A DNA stretch of 64,000 nucleotides, taken from NCBI GenBank assembly GCA_000964245.1, contig LANB01000001.1:124001-188000 (forward strand). Direction: 5' to 3'. Positions 1 to 64,000 of the stretch are shown one piece after another. Both the position numbers and the translations under genes were made by a program. The stretch is from Cellvibrionaceae bacterium 1162T.S.0a.05. Lineage in GTDB: Bacteria; Pseudomonadota; Gammaproteobacteria; Pseudomonadales; Cellvibrionaceae. Position 1 is the first letter of the stretch; every line of letters begins with the position of its first letter. The notes beneath the pieces were generated by a model that searched no databases, had not been told where the DNA came from, and saw only the letters and a program-made list of their open reading frames with translations.

Positions 1-2
1 TT

Positions 3-1013
3 GCTGCCGACGTTCACTCGCTTGCACTGGACCCAAATCGACACGGCACTATTTACATGGGCACGGATTTTAATGGTCTATGGAAGTCCGAGGATTGTGG
101 CGCCAGCTGGAAGGAATTGGACTCAAACCTTGCCATCAGGAACAGTAAAACCTGGTCGCTCGCAATCGACCCCTTGAACAGCGACATACTCTACGCCTCT
201 GTCGGTTATTCCGGGGTTTACGACGCGCTTTATAAATCCTATAACGCCGGAGAAAGTTGGGAGGTCATTTGGCCACCACAAGATCAGCAAGAGTATTGGG
301 TTGGAGAACGAGGCATTATGGCTTATGCCTTTGCAAACAATGTGACCCTCGACCCCAACAATAACTTACATCTGATTCTTACTTTTCATTTGAAATGTGA
401 AACTGCTTACACCCTCTCCTCCCTGTGTTTTGCCGAAACCTTCGATGGCGGGCTTAGCTGGAAGCTAATTGAGGGGCAAGCAGAATGGTCAATTCCTGCA
501 GGCGCAAATTATTTATCGAATCAAATTCATATTCTCGACAGTGATACCTGGGTTTTAACTACCTATGGCAACAACATTGGTGTGCAACTCATGGAAGGGA
601 TGGAAACTCCCGACAATTATCGCGCGACAAAAATACCCGGGCTGGATGGCATCCACTATCAAGGGAGTCAGTCCTTACAGTCGAGCACTAGTGGTACATG
701 GTTTCTACCCACTCACGACGGAATTGCAAGAAGCCAAAGTAAAGCAGCCAACGACTGGCAAATCATTCCCGGTACTGGGCCAGTGACTGCAGCAATCATT
801 GAAACTGAAAATACTCTCTATGCCAGTTATTGTTTATTCCCAAACTTTTGCGACCCCAAAATTCTTAAATCAGAAAACGATGGACTAAATTGGGAGCCAA
901 TAAACATTCCATTTAATGATTTAAAACTGGGTGGTTATCTTGCCTATGACAGCGCACATCAATTTCTATATTTTTCTACAGGAAACCGACTATTAAGAAT
1001 TAAAACAGAATAA
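3..1013 (+). CDS. BNR/Asp-box beta-propeller protein, 5' truncated by window edge
   Basis: The reading frame is open from base 3, without a start codon before the window edge, so only the C-terminal part (about 337 residues) is present. It carries Asp-box-like motifs (SxDxGxxW): SEDCGASWKEL near the start, SYNAGESWEVIW, TFDGGLSWKLIE and SENDGLNWEPI. These are spaced about 60-100 residues apart and are often preceded by LDPN or IDPLNS turns. Such repeats are typical of sialidase/BNR or sortilin-like beta-propellers, including many secreted glycosidase-like proteins of marine bacteria. No catalytic residues can be assigned from this fragment, so whether it is an enzyme or a binding propeller is open. 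It is followed by a secreted beta-helix protein on the same strand. Confidence 0.7.
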   Translation, partial: AADVHSLALDPNRHGTIYMGTDFNGLWKSEDCGASWKELDSNLAIRNSKTWSLAIDPLNSDILYASVGYSGVYDALYKSYNAGESWEVIWPPQDQQEYWVGERGIMAYAFANNVTLDPNNNLHLILTFHLKCETAYTLSSLCFAETFDGGLSWKLIEGQAEWSIPAGANYLSNQIHILDSDTWVLTTYGNNIGVQLMEGMETPDNYRATKIPGLDGIHYQGSQSLQSSTSGTWFLPTHDGIARSQSKAANDWQIIPGTGPVTAAIIETENTLYASYCLFPNFCDPKILKSENDGLNWEPINIPFNDLKLGGYLAYDSAHQFLYFSTGNRLLRIKTE

Positions 1014-1096
1014 AAAAACAACCCCAAGTAGAGCACATTTTTTACAACAACTAAAAAAAGAAACATAAAACGAAATACATCATTAGGTAAATTACT

Positions 1097-3292
1097 ATGA
1101 ATGCTCGATATTTACTTTTAATTATAACTTCTCTCGCTTTTCCAGGGTTATGCCTTGCGCAGGAATGCGATACTTTTATCAGTTCGCTACCCTATCAAAT
1201 CACCCAGGCAAACAAGACGTACTGCCTGGACGCCCCTGTTAATAGCGAAGGCAAAAAAGAGCTAAGCGTCAATGCGAATTGGGCAAGAACACAAGGTTAC
1301 TTTCGTTATAGCGGAAGCCCGAAAGATAAGTTTATTAAACCTGCTATTTACATCAGAGCAGAAAATGTCACACTCGATTTTAACGGTGTCCGTATACGCA
1401 ATACCCGCCCGAATGACAATCGTATGATCACTGCAGGCGTTTCGGCGCGCGGCAAGACACTTCAAAGTCTGACGATAAAAGGACAAGGCCAAATTGATGA
1501 TTTCAGTATTGGCGTTCTATTGCAATCCATTCCCGCAGTACAAATCGAAGAGATTAACATCACCAACTCGAAGTTAATGGGCATGTCTTTCGAAGCGGCG
1601 TCCTTTACCGACAACCAATCGATAGTCTTGAGAAACAATACCATTTCCAATTTATATAACGACCTCTATGACGATGCGAGCACTTTGGCCGGGATAAGTA
1701 TTACAGATTATGACAGTGCAGAGCTTACAAATAACACTATCGACACGGTTGACTCAGAGGCTGAATCGCATAGATCAAGCCGCGGATTTTCAGTCCTCCG
1801 TTCATATCTAACGCGTATCACAGGTAATACAATTAAAAACCTGGTGCATACCGATATGAGCGCACGTGTTTTCGGCATCAGCCACACGTGCAATCCATCG
1901 CGTAATGGCGAACAAAGCTGTGACGCTATTATCAGTGGCAACACCCTGGAACAGGTTTCTCCGGGCTTTAATGAAATTCATGGCGAATCGATTGCAATTT
2001 ACAATCATTCGTTCGGCGGAGATCTTGCACTCACTGAAAATAACATGGTCAACTTCGCCCAGGCCATTGTGCAAAATGACTCAACACGCGCGCCCGCAAT
2101 CGGTATTTATGCCGGTAATCGTGTAGCGATTTATCAGCCCTATGTTCAAGGACACTTTCCAGCAAGAGAAAATATTTTTCTTGTTGGAACAGGCATGATG
2201 GATGGCGGCAATACAATTTTCATTGCTGGAGAAGATTGTGATGTCGGGATAACAGCCTTACCTTTTACCATTGACGACAATAATAAAACCTATTGTCTGA
2301 CTCCACCCGATGGTGTGGATACGATGATCTTCGATAGAAATAGTGACCACAAACCCATTTCCCACACTGCATATAGCGGTAACGATATTGTCTATGAGGC
2401 GGCGATTACTGTGAAAGCACGCAATGTTGTGTTAAATCTCAACAACGTCAGTATTATAAATAAGGATAAAAGTGACAATGCAGAAGAAGCTGAAATCGGT
2501 ATCTTTGCTCCCAACATCAGCGACAACAACGCCCTCACGATTGAAGGAAATGGAAGACTTATCGACTTCGCAATGGGTATATACGCTGAAAATGTTGATA
2601 CTTTTAGTGTCGACAGTGTCGATATTATTTCTGCTCAACTCGCCGGCATTCTTGCCATAAAACAGGATGGTCCAACTAAACCGGGAACCCGCTACAACGT
2701 TATCAATAGTCGAATACTGGATTTTCACAATGATACTTATTATCAGCAATGGCTATTCTATGGCATCGCTACCTGGCTGTTTTACGAGTCCACCTTTTTC
2801 GAAAACAATTCAATAGAAAATGTTTCTAGCGGGCTCACATCAACCACAACCAATGAGAACAACCAATATTTTGTTGGTATATCCTCTACCGGCTCCACAA
2901 TAATTCAGAACAACCATTTCTCCAATTTAAATAGCCTCTCGCTAGATGAAATCAATTTTGTTACCACCGCAGTGATGGCAAGATGCGAAGGTGCAAGTAA
3001 TTGTGATTCAACGATCAAGGACAACTCTTTCAATCAGTCTGAACTGGGCTTAAACCCTCTAGGTATATTTCTCGTTGGTAACATCGGGAATATTGGGATA
3101 CACAACAATAGCTTTGATCAAATTGAACGTGCGATCACTGTTCAGATTGGCGCTGACATCTCGGGCTCCTACGCCAATAATGTTGTGAGACATGACGCTT
3201 TCCGTGAAGACGGAACACCCGCAGATTCCCCCGCATTCAATACGGGTGCACTGAGTGACGACGGCGGAAACCTGGTTATTGTCACACCTTAA
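1097..3292 (+). CDS. Secreted parallel beta-helix protein with internally duplicated domain
   Basis: A 731-residue protein with a clear Sec signal peptide (hydrophobic ~5-20, cleavage after CLAQ). The mature part consists of two similar halves. Each begins with a Cys-containing segment: SLPYQITQANKTYCLDAP at about residue 30 and ALPFTIDDNNKTYCLTPP at about residue 386. Each then has VTLDFNGVRI / VVLNLNNVSI strands and many N-N-T/S ladder motifs (ITNSKLMG, LTNNTIDT, ITGNTIKN, IIQNNHFS, STIKDNSF), the usual look of right-handed parallel beta-helices. Such folds occur in pectate lyases, PL6 enzymes and adhesins, but I see no catalytic signature, so no substrate is claimed. A GC-rich hairpin follows the stop codon. 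Confidence 0.75.
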   Translation: MNARYLLLIITSLAFPGLCLAQECDTFISSLPYQITQANKTYCLDAPVNSEGKKELSVNANWARTQGYFRYSGSPKDKFIKPAIYIRAENVTLDFNGVRIRNTRPNDNRMITAGVSARGKTLQSLTIKGQGQIDDFSIGVLLQSIPAVQIEEINITNSKLMGMSFEAASFTDNQSIVLRNNTISNLYNDLYDDASTLAGISITDYDSAELTNNTIDTVDSEAESHRSSRGFSVLRSYLTRITGNTIKNLVHTDMSARVFGISHTCNPSRNGEQSCDAIISGNTLEQVSPGFNEIHGESIAIYNHSFGGDLALTENNMVNFAQAIVQNDSTRAPAIGIYAGNRVAIYQPYVQGHFPARENIFLVGTGMMDGGNTIFIAGEDCDVGITALPFTIDDNNKTYCLTPPDGVDTMIFDRNSDHKPISHTAYSGNDIVYEAAITVKARNVVLNLNNVSIINKDKSDNAEEAEIGIFAPNISDNNALTIEGNGRLIDFAMGIYAENVDTFSVDSVDIISAQLAGILAIKQDGPTKPGTRYNVINSRILDFHNDTYYQQWLFYGIATWLFYESTFFENNSIENVSSGLTSTTTNENNQYFVGISSTGSTIIQNNHFSNLNSLSLDEINFVTTAVMARCEGASNCDSTIKDNSFNQSELGLNPLGIFLVGNIGNIGIHNNSFDQIERAITVQIGADISGSYANNVVRHDAFREDGTPADSPAFNTGALSDDGGNLVIVTP

Positions 3293-3307
3293 GCTCCCTC
3301 CCTCCGA

Positions 3308-3331
3308 GAAGCCGCATTACGACGCGGCTTC
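3308..3331 (+). terminator. Hairpin after the beta-helix gene
   Basis: GAAGCCGC and GCGGCTTC form an 8-bp perfect stem around an 8-nt loop, 15 bases after the stop codon. No U-run follows, so it is at best a weak or factor-assisted terminator. Confidence 0.35.
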
Positions 3332-3516
3332 CAACTCTATACATCCTGTTCTAAACTCTGACTTTGTGAATGGTTTCCCATAATCACAACGAAATAGCCT
3401 GAAACGCCTGCTGAGTAAGCCACCAGTATTGCTGTGTCGATCATCCACAGATATCGTGCCTGATTGGCGTTTCTAACTGGAAAGCTTCCAACACGATATT
3501 AGAGTTTTGATTGACT

Positions 3517-4944
3517 ATGCAGGTTTCCGTTGGGCCTCTGCTCCTGGATAAAGACAAAAAATTACTGTTCAATGCCGATCGAGTATTAGTCAGTGACAAC
3601 CCTCGCCTTTTGAACGTTTTTATTCTGCTCGTTGATAACGAACCCGAAATCGTCAGCAGAAAACAAATCATTGATCTACTTTGGCCCGACGAATCCATCT
3701 CTGACTGGGCTGTATCTCGCGTTATTGCTGATTTACGCAGCACCCTCGCTGACGCCGGCTGTGGCGAACTGATTAAAACGGTTCATGGCAAAGGCTTTCG
3801 CCTGGTCGCACCGGTGGAAGCCCTGCCGGCCGAACAGATAGATAAAACAGCGCAACGCCAGAGCCCTATCCTCGCTGTGAGTCTCACCATTTTGGTGGTT
3901 TTGGGAATCGGTTTTTTTGCCCTGCAATACAAAGTGAGTGATGGGCCTGGCCTTCCTGATGCTCAGAACGAAACCGGGATCCACGGCTACGAAAACCAGG
4001 AATCGATCGACTACCCCAGTATTGCCGTCGCGCTCACAAGAAAAGAAGCGACCCATTTACCCCTTGATGACGGCTGGTGGACCTCCGCGCAAGGGGGGCC
4101 CGATTATTCAGAAAATGAACTTAGCTACCAATCCCCAGGCACAATTGGGATTACGCTCGCTCACAACTATCATGGCCCCGACTTTCTTCACGGCGCAAAT
4201 CTCAATATGCGGGTGTCCCTGGACAACACCTACATTGAATCCAACAAGGGCTTATATCTCTTTACCCACCAAATGGGTGGTGAATGGTTACAGTCGCGCT
4301 GCTATTTCGAAGACCTTTCTGCAGGCCCGAATGACTATTCCTGCAGGATTGATGCGCCGGGGCTCGCTTTTGTGCTCGGTGATGATGAATATGCTGTACT
4401 TGGCATCAATGGCGAAAATGATTATTCCAGGGGCCGCATAACGGTGCATTCTGCCTGGATAGATTATCCGCTTTCCGTGCCAATGGACCAAGGTTGGTAC
4501 ACCATCCCACCGCGCCCACTACACTATAATAGCGGGGCAAGCGGCGGAGTCAGCTTTGAACCCAACAATCGCTCGCAAAACCTGGCTTTAACACTCGCTG
4601 GCCCACTAAAACTCCAGAATGCCACCCTCTCTTTTACCTTTGTCGCAGATCAAGCCTATATTGACTCCGGCGCAGAAATTCAGCCCTATGCGCAGCGGGT
4701 TATGGAAAATTGGGACGGCGAGTGGCAGTGCTGGCTATCCAATGAAGACATTTTGCCAGGCGGGATGACCACCCATTGTCAACTTTCCGAAGCACACCCC
4801 ATTTTCAATATTTTGGAGGGTGAGTACCTGGAAATCGGCCTGCGAACGTATGGGCAAAAAGTGAATGGCAAGATTTCAATTCACAGCGTTTCTATTTCCT
4901 GCAGCGAGGCGTTTCCGCGCTGTGGCTTGCAAACCCCACCCTGA
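3517..4944 (+). CDS. ToxR/CadC-like transmembrane regulator with CBM-like periplasmic repeats
   Basis: About 475 residues, starting at the ATG at 3517 (an in-frame TTG lies 6 bp upstream). Residues ~3-100 form an OmpR/PhoB-type winged helix: RKQIIDLLWPDES, then WAVSRVIADLRSTLAD as recognition helix, and KTVHGKGFRLVAPV as the wing. There is no receiver domain. One transmembrane helix (SPILAVSLTILVVLGIGFFA, ~118-137) places the C-terminal ~330 residues in the periplasm, the ToxR/CadC/PsaE layout. The periplasmic part is an imperfect tandem repeat. Repeat 1 has NTYIESNKGLYLF...GGEW..C, repeat 2 has QAYIDSGAEIQPYAQ...DGEWQCW. These resemble beta-sandwich carbohydrate-binding modules of secreted glycoside hydrolases. 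I infer a one-component sugar or polysaccharide sensor; the ligand and target genes are unknown. Confidence 0.75.
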   Translation: MQVSVGPLLLDKDKKLLFNADRVLVSDNPRLLNVFILLVDNEPEIVSRKQIIDLLWPDESISDWAVSRVIADLRSTLADAGCGELIKTVHGKGFRLVAPVEALPAEQIDKTAQRQSPILAVSLTILVVLGIGFFALQYKVSDGPGLPDAQNETGIHGYENQESIDYPSIAVALTRKEATHLPLDDGWWTSAQGGPDYSENELSYQSPGTIGITLAHNYHGPDFLHGANLNMRVSLDNTYIESNKGLYLFTHQMGGEWLQSRCYFEDLSAGPNDYSCRIDAPGLAFVLGDDEYAVLGINGENDYSRGRITVHSAWIDYPLSVPMDQGWYTIPPRPLHYNSGASGGVSFEPNNRSQNLALTLAGPLKLQNATLSFTFVADQAYIDSGAEIQPYAQRVMENWDGEWQCWLSNEDILPGGMTTHCQLSEAHPIFNILEGEYLEIGLRTYGQKVNGKISIHSVSISCSEAFPRCGLQTPP

Positions 4945-5027
4945 TTGTCGGCAGGTATTTTAATTTGCACTGTCCTGGCATCCTGCTAGAATGTCGCGCT
5001 TTCAGAAACTTGGCTTGAGGACCAGCT

Positions 5028-5351
5028 ATGACGTTTGTAGTGGGTGAAAATTGCATTAAATGTAAGCATACAGACTGTGTGGAAGTCTGCCCGGTAGATT
5101 GCTTCTACGAGGGCCCGAATTTCCTGGTGATTCACCCGGACGAATGTATTGACTGTGCCCTGTGTGAGCCAGAATGTCCGGTTGACGCGATTTTCTCGGA
5201 AGACGAGCTTCCTGAGGATCAGGCCCAGTTCCTTGAACTCAACGCCGAGCTTGCCGAGGTATGGCCGAATATTACGGAAAAGAAAGACGCCCCCGAAGAC
5301 GCCGAAGAGTGGGATGGTGTCGAAGGCAAAATCCAGTATTTGGAACGCTAA
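5028..5351 (+). CDS. fdxA: Seven-iron ferredoxin FdxA
   Basis: A 107-residue ferredoxin of the 3Fe-4S/4Fe-4S type. The N-terminal half has [17 protein letters not shown] and the second motif [15 protein letters not shown], which supply the ligands for the two clusters. The acidic C-terminal extension (~60-107) is typical of Azotobacter FdI / Pseudomonas FdxA proteins. It is a small soluble electron carrier. Its place convergent to rpoS is the same as in Pseudomonas, which supports the assignment. Confidence 0.95.
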
Positions 5352-5401
5352 ATCGCCCACTCATCCAGATTTACGCCAGGGTAGAATACCCGAGCATAAA
5401 A

Positions 5402-5432
5402 AAAGCCGCTTGATCATCGATCAAGCGGCTTT
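5402..5432. terminator. Bidirectional terminator between fdxA and rpoS
   Basis: A perfect 14-bp stem (AAAGCCGCTTGATC / GATCAAGCGGCTTT) around the loop ATC, flanked by A's on the left and a T-run on the right. It can terminate both the fdxA transcript (+) and the rpoS transcript (-). Confidence 0.9.
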
Positions 5433-5480
5433 TTTGTTTCTTCGTTTCGTTCTGTTTTTTGTACCAGGAACTATGCCAAA

Positions 5481-6482
5481 TTACATTGCACCAAATAGCG
5501 CAGTGGCATCCAGGCCTTGCTTCTCCAGAATGTCACGCAAGCGACGCAGCGCTTCAACCTGGATCTGACGAACACGCTCGCGCGTAAGCCCTATTTCCTT
5601 ACCCACTTCTTCGAGCGTACTGGTTTCGTGCCCGCGAAGACCAAAGCGTCGAGATACAACTTCACGCTGTTTTTCACTGAGCTCTTCTAACCAACCATTC
5701 AGACTGGTATTGAGGTCACTGTCCTGTAATAGCTGCACCGGATCTGAAACATGCTGGTCGGGCACGGTATCAATTACGGTTTTCTCGGAAGATGGACCAA
5801 TAGGCACATCCATTGAGGTCACACGCTCATTGAGCGCCAACATACGTTCAACGTCTTCCACAGGCTTGTCCAAAAGCTTCGCAATGTCGTCCGCTGAAGG
5901 CTCGTGGTCCAGTTTTTGTGACAATTCGCGTGCAGCGCGAAGATAGACGTTTAATTCTTTGACAACGTGAATCGGTAATCGAATCGTACGAGTCTGATTC
6001 ATAATCGCACGCTCAATGGTTTGACGAATCCACCATGTCGCGTAAGTTGAGAATCGGAAACCTCGCTCTGGATCAAACTTTTCAACAGCTCGAATCAAGC
6101 CCAAATTGCCTTCTTCAATCAAGTCCAGCAGAGCCAAACCGCGATTCACGTAACGGCGGGAAATTTTTACCACCAAGCGCAAGTTACTTTCAATCATACG
6201 CTTGCGTGCGGCTTCTTCACCCTTCAAAGCCTTACGCGCAAAATACACTTCTTCTTCTGCGCTTAACAAAGGCGAAAAGCCAATTTCATTTAAATACAGC
6301 TGGGTTGCATCCAGGTTTTTCTGGTAGCTGTCTTCTACTTCAGTGATGCTTGTGAGGGAGGACTCTTTAGCGGATTGGGTTTCCACCTCATCTGAGGAAT
6401 CGTTTTCATTGAAAGGTAAATCCCCGAGGATAACTGAGTCTTTTTCTAATTTTGAGTTTTTTTGCAGTTCTTGCAGTGCCAT
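5481..6482 (-). CDS. rpoS: RNA polymerase sigma factor RpoS
   Basis: A 333-residue sigma-70 family protein: the stationary-phase and general stress sigma factor. Region 1.2 begins [20 protein letters not shown]. Region 2 contains [20 protein letters not shown], the RpoS-typical [18 protein letters not shown] and the -10 recognition segment [20 protein letters not shown]. Region 4 ends with the helix-turn-helix [19 protein letters not shown]. The acidic N-terminal ~50 residues are poorly conserved, as usual. It lies downstream of nlpD with a 234-bp leader, the common gammaproteobacterial arrangement in which rpoS promoters lie in or near nlpD. Confidence 0.97.
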
Positions 6483-6716
6483 GCTCTCGCCCCTTGTAAC
6501 TGTCGATTGTGTTTGGCCTTACTACACCTTCAATTGGTAAATGGCCTTCCGGCTGTGCGCTTTAAATTACTGGTTGCAACTGCTTATAAACAACCAACTT
6601 CGTTACGCTTCCCTGACAAATATGCAGCTCCCATTATTAGAGGGCTCTCTTCCCTACCTGGCGCAGTATTAACTGTGTCGGCAGATTTGGAGTTTCTTTA
6701 GTTATAAAAAAACCGA

Positions 6717-7553
6717 CTAGCTTTTCGGCAAATACAAAAGAGGGTTTACGGGTTTTCCATCGCGGCGAATTTCAAAGTAAAGTTTGACGGAATCTGTTCC
6801 GGTCGAACCCACTTCAGCTATCTTTTCGCCAGCCTGGACCTGATCACCCTCCTTTACCAATAGTCGTCGGTTATGGGCATAGGCACTTAGGTAGGTGTCG
6901 TTGTGTTTCACAATCAACAACTTGCCGTAGCCCCGCAAACCATCGCCGGAATACACTACGACACCGGCACTGGCAGCTACGACAGCCTCCCCCAATTTGC
7001 CCCGAATATCAATACCTTTTTGCAGCCCCTTCTTTGCCCGAAAGTTGGTAATCACTTTCCCCTCTAAAGGCCATCGCCAGCCAAGCGGCTGGACACTTTT
7101 TACCTCTTTTGCTTCAGGCTTGGTCGTATTCGTTGTATTTATTGAACGTGTGGGAGGGGAGGTAACTTTGCGGGTTGCGGGCCTGGTTTCCGTTAGTTTT
7201 GAACGTGCCTGCCGCTGCCTTTCTGCCCAGGGTTTTCTGGGCTCGACATTCAGGTTCAAGGTTTGTCCGGGGTAGATTTTAAAGTCGTTTCCGACACTAT
7301 TTGCTTGCGCAAGGTCCTGAAAATCAAGGTCATAGCGCCATGCGATGGAATACAGTGTCTCGCCCGCGGCAACGGTATGCGTTTTGACTTTGCGCGAAGG
7401 TGGCGGCTCCATATCGGTTACAGGTGCCTGATAACTGTGACTTCCACAGGCACATAAAGCAACAGATATGATCGATATATTGAACACCCTCACTAAAAAA
7501 CGCGGTAAGAGAGGCGCCAAATCCAGGACTTTTTCTACGAAGCTTTCCCACAT
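6717..7553 (-). CDS. nlpD: NlpD-like lipoprotein (LysM plus degenerate LytM/M23)
   Basis: 278 residues. A hydrophobic N-terminus ends in VALCACGS, a plausible lipobox with Cys36 as the acylated residue. A LysM domain (KTHTVAAGETLYSIAWRYDL, ~57-102) binds peptidoglycan. The C-terminal M23/LytM fold (~170-275) has lost its zinc ligands: the HxxxD motif reads KGIDIRG and the HxH motif reads LYFEIR. This matches NlpD/EnvC proteins, which activate amidases (AmiC in E. coli) rather than cut peptidoglycan themselves. It is immediately upstream of rpoS, the canonical position. Confidence 0.93.
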   Translation of the reverse strand: MWESFVEKVLDLAPLLPRFLVRVFNISIISVALCACGSHSYQAPVTDMEPPPSRKVKTHTVAAGETLYSIAWRYDLDFQDLAQANSVGNDFKIYPGQTLNLNVEPRKPWAERQRQARSKLTETRPATRKVTSPPTRSINTTNTTKPEAKEVKSVQPLGWRWPLEGKVITNFRAKKGLQKGIDIRGKLGEAVVAASAGVVVYSGDGLRGYGKLLIVKHNDTYLSAYAHNRRLLVKEGDQVQAGEKIAEVGSTGTDSVKLYFEIRRDGKPVNPLLYLPKS

Positions 7554-7686
7554 AAAACAATCGTTTTAATAATTTTTAGAAATTAGTACTAATACTTTAT
7601 TAGGAAATAATCTAATTTGATCAAACAATTTCTGCCACTTTTGAGATGAAATCCGAGCTTCAACCATGCTTTTGTTCAAACTTTTG

Positions 7687-8652
7687 TCATCTTTTCTTAC
7701 TACTATGAGAAATTAATCGCGCCACGCACTCAGTAAAAAGTACCAGAAAAATACCAAAAAACACCATACATAATACTAGTACTGTCATGGGGTCAGACTG
7801 GGTCTCTAGCGCGAAATCTGCGGGTAGGACATTTGCCTGAACCAGTGCAATTTTTTCACCATGGCGATCAATTGTACTTTCCAATACCACCTTCCAGGGC
7901 CAGGTCACATTCAGGGAGCCGACCAGAAACCCCAGTAGCACAGCTAATGTCGTTGTGTGGTAACGCTCAAGCAGCCACGCCAAAATACGGGAGAAACTCA
8001 ACAAACCCAATACCGCGCCCACAAGAAAACACAACAAGGCCACAATATCGTTGTTATTGACTGCCGCCAACAAACCAGAGTACAAGCCGAGCAGCAACAG
8101 AATGAAGCTTCCCGAGATTCCGGGCAAGATCATGGCGACGATTGCAATGAAACCCCCTCCCAGAAGCAGCCAGTTCGACGAAGGTAACTCTGCCGGGCGC
8201 GCCATGGAGATAAACAAAACAACAAACACCCCCACAGCAAAAGCCAACCACTGGCGCCAGTGCCAGGCTTCCTGTTTGCGCCACAACATCACCACAGAAG
8301 CCGCAATCAAACCGCTAAAAAAAGCCCACACCAACAAAGGGTAGTTTTCCAGACACCAGGCAATGACTGCGGCAAAGGTCTTAATACTCACCAGCACGCC
8401 CGCAAATAATACGACCAGAAAAGTGCCATTTATTTCCCGCCAAAATGCCGCTGGTCCGCACTTGAAAAGGGTCACCAGATTGGCGGGGCCGATATTCTTG
8501 AGTGAGCCAATAAGTTCATCATAGATGCCGGTAAGCAAGGCGATCGTCCCCCCCGACACGCCGGGCACAACATCCGCTGCTCCCATCGCCATGCCCTTTG
8601 CAGCTAAAAGCAAGTAGTCACGCGGGCGTCGATTGGGCAATTCAGTCTCCAT
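7687..8652 (-). CDS. DUF368 membrane protein, candidate undecaprenyl-phosphate translocase
   Basis: A 321-residue polytopic membrane protein with about 8-9 hydrophobic segments. The N-terminal signature is KGMAMGAADVVPGVSGGTIA; a second related half-motif, MILPGISGSFILLLLGLY, lies mid-protein, as is typical of the internally duplicated DUF368 family. Members of this family (PopT in Vibrio cholerae and homologues in other bacteria) have been linked to undecaprenyl-phosphate flipping back across the inner membrane. It sits between pcm and nlpD, where no such gene is found in the standard cluster, next to a cell-wall amidase activator, which fits an envelope role. Confidence 0.85.
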   Translation of the reverse strand: METELPNRRPRDYLLLAAKGMAMGAADVVPGVSGGTIALLTGIYDELIGSLKNIGPANLVTLFKCGPAAFWREINGTFLVVLFAGVLVSIKTFAAVIAWCLENYPLLVWAFFSGLIAASVVMLWRKQEAWHWRQWLAFAVGVFVVLFISMARPAELPSSNWLLLGGGFIAIVAMILPGISGSFILLLLGLYSGLLAAVNNNDIVALLCFLVGAVLGLLSFSRILAWLLERYHTTTLAVLLGFLVGSLNVTWPWKVVLESTIDRHGEKIALVQANVLPADFALETQSDPMTVLVLCMVFFGIFLVLFTECVARLISHSSKKR

Positions 8653-8783
8653 AGTATTCTTCTTTTTAGTGTCTTCTTTTTAGTGTCTTTTCTTTGTGTA
8701 TTAATATCGAGATGTTTGTCGTTCCGGTTTGGTTGCGGAATTCTTATGGCGTCATTTCTTGCTGGGCTGTCCGGCTTGCCCTT

Positions 8784-9476
8784 TTATCGGGTCACACCTG
8801 ACAGCAGGGGGACAAAACGCACAGCTTCCAGTTTCTGTGTTGTAAAGTTGTCGCTATCTCCCTCGCGAATCACCAGAGTCAGATATTGTTCTTCGGCGCC
8901 CACGGGTATCACCAGCACGCCATTCGGAGCGAGCTGCTGCTTGAGCTCATCGGGTACAGTGCGCGGTGCCGCTGCAGATAAAATGCCATCAAATGGTCCC
9001 TGTTCCGGCCAACCGAAGCCACCATCTGCATGTTTAAATCTGATGTTGTTTAAACCCAACTTGCGCATTCTTTTTCGCGCAAGTTCTTGCAAGGGGCGAA
9101 TACGCTCTACCGTCCAAACTTCATCAACTAATTGTGCAAGAATTGCTGTCTGATAACCTGAACCGGTGCCTATTTCCAAAACTTTTTTCGGCCCTCCCTG
9201 ACCGCCATTCAAGTCATTGCAGCTCGCAATCAATGTCTCGGTCATGCGCGCCACAATATAGGGCTGAGAGAGTGTCTGGCCGTGACCAATCGGTAAGGCC
9301 GTATCTTCATACGCCCGGTGTGCAAGTGCTTCATCCAGGAAAAGATGGCGGGGGGTATTGGACATGGTTTCGAGCACAGCAAGGTTACTGCAGCCCTGAT
9401 CAATCAACCGCTGAATCAGACGGTCGCGCGTTCGTTGCGAGGTCATGCCCACGCCCTGTAAATTCAGGCGATCCAC
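8784..9476 (-). CDS. pcm: Protein-L-isoaspartate O-methyltransferase
   Basis: 230 residues. It repairs isoaspartyl residues in damaged proteins by SAM-dependent methylation. The SAM-binding motif [18 protein letters not shown] is intact, with the family motifs [20 protein letters not shown] and [18 protein letters not shown] around it, and PVG near the C-terminus. An alternative start is Met11 (MTSQRTRD). In most gammaproteobacteria surE lies immediately upstream and is cotranscribed; here only about 100 bases separate pcm from truD, so surE is absent from this locus. Confidence 0.95.
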
Positions 9477-9575
9477 TGTTTAAACTCCTACAGTTTTATT
9501 GTCGCCGAACTATAGCATGACGACCTTGATGGCTGAACGCTAAAACACCTTGTACCGGCCTTATTTTACAGCGCT

Positions 9576-10595
9576 TTAAATTTGCGCAAGCTCTCGTAGC
9601 AAAGCCGTAGCAAACTGACCGGGACCCAGATCAAAATTCAAGCGCAAGCCCGTCTCTTCCCAAAACCATTGAAAATTTTGCGGGTGTAACTGCAACACTC
9701 GCCGCTCTTGCGACAAACCACTGTGCTCCAGTTTTTCGCACCAGCTTTGCCAGGCTGCCAGAGCATGATCTTCGATTTCCAGGGCTGCAGCTTGCGTGCT
9801 CCTACGCCCTCTTCCCCACATGGCAGCTGTCGGTTGTTGATTGCCGAGATAATCACTTTCGACGACATCGCCGTCAATGATTTGTGTCCAGGTATCCAGC
9901 TTGACACGCTCACTCAACTGCAGGTTGAAGAGCCAGGACCGTGCTGCAGATTGCCAGATCGCAGGAATTTTCCTGGATTTCTTGCGGCGCGTGTTTTTCG
10001 GCAAATTGTCGGCTTGCGCAAACTCACGTTGGCTACGTTCAACATGCGCAGCAAAGTTATGTAAATTCTGCGCGTCCCGCCCAAAGCGCTGTTCACCAAA
10101 ATAATTGGGAACGCCATGCTCACGCACACGCACCAGCCGCGATTCGGTTTCGTCATTGCGCTGAATATCCCGCAGCAAGATCTCAAAGCGATTTGCCTGG
10201 TGTACACCCCTGCGCAGTTTTTGTTTGTGCCACGCTTGCGTGAGCACCTCAACATTGATGTCTGATTCGCGAACAAACCGTTCTTCATCAAAAGTCAGTT
10301 TGTTTGGCAAATAGCAACTGAACCATTGACTGGTAACCGCTTGCCGATCTTTCATTCCGGAATAACCGACATCCATTTTCTTTATATTGAAATAAGCCGC
10401 AAGTTTTTCAGCAATATATTGGGTATTCTCTCCAGTTTTGCGAAGCTGCAAATAGAAATGCTCACCTTCGCCGGATGGCGTGAAGTCGTATATTTCATCG
10501 ACTTTAAAATCTTCAGGTTTGAGTTTTAAGCTTGCTGTTGCCTGGGGCTTATTGTAGGCATAAGGAAAATCGAGGGAAAACATGGTCGTTGACAT
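9576..10595 (-). CDS. truD: tRNA pseudouridine(13) synthase TruD
   Basis: I place the start at the ATG at 10595 (MSTTMFSLDFPYAYN), 17 bp downstream of the ispF stop; a longer frame would overlap ispF. About 339 residues. The catalytic Asp motif is present in VGYSGMKDRQAVTSQWFSCY, followed by the TruD-typical VHQANRFEILLRD and GVPNYFGEQRFGRD segments. It isomerises U13 in tRNA-Glu. Gene order ispD-ispF-truD is as in Pseudomonas and E. coli. Confidence 0.95.
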   Translation of the reverse strand: MSTTMFSLDFPYAYNKPQATASLKLKPEDFKVDEIYDFTPSGEGEHFYLQLRKTGENTQYIAEKLAAYFNIKKMDVGYSGMKDRQAVTSQWFSCYLPNKLTFDEERFVRESDINVEVLTQAWHKQKLRRGVHQANRFEILLRDIQRNDETESRLVRVREHGVPNYFGEQRFGRDAQNLHNFAAHVERSQREFAQADNLPKNTRRKKSRKIPAIWQSAARSWLFNLQLSERVKLDTWTQIIDGDVVESDYLGNQQPTAAMWGRGRRSTQAAALEIEDHALAAWQSWCEKLEHSGLSQERRVLQLHPQNFQWFWEETGLRLNFDLGPGQFATALLRELAQI

Positions 10596-10612
10596 AATAT
10601 GTTCTACTTGAT

Positions 10613-11086
10613 TTACAGCGCTTGCAAAAGCACGCATGCCTGAGCCGCAATGCCTTCCTTGCGGCCGGTAAAACCCAGTTTTTCTGTGGTCGTTGCTTTC
10701 ACATTAATCACACTGATATCGCTCTGTAAATCCTCCGCTATTTTTGCACGCATACTGTCGATATGCGGTGCCATTTTTGGCGCCTGTGCGATAATTGTCA
10801 TATCCGCATTCACCAATTGCCAGCCCTGCTGACGCACTTGTGCATAAACCATTCTGAGCAAAGCGCGGCTGTCGGCATTGCGATATTGCGGGTCGTCATC
10901 GGGAAAGTGTTTGCCAATATCACCCAGACCAACCGCTCCCAATAACGCGTCACAAAGTGCGTGCAACAACACATCACCATCCGAATGCGCAAGCAAACCC
11001 TGAGTGTATGGAATGACCACACCGCCTATTACGATTTTTTCGCCTTCACAAAAGGCATGAACATCAAAGCCCTGACCTATACGCAC
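10613..11086 (-). CDS. ispF: 2-C-methyl-D-erythritol 2,4-cyclodiphosphate synthase
   Basis: 157 residues, a full-length IspF of the MEP isoprenoid pathway. The metal ligands Asp and His are in [11 protein letters not shown], and [20 protein letters not shown] carries the third ligand. The C-terminal part has the usual [20 protein letters not shown] segment, which contacts the CDP moiety. Separated from ispD by a 141-bp inverted-repeat element. Confidence 0.97.
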
Positions 11087-11239
11087 TCAAAATTCCTCAT
11101 GTAGAGCATTCCTACTATAGCGTTTATGGTGAATAGTTTTCCCGGTAACGTTCTTTCTGGTTGTAGTTGAAGTGATTTCTATCCGCTAACCAGGTTAAGG
11201 GGGTTAAAACCAGGTAATTGAATTACTGTCCTTGCTCTT

Positions 11240-11380
11240 GGGAACCTCTGAAAAATGGCCTATTTTCCCTGTGGCGGCGTCAGCTCCGTGCTCGAATCCT
11301 CATTTACTTCAGTAAACTCCGGTTCTCCGCGCGGTGCTTCCTTGCCACTGAAAAAATATTTCCATTTTTCAGAGGTTCCC
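11240..11380. mobile_element. 141-bp MITE-like element with 19-bp perfect terminal inverted repeats
   Basis: The left end GGGAACCTCTGAAAAATGG (11240-11258) is the exact reverse complement of the right end at 11362-11380. The interior has no ORF of note. It is rich in short self-complementary stretches such as TTTACTTCAGTAAA, so it could fold into a long hairpin. The right end overlaps the 3' end of ispD, providing its last three codons (Gly-Asn-Leu) and the TGA stop. A single end, 18 of 19 bases identical, recurs at 43363-43380. I did not see an obvious flanking target duplication. Alternatives are a REP-like palindrome or a transcription terminator relic. Confidence 0.75.
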
Positions 11381-12112
11381 TTGTTGTTGCAAAATAAATT
11401 CTGCCAGCGCAAGGTCTTCCGGGTGAGTGATTTTAATATTATCACGACGGTCCATTACAACGTCAGCTTCGCCATGAACATTTTCAATAGCCGAGGCCTC
11501 GTCAGTCACATGCAAGCCATCCAATAAGCAATAATCCAAAGCCGGCTTCAATTCTCTGACAAGAAACATTTGCGGGGTATGCGCTTGCCAGAGATATTCT
11601 CTATTAAGTGTTTTTTCAATGCTTCTATCCTGGTTTTCATCTTCCTTGAATTGAATTTTTTTTACAGTATCCGCGATAGGTGATGCCAAAATCGCACCAC
11701 GATGATGGTCACAACAATAGGAAATAAGCTGTCTTACACTTTGCACGCGAACGCAAGGTCGCGCCGCGTCATGCACCATGACCCACATATCCACTTGCTC
11801 ATCATTGTATTCGTCAAGGTGACTGAGATACTGCAATGCGTGTAATACTGATTCACTGCGTGTCGCACCACCCAGCACCTGGTGCACTTTTGGGTGATTG
11901 TCGTAAGGGAGGCTCGACCAATTTGAATCATCCTTGCCAAGCACCACGACGACGCCTGCCAATTCATCCATTTGTAAAAATTTTTCGATGCTGATAGCCA
12001 GTATCGTTTTACCGGCAATTGAAAGATATTGTTTGGGGGTGTCGCTTTCCATGCGTGTACCACTGCCGGCTGCGGGAAGAACAGCCCAAATAACCTGCTT
12101 TTTATCACTCAT
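11369..12112 (-). CDS. ispD: 2-C-methyl-D-erythritol 4-phosphate cytidylyltransferase
   Basis: 247 residues. The nucleotidyltransferase signature AVLPAAGSGTRMESDTPKQY is at the N-terminus, and VMVHDAARPCV and the C-terminal HVTDEASAIENV segment complete the IspD pattern. It makes CDP-methylerythritol in the MEP pathway. Its start overlaps the end of ftsB by 8 bp, indicating translational coupling. The final residues GNL and the stop codon lie inside the terminal repeat of the adjacent inverted-repeat element. The protein is otherwise of normal length, so the insertion seems to have replaced only the extreme tail. Confidence 0.96.
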   Translation of the reverse strand: MSDKKQVIWAVLPAAGSGTRMESDTPKQYLSIAGKTILAISIEKFLQMDELAGVVVVLGKDDSNWSSLPYDNHPKVHQVLGGATRSESVLHALQYLSHLDEYNDEQVDMWVMVHDAARPCVRVQSVRQLISYCCDHHRGAILASPIADTVKKIQFKEDENQDRSIEKTLNREYLWQAHTPQMFLVRELKPALDYCLLDGLHVTDEASAIENVHGEADVVMDRRDNIKITHPEDLALAEFILQQQGNL

Positions 12113-12395
12113 TCTTAGCGTTGTCTTCTTCGACTATCATGTACCAGGTTTCGCCTTCCTTGATCATACCCAGGTCGTTACGGGCCTTTTCTTCAATGGC
12201 ATCATAGCCATTCTTCAGGGCAGCCACCTCGGCTTCAAGGAGTTTATTGCGCTCCATCAGGCGCTGATTTTCCTCTTCCTGCTTGCGAATTTCCTGCTGC
12301 AGCTTGAGGTTATGAGCAAGACTACCCTCCCCCACCCAGAGTCGGTATTGCAAGCCGACCAGCAGTAAAATCAAGACCCCGATTAACCATTTCAT
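12105..12395 (-). CDS. ftsB: Cell division protein FtsB
   Basis: The start at 12395 (MKWLIGVLILLL) is preceded by a GGGGAA ribosome site; an upstream in-frame ATG would add 20 unlikely residues. The 96-residue protein has one N-terminal transmembrane helix, then a long coiled coil (LQQEIRKQEEENQRLMERNK), then the conserved ARNDLGMIKEGETWYMI segment. FtsB forms the FtsQLB divisome complex with FtsL and FtsQ. Overlap with ispD is the standard arrangement. Confidence 0.95.
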   Translation of the reverse strand: MKWLIGVLILLLVGLQYRLWVGEGSLAHNLKLQQEIRKQEEENQRLMERNKLLEAEVAALKNGYDAIEEKARNDLGMIKEGETWYMIVEEDNAKNE

Positions 12396-12536
12396 AGCAA
12401 ATTCCCCGATTTCAAGCAGTATACGCCCTGCTTTTATCGGCCTCCAGGCCCCCAATTGCCTGATTTATAACCAATTCTTATATTCACACTAAGCAACTAT
12501 AAGCCATAACTCCCGGTTTTTCCGACCCCGGAAAAG

Positions 12537-12563
12537 AAAAAAGCCCGCGAAGGCGGGCTTTTC
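12537..12563 (-). terminator. Rho-independent terminator upstream of ftsB
   Basis: AAAAGCCCGC / GCGGGCTTTT stem with a GAAG loop, with a T-rich run on the minus strand (TTTTTTCTTTTCC). It follows the unknown gene ending at 12645 and would separate it from ftsB-ispD. Confidence 0.85.
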
Positions 12564-12644
12564 TCGTTTCTGCTGCTTTATGACCACTCTTTGGTTTTCA
12601 TATCAGACCTCTGGATCGCTTAAGCTTGCTCCTAGAATAGCACA

Positions 12645-13601
12645 CTATTTAGACGCAAAATAGATGGAATACCCCTGCTTCTTCATCATCAACTCCGGGT
12701 ATTCCTCCTTCATATAGTGGCTATTATTTCGACCATCAATCGTATCAAAGTTCCGCGTTGTACCGGTAGAGGTGAAATACGCTTTGATATCTTCATCGTG
12801 GCACTTCACCGTCACCTTCGGGCGGTAAGTATGCCAGCTACTTGCCAACACAATAAAAGGCTCGTAATCGAGACTGATTAAACGCCGCGTTTTACGAAAG
12901 TAACGATACTCCCGTTCGCCGGAAATACGTAAATTGTAATGAATGCGATCAAAACAAATTCCGTCTTCCTCCCGCTGGCTGTGCTCCACTTCTCCAAGAA
13001 AGTCCTGAGTCCCAACTTTAAGTGTCTCAACCGCATATGAGAGTTGCTTTTCCTTCGGATACTCGGCTTCCAGTAAATAAGGCAAGTCATGCTCTTCCGG
13101 GCTATTGGTACATATCGTAATTTCAATCGATTCGACAATGCGAATCACTCGCCGTGCTTTATCCTCCCAGTAGACATCGAAGGACTGGTGATATTCTTTA
13201 TAAAATAATTCCTTATCTGCGGGCAGGTAAACGCGCAGAAAATCCTTGTGCAAGTACTCGATCAGCGCAGGCATGTATTTTTCCATTGAGACGGTAACCA
13301 ATCTGTCCCACACTAAACCAAACACCTTGCTTTCCTTAAGGTGTTCCTTGCCGTACAAGATATTTTCGAGTTCTTTTTTGACAATGCCGTGCACAGAGAG
13401 CCAGCGCGTCATGGCTGCGAAGCTGCCGGACAATACAATAACGCTGGAGGCACTGAGAAGGATTTTGCTAATAAAAGGGTCGGGGATAAAAAAACTGGTG
13501 ACGAGTGCGGCAACACCCAATATGGTGAAAATCACAAACCAGGAGTCGACAATGGATTTGCAAAAGGTTTTTATTACTGTACCGGCTTGTTTTACATCCA
13601 T
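12645..13601 (-). CDS. Unknown protein with two N-terminal transmembrane helices
   Basis: I place the start at 13601 (MDVKQAGTVIK) because a strong GAGGGAG site lies just upstream, giving 318 residues. Two hydrophobic helices at ~20-40 (WFVIFTILGVAALVTSFFI) and ~45-65 (ILLSASSVIVLSGSFAAM) form a short hairpin. The remaining ~250 residues are soluble and probably cytoplasmic, rich in charged and aromatic residues (EREYRYFRKTRRLISLDYEPF). I do not recognise the family. It interrupts the usual eno-ftsB neighbourhood and has its own terminator, so it looks like an inserted, independently expressed gene. A Fur-box-like sequence lies about 60 bp upstream. Confidence 0.7.
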   Translation of the reverse strand: MDVKQAGTVIKTFCKSIVDSWFVIFTILGVAALVTSFFIPDPFISKILLSASSVIVLSGSFAAMTRWLSVHGIVKKELENILYGKEHLKESKVFGLVWDRLVTVSMEKYMPALIEYLHKDFLRVYLPADKELFYKEYHQSFDVYWEDKARRVIRIVESIEITICTNSPEEHDLPYLLEAEYPKEKQLSYAVETLKVGTQDFLGEVEHSQREEDGICFDRIHYNLRISGEREYRYFRKTRRLISLDYEPFIVLASSWHTYRPKVTVKCHDEDIKAYFTSTGTTRNFDTIDGRNNSHYMKEEYPELMMKKQGYSIYFASK

Positions 13602-13662
13602 ACTCCCTCTCCCCTTATTCTTCTTTCTCACCTGCCAATTATCCAGGATTTTTGTTTGAAAT

Positions 13663-13681
13663 CATAATGATTATTGTGATG
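13663..13681 (-). promoter_or_regulatory. Possible Fur-box-like operator
   Basis: On the minus strand the stretch contains ATAATCATTAT, and 14 of 19 positions agree with the classical Fur box GATAATGATAATCATTATC by my hand alignment. It lies 62-80 bp upstream of the two-TM unknown gene. The region is AT-rich, so a chance match is possible. Confidence 0.3.
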
Positions 13682-13816
13682 TATTCATGCATTTTCGCAA
13701 AGGATCATCTCGTGATTGGCGATCTTATGCGGCTAACTCACAATAAAATCAAAACTGCATTACTCTTTGACAATGCGACAATTTGACAAGCCCACCCAAC
13801 GGGAAAATTTTAAAAA

Positions 13817-13850
13817 TAAAAAAAAGCCCGCTACAAAGAGCGGGCTTTTC
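13817..13850. terminator. Terminator downstream of eno
   Basis: GCCCGCT (13826-13832) pairs with AGCGGGC (13839-13845), with A-rich sequence on the left (a T-run for minus-strand transcripts) and TTTT on the right. It lies 20 bp past the eno stop codon. Confidence 0.88.
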
Positions 13851-13871
13851 TCAAACAAAAAACAAAAACGA

Positions 13872-15191
<1,320 letters not shown>

Positions 15192-15237
15192 TTAATTAAA
15201 GTTCCAATAAAAATTTCTCTAAAAGCATCAAGAGAGA

Positions 15238-16140
<903 letters not shown>

Positions 16141-16170
16141 TTAGCCCCACTAACGTGATATTCGTGTATC

Positions 16171-17847
<1,677 letters not shown>

Positions 17848-18057
17848 TCACACCGTATGGGAGAGGAATGCTGCAAGAAAATTCGGGAGGCGTGGAGTGC
17901 TTCCAGCAGACTAAAGCCAGGAAAGCGCAGAGTAAGTCAGCACCATTTCCCAGTCAAAAGCAAAGCTCGCTTACGCCCGTAAGATGGGACGCCAGATTAC
18001 CAGAAACGGTTAACAAGCTCAATCAGGAATTACGTGCTGGGGTGAGGAACATTCGCC

Positions 18058-18354
18058 TCAAGAAAGGCGCCAGCGGCGATCTTCCGCACGCCGGATATAT
18101 TGCCGACGGTCGTCCTCGAATCGGACGGCTTCTCGCCGGTCAACCTCTTGCCGCCTATCGACATAGCGACGTAAATCTATGCGGTAGGCATTGCGCTTAC
18201 TTTCCAGCGCGTGTTTCTCCTTTTCTTCAGGCGTTACCTTATCTTTAGAAGTTAACATCAATTCTTCGTCGTCAGTTTGGCTATCGTTTTCTATTGTAAG
18301 ACTGAACGTCTCAGTCTCTTTATCGGGAAGCATACGAATAATCCTTTTCGTCAT
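18058..18354 (-). CDS. Small Arg/Asp-rich protein of unknown function
   Basis: 98 residues, highly charged, no signal peptide or membrane segment. The C-terminal 40 residues carry repeated double-arginine motifs with near-regular spacing (LRRY, DRRQ, DRRE, DDRRQ, IRRA, DRRW). The N-terminal half is acidic (NDSQTDDEELM). Such a charge split suggests a nucleic-acid- or protein-binding linker protein, but this is speculation. It lies between tilS and pyrG on their strand. A ribosome site is weak, so the gene call is moderate. Confidence 0.5.
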   Translation of the reverse strand: MTKRIIRMLPDKETETFSLTIENDSQTDDEELMLTSKDKVTPEEKEKHALESKRNAYRIDLRRYVDRRQEVDRREAVRFEDDRRQYIRRAEDRRWRLS

Positions 18355-18574
18355 GGCTTTGAGGGTGAAATCTACTTCTCATAGTACACACCCATGACCA
18401 ATTTAGCGCAAGGTAAATAAGTCACAAATAGGTAAGTTCACCTAATTTTGGCACAGCTTTCGGTGACCTTTGGTAAACATGAGGCGGCCTTTGAAATCCA
18501 TCGGCTTTTCCTCAGAGGCGCGTGCAATTCAATTAATGTGTTAACTAAATTTTTGTTCGTGAATTAAGCGGGTT

Positions 18575-19891
18575 TTAGCCTTTCACTTCCCATCTAAATT
18601 GCCACGCAGCGCCTGAATCGCACACAAAAAGGTCGCCCACTGCACACATTTCATTTTGGTAGTAAATCAGGGGAACACGATCCCGCCACCAGGGTTCCAG
18701 ACTGTATTCTTGCAAGAGATTCTTGAGTGTCGTCGAGTGTTGCCTTTCTCGTGGGCAACAGCGTTCACCGCCTCGGCGAAAAGTGACTGAGAATTCGACT
18801 TTCGGCCCGGAAACACAATGTAAGTATGCATCACCTATATCAAGAACCTCATCGCTATGCCAGTTTAAAGGCTGGGGTGTCAAGGTCGGGTCCAGAATGT
18901 CACGTACTGCAAAAAGGTAAAGCCGTTCATTAAAACGGCGAACTTGCCAATTGTGCGCTTTCACTACGGGCTGAGCATCTTCCCGCGAAGCCATTAACGC
19001 GATGATCTGGATGTACTGCGCGCGAGAAAAAGGGCGATAACCCTCCTGTCTGAACCATTCACGAAGGATCGCCGCTTGTCGTCGCTCAGAAAAGGACCGC
19101 AGTCTATCCAGCGCCAAACTCTTGCCTACCCGCTCGCATTTGACATCGCATTCCTGAAGATCCTCAGCACTGTATTCCTGAAGTAACGCGGCTTCCTCGC
19201 TCAGCAACTCACTGCAACTCACAATCTGCGAAACGGCATTTGGCCAGCGCGTTTGCAAGCGTGGAAGAATGTCATGCCGGAGGAAATTTCGGGAAAAGTT
19301 TTGATTTTCATTGCTTTCATCATCAAACCATTGCAAGCCTTGCGCTTTAGCAAAAGTTAATAATTCTTGCCGCTGATGATTTAAAAGCGGCCGCAAGACC
19401 TGTGCGCTACCGAGAGAACGCGTTTCCGGAATTGCCGTTAGCCCTCTTAAGCCACTCCCTCGCAACAAACGAAAGAGCAGGGTTTCCGCCTGATCATTGG
19501 CATGATGGGCGGTAAGCAAGATGTCTCCATGCGCGAGCTGTTGGGCAAAAAATTCATAGCGCGCAGTCCTCGCGGCGTCTTCCAGTCCTTCACCGCAATT
19601 ATCAACTTCAACTTTTCCATTGAGAAACGGCAGCTCAAATTTCGCAGCCAAGGCTTCACAGTGGCTTTGCCACCTATCGGCGGAAGGTGAAAGACCGTGG
19701 TTAACGTGCAAGACGGTAAAGTTGAGCTTGTGCGCGAGCAACAAGTGAAAGAGTACAGTAGAATCCAGCCCTCCACTGAACGCCAAATATAGCGTCTTCG
19801 CGGATTTCAAGGCCGGTAAATGGCTATCCAGAGCCTGGTCCACAGAACCCTGGCCTTTCATTGACGATGTTGTTTTGGGCTTATTGTCCAT
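18575..19891 (-). CDS. tilS: tRNA(Ile)-lysidine synthase
   Basis: 438 residues. The N-type ATP pyrophosphatase P-loop is LAFSGGLDSTVLFHLLLAHK at about residues 32-51, followed by HVNHGLSPSADRWQSHCEAL and LLTAHHANDQAETLLFRLLRG, both diagnostic for TilS. The C-terminal ~100 residues match the tRNA-recognition domain (RRGGERCCP, LKNLLQEYSLEPWWRDRVPL). It attaches lysine to C34 of the CAU-anticodon isoleucine tRNA. The first in-frame ATG is used here; a second at 19861 would remove ten residues. Starts of tilS and of the divergent peptidase gene are only about 12 bp apart. Confidence 0.94.
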   Translation of the reverse strand: MDNKPKTTSSMKGQGSVDQALDSHLPALKSAKTLYLAFSGGLDSTVLFHLLLAHKLNFTVLHVNHGLSPSADRWQSHCEALAAKFELPFLNGKVEVDNCGEGLEDAARTARYEFFAQQLAHGDILLTAHHANDQAETLLFRLLRGSGLRGLTAIPETRSLGSAQVLRPLLNHQRQELLTFAKAQGLQWFDDESNENQNFSRNFLRHDILPRLQTRWPNAVSQIVSCSELLSEEAALLQEYSAEDLQECDVKCERVGKSLALDRLRSFSERRQAAILREWFRQEGYRPFSRAQYIQIIALMASREDAQPVVKAHNWQVRRFNERLYLFAVRDILDPTLTPQPLNWHSDEVLDIGDAYLHCVSGPKVEFSVTFRRGGERCCPRERQHSTTLKNLLQEYSLEPWWRDRVPLIYYQNEMCAVGDLFVCDSGAAWQFRWEVKG

Positions 19892-19903
19892 TTGGAAAGT
19901 ACT

Positions 19904-21898
19904 ATGAAAACTATCTTGCCTTACGGCACCTGGACTTCAGACATGAGTGCCGCTTTAGTCGGCGGTAAATCCCCTCAGCTTGGAGAAACGCGCTGGCACA
20001 ATGGCGAACTCTACTTTGCCCTTTCGCTGCCTGAAGAAAAAAATCGTTGCACCATTATGCGTTATGACGGCAACACGAGCCACTCGCTTTTGCCCCGGCC
20101 CCTCAATGCGCGTTCTAAAGTTCATGAATATGGCGGCGGTGCTTTCACGCTCGGCGGCAGACAACTGTTTTTTGTGCTGGCGGATGATCAACGTATTTAC
20201 AGTCTGGATATCGATAACAACAACTGCGACCCCATCGCCCTAACAGAGGACAGCGACGGTAAATTGCGCTTTGCCGATCTCGAGTACGATGCCCAACACC
20301 AACGGCTTTACGCTGTTTGTGAAGATCATCGCGATCCCACTCGGGAACCCAAAACCACGCTGGTGGCAATTTCCCTTGAGAAAGCCAGTCTGGGAGAACG
20401 AACCGTGATAACCGCAGGCCAGGATTTTTACGCACACCCGCGTATTTCACCCGACGGCACCTTGCTTTGTTGGATTAGCTGGTGTCACCCCAACCTCCCC
20501 TGGGATCACACCCAACTGACAATTTGTCAATTTAATGAAGAAGGTAAGCCTCGCCAAACTCTTGACGTGGGTGAACAGGAAAGCTTATGCCAACCCCGCT
20601 GGTCGCCTGATGGAACACTCTATGTCGTCTCCGACCGCTCAAACTGGTGGAATATTTATCGCTGTGACCTGTCCAGGGATTTCAAGACCGTGTCTTTGGA
20701 AAATATTTGCCCGCAGGACCGGGAATTTGCGACACCCCCCTGGACATTTAATATGTCCTGTTACGCCTTTTTGAATGAAAACACCATAATTGCCACGGCC
20801 GTGAGTGACGGCTTTTGGTCCCTCTACCGCCTCGAAAAGAAGCCACTCCAAAAACACACACAAACCTGGACCTGTACCCGGCTGGATATCGATGCTGCCA
20901 GTATCAGTAATCTCTCCGCTGCTGATGACAAAGCCGCTTGTATTGCCAGCAGTTCGCTTGCTCCCTCACGTTTGAGCCTGATCGATGAGAAAGGTGAAAC
21001 ACACACGCTGCAATTCAGTGACCTGAAGCTTGAACCGAAAAATATTTCACAAGCAACAAGCCACGCCTTTGCGATAAAAAATTCAGGACAGGGGCCAAGG
21101 CAAGCTTATGGCTTTTATTACCCACCCACTCACAAAGACTTCGCCGCACCGAAAGACACACTGCCGCCGACAATTGTGTTATGCCACGGCGGCCCGACCG
21201 GCGCGACGGATGCGGCACTCAATCTGAAAATTCAATATTGGACTCAACGCGGCTTTGCCGTGTTCGATGTCAATTACCGAGGCAGCACCGGCTACGGAAA
21301 GGCTTTTCGTCAATCCCTTTATGGCCAATGGGGTATTAATGATGTGGATGATTTATGTGCGGCTGCCGATTACCTGGTGGCACGGGAACTGGCCGACCCG
21401 AACAAATTAATTATTAAAGGCAGCAGCGCGGGAGGTTATTCGGTGCTCGCCGCGCTCGCCTTTCGCGACACTTTCAAACTCGGTGTCAGCCTCTATGGCA
21501 TTGGCGACCTCTGCTTACTTGCCGAAGATACCCATAAATTTGAAGCGCGTTACCTTGATCAGCTGGTCGGCCCCTACCCTGAAAAAAAAGCACTTTACCA
21601 ACAGCGTTCCCCCCTCAACGCCATTGATCAGTTCGCGTGCCCGCTACTGGTTTTTCAGGGGCTGGAAGACAAAGTCGTACCACCCAATCAGGCAGAGAAA
21701 ATCGTCGAGGCGGTAAAACAAAAGGGCCTGCCCGTTGCCTACCGTACTTTTGCAGACGAAGGGCACGGCTTTCGCAACATCGACAATATTCGCTGTATGT
21801 TAGACGATGAGTTGTTCTTCTATTGTAAAATTTTCAAACTGCCCTTGCCGGCAGACTGTCAAAGTAACCTGAGCATCAGCAACCTGGAAAAATATTAA
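19904..21898 (+). CDS. S9 family peptidase (prolyl oligopeptidase type)
   Basis: The start at the ATG 19904 has GGAAAG 5 bp upstream, giving 664 residues. There is no signal peptide, so it is probably cytoplasmic. Residues ~1-380 look like a WD40/TolB-like propeller (ARISPDGTLLCWISW-type repeats: RISPDGTLL, RWSPDGTLYVV). The C-terminal alpha/beta hydrolase has the nucleophile in IKGSSAGGYSVLAAL (GxSxGG), the acid in GLEDKVVPPNQAE and the His in DEGHGFRN. The family cleaves short peptides as dipeptidyl- or acylaminoacyl-peptidases; exact specificity cannot be read from sequence. greB follows 16 bp downstream, likely in the same transcript. Confidence 0.9.
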   Translation: MKTILPYGTWTSDMSAALVGGKSPQLGETRWHNGELYFALSLPEEKNRCTIMRYDGNTSHSLLPRPLNARSKVHEYGGGAFTLGGRQLFFVLADDQRIYSLDIDNNNCDPIALTEDSDGKLRFADLEYDAQHQRLYAVCEDHRDPTREPKTTLVAISLEKASLGERTVITAGQDFYAHPRISPDGTLLCWISWCHPNLPWDHTQLTICQFNEEGKPRQTLDVGEQESLCQPRWSPDGTLYVVSDRSNWWNIYRCDLSRDFKTVSLENICPQDREFATPPWTFNMSCYAFLNENTIIATAVSDGFWSLYRLEKKPLQKHTQTWTCTRLDIDAASISNLSAADDKAACIASSSLAPSRLSLIDEKGETHTLQFSDLKLEPKNISQATSHAFAIKNSGQGPRQAYGFYYPPTHKDFAAPKDTLPPTIVLCHGGPTGATDAALNLKIQYWTQRGFAVFDVNYRGSTGYGKAFRQSLYGQWGINDVDDLCAAADYLVARELADPNKLIIKGSSAGGYSVLAALAFRDTFKLGVSLYGIGDLCLLAEDTHKFEARYLDQLVGPYPEKKALYQQRSPLNAIDQFACPLLVFQGLEDKVVPPNQAEKIVEAVKQKGLPVAYRTFADEGHGFRNIDNIRCMLDDELFFYCKIFKLPLPADCQSNLSISNLEKY

Positions 21899-21914
21899 TG
21901 CCGGAGTTCAACTA

Positions 21915-22418
21915 GTGGGCCGCTGGCGCCCTCCTGTGAAGCGCGGCTCACCCTACATCACCAAAGCGGGTGCAGAAGCGCTACAAAAAGAATTAACTCA
22001 ACTGTGGAAAGTCGAGCGACCACAGGTTGTCGATGCCGTTCACGAAGCGGCAAAAAATGGCGACCGCTCGGAAAATGGCGATTATATTTACGGTAAAAAA
22101 AGACTCCGGGAAATTGACCGACGCGTGCGCTACTTATCCAAACGTCTGGATGAACTCAATGTTGTTGACCGCGTACCCGACAACCAGAACAAAATATTTT
22201 TTGGCGCCTGGGTGGAACTCGAAGACGAAGCCGGCACCCTGACAAACTATCGCATTGTCGGGCCGGACGAATTTAATATTCGCGAGAATAAACTCAGCAT
22301 GGACTCGCCGCTCGCCAAAGCCATGCTCGGGAAAAACCTCGATGATGAAATCGTGGCACATCTGCCCGAAGGGAAAAAAGTTTTTTATGTCGCTCGAATC
22401 TGGTATGAAAAGGTGTAG
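21915..22418 (+). CDS. greB: Transcription elongation factor GreB
   Basis: 167 residues, GTG start. The N-terminal coiled-coil hairpin has the acidic tip motif EAAKNGDRSENGDYIYGKKR, whose Asp-x-x-x-Glu residues position Mg in the RNA polymerase active site. The C-terminal FKBP-like domain ends YRIVGPDEFN and GKKVFYVARIWYE. The GSPYITKAGAEAL start and the IYGKKRLREIDRRVRYL stretch separate GreB from GreA. It rescues backtracked RNA polymerase by stimulating transcript cleavage. Confidence 0.94.
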   Translation: MGRWRPPVKRGSPYITKAGAEALQKELTQLWKVERPQVVDAVHEAAKNGDRSENGDYIYGKKRLREIDRRVRYLSKRLDELNVVDRVPDNQNKIFFGAWVELEDEAGTLTNYRIVGPDEFNIRENKLSMDSPLAKAMLGKNLDDEIVAHLPEGKKVFYVARIWYEKV

Positions 22419-22594
22419 CGATTAAACAAAGTTTTTAACGTGATAAACACACAATAAACGCGTGGGTTTGTCCGCATGTAAAATTGCAACTAACAATGAC
22501 ATTCACGCTGCGAGCAGCGACAATAGGTCTACCAAATACACAAATCGCCCATTGCAAATGCCAGTACCCCACTCTTTTCAGGAGTTGCAGAATT

Positions 22595-24298
22595 TTGGCC
22601 AATCCAGATAAACCAACTGACGAGACAGCTGTAAACACCGTCGAAGAATTCGCTCAACTCGCAGACTATTCGCTCATGAATAAGCTGAACGCGGACCCCG
22701 ATGCGTCTGAGAAGGGAGATGATCATCGCCCTCGGCAGGTATTCTCTGGTCATTTTGTGCCGGTCACACCGACGCCCTTACCCGAGCCGGAATACGTGAG
22801 TCACAGTAAAACGTTCTTCAAAGAACTGGACTTGAGCGATGCCCTCGTAGAAAACGACGCTTTTAGTCGCATCTTCTCCGGCGATATCTCGGCGGCAATC
22901 GCACCCATGCGGAAAATCGGCTGGGCAACCGGCTACGCACTCTCGATTTACGGCAGCGAATACACCCAACAGTGCCCTTTCCGCACCGGCAATGGCTATG
23001 GAGACGGTCGCGCCATATCGGTGTTCGAAGGCGTGATCAACGGACGTCGCTGGGAAATGCAATTAAAAGGTGGCGGTCCAACCCCCTATTGCAGGGGCGC
23101 CGATGGGCGTGCGGTTTTGCGCTCAAGTGTGCGTGAATTCCTGGCGCAGGACTATATGCATGCTTTGGGTGTACCCACATCCCGGTCCCTGACGCTTTTT
23201 GTTTCTCGCACTGAAACCGTCAACCGTCCCTGGTATTCCGAAGGCTCCCCTTACGATGAGCCCGATATTCTGGTTGAAAACCCGGTGGCCATCTCAACAC
23301 GCGTCGCGCCTTCTTTCTTACGTATCGGCCAATTGGAATTGTTTGCACGCCGTGTACGTAACAATTCCCATGCGCGAGCGTATGAAGAGCTGAATATGAT
23401 CGTCGCACATTTAATTGAACGGGAATATCTGAGTGAGATCGACCCCTCCCTGCCCTTTAGCGAGCAATTAATTGAGCTGGCCGTTTTGTTCCGCAAACGA
23501 CTGACCTCCCTCGTAGCCAATTGGCTGCGTGTTGGCTACTGCCAGGGTAATTTCAATAGCGACAATTGTGCTGCGGGCGGTTTTACACTCGACTACGGCC
23601 CTTTCGGTTTTTGTGAAATTTTTGACCCTGAGTTCCAACCCTGGATTGGCGGTGGTGAACATTTTTCATTTTTTAATCAAGCTGCTGCGGCTGAAGCCAA
23701 TTTTCATATGTTCTGGAGCGCGGTGCGACCGTTACTCGAAGAAGATACACACGCTCTGAAAAAGTTTGATCATGTTCGCAGCGCTTTTGCAGACGAAATG
23801 CAAAAACAAATTAAAAACATGTGGGCGACCAAGCTTGGAATACAAGAATTTAATGCAGAAATAGTGTCAACACTCATGCAACTGATGCTGGATACCCAGG
23901 TGGATTACACGATTTTCTTTCGCGAGCTGTCCCACCTACCGAAGGATATCTCAACTTTAAAAAAGAGCTTCTACACAGAAACATCGCAGCCGCTTGACGC
24001 ACAATGGCAAGCCTGGTTAGAAAGCTGGCGTAATCTGGCAGTTTCCGGCGGAAACCCGATGGAAATTTCAAAAAAAATGAAACGCAGCAACCCAAAATAT
24101 GCCTGGCGTGAATGGTTAGTTGTACCCGCTTACCAGCAAGCCATGCATGGCGATTACACACTCGTTCAGGAACTTCAAACTGTACTAAACAAGCCCTATG
24201 ATGAACAATCACAGGAGGTAGAAGACAAATATTACCGTTTAAAACCCAAATCCTTTTTCAAAGCTGGCGGCGTTTCACACTACAGCTGCTCTTCTTAA
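22595..24298 (+). CDS. selO: Protein adenylyltransferase SelO (YdiU family)
   Basis: I prefer the TTG at 22595 as start, because AGGAG lies 10 bp upstream; an ATG 111 bp earlier lacks a convincing site and encodes atypical residues. This gives 567 residues. The pseudokinase-fold signatures are present: [20 protein letters not shown]-type N-terminal region, [24 protein letters not shown] (split) and [29 protein letters not shown], where the usual HGVMNTDN reads [10 protein letters not shown]. The C-terminus ends YSCSS, with Cys where eukaryotic SelO has selenocysteine. The family transfers AMP from ATP to Ser/Thr/Tyr of redox-related proteins. Confidence 0.9.
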
Positions 24299-24381
24299 AC
24301 GAGTTAACAAGAGATCATTAAGCTTAAACACTTGCCAACAAATTCAATGTAACAAATGATTTGAATTGATTTTACAGTTAT

Positions 24382-24849
24382 TTATGCAGCTTTTGATACG
24401 CAATCATCGCAGAGACAATCCAACTCAAGCTGGGAATTCATTAACTTGTAGCCCGCCTTTTTTACCTGCAGATCCAAATCATCGATGATCGATTTGGTAA
24501 TTGCAATTTCTTTTACGCTTTGACAATTCCCACAGATTAGAAATTGCGGAACCTCATGACGGTGATCACACGTAATATGGGAACATGCAACATATTTATT
24601 CGCTGATGTTAATTTGTGCACAAGCTGCTCTGATTCGAGAAATTCCAGAATACGATATACGGACATTGCCGGCATTGCTGCATCTGCAGTTTCATTGTAA
24701 GCACTTGCAACTTCATAGGCAGACAGGGGTATTTTCGAAGTCACCAGAAGTTCGAGAATACGCTTTCTCTTCTCGGTTAATCGATTACCGGAATGAACAC
24801 ACATATCGTGGGCTTTATTTAAAATTCTTTTCACTGCCTGCTTATTCAT
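24382..24849 (-). CDS. zur: Zinc uptake regulator Zur (Fur family)
   Basis: The start at 24849 (MNKQAVKRILNKAHD) follows a GGAG site, giving 155 residues. Winged helix at ~20-80 (LTEKRKRILELLV, AMPAMSVYRILEFLESEQLV), then the metal and dimerisation domain. The cysteine pairs CGNC and CLCDDC, plus HITCDHRHEVPQFLICGNC, match Zur rather than Fur. The gene directly follows the zinc-type TonB receptor with 54 bp between coding regions, so the regulator is probably in its own target operon. Confidence 0.9.
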   Translation of the reverse strand: MNKQAVKRILNKAHDMCVHSGNRLTEKRKRILELLVTSKIPLSAYEVASAYNETADAAMPAMSVYRILEFLESEQLVHKLTSANKYVACSHITCDHRHEVPQFLICGNCQSVKEIAITKSIIDDLDLQVKKAGYKLMNSQLELDCLCDDCVSKAA

Positions 24850-24903
24850 TTCAAGACTCCAATCGGGTTGATTATGCAACCATCATCAGTGATTTATTAC
24901 GCG

Positions 24904-27294
24904 TTAAAAAGTACCACGAATGCCTAGTCGAAAGTTGCGGCCCGGTCTCGGAGCAATGTCTTTCAAAAAAGAGGTATGGACACGTGCTTCGGTATCCCCA
25001 AGGTTTTCAGCTTTAACAAACAATTGTAGTTCAGATGTTGTTAGCGCCAAATTCCAGGTAATGCTGGCATCCAGCCAGTCATAGCCCGCTGTTGCGGATT
25101 CCAGTTCCGCGACCCGGGTCTGATCATCATAGTGAGTCCAACTCAGTTGTGCAGAGATCACGTCCCAATCGTAAACAATGCGAGCGCCGTAACGAAGTGG
25201 CGGTGTACGCGGCAAACTCATACCATTGCCTTTCAATTCTGCGCGAATAGAATCCGAGAAAAATGTCGCTTTTAGCTGCGAATTGAGTTGCCAAAATACT
25301 TGTGCTTCCAAACCATAAAGCTCGGCATCTGCGCTCGTAAATAGATACACTGGCAGCTCATCGCTGTGTTCATCTTCAGCGCCCTCTTCCTCTTCATGCT
25401 CGTCTTCATCGTCGTGCGCGACTTCAGCAAACAACCCGGTTGCCGCCTGATAGTAATAGTTGTCAACACGGTTATAAAAGGCATTGAGGATAAAACCCAG
25501 ATCACCTTCATGCTTACGAAACGTGATATCAATGTTGTTTGATTTTTCTAACTCGAGGGACTTTTCGCTGAGTTCAAAATGGGTTTCTCCGTCTTCCTCG
25601 TGCGAAGCAAACAAGGCACCAATATCATAACTGCGCGTCCCGATGTGAGGGCCAAACGAAAACACCTCTGACGCCGAGGGTGCCCGCTGAGAATGCGCGA
25701 GAGAGAGCCCGAGGTTGTAACCGGGTCTATAATCCCACACCGCGCCAAATGAAATACTCAGGGGTGAAAAATCCAGATCTCGGGCAAATACTTGCGCTGG
25801 ACTCTCGACGTCCTCATGCTCCTCTTCATCTTCTTCATCGTGGCCGTGCACCTCCAGCTGTGGAAGGAGAATATTATCGGCAGTCAGGGAATCGCGCTCT
25901 ACGCGCGCGCCAAGTTGCAACAGTACATCGCCAATATGTCTTTCCTGAACAATGGCCAAGCCAAGGTTTTCTGATTCGGAAGGTGGCGTAAAAGCTTCTT
26001 CTCCCGCTGCCGCGACCTCGCTTTTTTTATAGTGCAACACGAGGCCACCTTTCCACTCGGCAAGCGGTTGCTGCATAAAATCCACTTTCATTTCTGTGGT
26101 TTTGTTCGAAAAAGTTGTACCAATTTCACTCTCTTCAATTTCGGCATGCTGATATTCGGTGTAACCCAAACGGGTGTTGATGGAACTGAGCCAGGCACTA
26201 TCAAGATCCAGTTCGCTCATTAATTGATAGCGATCCTGCTCGAGATCTGCATAAATTGCTTCCTCGTCCGCCTCATGCTCCTCCTCACCGTGGGCATGAC
26301 CTGGAATGCCGTATTCACGATTCAGTTTGCCAATGGAGAACCCTACATAACCACCAACAGGAAGATATTCATCCAGCAACACGCTGCTACCCAACGTCAC
26401 CCCATTGGATTCTTCGGCGCTATTGGCCACGATGTTTTCCCCTTCATCTTCGTGATCGAGTTCGGGGGCAACGGGAGACTCATAGTTTTCTGATTCCCGC
26501 CAGAACCCATCCAGATGAAAAGCAAAACTTTCCAGACCAGTATTTAAATTAAAGGACGCAGAACGCTGGTCGTTGACCGTTTCGTGTGCAAGCTGCCATT
26601 CACCGTAGGTTTCTGTTTCAGTGGGGACACGTTTATCCACGACGTTCACCACACCACCAATCGCGCCACTGCCGAAAAACAAGGTTGCAGGCCCGCGGAA
26701 AATTTCAACTTGTTCTGCTGTCGAAACTTCGGACGCGACGGCATGGTCCGGACCAACACGCGACACATCGGACACGTCAAGGTAGTTCTGGGTGATCAGC
26801 ACACGCGGCCCACTTAAACCGCGAATAATAGGTGTACTGGCAACATTGCCATGAAAGCTTGTGTGTACACCCACTTCGTTGGCCAGAGAATCGCCCAGCG
26901 TTGCCGCTTGCTGATTCCGTAGAGCCTCGCCATTCAACACAGCGATGGGCTGGGCCGACTCAATTGCCGAGGCGTGAATCGGTAACCCTATGACATCCAC
27001 CTGTTCGATGACCGTGCGCAGCAAGGTTATAACAATGGGGCCTTCAGGATTCTCGTGATCAATATGCAAGGCCTTATGACTGAATCCGACAGCAGTGACA
27101 TGTATTTCATGTGCGCCTTCGCTATTAATGTTGAACTCACCATCGCGGTCAGTTTTTACCGTCTGACTTTCACCATCAATAAAAACATCTGCATTGGGGA
27201 TTGGGTTCCCATGTATATCCAGGACTTTCCCTTGCAGGGCTAACGCAGGCGACGACACTGCTGCAATTAATGCAGCCAGTAGTTTGAACTTCAT
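24904..27294 (-). CDS. znuD: TonB-dependent zinc receptor with His/Asp/Glu-rich loops (ZnuD-like)
   Basis: 796 residues. Signal peptide (KLLAALIAAVSSPALA), then a carboxypeptidase-regulatory-like domain (~22-95, GKVLDIHGNPIPNADVFIDG), the plug (~115-225, SLANEVGVHTSFHGNVASTP) and a 22-strand barrel ending in LGIRGTF. Three extracellular-loop-like stretches are very rich in His, Asp and Glu: HGEEEHEADEEA, HGHDEEDEEEHEDVE and HDDEDEHEEEEGAEDEHSDE. These are hallmarks of zinc-binding loops in ZnuD of Neisseria. A palindrome resembling a Zur box sits 22 bp upstream of the start, and zur follows, so it is very likely zinc-repressed. Confidence 0.9.
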   Translation of the reverse strand: MKFKLLAALIAAVSSPALALQGKVLDIHGNPIPNADVFIDGESQTVKTDRDGEFNINSEGAHEIHVTAVGFSHKALHIDHENPEGPIVITLLRTVIEQVDVIGLPIHASAIESAQPIAVLNGEALRNQQAATLGDSLANEVGVHTSFHGNVASTPIIRGLSGPRVLITQNYLDVSDVSRVGPDHAVASEVSTAEQVEIFRGPATLFFGSGAIGGVVNVVDKRVPTETETYGEWQLAHETVNDQRSASFNLNTGLESFAFHLDGFWRESENYESPVAPELDHEDEGENIVANSAEESNGVTLGSSVLLDEYLPVGGYVGFSIGKLNREYGIPGHAHGEEEHEADEEAIYADLEQDRYQLMSELDLDSAWLSSINTRLGYTEYQHAEIEESEIGTTFSNKTTEMKVDFMQQPLAEWKGGLVLHYKKSEVAAAGEEAFTPPSESENLGLAIVQERHIGDVLLQLGARVERDSLTADNILLPQLEVHGHDEEDEEEHEDVESPAQVFARDLDFSPLSISFGAVWDYRPGYNLGLSLAHSQRAPSASEVFSFGPHIGTRSYDIGALFASHEEDGETHFELSEKSLELEKSNNIDITFRKHEGDLGFILNAFYNRVDNYYYQAATGLFAEVAHDDEDEHEEEEGAEDEHSDELPVYLFTSADAELYGLEAQVFWQLNSQLKATFFSDSIRAELKGNGMSLPRTPPLRYGARIVYDWDVISAQLSWTHYDDQTRVAELESATAGYDWLDASITWNLALTTSELQLFVKAENLGDTEARVHTSFLKDIAPRPGRNFRLGIRGTF

Positions 27295-27316
27295 TTGTCA
27301 CTCCCAACAATCTATA

Positions 27317-27340
27317 AATGTTATGATATATGGTATCATT
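27317..27340 (-). promoter_or_regulatory. Zur-box-like palindrome upstream of the zinc receptor
   Basis: A 24-bp imperfect palindrome with half-sites AATGTTATGATA and TATGGTATCATT; 18 of 24 positions are self-complementary by hand. This fits the gammaproteobacterial Zur consensus of the type GTTATA-N-TATAAC. It lies 22 bp upstream of the receptor start, over the expected promoter. Confidence 0.8.
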
Positions 27341-27404
27341 ATTGATTTGCAGGAAGCGCAAAGTCAAGAGTTTCTTGAGTTATTTCGTTAGAGGGTGGGA
27401 TAGA

Positions 27405-28637
27405 TCAGTGTTTTAACTGCAAACCTTTATTTTGATAATCCCGTATAGAAACATCGAAAGAACCGTCTTTCCAAACCTGCTTGATTAAATAGCGCTTGGG
27501 CAAGTCACCATTCTCGATCAGGCTCAAATCAACTATTTTCTCTTTTATGAGTTTGTTTTTATTTTCATCGAGGACAAGGATCACACGGGGCAAATGGCGC
27601 AGACGTAAATTGGCTTCAATAATGATTCCAACTTCACCGTTGTAAAGCTCAACCAAACTTCCCGCCGGATAAAGGCCTATGGTCTGAATAAATTTGAGCG
27701 CCAGCTCTTCATCGAATTGCTTGCCGCGTTCTGCGTAAATAATTTTAAGTGCTTGAGTCGAGGTTTTTGCCGAGTCGTAACAACGATCTGCAGTCATGGC
27801 ATCGTAAGCGTCTACAATCGAGATAATTTTGGAATAGTAGGAAATATTGCTGCCGCTCAGCTTGCGCGGGTAACCCTCGCCATCAATGCGCTCATGATGA
27901 CTATAGGCTGCATCAATTGCGCCGCCGTAAACACCTGCCGTGGACATCAACAAATTGCGTCCATGCACGGTGTGCGCTTTCATCATACGGTATTCCTTGG
28001 TGGTGAGCGCTCCAGGTTTATTTATGATTTCTTGCGGAACACGCATTTTACCCACATCGTGTAACAGACCGCACATGCCAATATTCTGGAGTTCAGCTTC
28101 CGAAAAGCCCAATTGCCTACCAAAGGCGATAGCCAGAATACAAACGTTTAAGCAATGTTCAGCAGTGTACTCTTGCTGTTGACGAATTCGGCTCATCCAC
28201 AACAAGGCATCCGGGTGACGAATTACCGATTGCACGCATTCATTGACAGTGTCTTTGGCTTGATTGTTATCAATGGCTGCGCCCAATCGAATATTTTCGA
28301 GCATACTACGCGTCACCGAGCGGGCTTCGCGGAAGGTCTTATACATTTGCCGGTGTTCCGAAGAAACATCGGTCTGATAGTCTGGCGGCCCGCCTCGTCG
28401 CCCCTGTGAGGCTGTGCCCACCGAGGAACTCGGCCCGTTTGCTGCGTACTTTCGAGCCTCGTCAATATCGATATACACGAACTCGCAATATTCAGCGACA
28501 ATGTCGATATCTTCGCGCTCTTCAATCATAAAGCCCTGCATGATAAAGGGCGTGTCCAACCAGTCCCGATCCAACTTGCACACATACATTCCGGTACGCA
28601 AATCCGACACATGCAGCTTCTTTATATTGGTACTCAC
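27405..28637 (-). CDS. HD-GYP cyclic-di-GMP phosphodiesterase with DUF3391
   Basis: 410 residues, no membrane segment. The N-terminal ~100 residues match DUF3391 (HVSDLRTGMYVCKLDRDWLD). The HD-GYP domain (~165-330) has EHCLNVCILA, the metal-binding HDVGK in GLLHDVGKMRVPQEIINKPG, HTVHGRNLL, and the signature HHERIDGEGYP. All expected catalytic residues are present, so it probably hydrolyses c-di-GMP. It is a single-gene unit between the zinc operon and the aminotransferase gene. Confidence 0.92.
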   Translation of the reverse strand: MSTNIKKLHVSDLRTGMYVCKLDRDWLDTPFIMQGFMIEEREDIDIVAEYCEFVYIDIDEARKYAANGPSSSVGTASQGRRGGPPDYQTDVSSEHRQMYKTFREARSVTRSMLENIRLGAAIDNNQAKDTVNECVQSVIRHPDALLWMSRIRQQQEYTAEHCLNVCILAIAFGRQLGFSEAELQNIGMCGLLHDVGKMRVPQEIINKPGALTTKEYRMMKAHTVHGRNLLMSTAGVYGGAIDAAYSHHERIDGEGYPRKLSGSNISYYSKIISIVDAYDAMTADRCYDSAKTSTQALKIIYAERGKQFDEELALKFIQTIGLYPAGSLVELYNGEVGIIIEANLRLRHLPRVILVLDENKNKLIKEKIVDLSLIENGDLPKRYLIKQVWKDGSFDVSIRDYQNKGLQLKH

Positions 28638-28753
28638 TGACTATCTCACATCAACAGCTCTAATCACAAAAGTATAGATGCTTTAACGACGCTATCCGAC
28701 TCAATTGCAGCTAATTTTTAAGAAGAAAAAAGGCATCTACAACGTGCCCGCCG

Positions 28754-29944
28754 TTATAAGACACTCGCCAGTGCTTCACAAAATCCGGTCATGTTGTTGC
28801 TGTTTAGACCGGCAACATTAATTCGGCTACTGCCCACCATATAAATTCCATACTCTTTGGCCAGACGCTCTACCCTGGGTTCATCAATACCCAGGAAAGA
28901 AAACATGCCTTTCTCCTCCGCAATAAAATTGAATCGCGTTCCCGCCCCCGCCGCTTGCATTCCAGCGACAAGCTCTTTACGCAGATTCTGAATACGTTCG
29001 CGCATACCCTGTAATTCACACTCCCACTCTTTGCGTAATTCGGTATCGTTCAAGATATTCGCGACTATGCTGGCGCCGTGAGAAGGCGGCATGGAGTATA
29101 TGCCGCGCACAATACTTGCTAAATGGCTTGCGCTCGCTGCACAAATCGTCGGATTTTCGCCAATGAGACCCACTGCCCCGACACGCTCCCGGTAGAGACC
29201 AAAATTCTTGGAGCAGGAAATTGCTAACAGCACCTCCGGCAATTGATCTGCGAGCAAGCGCAAACCATAAGCATCTTCTTCCAGCCCATCACCAAAACCG
29301 AGGTAGGCCATATCAACCAACGGCAGACACTGTTTTTCACTCAGCAAATTCGCTATAGCCTGCCATTGCGCACGATCAAGATCAGCGCCACACGGATTGT
29401 GACAACATGCATGCAAAACCACGACATCCCCCGCTTCCGCTTTTTGCAAGTCTTCCAACATCGCGTCGAAACGAATGCAGTGCTGATCGTAGTCGTAGTA
29501 ACGGTAATTATTTAATTGCAATCCAGCATCACCTAGCAATGGGTGATGGTTTGCCCAGGTGGGGTCGCTCAACCAGAGACCTGTGCTTTTATCAGCACGT
29601 TTGAGTAATTCCGCCGCAACACGCAAGGCACCACAGCCACCCGGCGTTTGCAGAAAGACTGTGCGCCCTTCGCGTAACACAGCATGTTCGGCTCCCAGAG
29701 CCAGAGCCGCAATACTTTGATTAAAAAGTAAATTACCCGCCGGCCCAACATAGGCCTTTGAGGTCTCACCCTCCAGGAGTTGTGCTTCCGCCTTCTTAAC
29801 GCAACGTAAAACCGGTGTTTGCCCGGCGGCATCGCGAAAGACACCAACACCCAGGTCGGTTTTTTCACCGCGACTGTCTGCATTGAATTTCGCCATCAAC
29901 CCAAGAATGGGGTCTGGCGCTAAGGCATCGAGCTTTTCAAACAT
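28754..29944 (-). CDS. Aspartate/aromatic amino acid aminotransferase (class I)
   Basis: 396 residues. Fold type I PLP enzyme with the AspC/TyrB signature: start FEKLDALAPDPILGLMAKFN, substrate-binding LGVGVFRDAAGQTPVLRCVK, HACCHNPCGADL, the PLP lysine in AISCSKNFGLYRERVGAVGL, and the C-terminal SSRINVAGL with the carboxylate-binding Arg. It transfers amino groups between aspartate or aromatic amino acids and 2-oxoglutarate; which is preferred cannot be told. The divergent Lrp/AsnC-type gene, 76 bp away, may regulate it. Confidence 0.92.
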   Translation of the reverse strand: MFEKLDALAPDPILGLMAKFNADSRGEKTDLGVGVFRDAAGQTPVLRCVKKAEAQLLEGETSKAYVGPAGNLLFNQSIAALALGAEHAVLREGRTVFLQTPGGCGALRVAAELLKRADKSTGLWLSDPTWANHHPLLGDAGLQLNNYRYYDYDQHCIRFDAMLEDLQKAEAGDVVVLHACCHNPCGADLDRAQWQAIANLLSEKQCLPLVDMAYLGFGDGLEEDAYGLRLLADQLPEVLLAISCSKNFGLYRERVGAVGLIGENPTICAASASHLASIVRGIYSMPPSHGASIVANILNDTELRKEWECELQGMRERIQNLRKELVAGMQAAGAGTRFNFIAEEKGMFSFLGIDEPRVERLAKEYGIYMVGSSRINVAGLNSNNMTGFCEALASVL

Positions 29945-30020
29945 AAAATCATCTTTTCGTTCAGGTTAAAGCGTGGGATTATATAGCATGTAGAAAGTAA
30001 GAATAACCAAGGTTAACCTG

Positions 30021-30494
30021 ATGAGTGCAAACTTGGACAGCTACGATTTAAAAATATTGAGAGCCTTGCAAGAAAATGCCGAGCTTTCAATGAGCGATCT
30101 CGGCGATAAGGTCGGGCTCTCACATACACCCTGCTGGAGGCGAACCAAACGCCTTGAAGAGGAGGGCTTTATTCAAAGGCGCGTTACTCTACTGGACAGT
30201 CAACGACTTGATCTTAGTGTTTCTGTGCATGCCTATATCACCATAAAAAAACACGATGAAGAGTCATTGAATGCCTTTGAGTCGGCGGTGCAGGAGTTCG
30301 ACGAAATCGTTGAATGCTACTCGGTTACCGGCGATAAAGACTATTTACTGCGTATCGTGGTGACCAGTGTAGATAGCTATGAACGCTTTCTAAAAAATAC
30401 GCTGGTGCACCTACCCAATGTCGCTTCAGTCAATTCTGTTTTTGCATTAAAACAGGTTAAATATACCACCGCGCTTCCGCTTAAAGCACCTTAA
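30021..30494 (+). CDS. Lrp/AsnC family transcriptional regulator
   Basis: 157 residues. N-terminal winged helix (LDSYDLKILRALQENAELSM, then VGLSHTPCWRRTKRLEEEG) and a C-terminal RAM ligand-binding domain (VECYSVTGDKDYLLRIVVTS). Family members bind amino acids and regulate metabolic genes as octamers. It is divergent from the aminotransferase gene, suggesting that gene as a target. Its end overlaps the convergent GGDEF-EAL gene by 4 bp. Confidence 0.93.
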   Translation: MSANLDSYDLKILRALQENAELSMSDLGDKVGLSHTPCWRRTKRLEEEGFIQRRVTLLDSQRLDLSVSVHAYITIKKHDEESLNAFESAVQEFDEIVECYSVTGDKDYLLRIVVTSVDSYERFLKNTLVHLPNVASVNSVFALKQVKYTTALPLKAP

Positions 30495-32539
30495 GCACGT
30501 TGACGGCTGAGAATAGACTTTGTATAGCGCTTTAAATGCCACTGCAGAAAATCTGAAGTTTTTACCGGCCTTAAAAAATAAAAACCCTGCATAAAAAAGC
30601 ACCCGAGCTCCATCAGCGCATTCATTTGCTTTTCATTTTCAACGCCTTCGGCAATCAAACGTAAATTTAAACCTTGTGCCAACGAAACAATACCCCGCGT
30701 CAAGCGTCTATCCTGAACACTTTCAACAATATTTGAAACAAATGATCTATCCAACTTTACGGTATCTATCGGCAAGGTACGCAAATAATTTAAAGACGAG
30801 TAACCCGTACCAAAATCGTCCAGGCTTATACAAATCCCAAGCGCTTTCACAGCGTGAACAATTTTTTGTGCTTTTTCCGGGTCTTCAATAAGCACCGCCT
30901 CAGTAATTTCCGCCTCCAGAAGTGAAGGATCAATTGCAAATTCATCAATCGCGTTCTGTAACACCTCAACAATTTTAAAGTCATGAAAATGGCGGCCGGA
31001 CAGGTTGAACGCTATCGGTATCGGAAAGTTAAACAACGTAGTCCATTCCTTCTGCTTACGACAGCTTTCTCGAATAACAAAGTAATCGATGTCCGAAATT
31101 AAACCGGCCTCCTCTGCGAAGGGAATAAACTTGTCTGGCGTGAGAAAGCCTTCTTGCGGATGGTTCCAGCGAACCAGTGCTTCACAACCGACAATTTGAT
31201 TATCAACGGCATTAATTTTTGGCTGCACATAAATTTCGAAATCACCGCGTGCGATCGCGGGCTTCAAGTCATTCTTGATTAGCAAGCGATACTTCACATC
31301 ATCCTGCATTCCCTCAGTGAAGATACAGAATTGATTTTTACCGGCTGCTTTTGCCCGATACATCGCCACATCTGCATGCCGTTTTATTTCGCTCGCACTA
31401 GTGCCATGATCAGGAAACAAGGCACCTCCAATACTCACACCGGTTTTAAAACGCTCGCTTTTTAAAACAAACTCTCGCCCCAATCTGGTCAGGATTTTTC
31501 TGGCGATTGTATTGACGTCGTCCGGACTCTTAAGATCATTGAGCAAAATAAGAAACTCATCGCCACCGATTCGGCAAACGAGGTCTTCGGCACGCACGGT
31601 TGCTTTAAGTCGTTTGGCAACCTCGATCAAAAGGTCATCGCCAAATTCATGGCCTTTGGTGTCATTGATTGTTTTGAAGTCATCCAGATCCAGCAACAAA
31701 CAGGCAAACCGATTATCACAACGCAAGGTATGTTCAACACTGTGCTCAAAACGTTCATCCATCAGAGCACGATTTGGCAAGCCCGTTAAATTGTCATGAA
31801 ATGCCCGATAACGAAACTCCTCCGCCAACTTCTCCAGCTCGGTCGTACGTTGTCGCACCTGCTTCTCGAGCATATCATCCCGGTGCTCGATTTGATTTAG
31901 CATCTGATTAAAAGCCAAACTCAACCGCCCGACTTCGTCACTGGAAGTAACGGGCGAGCGCAAACTGTAATCCCCTGTTTCGGCAATTCTTTGTGAAGTA
32001 TCATGCAATTTCAAGAGTGGTTGAATAGTGGAGTTAATCAGTGGATGTGAAAAGGAAAACGCCACCACCAGAACAATAAGAGAAACGGTAACCAGGAACA
32101 CCAGAATTGCGAAATTTTGTTGCCGAATTTCCTGGTTAGACACTTCGACCAACATATACCCAATGATTTCTTCCTGAAAAATGATTTCTCGCTTAAACTC
32201 AAAACTCGCAGTTTTGAGACTTTCAACATCGGCCTGGTACTGACTAAATAACTCACCTTCCTTATTGTAGAGCTCTGCCGATAACACAGAAGGGTCTGCA
32301 CTGAAAGTGGAGATAATTTCCTGCGCTGTCGCTCGATCATCAAACAATATAGAAACGGACACATTTTGAATAATAATCTCCGTCTCAATCCCTACACGTG
32401 TAAGCAAATCGTTCTTGGCAAGCCGTGAATAATTCCATGTTACTGCGGCACCAATTGCCAATGTGGCAAGCAAGACCAACACCAGGCTCATAATCATGAG
32501 CCTCAATCTCAATCCATAGCGATCACTCAAGGGACGCAT
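30491..32539 (-). CDS. Membrane GGDEF-EAL protein with periplasmic sensor and HAMP
   Basis: 682 residues. TM1 at ~12-35 (LRLMIMSLVLVLLATLAIGA), a CHASE8-like periplasmic domain (~36-150), TM2 (~153-175), then HAMP (~178-230). GGDEF (~245-410) has an intact RIGGDEFLIL active site. EAL (~420-675) has EALVRWNHP, the NLSGRHF segment and DDFGTGYSSLNYLRTLPIDT, so both activities may be present. The start codon overlaps the yfiR-like stop (TAATG). This is the YfiN/TpbB-type layout with an added EAL domain. The partner is expected to be the periplasmic YfiR-like protein encoded upstream. Confidence 0.93.
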   Translation of the reverse strand: MRPLSDRYGLRLRLMIMSLVLVLLATLAIGAAVTWNYSRLAKNDLLTRVGIETEIIIQNVSVSILFDDRATAQEIISTFSADPSVLSAELYNKEGELFSQYQADVESLKTASFEFKREIIFQEEIIGYMLVEVSNQEIRQQNFAILVFLVTVSLIVLVVAFSFSHPLINSTIQPLLKLHDTSQRIAETGDYSLRSPVTSSDEVGRLSLAFNQMLNQIEHRDDMLEKQVRQRTTELEKLAEEFRYRAFHDNLTGLPNRALMDERFEHSVEHTLRCDNRFACLLLDLDDFKTINDTKGHEFGDDLLIEVAKRLKATVRAEDLVCRIGGDEFLILLNDLKSPDDVNTIARKILTRLGREFVLKSERFKTGVSIGGALFPDHGTSASEIKRHADVAMYRAKAAGKNQFCIFTEGMQDDVKYRLLIKNDLKPAIARGDFEIYVQPKINAVDNQIVGCEALVRWNHPQEGFLTPDKFIPFAEEAGLISDIDYFVIRESCRKQKEWTTLFNFPIPIAFNLSGRHFHDFKIVEVLQNAIDEFAIDPSLLEAEITEAVLIEDPEKAQKIVHAVKALGICISLDDFGTGYSSLNYLRTLPIDTVKLDRSFVSNIVESVQDRRLTRGIVSLAQGLNLRLIAEGVENEKQMNALMELGCFFMQGFYFLRPVKTSDFLQWHLKRYTKSILSRQRA

Positions 32540-33093
32540 TAGCGTTGCTCCGTGCGAGACAAACGCAGAAGTTTTGAGCTCACCTTAAATTTTTTAGAGT
32601 TCAAATCTCTGGAATTGATTTCGAACATCAATTTATTATTATTGGTAAAAAGATGGATATCGCCTTTGGTTACGACATCACCTTCGGAAATGAGTAGCGT
32701 TGTCGGTGAAACAGCTTGCAGATTCAACGACATTGCCTGGTTAAAATACAACAAATGACAACCATCGACTGAAGAGCGGCCCGCTCCTTTAATATCACTG
32801 GAAAAAGTGTCAGCCGAATTCAATATACGGATATCGAGCGTTAATTGACCCAAGGCCTTCCCTTGAATGGTTTTTAACTGGTACTGATCGCTCTCATTTT
32901 TTGTGTAAGCGCAAAGCACTATATTTTTTTGAGTAAATTCGGTATTTTCAGGCCATTCAATAAAGCTGGAGAAATAAAAGAGATAAGCCGAACGCAAGGC
33001 GGAAACTTTTTGTTCATCTGCAAATGTATGAGAAGCCAGAAATAGCAACACGTATGCTATTGCTTTAATAAACTGACTAATCGAAATATTCAC
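32539..33093 (-). CDS. YfiR-like periplasmic protein (DUF4154)
   Basis: 184 residues with a signal peptide (KAIAYVLLFLASHTFADE). The mature part has the family start LRSAYLFYFSSFIEWPE and the end NKLMFEINSRDLNSKKFKVSSKLLRLSR. In Pseudomonas, YfiR is a periplasmic repressor of the diguanylate cyclase YfiN. Here it is directly upstream of, and translationally coupled to, a GGDEF-EAL membrane protein. It is 43 bp downstream of a TonB-dependent receptor gene. A signal-relay role between receptor and cyclase is inferred. Confidence 0.88.
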   Translation of the reverse strand: MNISISQFIKAIAYVLLFLASHTFADEQKVSALRSAYLFYFSSFIEWPENTEFTQKNIVLCAYTKNESDQYQLKTIQGKALGQLTLDIRILNSADTFSSDIKGAGRSSVDGCHLLYFNQAMSLNLQAVSPTTLLISEGDVVTKGDIHLFTNNNKLMFEINSRDLNSKKFKVSSKLLRLSRTEQR

Positions 33094-33136
33094 GTTAATT
33101 CAAATCCCGAACAGACTGGAATGCTTCCATCACAAA

Positions 33137-35170
33137 TTAATACTGAAGACTTAACTTCAGCAATGTATATGGTTCCACTTGCAATATGGGAGCGCTAAAC
33201 TCCTCCCTCAATGCTTCGCCGTGGCTATCACCAAGATTATTGGCAATAAGACTCAAACTGAACTCCGGACTGAAACTCCATTTAAAGTGAACATCAACCA
33301 CTGAGTAATCATCTGGTTCACCATAACCGGTATTGAAGCGCTCAAATGCACTTTCGGTATTGGCGACACCACGGGCATGCCTCAAACTCAAGTTCAGCAG
33401 TAGCTTGTCGGTAAGTTTGAACGTATTTATCCAGGAAGCGACTTCACTGCTATTATCCCCGCTTTTTTCTAAATTCACTCTTGAGAAATTCAGCTGGCTT
33501 TCCCATCGATCATGAATTTGCCCACGCACACTTGCTTCAATTCCGTCAGACGAAACAGATCGTGAATTCTCAAATGTTGCAGTCTGCCTTAAATAATGTG
33601 GGGTAATAAGGTTCCGCATAATGAGTTCGGGGTCGCCCGTGGGAATAACATCGACATCATCCGAATAGTCGAAGTTGAACCATGCAAAATCAAAGCTGAA
33701 TTTATCAAAAGTTTGGCGAAAACCCACTTCAGTTGCGCGCAACTCTGTATCCTTATCTTCACCTGTATGCCCTTCTAAAACCAAAACAACAGGCAAGGGC
33801 ACGTCCGGGGTTGCGGGTATCAGGGCGTAGGCAACTTCTCCGATATTCTGGACCGCACGCGAAGGCGCCGCACTCGCTTCCGAGACGGCAGCCCAAATTC
33901 GTGAATTTTCTCTCGGCTTCCACAACAAGCGCAAAGAGGGTTGTAGATTTGTGTTCCCGAGGTCTGAACGGTCTACCCTGGCAGCCACAGACACGACCAG
34001 ATCTTCATGCGCCTGGTAAACATCACTCAAATAAACACCGTAATGTTTAACTACGGCTTGAGCGGGAACAATTACTTCCGGGAAATCGCCACGACTGACA
34101 ATACTTGAATCGTTATATCGCGAATTGAACCCCACAGAAAATGCGTGTGCTTGCCAATTTGCATGAAACTCGGAATCAAGTTGTAAATTTTTAGAATCCC
34201 AGAACAATAAATCGGCGTCGCGGTCCGTACCGTCGATAGAAACGCGAGTCTTCCATTTTGTTGAGGAACTCAAACCCTTCTCGTATTTAAGCTGTGCGGC
34301 CCAACCGGTTTTGAATTCGGCATTTGCCTGCAAGTGTTCGTCAGGCACTCTCTCATCAAGCCACGTCCAATAAGGGCTTTGCTCACTGCCAAACGCTTCT
34401 ACCTGAATGTGCAACTCGCTGTCGTTTTCTGACGTTTTAAGGGCGCTTGCCAAGCGCCAATCCCGATGGGCGTTTTCACTCAACACGCCCGTCTCCAGCA
34501 CACCTTCCGCAGTTTTCAAGCCATCCCAGGCGCTGACATGCCCATAAAAATTACCATGCCAAGCCCCTTCCAAGGGCAGATTTCGCGCGAATGACTGCCC
34601 TCGCCGACCTTGCTCCCCCGCCCAAACATGTATGCGCGTACCGGCCTCTCTGTCTGCTTGCCGCGTAATAATATTAATAATGCCGTTCACAGCATTTGCG
34701 CCCCAGGCCGAGGCATTGGGACCACGTATCACTTCTATTCGATCAATTTCAGACAGGGTTATATTGAGTTCATCCCAATTCACACCCGAAAATGCAGTGT
34801 TGTAAGCAATACGGCCATCGACCATCACTAAATAGAAACGCGAAAATCGGCCTCCGAAGCCGCGGACGCTCACAGACCATTCCCCCGCAGATAATTGTGA
34901 GACTGAAACACCTGGCGCCAGGCGCAACGCATCTGCGACACTTTGAACGCCGCTGTGGGCAATATCAGCTGCGGAAATGACGTGCACCGCATAAGGCAAG
35001 TCAATGGCTCGTGTTTTATTCTTACCCGCGCTTTCCACTTCCACGTTCATATTCACAAGCTCTTCAAAATCGAGCTCGATAAGGTCAGCTGCGGTCATTT
35101 CGTCTGCGTGGGTAAAGTGCAACCAGCCAAGGCTAATCATCGCCAGCTGCAGTATCCGGGGGGCTTTCAT
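33137..35170 (-). CDS. TonB-dependent receptor, first gene of the YfiR/GGDEF operon
   Basis: 677 residues. Signal peptide ending THADEM, then a plug with DLPYAVHVISAADIAHSGVQ, SVADALRLAPGVSVSQLS and DRIEVIRGPNASAWGANAVN, then the barrel ending YTLLKLSLQY. The pre-plug stretch DLIELDFEELVNMNVEVES is typical of receptors found beside YfiR-like and GGDEF proteins in marine gammaproteobacteria. The substrate is unknown. The three genes read in one direction with small gaps or overlaps and look like a single operon. Confidence 0.9.
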   Translation of the reverse strand: MKAPRILQLAMISLGWLHFTHADEMTAADLIELDFEELVNMNVEVESAGKNKTRAIDLPYAVHVISAADIAHSGVQSVADALRLAPGVSVSQLSAGEWSVSVRGFGGRFSRFYLVMVDGRIAYNTAFSGVNWDELNITLSEIDRIEVIRGPNASAWGANAVNGIINIITRQADREAGTRIHVWAGEQGRRGQSFARNLPLEGAWHGNFYGHVSAWDGLKTAEGVLETGVLSENAHRDWRLASALKTSENDSELHIQVEAFGSEQSPYWTWLDERVPDEHLQANAEFKTGWAAQLKYEKGLSSSTKWKTRVSIDGTDRDADLLFWDSKNLQLDSEFHANWQAHAFSVGFNSRYNDSSIVSRGDFPEVIVPAQAVVKHYGVYLSDVYQAHEDLVVSVAARVDRSDLGNTNLQPSLRLLWKPRENSRIWAAVSEASAAPSRAVQNIGEVAYALIPATPDVPLPVVLVLEGHTGEDKDTELRATEVGFRQTFDKFSFDFAWFNFDYSDDVDVIPTGDPELIMRNLITPHYLRQTATFENSRSVSSDGIEASVRGQIHDRWESQLNFSRVNLEKSGDNSSEVASWINTFKLTDKLLLNLSLRHARGVANTESAFERFNTGYGEPDDYSVVDVHFKWSFSPEFSLSLIANNLGDSHGEALREEFSAPILQVEPYTLLKLSLQY

Positions 35171-35284
35171 ATCGCTAAATCCTGATAAATCTACATCGAG
35201 GGCATATCACCCTCCTTTCAGTCTAGCAGTGCCGCGGGTTTCCACCGGGTTTTGGCGCTCACAAATACATGAGTTTTGACTTCG

Positions 35285-35317
35285 GACAAAAAAAAGCCCG
35301 CCAAAGGGGGCGGGCTA
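35285..35317 (-). terminator. Terminator downstream of pdxH
   Basis: AGCCCGCC and GGGGCGGGCT form a GC-rich stem around AAAG; on the minus strand it is followed by a run of T's (9 of 9 at the left). It lies about 160 bp past the pdxH stop. The rest of the 309-bp gap to the receptor gene shows no gene. Confidence 0.8.
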
Positions 35318-35479
35318 ACTACACATAATACTGTTCGGAGAAAGCTATGATCTAACTTTGAGGAGGAGATGCTCGTCAAATCACATACTCTTGATAGTTA
35401 TAGACTCTGAAATTCGAAAAGGTTGCATTTTTTTCTAATAAATTTCTTTGCTTTAATTCACTTTGTTAATTAGATCACG

Positions 35480-36127
35480 CTAGGGTGCCAAACGATCAAT
35501 TTCCCAAAAATCACTATTGCCGGATGCGACCCGTCGATATAGAAAGCGATCGTGCAGGCGCTTGGCCCCGCCTTGCCAAAATTCGATGCGCTGCGCCTCA
35601 ACACGATACCCCCCCCAAAATTCGGGCAGAGGGACCCTCTGCCCCTGATAGCGCTGTTCAATGTCTTCATAGCGCGCCAACAAGCTTGCTCGATTTTCGA
35701 TCTTTCTACTTTGGTCTGAGGCAGTTGCAGCAATCTGGCTTTCGCGCGGGCGATTGTGAAAATACTTATCCGAATCTTCGCGACTCACACCGCTAACACG
35801 GCCCCGAATCTTCACCTGCCGATCCAACGCATGCCAGGGAAAGTGCAGACTCACCAGAGGGTTTTCTGCAATATCTCGCGCCTTGTGGCTCTCGTAATTG
35901 GTGTAAAAAACAAAGCCCTGCGCGTCAAAATGTTTAAGCAGCACAATACGCTGCGACACCTCGCCTGCCGCTGAGGCGGTTGCCAGCACCATCGCCGTTG
36001 GATCATTCACGCCCGCGGATTCTGCCTGCTCCAGCCAGCGCCTGAATTGCTCGATAGGGTCTGCTTCAAGATCCTTTCGGCGCAAGCCTCCCGCTAAATA
36101 TTCTCGTCTACTTTGCTCAAGATCCAT
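35480..36127 (-). CDS. pdxH: Pyridoxamine 5'-phosphate oxidase
   Basis: The start at 36127 (MDLEQSRREYLAGGL) is chosen because it matches the family N-terminus; the longer frame adds 35 unlikely residues. 215 residues. FMN-binding segments are present: DPTAMVLATASAAGEVSQRIVLLK (split), GFVFYTNYESHKARDIAENP, RPRESQIAATASDQS, and the C-terminal PPEFWGG-like VPLPEFWGGYRVEAQRIEFW, ending RLAP. It makes pyridoxal phosphate in the salvage and de novo B6 routes. Confidence 0.95.
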   Translation of the reverse strand: MDLEQSRREYLAGGLRRKDLEADPIEQFRRWLEQAESAGVNDPTAMVLATASAAGEVSQRIVLLKHFDAQGFVFYTNYESHKARDIAENPLVSLHFPWHALDRQVKIRGRVSGVSREDSDKYFHNRPRESQIAATASDQSRKIENRASLLARYEDIEQRYQGQRVPLPEFWGGYRVEAQRIEFWQGGAKRLHDRFLYRRVASGNSDFWEIDRLAP

Positions 36128-36219
36128 TACACTGCTCTCTTTGAAAGAATGCCGCGCATTATAACGACAGAAATACGAAATGTAGCTGCACAAAATCCGG
36201 GTAATTTCAGACAATAGCG

Positions 36220-36834
36220 ATGCCTGATTCAAGCGAAAAAATAGCCGCTGTCGTGCTCGCCGGGGGCCGTAGTCGCCGCATGCAGGACGACAAGCGCCTG
36301 CTTCCTTTTGGCAATACCAACTTGCTGAACCACTGCGTACAAACCCTTAAGAAGCAGTGTTCCCTGGTGTTAGTGAACAGCAATTCCGCAATCCCGGGTT
36401 GTGATTTACCCCTGGTCACAGACCGGCATCAGGGCACAGCCGGCCCCCTTGACGGAGTCATTTCTTCGCTCCAATGGTTAACAGAAGCGCATCCACAGTA
36501 CACACACTTACTCACTGCCCCGGTGGACTGCCCTTTTCTTCCAGACGACTTTGCCAAAAGCCTTTGGCAAGCCCGGCGCCCAAACACAGTGGTCATCGCC
36601 GCGAGTGATGGCAGACAGCACTATACTTGTGCTTTGTGGCCAATCGAATTGCTCACAAGGCTTCAGAACTATTTTGACGGTGGTGGCCGCGCCTTTAAAA
36701 ACTTTGTAAATGAAAATGACACATCCGTTGTCGAGTTTCCAACGGCCGAACTTGACCCATTTTTCAACATCAATGAGCCCAGGGATTATCACTATGCCTT
36801 ATCGCTTTTGCAGAATAAGTCTTCTCACCCTTAG
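36220..36834 (+). CDS. mobA: Molybdenum cofactor guanylyltransferase MobA
   Basis: 204 residues. The GTP-binding signature VVLAGGRSRRMQDDKRLLPF is close to the family's LAGGxSxRMGxDK; the Gly before Asp-Lys is replaced by Asp. GTAGPLDGVISSLQWL and LTAPVDCPFLPDDFAKSL follow. It attaches GMP to molybdopterin to form MGD. Bis-MGD is needed by assimilatory nitrate reductase, which fits the nitrate-type transporter 9 kb away. No other moco genes are visible in the window. Confidence 0.9.
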   Translation: MPDSSEKIAAVVLAGGRSRRMQDDKRLLPFGNTNLLNHCVQTLKKQCSLVLVNSNSAIPGCDLPLVTDRHQGTAGPLDGVISSLQWLTEAHPQYTHLLTAPVDCPFLPDDFAKSLWQARRPNTVVIAASDGRQHYTCALWPIELLTRLQNYFDGGGRAFKNFVNENDTSVVEFPTAELDPFFNINEPRDYHYALSLLQNKSSHP

Positions 36835-37636
36835 CCTGCTTGGTGCAAATCTATGGGCATGCACAGACCCCAAGCCAGAAACGGAACTGGAAGACATTTA
36901 CTGTCAAATCAAGGCCAAGGGTAAAGGTTCATCCTTACCGGACTTCCAGTCTTTTCGGCGCAACCCACCTTCGACCCAGGCACTGCTATTAAAACGTCCT
37001 GCGGCGAAACTCGGTCTCAGTATGCCATCAACCAAAACAAACACTCGCTCCACCCATGCGAGCAAACCTGTCATCCAATCACAGGCGCCAGCCGCGCCTC
37101 GCCGCGCGGTTCAACGCCAAAGTGAAGAACGTGTTAGCCAGCCAAAGGCCAGTACACCCGCATTTTCGCTACAACAGGCCTGCGTACTCGATATGGACAT
37201 TATTCGTTGTGGCAGCAGCACCTATGAGTTACAGCTCAACCAGCATAATAAAAATTTACCTTCAGGAGCGCTTTCTGCTGCCAATCGGCTCGAACTGCCG
37301 CAACGCTCCCGCCATTCGGAACTCGATGATCGCGATTATTTAAGCCTCGCATATCCGCTTTACATAGAAAAAATGGTAACGCTGGGGCTCGCAGATGCCA
37401 CCATGTCGTTTACAAAATTTGTGGCGACTTATGAAGACATAAGCAGTAAAGGCGTTAATTTTTCTGACCGCTTTACGCAAATGTATGAGTTATTAAAAAA
37501 AGAAAAACAAAGTAATGCCGTCAGAGCGCGTTACAACAATAAACTACCGCAAAGCCTGACTGAATGTATGAGTTTGAATCCGCGCTTTATCGTGTGTGAC
37601 AACGTGACTCAAAACTGGATTTATATGGCGCGCTAA
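36794..37636 (+). CDS. Secreted or lipid-anchored protein of unknown function
   Basis: I place the start at 36794 (MPYRFCRISLLTLSLLGANL), because it begins a signal-like segment; the frame overlaps the end of mobA by 41 bp, implying translational coupling. About 280 residues. The segment ends LWAC, which could be a weak lipobox. A Pro/Gln/Arg-rich linker (~65-120) joins it to a C-terminal domain (~125-280) with conserved-looking Cys residues (QACVLDMDIIRCGSSTYEL, LTECMSLNPRFIVCDN). I do not recognise the family. Confidence 0.7.
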   Translation: MPYRFCRISLLTLSLLGANLWACTDPKPETELEDIYCQIKAKGKGSSLPDFQSFRRNPPSTQALLLKRPAAKLGLSMPSTKTNTRSTHASKPVIQSQAPAAPRRAVQRQSEERVSQPKASTPAFSLQQACVLDMDIIRCGSSTYELQLNQHNKNLPSGALSAANRLELPQRSRHSELDDRDYLSLAYPLYIEKMVTLGLADATMSFTKFVATYEDISSKGVNFSDRFTQMYELLKKEKQSNAVRARYNNKLPQSLTECMSLNPRFIVCDNVTQNWIYMAR

Positions 37637-37658
37637 CGCGCACCATATGCTTGATCGA

Positions 37659-40163
37659 CTATTGCTGGATTAAACGAAAACGCTGCAATTCGTGACCGAT
37701 ACCGGTACACATCAAGACGAAGGAGTCCTCAGGAACAACGAGGCCTTCCTGATCGGCGTCGCTGCGCATGGATAACTGGAAGTTCTCATTCGACTTATTG
37801 AGGAACAACAGGTCGTCACCGTCATAGCGCAAACGCCAATGGTAAATCTTGCCGTCGCTACCAGGCTCCTCCGCCAGCACAACGCTATTGATTGCGGTTC
37901 CACTGCATGCACCCTGAATAAAGGTGCTTGCGGGGTAAAGGAAAACCTCCGAATCTGCAACGTTCTGAATTCGGAAATACCCGTCTTTTTCGGCGAGGAA
38001 TTTCCACTGCTGGGTGGTATCCCCATCTACACAAGTTTGCGCATGAGCAATATCCACCGAAACCGTATCATTGAACGCGACCGATTCATAACCGACACAC
38101 ATATCCTGAGATGCCGCTGCAATTTGATAAACCGGCACACTATAGCCTTCATCAATACCACTGCCTTCATAAGCAAGCGTCGCGCCCGCTTCTCGCTGGT
38201 TTTCGCTTACCCAGGTTGCTGAACTTTGTGCACGCACCAGCGGGACATTCGCACCGGAAAGGTCGAACACATTTTGATAAATCGCGGTGTTTTCACCCCA
38301 ATCAAGGCTATGCCAATCTTGCCAAGCATCTGTGACAGCGATCACCTCTTCAAGCCCGGCATCATTACTGTGATAGAAACTGTTGTAACGCACCACCGTA
38401 TCGTTTCCCTGAATGCGCAGCAGACTACTCGCTTCGCTTTGATCCGCAAGGCTGCCACTTTCAAAGGTATTACTCTCGATCAGGGTTGCGGTAGCCCCTT
38501 CATTCACTTCTATACCTTCACCGCGAATACTCGAAGCAAAAAATGAGTAATGAATGGTATTATTGTCGTCACCCTCCTGGTAACTACCCGGTATAGGGTT
38601 ACTCGCCCAGTCAGCACTATCGCTGCCAATGGCAATCGCCTCAGCTCCCGCGCTGCCAAAACGTGAACGCGTAATTAAATTGTTGCTACTGCCATTGCGC
38701 AGAACAAGGTTTTGCGCACCAGTATCAAATACTTCAACACGATCAATAATATTGGAAGACGCTGCGTCCAACACCAGGCCATGTTGGGCATTCGCAAATT
38801 TCAAACCCGCAATGAGCCAATTATCACCGCGAATTTCGAGCACGGCATTGGCACCCGTACCTTCGCCTTGCAGTACACTTGGGCGAAAGGTTGTTTGCGC
38901 TGTGAGATATATTTTTTCGTCTGCCGTACCCGAAGCGGAACTTGCGAAATGTGCGCTTGCAGAACCACTCGCCTCCACGGAAGCCACTCCGCTATACACG
39001 CCCGGAGCCACGCGAATATCGTCAAGTGGCTGCGCATTCTTGAGTGCTTCCTGCAGTGCTTCCGCAGTATTCACACGCACAACATTGGTATTTCGGTTCA
39101 CAATGGGGATGGTATAGGTAGAGCTCACACTGTCATCTGCGGAAGTCACCACCAGAGTGGCGGTGGTTGATCCATCGCTCTCAAGTGGCAAACTGAACAC
39201 CTCGCCTGCCACGTAAGCCTGCTCATTAATAGTGATCGTCGCCCCTGCAACTTCTGGTACCGCCACAATATCAACTGAACTCACATTATTGTTAACCAGG
39301 TGAGTGCCGTAACTGTTGCGATTGCAATAAAAAGAAAAATCACCGTTTGAAACAGATAATGACGCAAAACGTGCACTCGCATTTTGTTCACTCGCTGTCC
39401 CCGCAGCACGGGTGATTGTGAGTGAGTAACGCGCAGTGTTTAACCGATCTTCGGAAATTAAATCAATCAGGATAGGCGTTTCGCCGACTGCAATATTGAA
39501 GGCGACGGCATCGGAAGAGACTGCGGGGTCCACAATGCGATCAGGTGTTGCGACAATCATTCCAGTGGACTTGTTATTGGTTATAGCTTCGATAAACCCG
39601 GAGCAGTTTTCATAGGGCACATCAACGGTATAGGCGAAGGTCTCAGGGTCAAATGCCTCGTTGAAAGCAAAATAGCCAGAGGTCGTAAGTGAATCGCCTA
39701 ACCGAATGCCCGCCAGGCTCGCAGTCGTGCTGACGCGGTTCACGATTATGGTATAGGGCGTTATCAGGAAGTTTTCAGGGTCACGCGCTCGTACGGTTAT
39801 GATGTTGGTGCCTTCTGCCAGGTTAAACGTGTGCCTCGCCCCGGAATCAATCGTTTCGATTTCAGTTGAATTCTCTACAAACAAGGTACTGGTTTGATAC
39901 GTCTGAACCTGCAGCCCTTCGCGCCCAGCGGTTGCCGTAAAACTAACACTGGTCACCTCATTGGCCACCTGAATAAAGTAGGGGCCGGAGTGTCGGGGGT
40001 CGAAATCTATATCGTGGTTTTCAACCTCGATACTGCTCAGGAAGACATTCGGGTCATTAAGCTCGCCAGGAGGGAAATTATTGTCACTGCCCCCGCAGGC
40101 AGCCAGAAGACATAAAACCAGGTAGAGGCCGCAACGCAGGCGCCCGAAAGACAGATGCAACAT
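37659..40163 (-). CDS. Lipoprotein with cadherin-like repeats, parallel beta-helix and lectin-like tail
   Basis: The start at 40163 gives 834 residues with a clear lipobox (YLVLCLLAACGGSDNN, Cys23). Then about three cadherin-like beta-sandwich repeats (~45-370; ASLAGIRLGDS, TFAYTVDVPYENCSGF, YSLTITRA). A right-handed parallel beta-helix follows (~375-650), beginning VNTAEALQEALKNAQPLDDI, which resembles the start of chondroitinase B/PL6 proteins; I cannot confirm catalytic residues. The last ~140 residues have QQWKFLAEKDGYFRI and HWRLRY repeats like a ricin-type trefoil. Probably an outer-membrane-anchored polysaccharide-binding or lyase protein. Confidence 0.75.
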   Translation of the reverse strand: MLHLSFGRLRCGLYLVLCLLAACGGSDNNFPPGELNDPNVFLSSIEVENHDIDFDPRHSGPYFIQVANEVTSVSFTATAGREGLQVQTYQTSTLFVENSTEIETIDSGARHTFNLAEGTNIITVRARDPENFLITPYTIIVNRVSTTASLAGIRLGDSLTTSGYFAFNEAFDPETFAYTVDVPYENCSGFIEAITNNKSTGMIVATPDRIVDPAVSSDAVAFNIAVGETPILIDLISEDRLNTARYSLTITRAAGTASEQNASARFASLSVSNGDFSFYCNRNSYGTHLVNNNVSSVDIVAVPEVAGATITINEQAYVAGEVFSLPLESDGSTTATLVVTSADDSVSSTYTIPIVNRNTNVVRVNTAEALQEALKNAQPLDDIRVAPGVYSGVASVEASGSASAHFASSASGTADEKIYLTAQTTFRPSVLQGEGTGANAVLEIRGDNWLIAGLKFANAQHGLVLDAASSNIIDRVEVFDTGAQNLVLRNGSSNNLITRSRFGSAGAEAIAIGSDSADWASNPIPGSYQEGDDNNTIHYSFFASSIRGEGIEVNEGATATLIESNTFESGSLADQSEASSLLRIQGNDTVVRYNSFYHSNDAGLEEVIAVTDAWQDWHSLDWGENTAIYQNVFDLSGANVPLVRAQSSATWVSENQREAGATLAYEGSGIDEGYSVPVYQIAAASQDMCVGYESVAFNDTVSVDIAHAQTCVDGDTTQQWKFLAEKDGYFRIQNVADSEVFLYPASTFIQGACSGTAINSVVLAEEPGSDGKIYHWRLRYDGDDLLFLNKSNENFQLSMRSDADQEGLVVPEDSFVLMCTGIGHELQRFRLIQQ

Positions 40164-40488
40164 GTATGAAATTAACCCGTTTGAATCATTTATAAGTGTT
40201 TTTGAGGGGGGTTGGCGCCCTCTCGCGCAGCGCGCAAGGTACCAGGCATCCCCTTGGCAAGTCAAGGCGCTTTCTCCCCCCTATTGGATACCTTAAGCCG
40301 AAAGGGGTTCAAACTGATTTTGGATATTTTTTCTTGTTTTAAATCAATGAGTTAGCTCTGCCATATTTCGCCACAATTCAACAGAATTGATCACTGTACC
40401 TTTGCCAGTGCCCCTCCCATTATGTCAGCAAGCCTCATGGCACATCGCTGCCATGAAACAAAAAACACTCAAAACAGAGGGCACACTT
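40164..40488. other. Intergenic region with a long imperfect hairpin
   Basis: 325 bases between divergent genes. AGGGGGG (40205-40211) pairs with CCCCCCT (40276-40282), and inside it GCGCC (40215-40219) pairs with GGCGC (40266-40270). It lies 42 bases upstream of the beta-helix lipoprotein start. No ORF is convincing. The right part should hold the promoter of the downstream membrane protein gene. Confidence 0.5.
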
Positions 40489-41943
40489 ATGTTGAGTACA
40501 CTACAAACCCTATCGCCAGGCGTACTGCTGGTGATTCTGCTGGGGCTGGTTGTGGCCTTGTATCTGGCTCGCCATGCTGCCCATCAGGCCATCAATAGCT
40601 TGTTTCGCCTGATTTATTCCGGCTTTCGTTTCGGCTCCATTGCCGCGCGCAAGAGTGCACAGCGCTTGCACGCTCGCAACCGGGAAGTCCTGCTGGAGCT
40701 AGGCCGCGAACAAATCGAAAAAGACCTCGAAAAAGAGTTTTTCGAAATCAATAAATTCGTCCAGCGCGACTTGGGGGGTTATCCGCAATTGCAAAAGCAA
40801 ATTCAGGAAAACATCACCCGAATCCAGGACGACTACAGCAATAGCACTGAAGTGCCACAAGCCACCCCCGAGTGGGTGGATGCGGTGGATGCCGTCGCCA
40901 AAATGAAAAACAGCGATAAAACACCGGCAATCAGTGTCAAGGTATTGGAGCAAATTCACTCCTCTGCCAAACAACAACACACGGAGAACCTGGCCGCTTA
41001 TCGTCAGGAGAGCGCCAAGCGCCACAGCATTCTGAAAGCCATGACCCCCTTCTGGCGCAAACTGGCTTACAGCGTGGATGAAGTGGGCGGCAAGCTGAAG
41101 GAAATCGTCACACGCAGCCAGAATATCGACAAGCACATGCTGAAGTACAAAGAGATCCTTGCGGCCACTGACAGTGCAGAACGCTCGTTAAAAGCCTCTG
41201 CGATCACGCAGTTTTTAATTGCTGCTTTGGTAATTGTTGTTGCCGTAGGTGGTGCCTTTTTTAATTTCCACCTTATCGCCTTGCCGATGTCGGAAATGGT
41301 CGGTTCGGTAAGCCGCGTTGCCGGCGTCAAAGTCGCCGACCTCGCTGCCCTGGTGATTATTTGTTTGGAAATTACGGCCGGTATTTTTCTGTTGGAAAGC
41401 TTGCGCATTACCAAGTTGTTTCCCTTGATCAGCTCAATGGATGACAAGGTGCGCCGCACAATCATGATTGCTTCCGCGGCGGTTTTATTAACCCTGGCAT
41501 GCACCGAATCCGCGCTGGCATTTATGCGTGATCAAATTGCTGCCGACCTCGCAAACTTGCGTGCTTCGCTGGCAGGTGTAGAAACTTCTTCACATGAAGG
41601 TTCAGCCATCAATGTGTGGATACCCATGGCGGCCAATATGATTCTTGGTTTTGTTTTGCCACTGGCGCTCACCATGGTTGCGATTCCGCTGGAATATTTG
41701 CTGCAAACCGGTCGCACTGTTTTTGGCAGCCTGCTGGAGATTTTTGTGAATGCGATTGCCGTGATACTGCGTATCTTTGCAACGGCTTTCAAACACCTTG
41801 GCAAAGTGGTGATCAGTTTGTACGACTTGTTTATCGCCCTGCCTCTGTGGGTCGAATCGCTCTGGCAAAAACGTGAGAAAAATAGCACTCAGCGCGATGA
41901 CGAGTTCTATAACAGCGCTTACGACAGTGCCAAAAGCAAATAA
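40489..41943 (+). CDS. Polytopic membrane protein with cytoplasmic coiled coil, unknown function
   Basis: The start at 40489 (MLSTLQTLSPGVLLVILLGL) follows GAGGG, giving 484 residues. TM1 is ~10-27, then a ~200-residue charged, helical region (EQIEKDLEKEFFEINKFVQ; KQIQENITRIQDDYSNS) likely to form a coiled coil. Four or five further TM helices follow (~235-258, 283-303, 320-340, 375-400 and 405-430), and a charged C-tail. I do not recognise the family. It is followed 27 bp later by a VWA lipoprotein gene; the pair looks like a dedicated two-gene unit ended by a strong terminator. Confidence 0.75.
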   Translation: MLSTLQTLSPGVLLVILLGLVVALYLARHAAHQAINSLFRLIYSGFRFGSIAARKSAQRLHARNREVLLELGREQIEKDLEKEFFEINKFVQRDLGGYPQLQKQIQENITRIQDDYSNSTEVPQATPEWVDAVDAVAKMKNSDKTPAISVKVLEQIHSSAKQQHTENLAAYRQESAKRHSILKAMTPFWRKLAYSVDEVGGKLKEIVTRSQNIDKHMLKYKEILAATDSAERSLKASAITQFLIAALVIVVAVGGAFFNFHLIALPMSEMVGSVSRVAGVKVADLAALVIICLEITAGIFLLESLRITKLFPLISSMDDKVRRTIMIASAAVLLTLACTESALAFMRDQIAADLANLRASLAGVETSSHEGSAINVWIPMAANMILGFVLPLALTMVAIPLEYLLQTGRTVFGSLLEIFVNAIAVILRIFATAFKHLGKVVISLYDLFIALPLWVESLWQKREKNSTQRDDEFYNSAYDSAKSK

Positions 41944-41970
41944 ATGAACATAAAGCAAAAGGAGAATACG

Positions 41971-42630
41971 ATGAAAACTTTCGCTTTAATTTTACTGAGC
42001 TGTGTGCTGTTTGTTTCCTGCAGCAGCAGTGAGCAGGAGGTCGCCGAGACCTCCTATGCCAAAGGCGTCTACCTGCTATTGGACACCTCTGGCACTTACA
42101 CCCAGGAACTCACCAAAGCCCAACAATTAATTAATTATATGTTGGCCATGCTGGAACCCGGCGATACCTTCGCAGTGGCACGCATAGACAGCGGCAGTTT
42201 CAGTGAGAAAGACATTGTCGCCAAAGTGGTATTGGATGGTCGCCCCTCGATAGCCAACAAACAAAAGCGCGAATTTGCTACCACCATTGCCGACTTTGTT
42301 AAAAATGTAAAAAGCAGTGATTACACAGATATTTCGGGTGGGCTTTTACAAGGCATTGAATATTTGAATGAAGCCAAGGTGGGCAACAAAACCATCATGA
42401 TTTATTCAGATTTGAAAGAAGAATTGCCTAAAGGTTATGTCCGTGATTTCGATATCACCCTGGATGGTTTCAAAGTTCAGGCTTTAAACGTGACCAAGTT
42501 ACGCGCTGACAATGAGAACCCACAGGTTTACCTTGATCGTGTTGAACACTGGGCATTGAAAGTGACTGAAGGTGGAGGCAGTTGGACCGTGATCAACGAC
42601 CTCGATAAACCCGAAGCCATTGCGCTTTGA
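41971..42630 (+). CDS. VWA-domain lipoprotein
   Basis: The start at 41971 has AAGGAG 6 bp upstream (an earlier ATG at 41944 lacks one), giving 219 residues. The signal ends LLSCVLFVSCSSS, with Cys17 as probable acylation site. The rest is one von Willebrand factor A-like domain: MIDAS motif LLLDTSGTYT (DxSxT), TFAVARIDSGSF, the Thr in YTDISGGLLQGIEYL, and MIYSDLKEE. It probably binds a divalent metal and a protein partner in the periplasm. The natural candidate is the membrane protein encoded just upstream. Confidence 0.85.
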   Translation: MKTFALILLSCVLFVSCSSSEQEVAETSYAKGVYLLLDTSGTYTQELTKAQQLINYMLAMLEPGDTFAVARIDSGSFSEKDIVAKVVLDGRPSIANKQKREFATTIADFVKNVKSSDYTDISGGLLQGIEYLNEAKVGNKTIMIYSDLKEELPKGYVRDFDITLDGFKVQALNVTKLRADNENPQVYLDRVEHWALKVTEGGGSWTVINDLDKPEAIAL

Positions 42631-42681
42631 TTGTGAAGACAACACGTTAAAACATTTCTAACTCGTTGCCGAGTGCCCTTT

Positions 42682-42720
42682 CGCGCAGTATCTACCAAGC
42701 TCTGATACTGCGCGTTTTTT
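42682..42720 (+). terminator. Strong Rho-independent terminator after the VWA gene
   Basis: CGCGCAGTATC (42682-42692) and GATACTGCGCG (42704-42714) form an 11-bp stem with an 11-nt loop, followed by TTTTTT. Confidence 0.92.
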
Positions 42721-42768
42721 ATTTGCCTAGCCCACGCTTCTTACAACTCCTATTTAAGCTTTCCATAC

Positions 42769-43314
42769 TCATGCTGCCACTGGAAAAGACTGCAAGTGCT
42801 CATGCAAGCGCTTGCCGACATTGACTGTCCGATAGGTCACCAGCGGCGGTGCCAAATCAGTTTGCACCCTGCGCTTGAGCCACTGCCCCTCGGTGAGCTT
42901 TGACAGACACTTTGAGAGCGCCCTGTCCGTCACAGGGTTCAATTGTCGACGCAAATCTGAATACCGCTGCTCATCCGGCAAACACGCCAGCAGAGGCAAA
43001 GACCATTTTGAACGCACCAACGAACGCTCTTCTGAACCAGGTATAAATCTGAATAATTCGAGTGCCCAGTCTGCCACCTCTTGTCCATGAGGCAGTAAGC
43101 GAAACTCCGGCCGCAAGGGGTGACCATGCCCGGGGTTCCTCTCGATGAGGCCAAGTACTTGCAGGTGCTCCACACTTGCACTCATTGAAATTCTGCCGCA
43201 TTCGGCAGCTGCGGCCAACGGTGAAACCCGCCCGGGCACACCACTGGCAAGCAGGCCAAGCGCAGTGAGCGACCAGGTTCGAGAACACAAATTGATCAGC
43301 TGTTCATTTTTCAT
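42769..43314 (-). CDS. Transcriptional regulator with two tandem HxlR-like winged helices
   Basis: 181 residues. The C-terminal half is a normal HxlR domain: RSKWSLPLLACLPDEQRYSD, LRRQLNPVTDRALSKCLSKL, GQWLKRRVQT, PPLVTYRTVNVGKRLHEHL. The N-terminal half looks like a diverged second copy (RTWSLTALGLLASGVPGRVS, MSASVEHLQVLGLIER). The usual Cys redox sensor before the first helix is at Cys10 (LINLCSRTW) rather than in the second domain. It is divergent from a VOC-family gene, 185 bp away, a common arrangement for HxlR regulators and detoxification enzymes. Confidence 0.8.
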   Translation of the reverse strand: MKNEQLINLCSRTWSLTALGLLASGVPGRVSPLAAAAECGRISMSASVEHLQVLGLIERNPGHGHPLRPEFRLLPHGQEVADWALELFRFIPGSEERSLVRSKWSLPLLACLPDEQRYSDLRRQLNPVTDRALSKCLSKLTEGQWLKRRVQTDLAPPLVTYRTVNVGKRLHEHLQSFPVAA

Positions 43315-43362
43315 TTCGCCTCACCTTCGAATAGCTGTTGCCGGTATTACCCCTTTTGCACG

Positions 43363-43380
43363 CCATTTTTCAGAGGTTCC
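43363..43380. repeat. Solo terminal repeat of the MITE-like element
   Basis: CCATTTTTCAGAGGTTCC is identical to 18 of the 19 bases of the right end at 11362-11380. I see no partner within 400 bp, so it is a solo end or remnant, lying upstream of the tandem-HxlR gene. Confidence 0.7.
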
Positions 43381-43499
43381 TTAGCACCTTCGTTTCTTTT
43401 TTCCTGTTTCCTTTGGCTGTCTTATTTATGTTTTGTATATTTTGTATATTTACTATATTATCTTTCCATGCGTATAAATAGTAACAAAGGACAGCGACT

Positions 43500-43871
43500 A
43501 TGCCTACTATCCAGCCCAACAACACCATCACAATTGCCCTCTCAGTTAAGGATCGCGCAGCGTCTGCAGCATGGTACAAAAAACATCTCGGTTTCGAGGA
43601 GCTTCACAGTATTGATGAAGCCGGTTGGACCGAACTGGCAACCAATACACCCGGCGTCACTCTCGGCCTGGGTGACGCAGAGGAAATCAATTTTGGAAAC
43701 ACCATGCCCGTATTTGGTGTCGACAATTTCGATCAAGCCCGAAACGCGCTGGAAAAAGCCGGGGTAAAATTTGATGGCGACACGATTTTTGTAGAAGGCA
43801 TGGTGAAAGTCGCGGGCTTCTATGATCTGGATGGTAATGGGCTGATGATCGCGGAAGACTTATCCGCCTAA
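43500..43871 (+). CDS. VOC family protein (glyoxalase/bleomycin-resistance fold)
   Basis: 123 residues. One beta-alpha-beta-beta-beta module pair: NNTITIALSVKDRAASAAWY, KKHLGFEELHSIDEAGWTEL, LGLGDAEEIN, then FGVDNFDQARNALEKAGVKF and KVAGFYDLDGNGLMIAED. The C-terminal FYDLDGNGL is characteristic of VOC enzymes. The substrate is unknown. The start follows AAGGAC. Upstream, TTTGTATAT is repeated in tandem (~43434-43460) in an AT-rich promoter zone that could be the operator for the divergent regulator. Confidence 0.85.
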   Translation: MPTIQPNNTITIALSVKDRAASAAWYKKHLGFEELHSIDEAGWTELATNTPGVTLGLGDAEEINFGNTMPVFGVDNFDQARNALEKAGVKFDGDTIFVEGMVKVAGFYDLDGNGLMIAEDLSA

Positions 43872-44339
43872 CACCAACTTACGCAATTAAAATTTCGGAC
43901 AAGCAAGGTACATCCAAAGGTTTAACCATTCACGAAGTTGCACGTTGCTCCTCAATTTGCGTGCAGAAACAAAGAACATTTTTGCTGCAGATCCCGGATT
44001 TTTCCCAGCCTTTACACCCTACCAAGTATTCCGCTATCAGCAGCAAATTCAAGCGGAATAAAAGTTATATAAAATGCACCCTTATTGTACAAAAGTCGCC
44101 TCATAATAGTGCGTAGCACGTGGCATTTTTGTGGACAATGTCATTCGTCTTTCTTCCTTTTGCGTTTGTCGTCGCAGGTGAATATTCACGACTTTTAGCG
44201 GTAGCAAATATTGCACGCATTGTTATTCTCTTAAAAAAACCATTGCTAATTTGAACTTTTACTGACTTGCCCGTAAGCCTGAATTTAAATGCATGATTAG
44301 AGAAAAACAGTCCAGTGACTACAACATGGGAAAGAGATT
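43872..44339. other. Intergenic region, no gene seen
   Basis: 468 bases between the VOC gene and the small unknown gene. It is AT-rich towards the right and has no coding frame with a plausible start and ribosome site. A GGAAAGAG site precedes the next gene. Confidence 0.5.
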
Positions 44340-44738
44340 ATGAAAACTCAGTCATTAAAATTTACTGAGCTCACATTGGAAGCGATTCGCGCCTTACGCA
44401 TTCAGGTTGAGCTGCATGAAAAAGTTAATTTGCGCTGCAAAAATGTGGAAGAACTTATTCAGCTATTAGAGCTCGCACTGCGGTCCAATGTGGGAACCTT
44501 ACAAAATAGTCTCAACAAATTTATCGAGACCCTTAACCCCCGCCAATTGACTTATTTTAAAAGCATGGGGTTAGCGCTAACCGTCGTGAAAGCCTCTCAA
44601 GAACACAACTCAGGAAAACGCAGTTATCGCGGTGTCGAGCTACCTACCAGCGCGCAAAAACCTGTTGCAGTTGAAAGTACTGACACTAACCATAAAAAGA
44701 AGAAAGTTATCTACCGTGGCCAGGTAAAATGGGTTTAA
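44340..44738 (+). CDS. Small hypothetical protein, no recognised domain
   Basis: 132 residues, preceded by a good GGAAAGAG site. The N-terminal ~85 residues look helical (LTLEAIRALRIQVELHEKV; VEELIQLLELALRSNVGTLQ; LNPRQLTYFKSMGLALTVV). The basic C-terminal part has two YRG motifs (SYRGVEL and IYRGQVKW), separated by a Ser/Thr/Lys-rich linker. No signal peptide. The pattern suggests a cytoplasmic adaptor or nucleic-acid-binding protein, but I do not recognise it. Confidence 0.6.
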   Translation: MKTQSLKFTELTLEAIRALRIQVELHEKVNLRCKNVEELIQLLELALRSNVGTLQNSLNKFIETLNPRQLTYFKSMGLALTVVKASQEHNSGKRSYRGVELPTSAQKPVAVESTDTNHKKKKVIYRGQVKWV

Positions 44739-44752
44739 TCATTAATTATGAC

Positions 44753-44803
44753 GCTTACTTCCAGGAGTGCGACCAGCAGGACATCGCCCCTTTGGAAGTA
44801 AGC
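44753..44803. repeat. Perfect 11-bp inverted repeat (structured hairpin)
   Basis: GCTTACTTCCA (44753-44763) pairs with TGGAAGTAAGC (44793-44803). Inside it GCGA and TCGC form a second short stem, giving a symmetric hairpin with internal loops. There is no U-run after it on either strand, so it is not a standard terminator. It could be a small structured RNA or a DNA site. Confidence 0.65.
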
Positions 44804-45274
44804 CGATTAAAATCAAGCCCTGATCTGTTACTTAGTATGTTCACCTGTCAGTGAGCACGCAGCGCACCCCGGATTTAACCTTTCTATTATTGCTTATAGT
44901 TAACTCAGTGGTTTGGCGGTGTCTTGAGAGCACACTGCGCCTCTTGCTTTAAACCAGGCTTCACTTACAACCTGACTTATACCTTTTTCCTCTCGAATAA
45001 CCTTATTTTATTAGTTCTTTGCGCCCCATTACGGGGCCTCACAAAAAACCTGCGTCACAAGAATCCAAAAAACGAAGCCCCCATATATAGCCCGCGCACC
45101 AATTTGATCCAATAAATATTTTGAGCCTGCTTAAGATTGGAACTTGAACACTAAATTTTCTAACCATTGTGGTGCAATCCCATTTCCAAGCCTCGCCTCG
45201 CCCACCTCGGAAACCTCAATCTAAGCCCCTGTTTTTATTGAATAAATATTTATATTTTTAATTTCTTTTAGCAG

Positions 45275-45291
45275 TTGGCACCGCTTTTGCG
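45275..45291 (+). promoter_or_regulatory. Sigma-54 (RpoN) promoter of the nitrate-type operon
   Basis: TTGGCACCGCTTTTGCG matches the -24/-12 consensus TGGCAC-N5-TTGC exactly in the conserved elements, with GG and GC 10 bases apart. It lies about 88 bp upstream of the first start codon. An upstream half-site GGTGCA (45171-45176) could be part of an NtrC enhancer site. This implies induction under nitrogen limitation. Confidence 0.85.
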
Positions 45292-45378
45292 ATATCCCTG
45301 TGCGTGCAAATTAAAACGCTTCGGGTTTTTAAAACGGGAAGCACAATTTTTGAAACTAACCAAATTGGGGCATTACTT

Positions 45379-46776
45379 ATGAAGTTACGGCTTAGGAATT
45401 TACGACGAGGTTTCTGCGCGCTTGCAGGCGGAATGGCTTTCGCATTTAGCGCACAGTCACTTTTTGCCGAAGAACTGGACGTCGAAAAAGATGAATTAAC
45501 TTTTGGTTTTATTAAATTAACAGATATGGCTCCTCTCGCCGTCGCCTACGAACAAGGTTATTTTGAGGATGAAGGCTTATTTGTCACTTTGGAAGCACAG
45601 GCAAACTGGAAAGTACTTCTCGATGGCGTTATCGACGGCAAACTCGATGGTGCCCACATGCTCGCAGGCCAACCGCTGGGCGCCACAATTGGTTATGGTA
45701 CCGAGGCACATATCATCACCGCTTTCAGCATGGATTTAAACGGTAACGGCATTACGGTTTCCAATGATATCTGGAAACAAATGAAACCCAATATTCCCCA
45801 TGAAAATGGCAAACCCGTTCACCCGATTAGTGCCAGTGCTTTAAAACCTGTTGTTGAAAAATACCGTGACGAAGGTAAGCCTTTCAATATGGGAATGGTC
45901 TTTCCGGTCTCCACTCACAATTATGAATTACGTTATTGGCTCGCCGCAGGCGGTATCAAGCCAGGTTATTACGGACCAGGCGCAGCAGGGAATGTGGGTC
46001 AAATCGCAGGCGACACTTTATTGAGTGTTACACCACCCCCACAAATGCCCGCAACGCTCGAAGCCGGTACCATTTACGGATACTGCGTCGGTGAACCCTG
46101 GAACCAGCAAGCGGTATTCAAAGGTATTGGTGTGCCTGTTATTACCGATTACGAAATCTGGAAAAATAACCCTGAAAAAGTTTTCGGAGTAAGCAGCAAG
46201 TGGGCTGAGGAAAACCCCAATACCCACCTTGCCGTTTTGAAAGCCCTGATTCGCGCAGCAAAATGGTTGGATGAAAACGACAACGCTAACCGTAAAGCCG
46301 CTGTAAAAATTCTATCGCAACCTAACTACGTAGGTGCTGACTACGACGTTATCGCAAACTCCATGACAGGAACCTTTGAATACGAAAAAGGTGACAAACG
46401 TGAAGTGCCCGACTTCAACGTGTTTTACCGTTATTACGCAACCTACCCTTTTTACTCGGATGCAATCTGGTATCTCACGCAAATGCGTCGCTGGGGTCAA
46501 ATTTCAGAAGACAAGCCTGATAGCTGGTATCACGAAGTTGCCAAAAACGTGTACAAGCCCGAAATCTATATGGAAGCTGCCAAGCTTTTGATTAAGGAAG
46601 GCAAAGTCGCAAAAGAAGATTTCCCCTTTGGCACTGATGGTTATCGTGATCCACAGACTCACTTTATCGACAACATTGTGTACGACGGTCATAAACCAAA
46701 TGATTACCTGGCGAAATTCCCCATTGGCCTCAAGCAGGGTGAAGTTGTAACCGCCACTGGTGTCAGCAAAAAATAA
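45379..46776 (+). CDS. nrtA: Nitrate-type ABC transporter substrate-binding protein
   Basis: The start at 45379 ([15 protein letters not shown]) gives 465 residues. The signal has a twin-arginine-like RRGF before a hydrophobic stretch ([19 protein letters not shown]), as in other NrtA/CmpA proteins. The mature part has [40 protein letters not shown] and [19 protein letters not shown], all characteristic of the NrtA/NasF/CmpA family. It captures nitrate or nitrite in the periplasm; bicarbonate or related ions cannot be excluded. It heads a four-gene operon. Confidence 0.9.
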
Positions 46777-46891
46777 AAAACACTTAAACATTAATTTTTA
46801 GACGCACAAACAAGCGCAACAGGGAAGTTGCGTCCTGAAAAAAGTGAAAGGGATGCAAAACGGATTGAAAACTAACTAAACAGGTACTCTT

Positions 46892-47905
46892 ATGAACAAA
46901 GTCATTAACTTTTTACAGCTATCAGGTTTTACCTGGTTCGTGCCGCTCGCACGTATGGCGGCTGGCGAAAACCCCAAGGAGCAGGCTAAACAATTATGGC
47001 TTGTTATGGGCATCCCGATTGTCGCGTTTATTGTGTTTCTTTTTCTGTGGGGGCAACTTTCTACAAAAATAGAAACCAGCCTCGGGACCATTCCCGGACC
47101 TAAAGAAGTTTACACTGAAGCGACTGGCCTCTGGGAAGATCACCAGGCTAGCCGAGCAAAAGCCGATGCGTTCTATGAGCGCCAGGAAAAGCGCAACGCG
47201 AAATATGAAGAGCAAGGCAAGCTGGATAAAATCAAGTGGCGTGAATACACCGGTGCGCCGACTTATGTCGATCAGATATTTACCAGTATTAAAACGGTGT
47301 TTATGGGCTTTTTTCTCGCCACTATCATCGCCGTGCCTCTGGGTATCTTCTGCGGACTGAGTACCACATTTAATTCGGCCCTGAATCCCATCATTCAAAT
47401 TTTTAAGCCCGTTTCGCCTCTTGCATGGTTGCCTATCGTTACCATGGTAGTAAGCGCAACGTATATCACAACTGACGACAGCTGGTTCAGTAAATCCTTT
47501 TTGAATTCCGCCATTACGGTCACCTTGTGCTCCCTATGGCCGACACTGATTAATACTGCTCTCGGTGTAAGCTCCATTGACAAGGATCTCATGAATGTTG
47601 GCAAGGTATTACAACTCGGATGGTTTACTAAAATTACCAAACTGGTTTTGCCCTCTTCCCTGCCACTGATTTTTACCGGTTTACGCTTGTCACTTGGTGT
47701 TGGCTGGATGGTACTTATTGCTGCGGAAATGCTCGCGCAAAACCCGGGCCTTGGTAAGTTTGTTTGGGATGAGTTCCAGAATGGCTCCTCGCAATCGCTT
47801 GGCAAAATTATGGTTGCTGTACTCACCATCGGTATTATCGGCTTTCTCCTCGACCGCATGATGTACACCCTGCAAAGCCTGTTCACCTTTAGTGACAAAC
47901 GATAA
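46892..47905 (+). CDS. nrtB: Nitrate-type ABC transporter permease
   Basis: 337 residues. An N-terminal cytoplasmic extension with one TM (~31-50) and a charged linker precede the standard permease core (~125-335). Core motifs: [40 protein letters not shown], and the ATPase-contacting EAA-like loop [20 protein letters not shown]...[20 protein letters not shown]. It forms the inner-membrane channel with the ATPase encoded 11 bp downstream. Confidence 0.93.
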
Positions 47906-47916
47906 GGAGAGCACGC

Positions 47917-49686
47917 ATGAGCAAGTTTTGTGAAATAAAGGGTCTCGTAAAAAACTATGGCAGTGGCAAAAATGTCACTGAGGTGTTGGGTGGTATTGAC
48001 CTTGAAATCAAGGAAGGTGAGTTTGTCGCGATTGTCGGTTTTTCCGGTAGCGGCAAAACCACCCTGGTTTCTTCGATCGCCGGTCTGGTCAGCCCCGACG
48101 AGGGGCAAGTACTTTTCAAGGGCAAGCCTGTTAAGGAACCCAGCCCGGAACGCGGGATTGTTTTCCAGAGTTATTCGCTGATGCCCTGGTTGAGCGTGTA
48201 CGGCAATATCGCGCTCGCCGTCGACGAAGTATTTTCCTCCTGGTCTGCGGCGAAGCGCAAGGAACACATACTGAAGTACATCGACATGGTGGGCTTAAGC
48301 CACGCGATTGATCGTCGCCCTGCGGAATTATCGGGCGGCATGCGTCAACGCGTCGCTGTTGCGCGTGCACTCGCGATGCAACCAGAAATGTTATTGCTGG
48401 ATGAGCCCTTGTCTGCACTGGATGCACTGACCCGTTCAAAACTGCAAGATGAAATTGAAATCATTTCCCAACAGGAAAAGAAAACCATTTTGCTGATTAC
48501 TAACGATGTGGATGAAGCGATTCTTCTTGCAGACCGGGTCATTCCTCTTAACCCCGGACCGAAAGCCACGCTCGGGCCGGAATTTGTTGTGAATATTCCA
48601 CGCCCGCGTGATCGCACCGAGATGAACCATATTGAGGAATTTAAAACACTCCGTAAGGAGATTACCGAGTACCTGATGAAAGTGGGGGCTGAAGCCGGTG
48701 AACAGGATGACTCACTTATTTTGCCCGACATTACACCGAATACAGCGTTCCCACCAAACAACGCAGCAGAAAAAGCCGCACAGGTGAACCCCTTAACACT
48801 GGATCGCTATGTCGAGTTTTCAAAAGTTACAAAAATTTATCCAACACCAAAAGGCCCTCTCACAGTCGTTGACGAATTTGATCTGAAACTCAAAAAGGGC
48901 GAATTCATTTCCCTGATTGGGCACTCCGGTTGCGGTAAATCAACAGTGTTGTCGATGGTCGCTGGCCTCAATGAAATTAGCGATGGCGGAATTATTCTGG
49001 ACAACAAAGAGGTCACCACGGCTGGGCCCGACCGCGGCGTCGTGTTTCAGGCGCCAAGCCTGTTTCCCTGGTTGACTGCGCGTGAAAATGTCGCCCTGGG
49101 TGTGGAACGCGTTTATCCCCATGGCAGTAAAAAAGAGCGCAAGGAAATTGTTGAATACTACTTGTCACGTGTCGGCCTCGCCGATGCCATGGATAAGAAA
49201 GCGGCTGAACTTTCCAACGGAATGAAACAACGTGTTGGTATTGCTCGCGCCTTCGCCCTCTCGCCTAAATTACTGCTGTTAGATGAACCTTTCGGCATGC
49301 TGGATTCATTAACGCGCTGGGATTTACAGGAAGTGTTGATGGACGTGTGGAAACGTACCCAGGTGACCGCGATCTGTGTCACGCACGATGTCGATGAAGC
49401 AATTCTGTTGGCAGACCGCGTCATCATGATGACCAATGGCCCAAATGCAAAAGTAGGCAAGATACTCGAAGTCGATTTACCGCGCCCACGGACGCGCCGC
49501 CAACTGCTTGAACATCAGGACTATTACAGCTTGCGTGAAGAGTTGCTCTCCTTCCTCGAAGAGTGTGAACGTGAACACGATGAACCGGAAAACAATCAGC
49601 AAGAAAACCCAATAGATAACCAGGAAGGAAAATCAGAAACAGAAAATGAAAACAACATGGACGGCGAGCAACGCTTATCAGCTTGA
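47917..49686 (+). CDS. nrtC: Fused double ATPase subunit of the nitrate-type ABC transporter
   Basis: 589 residues containing two complete ABC ATPase domains. Domain 1 (~4-260): Walker [10 protein letters not shown], signature [16 protein letters not shown], Walker [16 protein letters not shown]. Domain 2 (~305-555): Walker [10 protein letters not shown], signature [16 protein letters not shown], Walker [16 protein letters not shown], and [13 protein letters not shown] in both. A ~40-residue linker joins them, and the C-tail is acidic. In domain 1 the switch position reads ITNDVDEA instead of ITHDVDEA, so one site may be inactive. The cyanobacterial NrtC/NrtD pair is encoded by two genes; here they are one polypeptide. 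Confidence 0.92.
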
Positions 49687-49797
49687 TAAGCGTTGTTACA
49701 AAAAAACCATACTTTTATTAACGATATTTTTTATGCCTTTTATTCAATTGCGACAAACCTTTGCCTTACTACACAAAACCATCAGGAGCTTAGCTGT

Positions 49798-51030
49798 ATG
49801 AAATACACCAAACCTACCTTGCTCGCAAGCTTGTTACTCGGTCTTAGCACCAGCCCTTTAACGCTGGCTGAAGAATCAGCCAGTTTTGTCGACGCGATCA
49901 AAGACGGAAAAACAACGTTAAATTTTCGCCTGCGTATGGAAGATGTCACTCAGGCTACCGGCGGTGACGATCTTGAAGCTACCGCGAACACTTTACGCAC
50001 GCGCTTGACTTACGATTCCGGAAAGTACAACGGTTGGGGAGGACTTGTCGAATTTGACTATGTCACTGAGCTGGACGACGTTGACTACAACGTTTACCCC
50101 GGCACGCCCGAATTTCCAAATTCTGCCAGCATCCTTGACCCTGAAGGCGAAGACCTGAATCAGGCCTACTTGTCCTACACCGGCGATGGCACTGTGCTTA
50201 AATATGGTCGTCAACGCATTCTTTTGGATAACCAACGTTATGTTGGTGGTGTTGGCTGGAGACAAAACGAGCAAACGTACGATGGTTTTAGCATTAACCA
50301 TACGGGAACAGAAAATCTTTCGGTATTTGTTGCTTACATCTACAACGTCAATCGCATTTTTGGCAGTGATCACCCCGCAGGTGACCACAAAAATAATACC
50401 GTTTTGTTAAATGCCAAATACAATTTCGAAGACATTGGCGCGTTGACTGGCTACTACTATGCCATTGAAAACAAGAACGCCGCACACTTTTCTGCCGACA
50501 CCCTTGGATTGCGCTTCACTGGCAGCAAAGCCGGATTTGGATACACGGCCGAGCTCGCGTCACAAACTGAAGGCGACGGTTCTCCTTTAAATTACAACGC
50601 TTTCTACGGTTTACTGGAAGGCTCCTTTAAAGTGGACCCGGTTACGTTCAAAGTGGGCTATGAACTCCTCGGTGCCGATGGCAGTGATGGCATGTTTATT
50701 ACACCACTCGCGACCTTGCACGCCTTCCAGGGCTGGACTGACAAATATTTGAATGGCGGCCTCGGAAATATTGCTGGCGGCATTCAGGATTTCTACGTCA
50801 ATGTTGGTGGCAATATCGGCAAGGTTAAAGCCGCTGTTGTTTACCACAGCCTCAGCTCCGATGATTCCGAAGCCGCTGGCGGTATGGAAGACCTCGGGTC
50901 CGAAGTGGGCGTAGTTGTTTCCGGTAAAGTCGGCCCTGTCGGTTTGCTCGCAAAATATGCCAGTTACACTGCCGATGACTTCGGGACTGACACAGAAAAA
51001 TTGTGGTTGCAGGCTGTCATCTCGTTTTAA
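49798..51030 (+). CDS. Outer-membrane porin (alginate_exp type) of the nitrate operon
   Basis: The start at 49798 (MKYTKPTLLASLLLGLSTSP) follows CAGGAG, giving 410 residues. Signal peptide cleaved near LTLAEE. The mature protein has regularly alternating strands (KTTLNFRLRMEDVTQ, EATANTLRTRLTYDSG, GTVLKYGRQRILLDNQRYVGG) and ends LWLQAVISF, the usual aromatic-terminated barrel. The pattern fits the alginate-export/OprD-like porin family. Its place after the ABC genes suggests that it passes nitrate or a small anion across the outer membrane. Confidence 0.85.
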   Translation: MKYTKPTLLASLLLGLSTSPLTLAEESASFVDAIKDGKTTLNFRLRMEDVTQATGGDDLEATANTLRTRLTYDSGKYNGWGGLVEFDYVTELDDVDYNVYPGTPEFPNSASILDPEGEDLNQAYLSYTGDGTVLKYGRQRILLDNQRYVGGVGWRQNEQTYDGFSINHTGTENLSVFVAYIYNVNRIFGSDHPAGDHKNNTVLLNAKYNFEDIGALTGYYYAIENKNAAHFSADTLGLRFTGSKAGFGYTAELASQTEGDGSPLNYNAFYGLLEGSFKVDPVTFKVGYELLGADGSDGMFITPLATLHAFQGWTDKYLNGGLGNIAGGIQDFYVNVGGNIGKVKAAVVYHSLSSDDSEAAGGMEDLGSEVGVVVSGKVGPVGLLAKYASYTADDFGTDTEKLWLQAVISF

Positions 51031-51125
51031 AAAAAATCGACAAGCCTTTTTGCTACGTCAACTTTCTACCACGTTATATAAAGGCTTGCGATTTACCATT
51101 TTAGTACCTGTTGTACTAACCACTT

Positions 51126-51154
51126 GGGGCTCAGCATATTGAGCCCCTTTTTTT
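51126..51154 (+). terminator. Terminator of the nitrate-type operon
   Basis: GGGGCTCA (51126-51133) pairs with TGAGCCCC (51140-51147), followed by TTTTTTT. About 95 bp past the porin stop. Confidence 0.92.
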
Positions 51155-51228
51155 AGAAAGTCTCCGCAATCCATGTGCGGTGATTGACAATCAAATCACG
51201 TGTTTCATTCATATCGCTTTTTGATTTG

Positions 51229-53712
51229 TTAGTTTATTTGCCATCGCTGGCTCGGCCAACTTGTAGTTAAGGCTTGTGCTTTCAGATCTGCGTAACTGCC
51301 ATTGTTACTCACCGTGAGATAATAGCCCGACCAAACATTTCGCAAGCGCACATCTGAACTTCCCGGTATGTCTTCTACAAGCCATTGCTGGCTCCCCCAA
51401 GTGCCTTCAAATTGATACAAGACAACGTCCGCATAGCCACTGTTATTCTGAACATTCAGATAACGATTCTCCGCGATATTTTTAATACGGACAAAACTGG
51501 TTCCTGAAACAGGTTCGATAAGCCAACCCTGTGTATTCCATGTTTCATCTTCTGGCTGTACTCTCACGTCCGCATCATTACCCGAGCCGGCAGCGGTTAA
51601 CAAAAAACCCGACCAGAGACTTTCGATTTGTTGTTCAGCAATCACAATCTCATCAGAACAGGCCCGAAATTGCACAACGTAATTTGAACACTGACCGTCA
51701 ATTTGATCCGTGTTATGACACACCAAACCATAGCGATCAAACTGCGCAAGACGATCCATGGGACCGTATAAACTATAAGTCCAGCCATTTGCCGGGTGTA
51801 CATATGTGGCTCGTACGCCTACGGTTTTAGTATCAGGGCTTGCGTCGCAAACGAATTGGTGGTCCGCTTTGGTTTCATAGTCGCCCGCCCCCTCCCAGCT
51901 TCCTGCTGGCGTATCTCTATTATTTTCGTTGGTCCAATAGGGAAGACCACCAGGCTCCTGGCATTGATAGGCCACTGAATAGTCAAAGCAAAGGTTTTCG
52001 CTGGTATCGCTGTTAACACATACCAAACCTTCCTTGCCATTAAAGGTTCTAACATTCTGTGGCAATTCTTGAGGATGAATCTCAAGCATACTGCCAACGG
52101 TGTGCGCACTTATTGTGCCCGGGTCACCACAATAACTGAGTAATGTTGCGTATTCTGATTTTGCTGCGGCAAACGTTTCTATATCGCTGTCGTTCCAATT
52201 AGACAAAGGTGTATCGCGATTAATCCAGGTGTATGGCTGGGTATCCGGATCGGCACCACTTATCGGATCGTGCGCCGGCATGGCTTCCACCGTCACATTG
52301 ACGCCGTCAAAAATTCCAAAATACGTGGACAAAACCTGGTTGATAGAGGGAATCAAACTCACTGGTTCATCTTTCGGAACGTTCGGTGGCGCGGCAACAA
52401 AACCGAATAAATCCGTTGAGTTATCCTCAATTGCATGACATCCATTGGCACAGGTGTTTTGGTTATTCAGCAAGCCTGCCATCGCGTTCATAAATGAAAA
52501 GCTTGTACCCGCGATGTGATAATCGCCTTCCGTATTGCCAGAAGCATCAAGAGATCGACCATAAGTGTCATGACCATCGTTCAGGAGACCAAACTGTGCC
52601 AGCAACGGTGCAATTCTCGGGGTCGCGATATAGGGCCCAGCTGAATGACAGTCAGTACAGGGAATTGACTCGGCAAGTTCCATGGGCGTTTCCCAAAATC
52701 CGGCCTCGTATGAACCTGGCGCGGCGTTTGCCGCAACGGTGGGTGAAACCAATTCGACAGACACCCCGCCCCTTGCCAACCCGGGAATGGAATCCTGCGG
52801 TTTCGCTTTAAAAAAGCAGGTTTCACCATTTTCCCGGTTGTGCATCAGCATCTCAACAGATTCCGCCAGAACAAAAGGTGGTGCAAGATTGTCCTCATCC
52901 AGGGGTAAATCGTTTTGCAACCAGCGACAGGCAAAAACCAGGTCAACCTGATCCGTAATGGTTCTGTGGCCGACATAATCGTTAACAGCGTGCCCAGCAA
53001 TCACGTCAGGAAGGTTCGGGTGCGCATCCTTGGCAAATTCATGAGCCGTTGCGCAATTCAAATCGTCGGGAATATCACTGTCACTAAAATTCAAAGCGGA
53101 TTTACAACTGGCCACATACGATGCAAACGATTCCTCTTCGATAATATAAATAAATGTTTGATCAAAATCCCGGTCTCCCGTTGCATTATCTGTGACAGTA
53201 AGCGTCACGTGATAATCTCCGACTTCGGTATAGGTGCGTGTAAAATCCGGTAAGGAACTTAAGTCAGATGTCGTTTGTGATAAAACGTTCCCGTTACCAA
53301 AATCCCACAACAAGGTACAGTTTGAACTTGAAGAACACTCGGAAGACGATGGCGAAAATGTCACGGTGATCGGAGTGCTTGATAAGGTCCCTGTATCACT
53401 GGAGCCACGTAACATAGCGCGCACCCCCCTATCTGTCGGGAGAAGAAGATTTGCCATATCATGTGCACAATCATCAACACATAAACTCGGGTCATTCGCT
53501 GGCATATCATTGTGAATTTTTGCTTGCAAGGTTTCATGGGTAACATTAAAAACCGGCGAAAAACCCGCAACTTCGCCATGGCAACCGTAACACCCCAGAG
53601 AATGGAACTCCGCGTGAGCTTCAGCAAAGATTGATTCAGATTGGGAGACTAACAATAAAATAAATAAGCCTTTCGTAAAAAAGGCAATGCCCTTGACGTT
53701 TTGTATCCACAT
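51229..53712 (-). CDS. Secreted heme/PKD/lectin multidomain protein, tandem copy 1
   Basis: 827 residues. Signal peptide ending IFAEA. Visible parts: a CYGCH heme motif (41-45) with the conserved MPANDPS, whose Met70 is a candidate axial ligand; a PKD domain (~110-190, WDFGNGN...GDYHVTLTVTDNATGD); a central region with CTDCH (352-356) and an unusual CX3CH motif, CANGCH (421-426); two copies of a Cys module (GLVCVNSDTSENLCFDY and GLVCHNTDQIDGQCSNY); and a C-terminal ricin-type trefoil (~697-827) with three QxW-like repeats. I infer a secreted c-type cytochrome that binds a glycan. It is 62% or so alike in layout to the next gene (copy 2), by eye. Confidence 0.8.
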   Translation of the reverse strand: MWIQNVKGIAFFTKGLFILLLVSQSESIFAEAHAEFHSLGCYGCHGEVAGFSPVFNVTHETLQAKIHNDMPANDPSLCVDDCAHDMANLLLPTDRGVRAMLRGSSDTGTLSSTPITVTFSPSSSECSSSSNCTLLWDFGNGNVLSQTTSDLSSLPDFTRTYTEVGDYHVTLTVTDNATGDRDFDQTFIYIIEEESFASYVASCKSALNFSDSDIPDDLNCATAHEFAKDAHPNLPDVIAGHAVNDYVGHRTITDQVDLVFACRWLQNDLPLDEDNLAPPFVLAESVEMLMHNRENGETCFFKAKPQDSIPGLARGGVSVELVSPTVAANAAPGSYEAGFWETPMELAESIPCTDCHSAGPYIATPRIAPLLAQFGLLNDGHDTYGRSLDASGNTEGDYHIAGTSFSFMNAMAGLLNNQNTCANGCHAIEDNSTDLFGFVAAPPNVPKDEPVSLIPSINQVLSTYFGIFDGVNVTVEAMPAHDPISGADPDTQPYTWINRDTPLSNWNDSDIETFAAAKSEYATLLSYCGDPGTISAHTVGSMLEIHPQELPQNVRTFNGKEGLVCVNSDTSENLCFDYSVAYQCQEPGGLPYWTNENNRDTPAGSWEGAGDYETKADHQFVCDASPDTKTVGVRATYVHPANGWTYSLYGPMDRLAQFDRYGLVCHNTDQIDGQCSNYVVQFRACSDEIVIAEQQIESLWSGFLLTAAGSGNDADVRVQPEDETWNTQGWLIEPVSGTSFVRIKNIAENRYLNVQNNSGYADVVLYQFEGTWGSQQWLVEDIPGSSDVRLRNVWSGYYLTVSNNGSYADLKAQALTTSWPSQRWQIN

Positions 53713-53834
53713 AGTCAGGAGTCCTCAGTTTAGTCTTTAGAACCCGTTTATTGGAGGGCCCCACAAACCACTGCGGGGACCATTTTTTGTGGGCTTTTAG
53801 AGACCGTTTTAGTTTAGGCGTGCATCCAGATTCT

Positions 53835-56348
53835 TTACCTGACTTTCCAACGCTGGCTGATCCAGTCGGCGCGTAAGCTTTTTGAGAGAACCTCTGAAAA
53901 ATCACCATCATCCACCACGGTTAAATAGCGATTGGCACCGACATTGCGAAAACGAATTTCAGTACTGTCGTTTGTTGGCTCTATCTCCCAGCGCTGGCGA
54001 TTAAGCCCTGCACTGTAATCACTTATTCTGACAACAGCATTCTCATTATTGTTTTCGACGGTCAGGTAGAGGCCTGAGGCTGTATTTTTAAGGCGAACGA
54101 AGGTCGTATTGGCTTCTCGCTCAATAACCCAATCCTGTGTATTCCAACTGTAGTCACGAGGTTGCGACCGCGTTTCCGCGCTATTAAAGGTATCCCTCGC
54201 AGTTAACAGGTTTCCAGACCAGGGCGCTTCCAGCGCTGCTTCAATAGCCTCCGCAGAATCTGAACACGCAAGATATTTCACAACATAGTTGGAACACTGG
54301 CCATCAGGCTGATCAGCGTTTTTGCACACGAGGCCACTACTATCAAACTCCGCCAATCTATCATCGGGGCCGTAGCCGCCATAGGTCCATCCATTAGCTG
54401 CAGTCGCTTGACCTTCTATGCCCGATACCTGGCGATTGCCATTCAGTATTTTTTCACTTGGAAGAGGCACGTTAAATACATCGAAAAGCGCAACACCAGC
54501 ACCACAAACATTGCCGCCTGCATCGTTTTCGTGAGCGCTTCGGGTTTCGTGATCACCCGAAAACGTCTCTGAATCGACATTGAACCAACGGGTCCATCCG
54601 GTTTTATTTTCAGAATCCTTACACTGGTAACGAACTTCGTAATTATGACAACTACCATCTGCTTGTTCGCCGTTCAAACATACGAGACCTTCAAGGGTGT
54701 TAAATCGAGACAGCTGATCGAGCATCTCATAGGGGTGGAAAGTTAAATCACTGCCTACAACATGGGCTTCAACAATATGTGGCTTACCACACCACGAAAG
54801 TGTTTTTTCGAATTTTTCTCGCGCACTAAAGATGGTTTCCACATCCCCAAAATCGCTCGCGGGATAAGGGGTGTCCTGATTGATCCAGGTGTAGTCCGAC
54901 GCTTCCGGCGATTCACCACTCGCCGGGTCATTAACGGGCATGACTCCGGCATCATTAATATTAAACTCGGGGAAGAACCCAATCGAATGTGATTTGAGCA
55001 CGGAATTTATCGCTGGAATTAAAACGGCGGGTGAAGAATCCCTCGATGTCGGGATATCTTTAAAAAAGTCCTGATTTTTGGGCGAATTGTCCTGAATAGA
55101 GTGACAACCGTTAGCGCAGGTATTTTGGTTATTTTGATATGCCGCCATGCTATTCATAAAGGCAAAGGTTGTACCAGCAATATGATAATGACCTTGTGTG
55201 CTTGTACCTGCCTGAGTTCGACCAAAGGTGTCGTGACCATCGTTCAGCACACCGAAGCGAGCCAGAAAAGGCGCGATTCTCGGCGTAGCGATATACGGGC
55301 CCGCCGCGTGACAATCGACGCAGGGAATAAATCTAGCGAGTTCCATCGGCGTGTCCCAAAATTCTGCCTCATAGGAACCTGGCGCAGCAGCCGCAGAAAC
55401 CGTCGGTGGCACGAGATCTACTGGAACCGCAGAATGTGTTCCTCCTCCCTGAAGTGGATAGGGGTGCTCCTTTGCCTTAAAAAAGCAGGTTTCACCGTTG
55501 ACTCGGTTATGCATGAGCAATTCCACGGACTCTGCCATAACAAATGGAGGTTCCAATCTTTCAGGCCCTGGCTGGGTGTTACTCTGTACCCAGCGACACG
55601 CAAACAAAAGATCAATTTCCTCGTTTATTCTGCGGTGACCCACATAGTCATTGATTGCACGTTCATCTTTGTCAAATAAGTAAGCATTTGCGCAATTCAA
55701 ATCATTGGGAATGTCACTATCATCAAAACCCAGCGTCGATTTACAACTCGCGACGTACTCTGCGAAAGATTCTTCTTCAGTCAGGAATATATAAGTCTCC
55801 ACATAATCCTCGTCACCCGTCACTGTATCGGTGACCGTCAAGGTGACATGGTAGTCACCCAAAGAAATATAGGAGTGAGTAATTTCGGGAAGGTCGCTAA
55901 CCTCCGATGTCGTTTGCGACCAACTTGTACCATCACCAAAATCCAGCTCCAGTTTGCAGGGGTTTGTCAGACACTTTGAAAAGCTCGGTCGAAAATCCAC
56001 TTCCGCAGGCACATTACTGGTCACCAGGGGTAAGCCCGTCACCAGCCCCAAATTGGCTACAACGCCATCTGGTGATAAAAGAAGATTTGCCATGTCGTGT
56101 GCGCAATCGTCGATACACATCGAAGGGTCATTTGCGGGCATATCGTTATGGATTTTGGCTTCCAATGATTCGTGGGTATAGCCTGGCGAAAGCGTAAAAT
56201 CCTGGTATTTACCATGGCAGCTGTTGCACGAAAGCGATTGAAATTCAATATGGGCGTCCGAAAAAACAGCCAGACTATAAAAAGTCGCCGCGAGAAAAAT
56301 TAAAACCTGAGCAAATCGATCACCACACTTAAATACACGAACCCACAT
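53835..56348 (-). CDS. Secreted heme/PKD/lectin multidomain protein, tandem copy 2
   Basis: 837 residues, upstream paralogue of copy 1 with the same order of parts. Signal peptide (FLAATFYSLAVFSDA), CNSCH with MPANDPS, a PKD domain (LDFGDGTSWSQTTSE...GDYHVTLTVTD), CVDCH in a PCVDCHAAGPYIATPR context, CANGCH, two Cys modules (GLVCLNGEQADGSCHNY, GLVCKNADQPDGQCSNY) and a ricin-type tail with NTQDW, RQRWEI and SQRWKV. All three heme motifs are kept in both copies, so they are probably functional. The duplication is old enough for clear sequence divergence. The gap between the copies is about 120 bp, so they may form one transcript. Confidence 0.8.
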   Translation of the reverse strand: MWVRVFKCGDRFAQVLIFLAATFYSLAVFSDAHIEFQSLSCNSCHGKYQDFTLSPGYTHESLEAKIHNDMPANDPSMCIDDCAHDMANLLLSPDGVVANLGLVTGLPLVTSNVPAEVDFRPSFSKCLTNPCKLELDFGDGTSWSQTTSEVSDLPEITHSYISLGDYHVTLTVTDTVTGDEDYVETYIFLTEEESFAEYVASCKSTLGFDDSDIPNDLNCANAYLFDKDERAINDYVGHRRINEEIDLLFACRWVQSNTQPGPERLEPPFVMAESVELLMHNRVNGETCFFKAKEHPYPLQGGGTHSAVPVDLVPPTVSAAAAPGSYEAEFWDTPMELARFIPCVDCHAAGPYIATPRIAPFLARFGVLNDGHDTFGRTQAGTSTQGHYHIAGTTFAFMNSMAAYQNNQNTCANGCHSIQDNSPKNQDFFKDIPTSRDSSPAVLIPAINSVLKSHSIGFFPEFNINDAGVMPVNDPASGESPEASDYTWINQDTPYPASDFGDVETIFSAREKFEKTLSWCGKPHIVEAHVVGSDLTFHPYEMLDQLSRFNTLEGLVCLNGEQADGSCHNYEVRYQCKDSENKTGWTRWFNVDSETFSGDHETRSAHENDAGGNVCGAGVALFDVFNVPLPSEKILNGNRQVSGIEGQATAANGWTYGGYGPDDRLAEFDSSGLVCKNADQPDGQCSNYVVKYLACSDSAEAIEAALEAPWSGNLLTARDTFNSAETRSQPRDYSWNTQDWVIEREANTTFVRLKNTASGLYLTVENNNENAVVRISDYSAGLNRQRWEIEPTNDSTEIRFRNVGANRYLTVVDDGDFSEVLSKSLRADWISQRWKVR

Positions 56349-57042
56349 GGGAGCCTCCCCTGTTTTAAAAGAGATTCAAAGTTAAATTAGTTTTCTGCTT
56401 ACTCAGGGCGCTGGGGAAGGAGTATTTTTTATCAGTTTTTACCGATTTTTTTAATACTTTTGATTATTTTTTACAAGCTGAACAATTAGATCTTATAGCT
56501 TTTTATTGGTAGTCATTTGTACGTAGCTTTTTACTTGTAGCTTTTTTATTAATAGCTTTTTTCTAGCAGTCTTGCATTAATTACTATTGACTCATTTTTT
56601 TGTTTGTAATTATCAGCTCCGTTTAGATAGTTAAATTTAGTAGCCTTAATTTGGTAGCTTCAGTTTTTCAATTCAGCAAATACTTATATCAATTTTCCAC
56701 CACTGGATGATAAGAATATTTAAGCTCGCATAACAGCTTGAATGAGACAATATAAAATAACTGTTTGTCCTGAATTCGGCCAAGAATAATAAAGAAAATA
56801 TACAAAGTAAACCGATTCTTCCACGCAGACAACGAAAGCGCCATTGGTGTCGCTTTAATGTCATCAGCAAGTCTAAAACCTGTCATTTTGTCACCATTTC
56901 AGGGGAGACACAGCTGTGCCAGCTGATCTCTTCAATACACCTTCGAAAACGGCGTCATGATCAAAATGTCACCAACTATTACTGGCGATTGTGGTACCCT
57001 TCCCTGATCTAAACCCTGATTCGGCCCTATTTTCAAAGAACC
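56349..57042. other. AT-rich divergent intergenic region
   Basis: 694 bases between the divergent cytochrome genes. The central part holds a degenerate 14-bp tandem repeat (56496-56594). The rest should contain both promoters; I see no gene. ORFs here are short, unsupported by ribosome sites, and compositionally random. Confidence 0.6.
56496..56594. repeat. Degenerate 14-15-bp tandem repeat (TAGCTTTTT type)
   Basis: About seven units at nearly constant 14-15-bp spacing. TAGCTTTTTATTGG, TAGCTTTTTACTTG, TAGCTTTTTTATTAA and TAGCTTTTTTCTAG are the best four; TAGTCATTTGTACG, CAGTCTTGCATTAA and TTACTATTGACTCA are diverged units. Confidence 0.65.
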
Positions 57043-58617
57043 ATGAGACTCAAAATATTCGCCCTGAAATCCGCTGTTAGTCGTCCAAGAAACATCCTGC
57101 TTTGCCTGATTTCAGCCTGCATCACCCTGAACAGTTCCCCGACCCTGGGTCAAAACCCCAAAACCCTGGCCGAAGTACAGCAAATTGTTAAGACCTACTG
57201 CGGCGCATGTCATGCTGTGCCATCGCCGTCTGTGATGCCGAGAAAAGATTGGCCCTATGCCGTTAAACGTATGGCCGAATTAGCTGCCGAGCGTGCAGGT
57301 CGGGAGTTAATTTCGGAAGAACATATTCGTGATATTACTGCCTACTACTATGGTAGCAGCCCGGAAGCTCTGGGGGTTTTACCCATTGATGAAAGTGCCG
57401 GTCCACTCAACTTTTCTTTTAATGAGTGGGCGAGTACCGGCGTCTTTCCTCTTATATCGCACATTCAAAGTACAAATTTGCGCGGCAAGGGAACAGAATT
57501 TCTCGTTTGTGATGCAGAGAGCAATGAAGTGCGTTTGCTCTACAAAAAGGGCAAAACCTGGCGCGAACAAACCCTCGCAAACATTGCCCTTCCCGCCCAC
57601 ACAGAAGTGCTCGATTATGATCAGGATGGCGATATGGACATCATCGTCTCCTCATTAGGGAAATTCTTTCCGCCTGTATCACTGGATATTGGTAAAGTTA
57701 TTTTGTTACGCCAACAAAAGAAAGGGAAATTTACGCAGGAAATCCTTTTAGAAAATGTTCCTCGCGTTTTACAAACACGGGCAATGGATGTCGATGAAGA
57801 CGGCGACCCCGACTTGTTGGTTTCTATTTTTGGTAACAACCAATACGGTGAAATCGCCTGGCTCGAAAATCGCGGCAAGGAAAAGCCGCTAAAACACAGC
57901 ATTCTCGCGCTTTCAGGAAGTTTAAATGTCAGCCCCGTGGATTTGAATGGCGACGGTCGTCTGGATATTGTCAGTCTCATTTCTCAAGAATATGAAATGA
58001 TTGTTGCCATGATCAATAAGGGTAAGGGAGAGTTTGACAAGTCAGTTATTTTTCAAGCACCTGAACCCATGATTGGTTCGACCAGCCTGGAACTTTACGA
58101 TATCGATGGTGATAAGGATATGGATATGCTTTTTACCAACGGTGACGCCCACGATTTACAAACCGACCCCAAGCCATACCACGGTGTGCAATGGCTCGAG
58201 AACCAGGGGAATATGAAATTTACTTTTCACCGATTGGATCGTTTCTATGGTGCAGTAAAAGCCAAGGCAACGGATATGGATTTGGACGGCGATATGGATA
58301 TTGTTGTCGCAAGTTGGAACAACCTCTGGGACGACCCCGAGAGACAGACGCTGATTTGGCTTGAAAATGATGGCAAACAAAATTTCAGTCGCCACCGACT
58401 GTTGAGTCGCCCCCACAGCGTTGTCAACTTTGAGTTAATCGATATGAATAACGACCGCTATCCGGATATCGTCGCCGGCATATTTAAAATCGATTTGTTA
58501 AAAAACAAGGTTGAAATCGAAAACGGTATGGAAAAAGGGGAAGGAGAAAGTTTCGATTTCAAGTCCAAAAAAACCCGAATCATGTATCTTGAGAATTCAG
58601 GGTTACCGAAAAAATAA
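57043..58617 (+). CDS. Secreted cytochrome c / FG-GAP propeller fusion
   Basis: 524 residues. An N-terminal signal-like region (~18-36) ends PTLGQ. A short cytochrome-c-like head (~40-110) has the heme motif CGACH (53-57), SVMPRKDW (Met65) and EEHIRDITAYYY. Then about seven FG-GAP/VCBS-type repeats with Ca-binding loops (DQDGDMDI, DEDGDPDLL, NGDGRLDIV, DGDKDMDM, DLDGDMDIVV, NNDRYPDIV), forming a beta-propeller. Its role is unknown. A propeller joined to one heme suggests docking to a partner protein or surface for electron transfer. It reads away from the lectin-cytochrome genes and towards the RoxA-like gene. Confidence 0.82.
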   Translation: MRLKIFALKSAVSRPRNILLCLISACITLNSSPTLGQNPKTLAEVQQIVKTYCGACHAVPSPSVMPRKDWPYAVKRMAELAAERAGRELISEEHIRDITAYYYGSSPEALGVLPIDESAGPLNFSFNEWASTGVFPLISHIQSTNLRGKGTEFLVCDAESNEVRLLYKKGKTWREQTLANIALPAHTEVLDYDQDGDMDIIVSSLGKFFPPVSLDIGKVILLRQQKKGKFTQEILLENVPRVLQTRAMDVDEDGDPDLLVSIFGNNQYGEIAWLENRGKEKPLKHSILALSGSLNVSPVDLNGDGRLDIVSLISQEYEMIVAMINKGKGEFDKSVIFQAPEPMIGSTSLELYDIDGDKDMDMLFTNGDAHDLQTDPKPYHGVQWLENQGNMKFTFHRLDRFYGAVKAKATDMDLDGDMDIVVASWNNLWDDPERQTLIWLENDGKQNFSRHRLLSRPHSVVNFELIDMNNDRYPDIVAGIFKIDLLKNKVEIENGMEKGEGESFDFKSKKTRIMYLENSGLPKK

Positions 58618-58624
58618 TAGACAC

Positions 58625-58652
58625 AAAAAAGGGAGCACAGGCTCCCTTTTTT
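58625..58652. terminator. Bidirectional terminator between the propeller-cytochrome and RoxA-like genes
   Basis: AAAAAAGGGAGC / GCTCCCTTTTTT stem with an ACAG loop between convergent genes; both strands end in a T-run. Confidence 0.9.
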
Positions 58653-58676
58653 ATTTTTCAATTACAGCAGAAGGCC

Positions 58677-60842
58677 TTACAAGGATTTTAAATATTCCAG
58701 CAAGTCCAGTCGTTGTTCACGCGTCAGGGGTTCCAGCGTAGTACCATCGGGCAACGGTGTCTTACCCGCGGCATATTCATGGCCTGTATTGTGATTGCCA
58801 TAAATTGAGGTATCGAAGCGGAACCCTTGCTCATCAGCATAATCAAAACCGACGAGATCCGGTAAAAACGCGCGAGAGCCCACATAGAATTCATCCGGGC
58901 GGTATTCGCCGTCTTCAGGATCTCCGTCTCGTTTCTTCGGTAACAACAAGTGGTAAAGCGTTGGAATAGAACCGTTATGTAGATAAGGCGCCGTTGCCCA
59001 AATACCATTTAAGGGTCGCCCCTTGTAGGCCAATAGATCCTTAATGGGTTCTGCGGATGTCGCAGGGTCGTAAGTTCCCTTTTTCATTGAAGCTTTAACT
59101 TCGTTATCGGCGAAGGTCCACAACAAATCGAATATCCGCTCTGCCCAATGTTGAATAACGTTTTTATCGGGGTCAGGTGTCACAATCACATTGCCCGTCG
59201 TTTTGGTCAGCAAGGCGGCGAGTGGCGCTTTGCGCTCCATCAGGATATCTCCGACACCCCCAACACCCACATATTGATCCTTAACTATCCCGCTATACCC
59301 CGCAGCAGTCACGCTGTTCATTGCCATTTTGGTGTCCGTGCCGACATCATCCAGGCCAGACATAAACGCAACGACGCGGCGATTGGGGTCGTCGCGAATG
59401 ATTCGCTCATGGCAAGCCTCACAATAACGGTCGAATATTTTTTTACCCGCATCAACACGTTTATCATCGAGATTAGGCAAAATATCTTCGGGCCAAAGTG
59501 GAGAGTACAAATCACGCAGGTGCGTTTCCACCCGTCTCAGGTTTCGAATATTGATCGATGAATCAAAACGAACATGTTCACCATAGAGGCCCTGCCCCGT
59601 CAGAAAGGATGAAAGCGAGAGGCTATCTTCCTGACGCCAGTTCAAGGTGCCAAACACACCTATCACCTGGCCCGCGTTACGCCCCATCGGCCCGATTCCA
59701 GAATTACCGACAACACCATTCCATTGCACGTAATCATGCTGAGGGATATCCCACAAAAAGGGATAGCTTACTGGTGCATCGGCAGGGTTAAATATTTCGT
59801 TGCGAAGACTTACCAACTCTTTGGGGGTTAGCAAGTTTTCACGCGTACTCACCTCTAATACTTTATCCAGAAGGTGTGAAAGATCATCCGCTTCAAAAAC
59901 GGGTTCAAGCGCATTCACAACAATTTCATACTTTTCCGGATTTAAAACACGGGAGAAGGCGTCCAGTAACGATTCCGGGCTGGAGACGTGTTCACTCACC
60001 CGATTAAAAATTCGGCCAAAGGCATCCAACCTTGCATAGCCATAGGACGTTAACGGGCTGGTGGTACTGCGGGGGCTATTAATGATCACGTACGAACGAA
60101 TTCTACGCGCGAAGCGCTCCAAATCGTCCTTAATTTCTTCCACATCATCGTACTCGCCGTGTGCAATCACTGCTTTAGAAAAGCGCGCAAGTTTCTCGTC
60201 ATTTTCTCGTGTTTTTTCAAGCGCGCTAGCAAGTCCAGCCATGAAATTTTCCATGTCTGCCATTGCTGGCCCGCCGTCAATTCGTATCCCGACACCCCCG
60301 TAATTCACTTGTGTGGTGTGACACGCGGCACAGGTGAACCCCATATAAGTGCGCCCATCATAGTGATCTTTGGCCATGCCCACCGGCAACCCATCCGGGT
60401 TTAGGTCGGACGGTTCCTGAGGGAGATAACGGTAGTGAAGGATGTTTTTATCATCGCGAAATTTCATTTGCGAGTCGGCAACTTCCAACTCCAGGAAGAA
60501 GTCATAGGGCACCAGGTTCGAGCCCTGAGTAATGTAGTAAAACCACATGCTGTCATCGTTATCCCAACCCTGATCGAGATAGCGAATTGAACTGAAACTA
60601 TCACCAAAGACATCATCTGCGGTGTTGACAACTTTGGCTCCGCGTTCTGGATGGTCGTCGCGAAATTCCCATGCTCGGTCAAGATAGCCAATTGTTGCCC
60701 ATAAAATCACCAAACCAATAAAGGCGGCGAAAGCGCTTTTAATCTTTTTCCAAAGGCTGAACGAAAACCAGATTTCCACCCAGTTAAAAATGCAACGGAC
60801 AAGGCTTCCATAGAGACGCAGTATTTTTTTTATGAAATCCAT
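58677..60842 (-). CDS. Membrane-anchored diheme protein of the RoxA-like class
   Basis: 721 residues. One TM helix (~36-54, IKSAFAAFIGLVILWATIGYL-like) and no cleavable signal, so the protein is anchored in the inner membrane with the rest periplasmic. Two c-type heme motifs: CAACH (171-175) and CEACH (474-478). The segment GIWATAPYLHNGSIPTLYHL (~613-632) is characteristic of RoxA/RoxB rubber dioxygenases and related diheme cytochromes distantly related to bacterial cytochrome c peroxidases. True RoxA is secreted; this one is anchored, so it may be an electron-transfer or peroxidase-like relative. Substrate unknown. Confidence 0.85.
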   Translation of the reverse strand: MDFIKKILRLYGSLVRCIFNWVEIWFSFSLWKKIKSAFAAFIGLVILWATIGYLDRAWEFRDDHPERGAKVVNTADDVFGDSFSSIRYLDQGWDNDDSMWFYYITQGSNLVPYDFFLELEVADSQMKFRDDKNILHYRYLPQEPSDLNPDGLPVGMAKDHYDGRTYMGFTCAACHTTQVNYGGVGIRIDGGPAMADMENFMAGLASALEKTRENDEKLARFSKAVIAHGEYDDVEEIKDDLERFARRIRSYVIINSPRSTTSPLTSYGYARLDAFGRIFNRVSEHVSSPESLLDAFSRVLNPEKYEIVVNALEPVFEADDLSHLLDKVLEVSTRENLLTPKELVSLRNEIFNPADAPVSYPFLWDIPQHDYVQWNGVVGNSGIGPMGRNAGQVIGVFGTLNWRQEDSLSLSSFLTGQGLYGEHVRFDSSINIRNLRRVETHLRDLYSPLWPEDILPNLDDKRVDAGKKIFDRYCEACHERIIRDDPNRRVVAFMSGLDDVGTDTKMAMNSVTAAGYSGIVKDQYVGVGGVGDILMERKAPLAALLTKTTGNVIVTPDPDKNVIQHWAERIFDLLWTFADNEVKASMKKGTYDPATSAEPIKDLLAYKGRPLNGIWATAPYLHNGSIPTLYHLLLPKKRDGDPEDGEYRPDEFYVGSRAFLPDLVGFDYADEQGFRFDTSIYGNHNTGHEYAAGKTPLPDGTTLEPLTREQRLDLLEYLKSL

Positions 60843-61167
60843 GGGATTTTCCTTTTATTCAGGTCGATACATGCGATATCGACTGGCTTTTATTGTTTGG
60901 CAGCTCAAAACCCAAGCAAAGCTGCTTGTGAGGAATACACAATTTATTAATTGAAAAGCATTCTCCCAACCCAAAGCGAGAACGCAGATAGGATAAACGC
61001 TGCTTTCAACCAAATCTATAAGCAAACAAAGGGAAAATTCACCGGGATGTTCAAACAATGTGCACAGCGCATGCACAGCACCGTATCGATTCAAAATGAG
61101 AAAGGCAAAGCAGACGCCAAACGACTGCTTTTGCCAAAAGCCCGAGTGGGCTTGAATTTACGGCCCC
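60843..61167. other. Intergenic region with a short operator-like palindrome
   Basis: 325 bases. GTCGATA (60863-60869) and TATCGAC (60877-60883) form a 7-bp-arm inverted repeat with 7-bp spacer, about 21-41 bp upstream of the RoxA-like start. It could be a regulator site. No gene is seen in the rest. Confidence 0.45.
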
Positions 61168-63924
61168 TTATTGGAAACAGTCTGGTACCTGAATTGACGT
61201 ACTTGAGCTGCCCTGCATACCAAAACTCGCACTTTGCCCTGGTGCGAGCTGGCTGTTATAGCCAACGCCCGAAGCCGTAATGCGTGTACCAGAACCACTG
61301 ACTTGAGAGCCCCAGGAATTGGTAATAGTGATCGCCTGATCAAATTCCAGAGTTACTGACCAATTGTTTAAGGTGCTATTACTCTCGTTTACCACTTGAA
61401 AGTTATTCAGTACAAACCCTGTCCCCCAGGTATCGACACTGCCGGGCACGCAAGCGATGCCTGCACTTCCACCTGAGCTTGAAGAGGCACTGCTCGAAGA
61501 AGAACTGGAACTGCTTGAACTTGAGCTGCTACTCGAACTTGACGCACTGCTCGTGCTTGATGCGCTGCTGGAACTGGAGGATGAACTCGCGGAACTTGTT
61601 GACGAGGAGGACGAACTGGAACTGCTCGTGGAACTCGAATTGGATTGACTACAATCTGCAGCGCTGATGTTTTCATCCTCAACCACCAGGTGATCAATAT
61701 TAGCCAAACCACCGGAAGTATTCGCCTGCAAACGCAACTCCTGAATGCCCGCATTTAAATACAGGTTTACCGAAGCATTCGCCCACGAAGACCAGGCACC
61801 GGTTGTGGGGAAAGACAGGCTTGTCTGCTGAGCGCCGTTTACTCGCACTGCTGCGCTGCGATCTGTACTGCTACCATTTGCATAACGCCAGGTCAGGGTG
61901 TAATTCCCTGATAAGGGCACATCGACCTTCCATTCGATACCCGTGCCGTTAGCGTTGGTGGTATTTGTAAAACCACTGCCTGTGTAGCCCGCGTGATTAC
62001 TGTCAATACTGCCTTCGTAAGCACAAAAACCAATTTCATTTTCCTCTATCACCAACTCATTCGCAGGTGGCGGAGGTGGCGGCGGGTTGCCCGCCCCGAC
62101 AACCTGAATGTTGGGTTGACCGGGGTCACTCATCCCTGCTCCCAGAAAAAAGGACGGGTGCGGAGGCTGGTTGTAGCCAACATTTTGCCAGGCAATGGCA
62201 ACTCGGTAATGCGCATCGTGCATTAAGGTTCGCAAGCGATGTTCGCTTTCGTAATCGGTGACGAACAAAAGAAGTTCCTGGTTATTGCTATTGCGCCAGA
62301 TAATTTCCTCACGCCAATCACCGAGAATATCGGCCGACAGACCGGGTGTCGCCTTGGTTCCATTATTTGACACAGCACCATTGTTGCCTGCACTCAATAA
62401 ACGCGAGGTGTTAGCACTGTTGTAGTTCCATTTATTGATGTAATTGCTATCGAGAATCTCACGCAGTAAATCACCATCCCACCACGCGGCAAAATTTATT
62501 TGCGATGGTCTGGTCGATGAAATTGTTTGGCCGGCGGCGCTGTACAGACCACCGCGAGAGGCCCAGGCTTCGTAACCTGCATAACGCGGATCAATATCCA
62601 TCGCAACTCCGCGGCCAACGTCGATGTAATCGCCGGTATCACTCCACAGTATTTGACCACTTTGTGCCGAGTGCATTTCCACACCGTGTTCGCCGTAACA
62701 CGAGGGGCACTCATGCACCATAAACACTTCCAGGCCGGGGTTATTTGGATTCATATCCGAGAGGTGCAGAGCATCGCCTGTTCCCAGGCCCGTGCTATAT
62801 AAGCCGGTACCGTTGTCATCAATTGTTGCTGCACCAAAAATAATTTCCTGGCGCCCATCAAAATCAACATCGCCGACCGCAAGACTGTGCGCGCCCTGCC
62901 CTGCGTAATTGCCGTTGCCGCTGTTATTCGAATCAAACACCCAGCGCTGACTGAATTGATTGTTCTGCCAATCCCAGGCAACAAGAACGGTACGAGTGTA
63001 GTAACCCCGTGTCATGATCACGCTGGGGTTCACACCATCGAGATAGGCGACGCCCGCTAGAAAACGATCGACGCGATTACCATAGTTATCGCCCCAGGAA
63101 GAAACACTGCCGCGAGCTGGCACATAGTTGACCGTGTCCATAACTGCACCGGTCTCACCATTAAACATGCTGAGATATTCAGGCCCGGAAAGAATATAAC
63201 CGCTGCTGTTGCGATAATCGGCATTGGCATCACCGATCACTGTGCCTTGTGCATCGCGTGTCGCATCCGCCGTTTTTACCGCAATTTCAGCGCGGCCATC
63301 GCTATCAAAGTCATACACCAAAAACTGTGTGTAATGAGCCCCTGCTCGAATATTGCGACCAAGATCAATTCGCCATTTAAAACCGCCATTCATTTCGTAA
63401 GCATCAAGAAAAACATTGCCGGTATAGCCGCTTTGCGAATTGTCTTTGGCATTGGATGGGTCCCACTTTACGACAATTTCATATTGGCCATCGCCATCCA
63501 GATCACCCACACTTAAATCATTGGGGCTGTAGTCGTAATTCACACCATCGGGCGTTGTGCCACCTGCAGGGCGCTGCAAGGGAATACGCAAAAATTGCTG
63601 GCTCCAGACACCGACACTTTCTCGTGCTTGTGCAACACCATTAACAATGGCCTCTAATTCATAGGTACTGGACGTTGAGCCACCCGCATCCACATAATTT
63701 GTACGCGAGTTAATGGGCGAAGAATTAATTTGATTCCCGTTCCGAAAGAGATTGAAACTGGTATTGTCGGGGTCCTGACCCAACCAGCGCCAGGAGATTA
63801 AAACCGAACCGTCTGAACGAGCTATTGCAACCAGTCCACGATCAAGATTTTCAACTTTATACTGTGATAAAGCCGACGATGAAAACAACAGGCCGATTAA
63901 CAGCCACAAGGATACTCGAGACAT
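61168..63924 (-). CDS. Rhamnogalacturonan lyase (PL11) with CBM35 and CBM2
   Basis: The start at 63924 (MSRVSLWLLIGLLFSSSALS) follows an AAGGGGG site, giving 918 residues. Sec signal to ~20. The PL11 catalytic domain (~21-620) starts YKVENLDRGLVAIARSDGSV and holds NDLSVGDLDGDGQYEIVVKW, YDFDSDGRAEIAVKTADAT and the Ca-rich propeller pattern of YesW/YesX. A CBM35 (~640-770) follows (GSIDSNHAGYTGSGFTNT, ANIDHLVVED). Then a ~60-residue linker almost wholly of Ser with Thr, Ala. CBM2 (~825-918) has a Cys pair and VDTWGTGFVLNNFQVVN, LNNWSVTLEF. It cleaves the rhamnogalacturonan I backbone of pectin, with targeting to cellulose by CBM2. Confidence 0.95.
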   Translation of the reverse strand: MSRVSLWLLIGLLFSSSALSQYKVENLDRGLVAIARSDGSVLISWRWLGQDPDNTSFNLFRNGNQINSSPINSRTNYVDAGGSTSSTYELEAIVNGVAQARESVGVWSQQFLRIPLQRPAGGTTPDGVNYDYSPNDLSVGDLDGDGQYEIVVKWDPSNAKDNSQSGYTGNVFLDAYEMNGGFKWRIDLGRNIRAGAHYTQFLVYDFDSDGRAEIAVKTADATRDAQGTVIGDANADYRNSSGYILSGPEYLSMFNGETGAVMDTVNYVPARGSVSSWGDNYGNRVDRFLAGVAYLDGVNPSVIMTRGYYTRTVLVAWDWQNNQFSQRWVFDSNNSGNGNYAGQGAHSLAVGDVDFDGRQEIIFGAATIDDNGTGLYSTGLGTGDALHLSDMNPNNPGLEVFMVHECPSCYGEHGVEMHSAQSGQILWSDTGDYIDVGRGVAMDIDPRYAGYEAWASRGGLYSAAGQTISSTRPSQINFAAWWDGDLLREILDSNYINKWNYNSANTSRLLSAGNNGAVSNNGTKATPGLSADILGDWREEIIWRNSNNQELLLFVTDYESEHRLRTLMHDAHYRVAIAWQNVGYNQPPHPSFFLGAGMSDPGQPNIQVVGAGNPPPPPPPANELVIEENEIGFCAYEGSIDSNHAGYTGSGFTNTTNANGTGIEWKVDVPLSGNYTLTWRYANGSSTDRSAAVRVNGAQQTSLSFPTTGAWSSWANASVNLYLNAGIQELRLQANTSGGLANIDHLVVEDENISAADCSQSNSSSTSSSSSSSSSTSSASSSSSSSSASSTSSASSSSSSSSSSSSSSSSSSASSSSGGSAGIACVPGSVDTWGTGFVLNNFQVVNESNSTLNNWSVTLEFDQAITITNSWGSQVSGSGTRITASGVGYNSQLAPGQSASFGMQGSSSTSIQVPDCFQ

Positions 63925-64000
63925 AAGCGCCCCCTTTATTGGGATATAATTTTCACAAACATGGATTATTGAAGTGTATGAAGGGATCACTTCTTATGTA

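Follow-up and report, generated by a model that had tools for sequence, protein, structure and literature searches.

The locus and its gene

The window, a stretch of 64,000 nucleotides from Cellvibrionaceae bacterium 1162T.S.0a.05, contains an open frame that runs from an ATG at 3517 to the stop at 4944 and encodes 475 amino acids without an internal stop (table 1). We place the start at this ATG, rather than at the TTG 3511 given in the open-reading-frame list, because many of the winged-helix homologues begin with MQYRF. Two Pfam families share the frame, both above their curated cut-offs: Trans_reg_C at residues 30–96 (E 6.8e-11; 42.5 bits, cut-off 26.2) and CBM_15 at residues 341–465 (E 3.4e-9). 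Among PDB sequences the winged helix matches CadC (5ju7, E 3.4e-6) and ToxR (7nmb, E 5.2e-5). By sequence, the solved structures nearest to the protein are the CadC DNA-binding domain at its N-terminal end and 1GNY, the CBM15 of xylanase Xyn10C, at its C-terminal end, followed by ToxR.

How is the protein placed in the membrane? The hydrophobic stretch at residues 118–136, of mean hydropathy 2.74, is the sole strong one in the protein; no 19-residue stretch starting outside residues 95–145 exceeds 0.98. Both features that mark a ToxR-like regulator are present, an OmpR/PhoB-type winged helix at the N terminus and a single membrane helix after it. Since the order of winged helix, membrane helix and C-terminal part is that of ToxR-like proteins, the C-terminal part is presumably periplasmic. 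An earlier, sequence-only reading had described a ToxR-like regulator with a winged helix, one membrane helix and two glycan-binding repeats; the frame is real, its winged helix is of the ToxR/CadC type and its membrane helix is single. The computation establishes an architecture of one winged helix, one membrane helix and two modules on one chain.

Beyond this general type, the assignments are narrower. The CadC equivalog NF007540 scores 36.7 bits against a cut-off of 400 and covers the winged helix only; the HilA equivalog model, far under its cut-off, matches the winged helix only. The RsgI family is absent among the Pfam and NCBIfam matches, the N terminus being Trans_reg_C.

Table 1. Features of the regulator gene and its surroundings. 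Positions refer to the window, except where they are prefixed by the locus L019.
Feature	Position	Strand	Remarks
632-aa protein	L019:10973-12871	minus	mucin-2 WxxW repeats (E 2.3e-15) and a ricin-type lectin domain
731-aa secreted beta-helix-like protein	1097-3289	+	without Pfam or PDB sequence match
Hairpin in the gap between beta-helix gene and regulator	3308..3331	+	-14.9 kcal/mol, z -3.33, no T run
Whole regulator gene	3517..4944	+	475 aa; carries the winged helix, a single membrane helix and both CBM15-type modules
Winged-helix DNA-binding domain, cytoplasmic	3517..3816	+	residues 1-100; Trans_reg_C, CadC and ToxR structures
Membrane helix	3868..3924	+	residues 118-136; hydropathy
Putative periplasmic linker	3925..4056	+	residues 137-180; between helix and first module
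First module, diverged CBM15	4057..4470	+	residues 181-318; profiles
Second module, CBM15	4474..4911	+	residues 320-465; Pfam, 1gny by phmmer, VIA
Predicted ligand face of module 2	4693..4725	+	Q393, W399, W403 at the places of Xyn10C Q171, W176, W181; phmmer alignment

Two modules of the CBM15 type

How are the two repeats related to one another and to known carbohydrate-binding modules? BLASTP aligns repeat 1 with repeat 2 at E 2e-11 and 26% identity, and their Smith-Waterman score is 117, compared with at most 59 in 1000 shuffles. The repetition seen in the sequence-only reading is confirmed, but the patterns by which it was described hold less widely. YI(E/D)S and GEW are common to both repeats, whereas QPYAQ and GEWxCW occur literally in repeat 2 only; repeat 1 has LFTHQ...GEWLQSRCY.

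Repeat 2 alone scores 40.1 bits with Pfam CBM_15 (PF03426; cut-off 22, E 3.7e-10) and matches 1gny by phmmer at E 4.2e-6. A model of this module was predicted from a four-row alignment (mean pLDDT 64.8, pTM 0.62), with the first 34 residues mostly below 50. The same reading had supposed beta-sandwiches resembling carbohydrate-binding modules and proposed structure prediction with fold comparison as the check; for repeat 2 this is borne out. Foldseek places 1gny first (E 8.4e-7), and 1gny is also best by VIA-align 2, at Z 14.5 and an rmsd of 2.5 with 137 aligned; the next VIA entry outside Xyn10C, at Z 10.0, is again a carbohydrate-binding module. The model of both modules together, built from a two-row alignment, is poor (pLDDT 50.0), and its first Foldseek matches are 1us2 (2.7e-5), the surface glycan-binding protein 7kwb (5.1e-5), 1gny (8.6e-5) and tandem CBM22; what is said here of the fold of module 2 is drawn from its own four-row model and not from this one. 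We conclude from Pfam, PDB sequence and predicted fold that the second module is a CBM15, in sequence and, as modelled, in fold.

The first repeat stands further off. The region 4030–4470 falls short of the gathering score of any Pfam family, and searched alone against PDB sequences it gives a best E of 0.67, which is not convincing. Against a profile free of rows from the window it scores 41.1 bits; with filters off the score is 45.1 bits, compared with 5.9 bits for the highest-scoring of 2000 shuffles. It matches profile A1, which contains repeat 2 of the window (a match by construction) but not repeat 1, at E 1.3e-12. Because the Pfam threshold is not reached while these other profiles lend support, we call module 1, on its sequence profiles, a diverged relative of CBM15.

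The predicted ligand face

Do the modules retain the means to bind a sugar? We take N106, Q171, W176, W181 and Q217 of Xyn10C to be the residues that hold xylopentaose; a literature search by these residue names found nothing on CBM15. Chain positions 81, 86, 91 and 127 of 1gny fit Q171, W176, W181 and Q217 with an offset of 90, in agreement with the chain range printed by VIA. Three of the five contacts are kept in module 2: both platform tryptophans and one of the three polar contacts. The place of Q217 is occupied by E439. The presumed N106 column carries Ile in module 2 and Asn in 15 of the 17 xylanase-group modules. Module 1 has a single platform tryptophan, W257, which the profile places opposite W176 and BLASTP opposite W181; H251 stands at the place of Q171, and the cysteine pair C262/C276 is kept. 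The conservation of an aromatic binding face, on which the sequence-only reading had staked its claim, is accordingly divided between the repeats, with both platform tryptophans in the second but one only in the first.

Of the 17 xylanase-group modules (15 GH10 frames plus two modules of L074, a frame that shows no catalytic domain), 14 combine Q171 with an aromatic residue at each of the two platform places; so do 37 of 54 lipoprotein modules, and none of the four modules grouped as GH5-and-other (three GH5 frames plus the short frame L068) does. The place of Q217 varies within the family, since 27 of the 54 lipoprotein modules have R or K there.

These residues bear upon a reading in which the modules no longer bind sugar and serve instead for dimerisation or protein contact, for example by docking a periplasmic sugar-binding protein, as CBP does on ChiS. 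The face of module 1 is half lost, and the other ToxR-like proteins of the family bear many unrelated C-terminal parts, both of which would suit such a role. It is harder to reconcile with module 2, which retains precisely the set of Q171 and platform residues that prevails among the xylanase-group and lipoprotein modules. We regard a loss of sugar binding as improbable.

Distribution in the Cellvibrionaceae

At E ≤1e-5, profile A1 matches 32 of 144 family genomes, that of the regulator included. Around these matches lie 50 distinct frames, the regulator among them, two being locus-edge cuts of others. When a winged-helix profile of 23 rows is run over the 50, the regulator's frame alone matches; one start among them, that of L074, lies beside a masked base and is hidden from view. 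A lipobox is recognized by pattern in 45 of the other 49 frames, the four exceptions being L029 (which reads LMAC), L067 (a signal-like start), L068 (short) and L074 (start hidden). Fifteen of the 49 carry GH10, two by Pfam and the rest by 64–94% identity to one of these in the catalytic part. Three carry a cellulase-type GH5, and CBM15 is thus not restricted to xylanases. Tandem CBM15 lipoproteins of the family (for example L024, Marinimicrobium alkaliphilum) share the two-module layout of the regulator, with 36% identity over the aligned pair, but have a signal sequence with lipobox where the regulator has its winged helix and membrane helix. Lipoproteins bearing between one and four CBM15-type modules are numerous in genomes of the family (L010/L021, L012/L022, L013/L023, L065), some of them adjoining TonB receptors and genes of the tryptophan-halogenase type. 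The CBM15 lipoproteins could be a binding-protein class of sugar uptake.

Residues 1–160 of the regulator, searched in their turn, are matched in 21 of the 144 genomes (own included) at E ≤1e-10. Besides the regulator itself 23 matches were listed, of which 22 were read, some ending at a locus edge. The best is a paralogue in the same genome, 33% identical over residues 9–116. By eye, the C-terminal parts of the 22 are receiver-like, TPR-like, propeller-like or other, and none is CBM-like. At L088-L096, L098, L100 and L103, mostly of genus g4, a ToxR-like winged helix and membrane helix are followed by a receiver-like part (ILWVDDNPDNN... by eye; L092 is of another type), so that a response-regulator-like domain apparently sits on the far side of the membrane helix.

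No orthologue of the regulator was found in the 143 other family genomes searched. Its architecture is unique among them and is known from one genome. A scan at the level of the order with profile A1, scoring at most 10 candidates per genome, gave matches in 7 of 390 genomes, all of the same family; a scan of the class gave 1 of 369, the window's own. A scan of genome contigs matched 91 stretches and confirmed one, a single locus.

From 77 distinct module rows, the 13 with fewer than 80 residues were removed and a tree was built of the other 64; it groups the two modules of the regulator with a lipoprotein module and not with the GH10 modules. Support is weak (88/75), the rows are long, and the branches of the two modules measure 1.29 and 2.06; we set the tree aside as proof of module origin on account of the support and the long rows.

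Might the regulator then be a lineage-specific fusion, perhaps non-functional, with no settled regulatory role? Its presence in 1 of 144 family genomes, beside two adjoining genes that likewise have no relatives in the family, agrees with that, and the long branches could mean relaxed constraint. Yet the 475-codon frame, the winged helix and module 2 are all intact, and the face has been kept in spite of a divergence that would have allowed its decay. A non-functional fusion therefore seems to us very improbable.

The chromosomal setting

The regulator is the last of six genes in a 13-kb insertion between mutS and fdxA, which extends from L019:7950 (where mutS ends, 8.05 kb before the window) to position 5028 of the window. 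The first two of these genes, for proteins of 883 and 632 aa, lie on the minus strand; the plus strand carries the next three, for proteins of 788, 467 and 731 aa, and then the regulator. Pfam confirms the names MutS and 4Fe-4S ferredoxin. fdxA was found at threshold in 27 of 29 genomes searched (own included). In each of the 26 relatives among these, MutS lies at most 1.5 kb before it; of their 27 loci this holds for 26, the remaining one being a second fdxA copy of one genome. The G+C content of the insertion does not stand out. The 632-aa gene is divergent from the lipoprotein genes.

What might the regulator control here? The sequence-only reading had proposed the adjacent secreted beta-helix and Asp-box proteins as its targets. 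The shared insertion links the regulator to both genes. The beta-helix protein lacks a CAZyme match, and at E 1e-8 none of the other 143 family genomes yields a relative of it. At the same threshold the 467-aa Asp-box protein has no relative in those 143 genomes and one weak match elsewhere in its own; it shows a sub-threshold glycosylhydrolase match only. No xylan-degrading or other CAZyme catalytic domain lies above cut-off in the nearby insertion genes scanned, and by eye no ToxS-like gene lies directly beside the regulator. Consensus searches found neither a terminator nor a promoter between the beta-helix gene and the regulator, and the hairpin after the former (table 1) means that the regulator may be its own unit. 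In a k-mer comparison of low power, window 3293-3546 was set against a divergent intergenic region and the sequences upstream of eight of the nine GH10 genes (just 144 bases for one of these). No shared DNA motif stood out: of 200 shuffles, fractions of 0.70, 0.08 and 0.585 reached the best observed value at k 8, 9 and 10. With an intervening hairpin, no match to a CAZyme above threshold and no shared motif in that low-power test, the proposal of these two genes as targets finds no support.

These neighbours enter into another reading, that the modules bind some other glycan, be it xylan with a different decoration, a beta-glycan of another kind or a glycan of the envelope, and that the surface-protein genes of the insertion, beta-helix, Asp-box and lectin-like, are what is controlled. 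Glu at the place of Q217, the variability of that place among the lipoprotein modules and Ile in the presumed N106 column would be in keeping with a changed ligand, as would the sharing of the insertion with five genes, one of which carries mucin WxxW and ricin-lectin domains. Against it, the protein closest in both fold and sequence is the xylan binder 1GNY, the genome holds nine GH10 matches, and the scanned insertion genes, as noted above, are without a CAZyme catalytic domain above cut-off. We consider a different glycan unlikely, though less so than a loss of sugar binding.

A probable sensor of xylo-oligosaccharides

Is there xylan use in this organism? Nine matches to GH10 and three to GH43 pass the cut-off in its genome, where CBM15 is matched nowhere but within the regulator. 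A CBM15 probe bound xylohexaose with a Ka of 34 x 10^3 per M, which is 16 times its affinity for cellohexaose (PMC4807533). A Teredinibacter turnerae protein of two jelly-roll domains, one near 1GNY, is described as secreted only on xylan (PMC12055684). At locus L022 of one family genome, G077, a lipoprotein that contains a CBM_4_9 as well as two stretches of CBM_15 lies beside a TonB receptor and a GH3 whose best model, beta-xylosidase/arabinosidase, stays under its cut-off. The xylose isomerase there scores 662.6 bits (cut-off 533.25); for the kinase and the sugar porter the best models are XylB and XylE, both under their cut-offs, and the porter passes the general sugar-porter model. Clear xylose genes occur at this one of the four CBM15-lipoprotein loci read (L020-L023). 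Of the other three, L021 has a TonB receptor and two genes of the tryptophan-halogenase type, L020 lies among housekeeping genes (by eye), and at L023 there is an alginate lyase at a distance of some 7 kb.

At the inner membrane of a Gram-negative bacterium, a protein would encounter such oligosaccharides as enter the periplasm rather than the polymer beyond the cell. The earlier claim that the protein senses a polysaccharide directly is upheld as to its CBM-type modules but not as to the ligand, which we reword, from the inner-membrane location, to periplasmic oligosaccharides. From fold, face, host and kin, the sensing of periplasmic xylo-oligosaccharides is likely.

We favour, with reasonable though far from full confidence, a one-component sensor of periplasmic xylo-oligosaccharides, of the ToxR/CadC type, with a CBM15 pair as its sensor. 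The module pair would most likely have been taken over from the common CBM15 lipoproteins of the family. The GH10 xylanases of the cell would free xylo-oligosaccharides, which would be imported across the outer membrane and, in the periplasm, bind the second module at the face of Q393, W399 and W403. Binding would alter the pairing or spacing of two receptor molecules. The signal would pass through the single membrane helix, whereupon the winged helices would bind or release promoters of xylan use; here the target genes and the switch are supplied from ToxR-like proteins in general. What speaks against this sensor is that module 2 lacks Q217 and the presumed N106, and that module 1 has half of its aromatic face and lacks Q171. 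To this are added the absence of an orthologue in the 143 other family genomes searched, of a xylan-degrading domain above cut-off among the genes nearby and of a motif shared with the eight GH10 upstream regions, the lack of clear xylose genes at three of the four lipoprotein loci, and the GH5 enzymes that carry CBM15.

Relation to known systems

As in other ToxR/CadC-type regulators, an N-terminal winged helix, a single membrane helix and a C-terminal periplasmic part make up one chain; the difference is that here the sensor is a CBM15 pair. With the CBM15 of Cellvibrio japonicus Xyn10C (1GNY), module 2 has in common its predicted fold, the cysteine pair and Q171, W176 and W181. That module, however, sits on a xylanase, whereas here it is doubled, placed on a membrane transcription factor, has Glu for Q217 and has seemingly lost N106.

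The plan resembles that of RsgI of Clostridium thermocellum, a membrane protein whose outer carbohydrate-binding module reports polysaccharide to transcription (PMC4711584). RsgI differs in that it holds a sigma factor and is cut by proteases (PMC12203970), while the DNA-binding domain of the regulator is in the same chain; no homology between the two was seen. ChiS and TfoS of Vibrio cholerae are also membrane-bound transcription regulators that answer chitin oligosaccharides. ChiS is likely activated by way of a chitin-binding protein, and whether TfoS senses chitin directly is described there as unclear (PMC11856585); the present protein, by contrast, carries within its own chain a sugar-binding module of known type.

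For Gram-negative degraders, hemicellulose sensing is described mainly in terms of hybrid two-component and ECF sigma systems (PMC10766802), and the word ToxR does not occur in the text of that 2024 review. Among the literature matches listed there was no protein with a CBM15 or other carbohydrate-binding module on a ToxR/CadC-type, winged-helix, one-component regulator; in the one listed paper that mentions both ToxR and a carbohydrate-binding module, ToxR occurs solely among the references. A census of transmembrane regulators gives its domains in a supplement, where an uncommented entry for such a protein is possible (PMC10269533). The membrane transcription regulator is a known kind; the CBM15 sensor, and its pairing with such a regulator, are new as far as we have seen.

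One may, more tentatively, go a step further and see in the regulator a one-protein receptor for xylan fragments, in which the binding pair of a lipoprotein was moved onto a ToxR-like chassis to become the master switch of a xylan system with nine GH10 enzymes. We hold this fuller picture to be possible, and somewhat doubtful as a whole. A one-component receptor with a module of the xylan-binding type would itself be a minimal sensor open to direct test, since a single chain would hold both the ligand site and the DNA readout, and sugar biosensors might make use of it. Such a receptor would show, too, that evolution can turn the binding modules of enzymes and lipoproteins into signal inputs, as clostridial RsgI does on a chassis of another kind.
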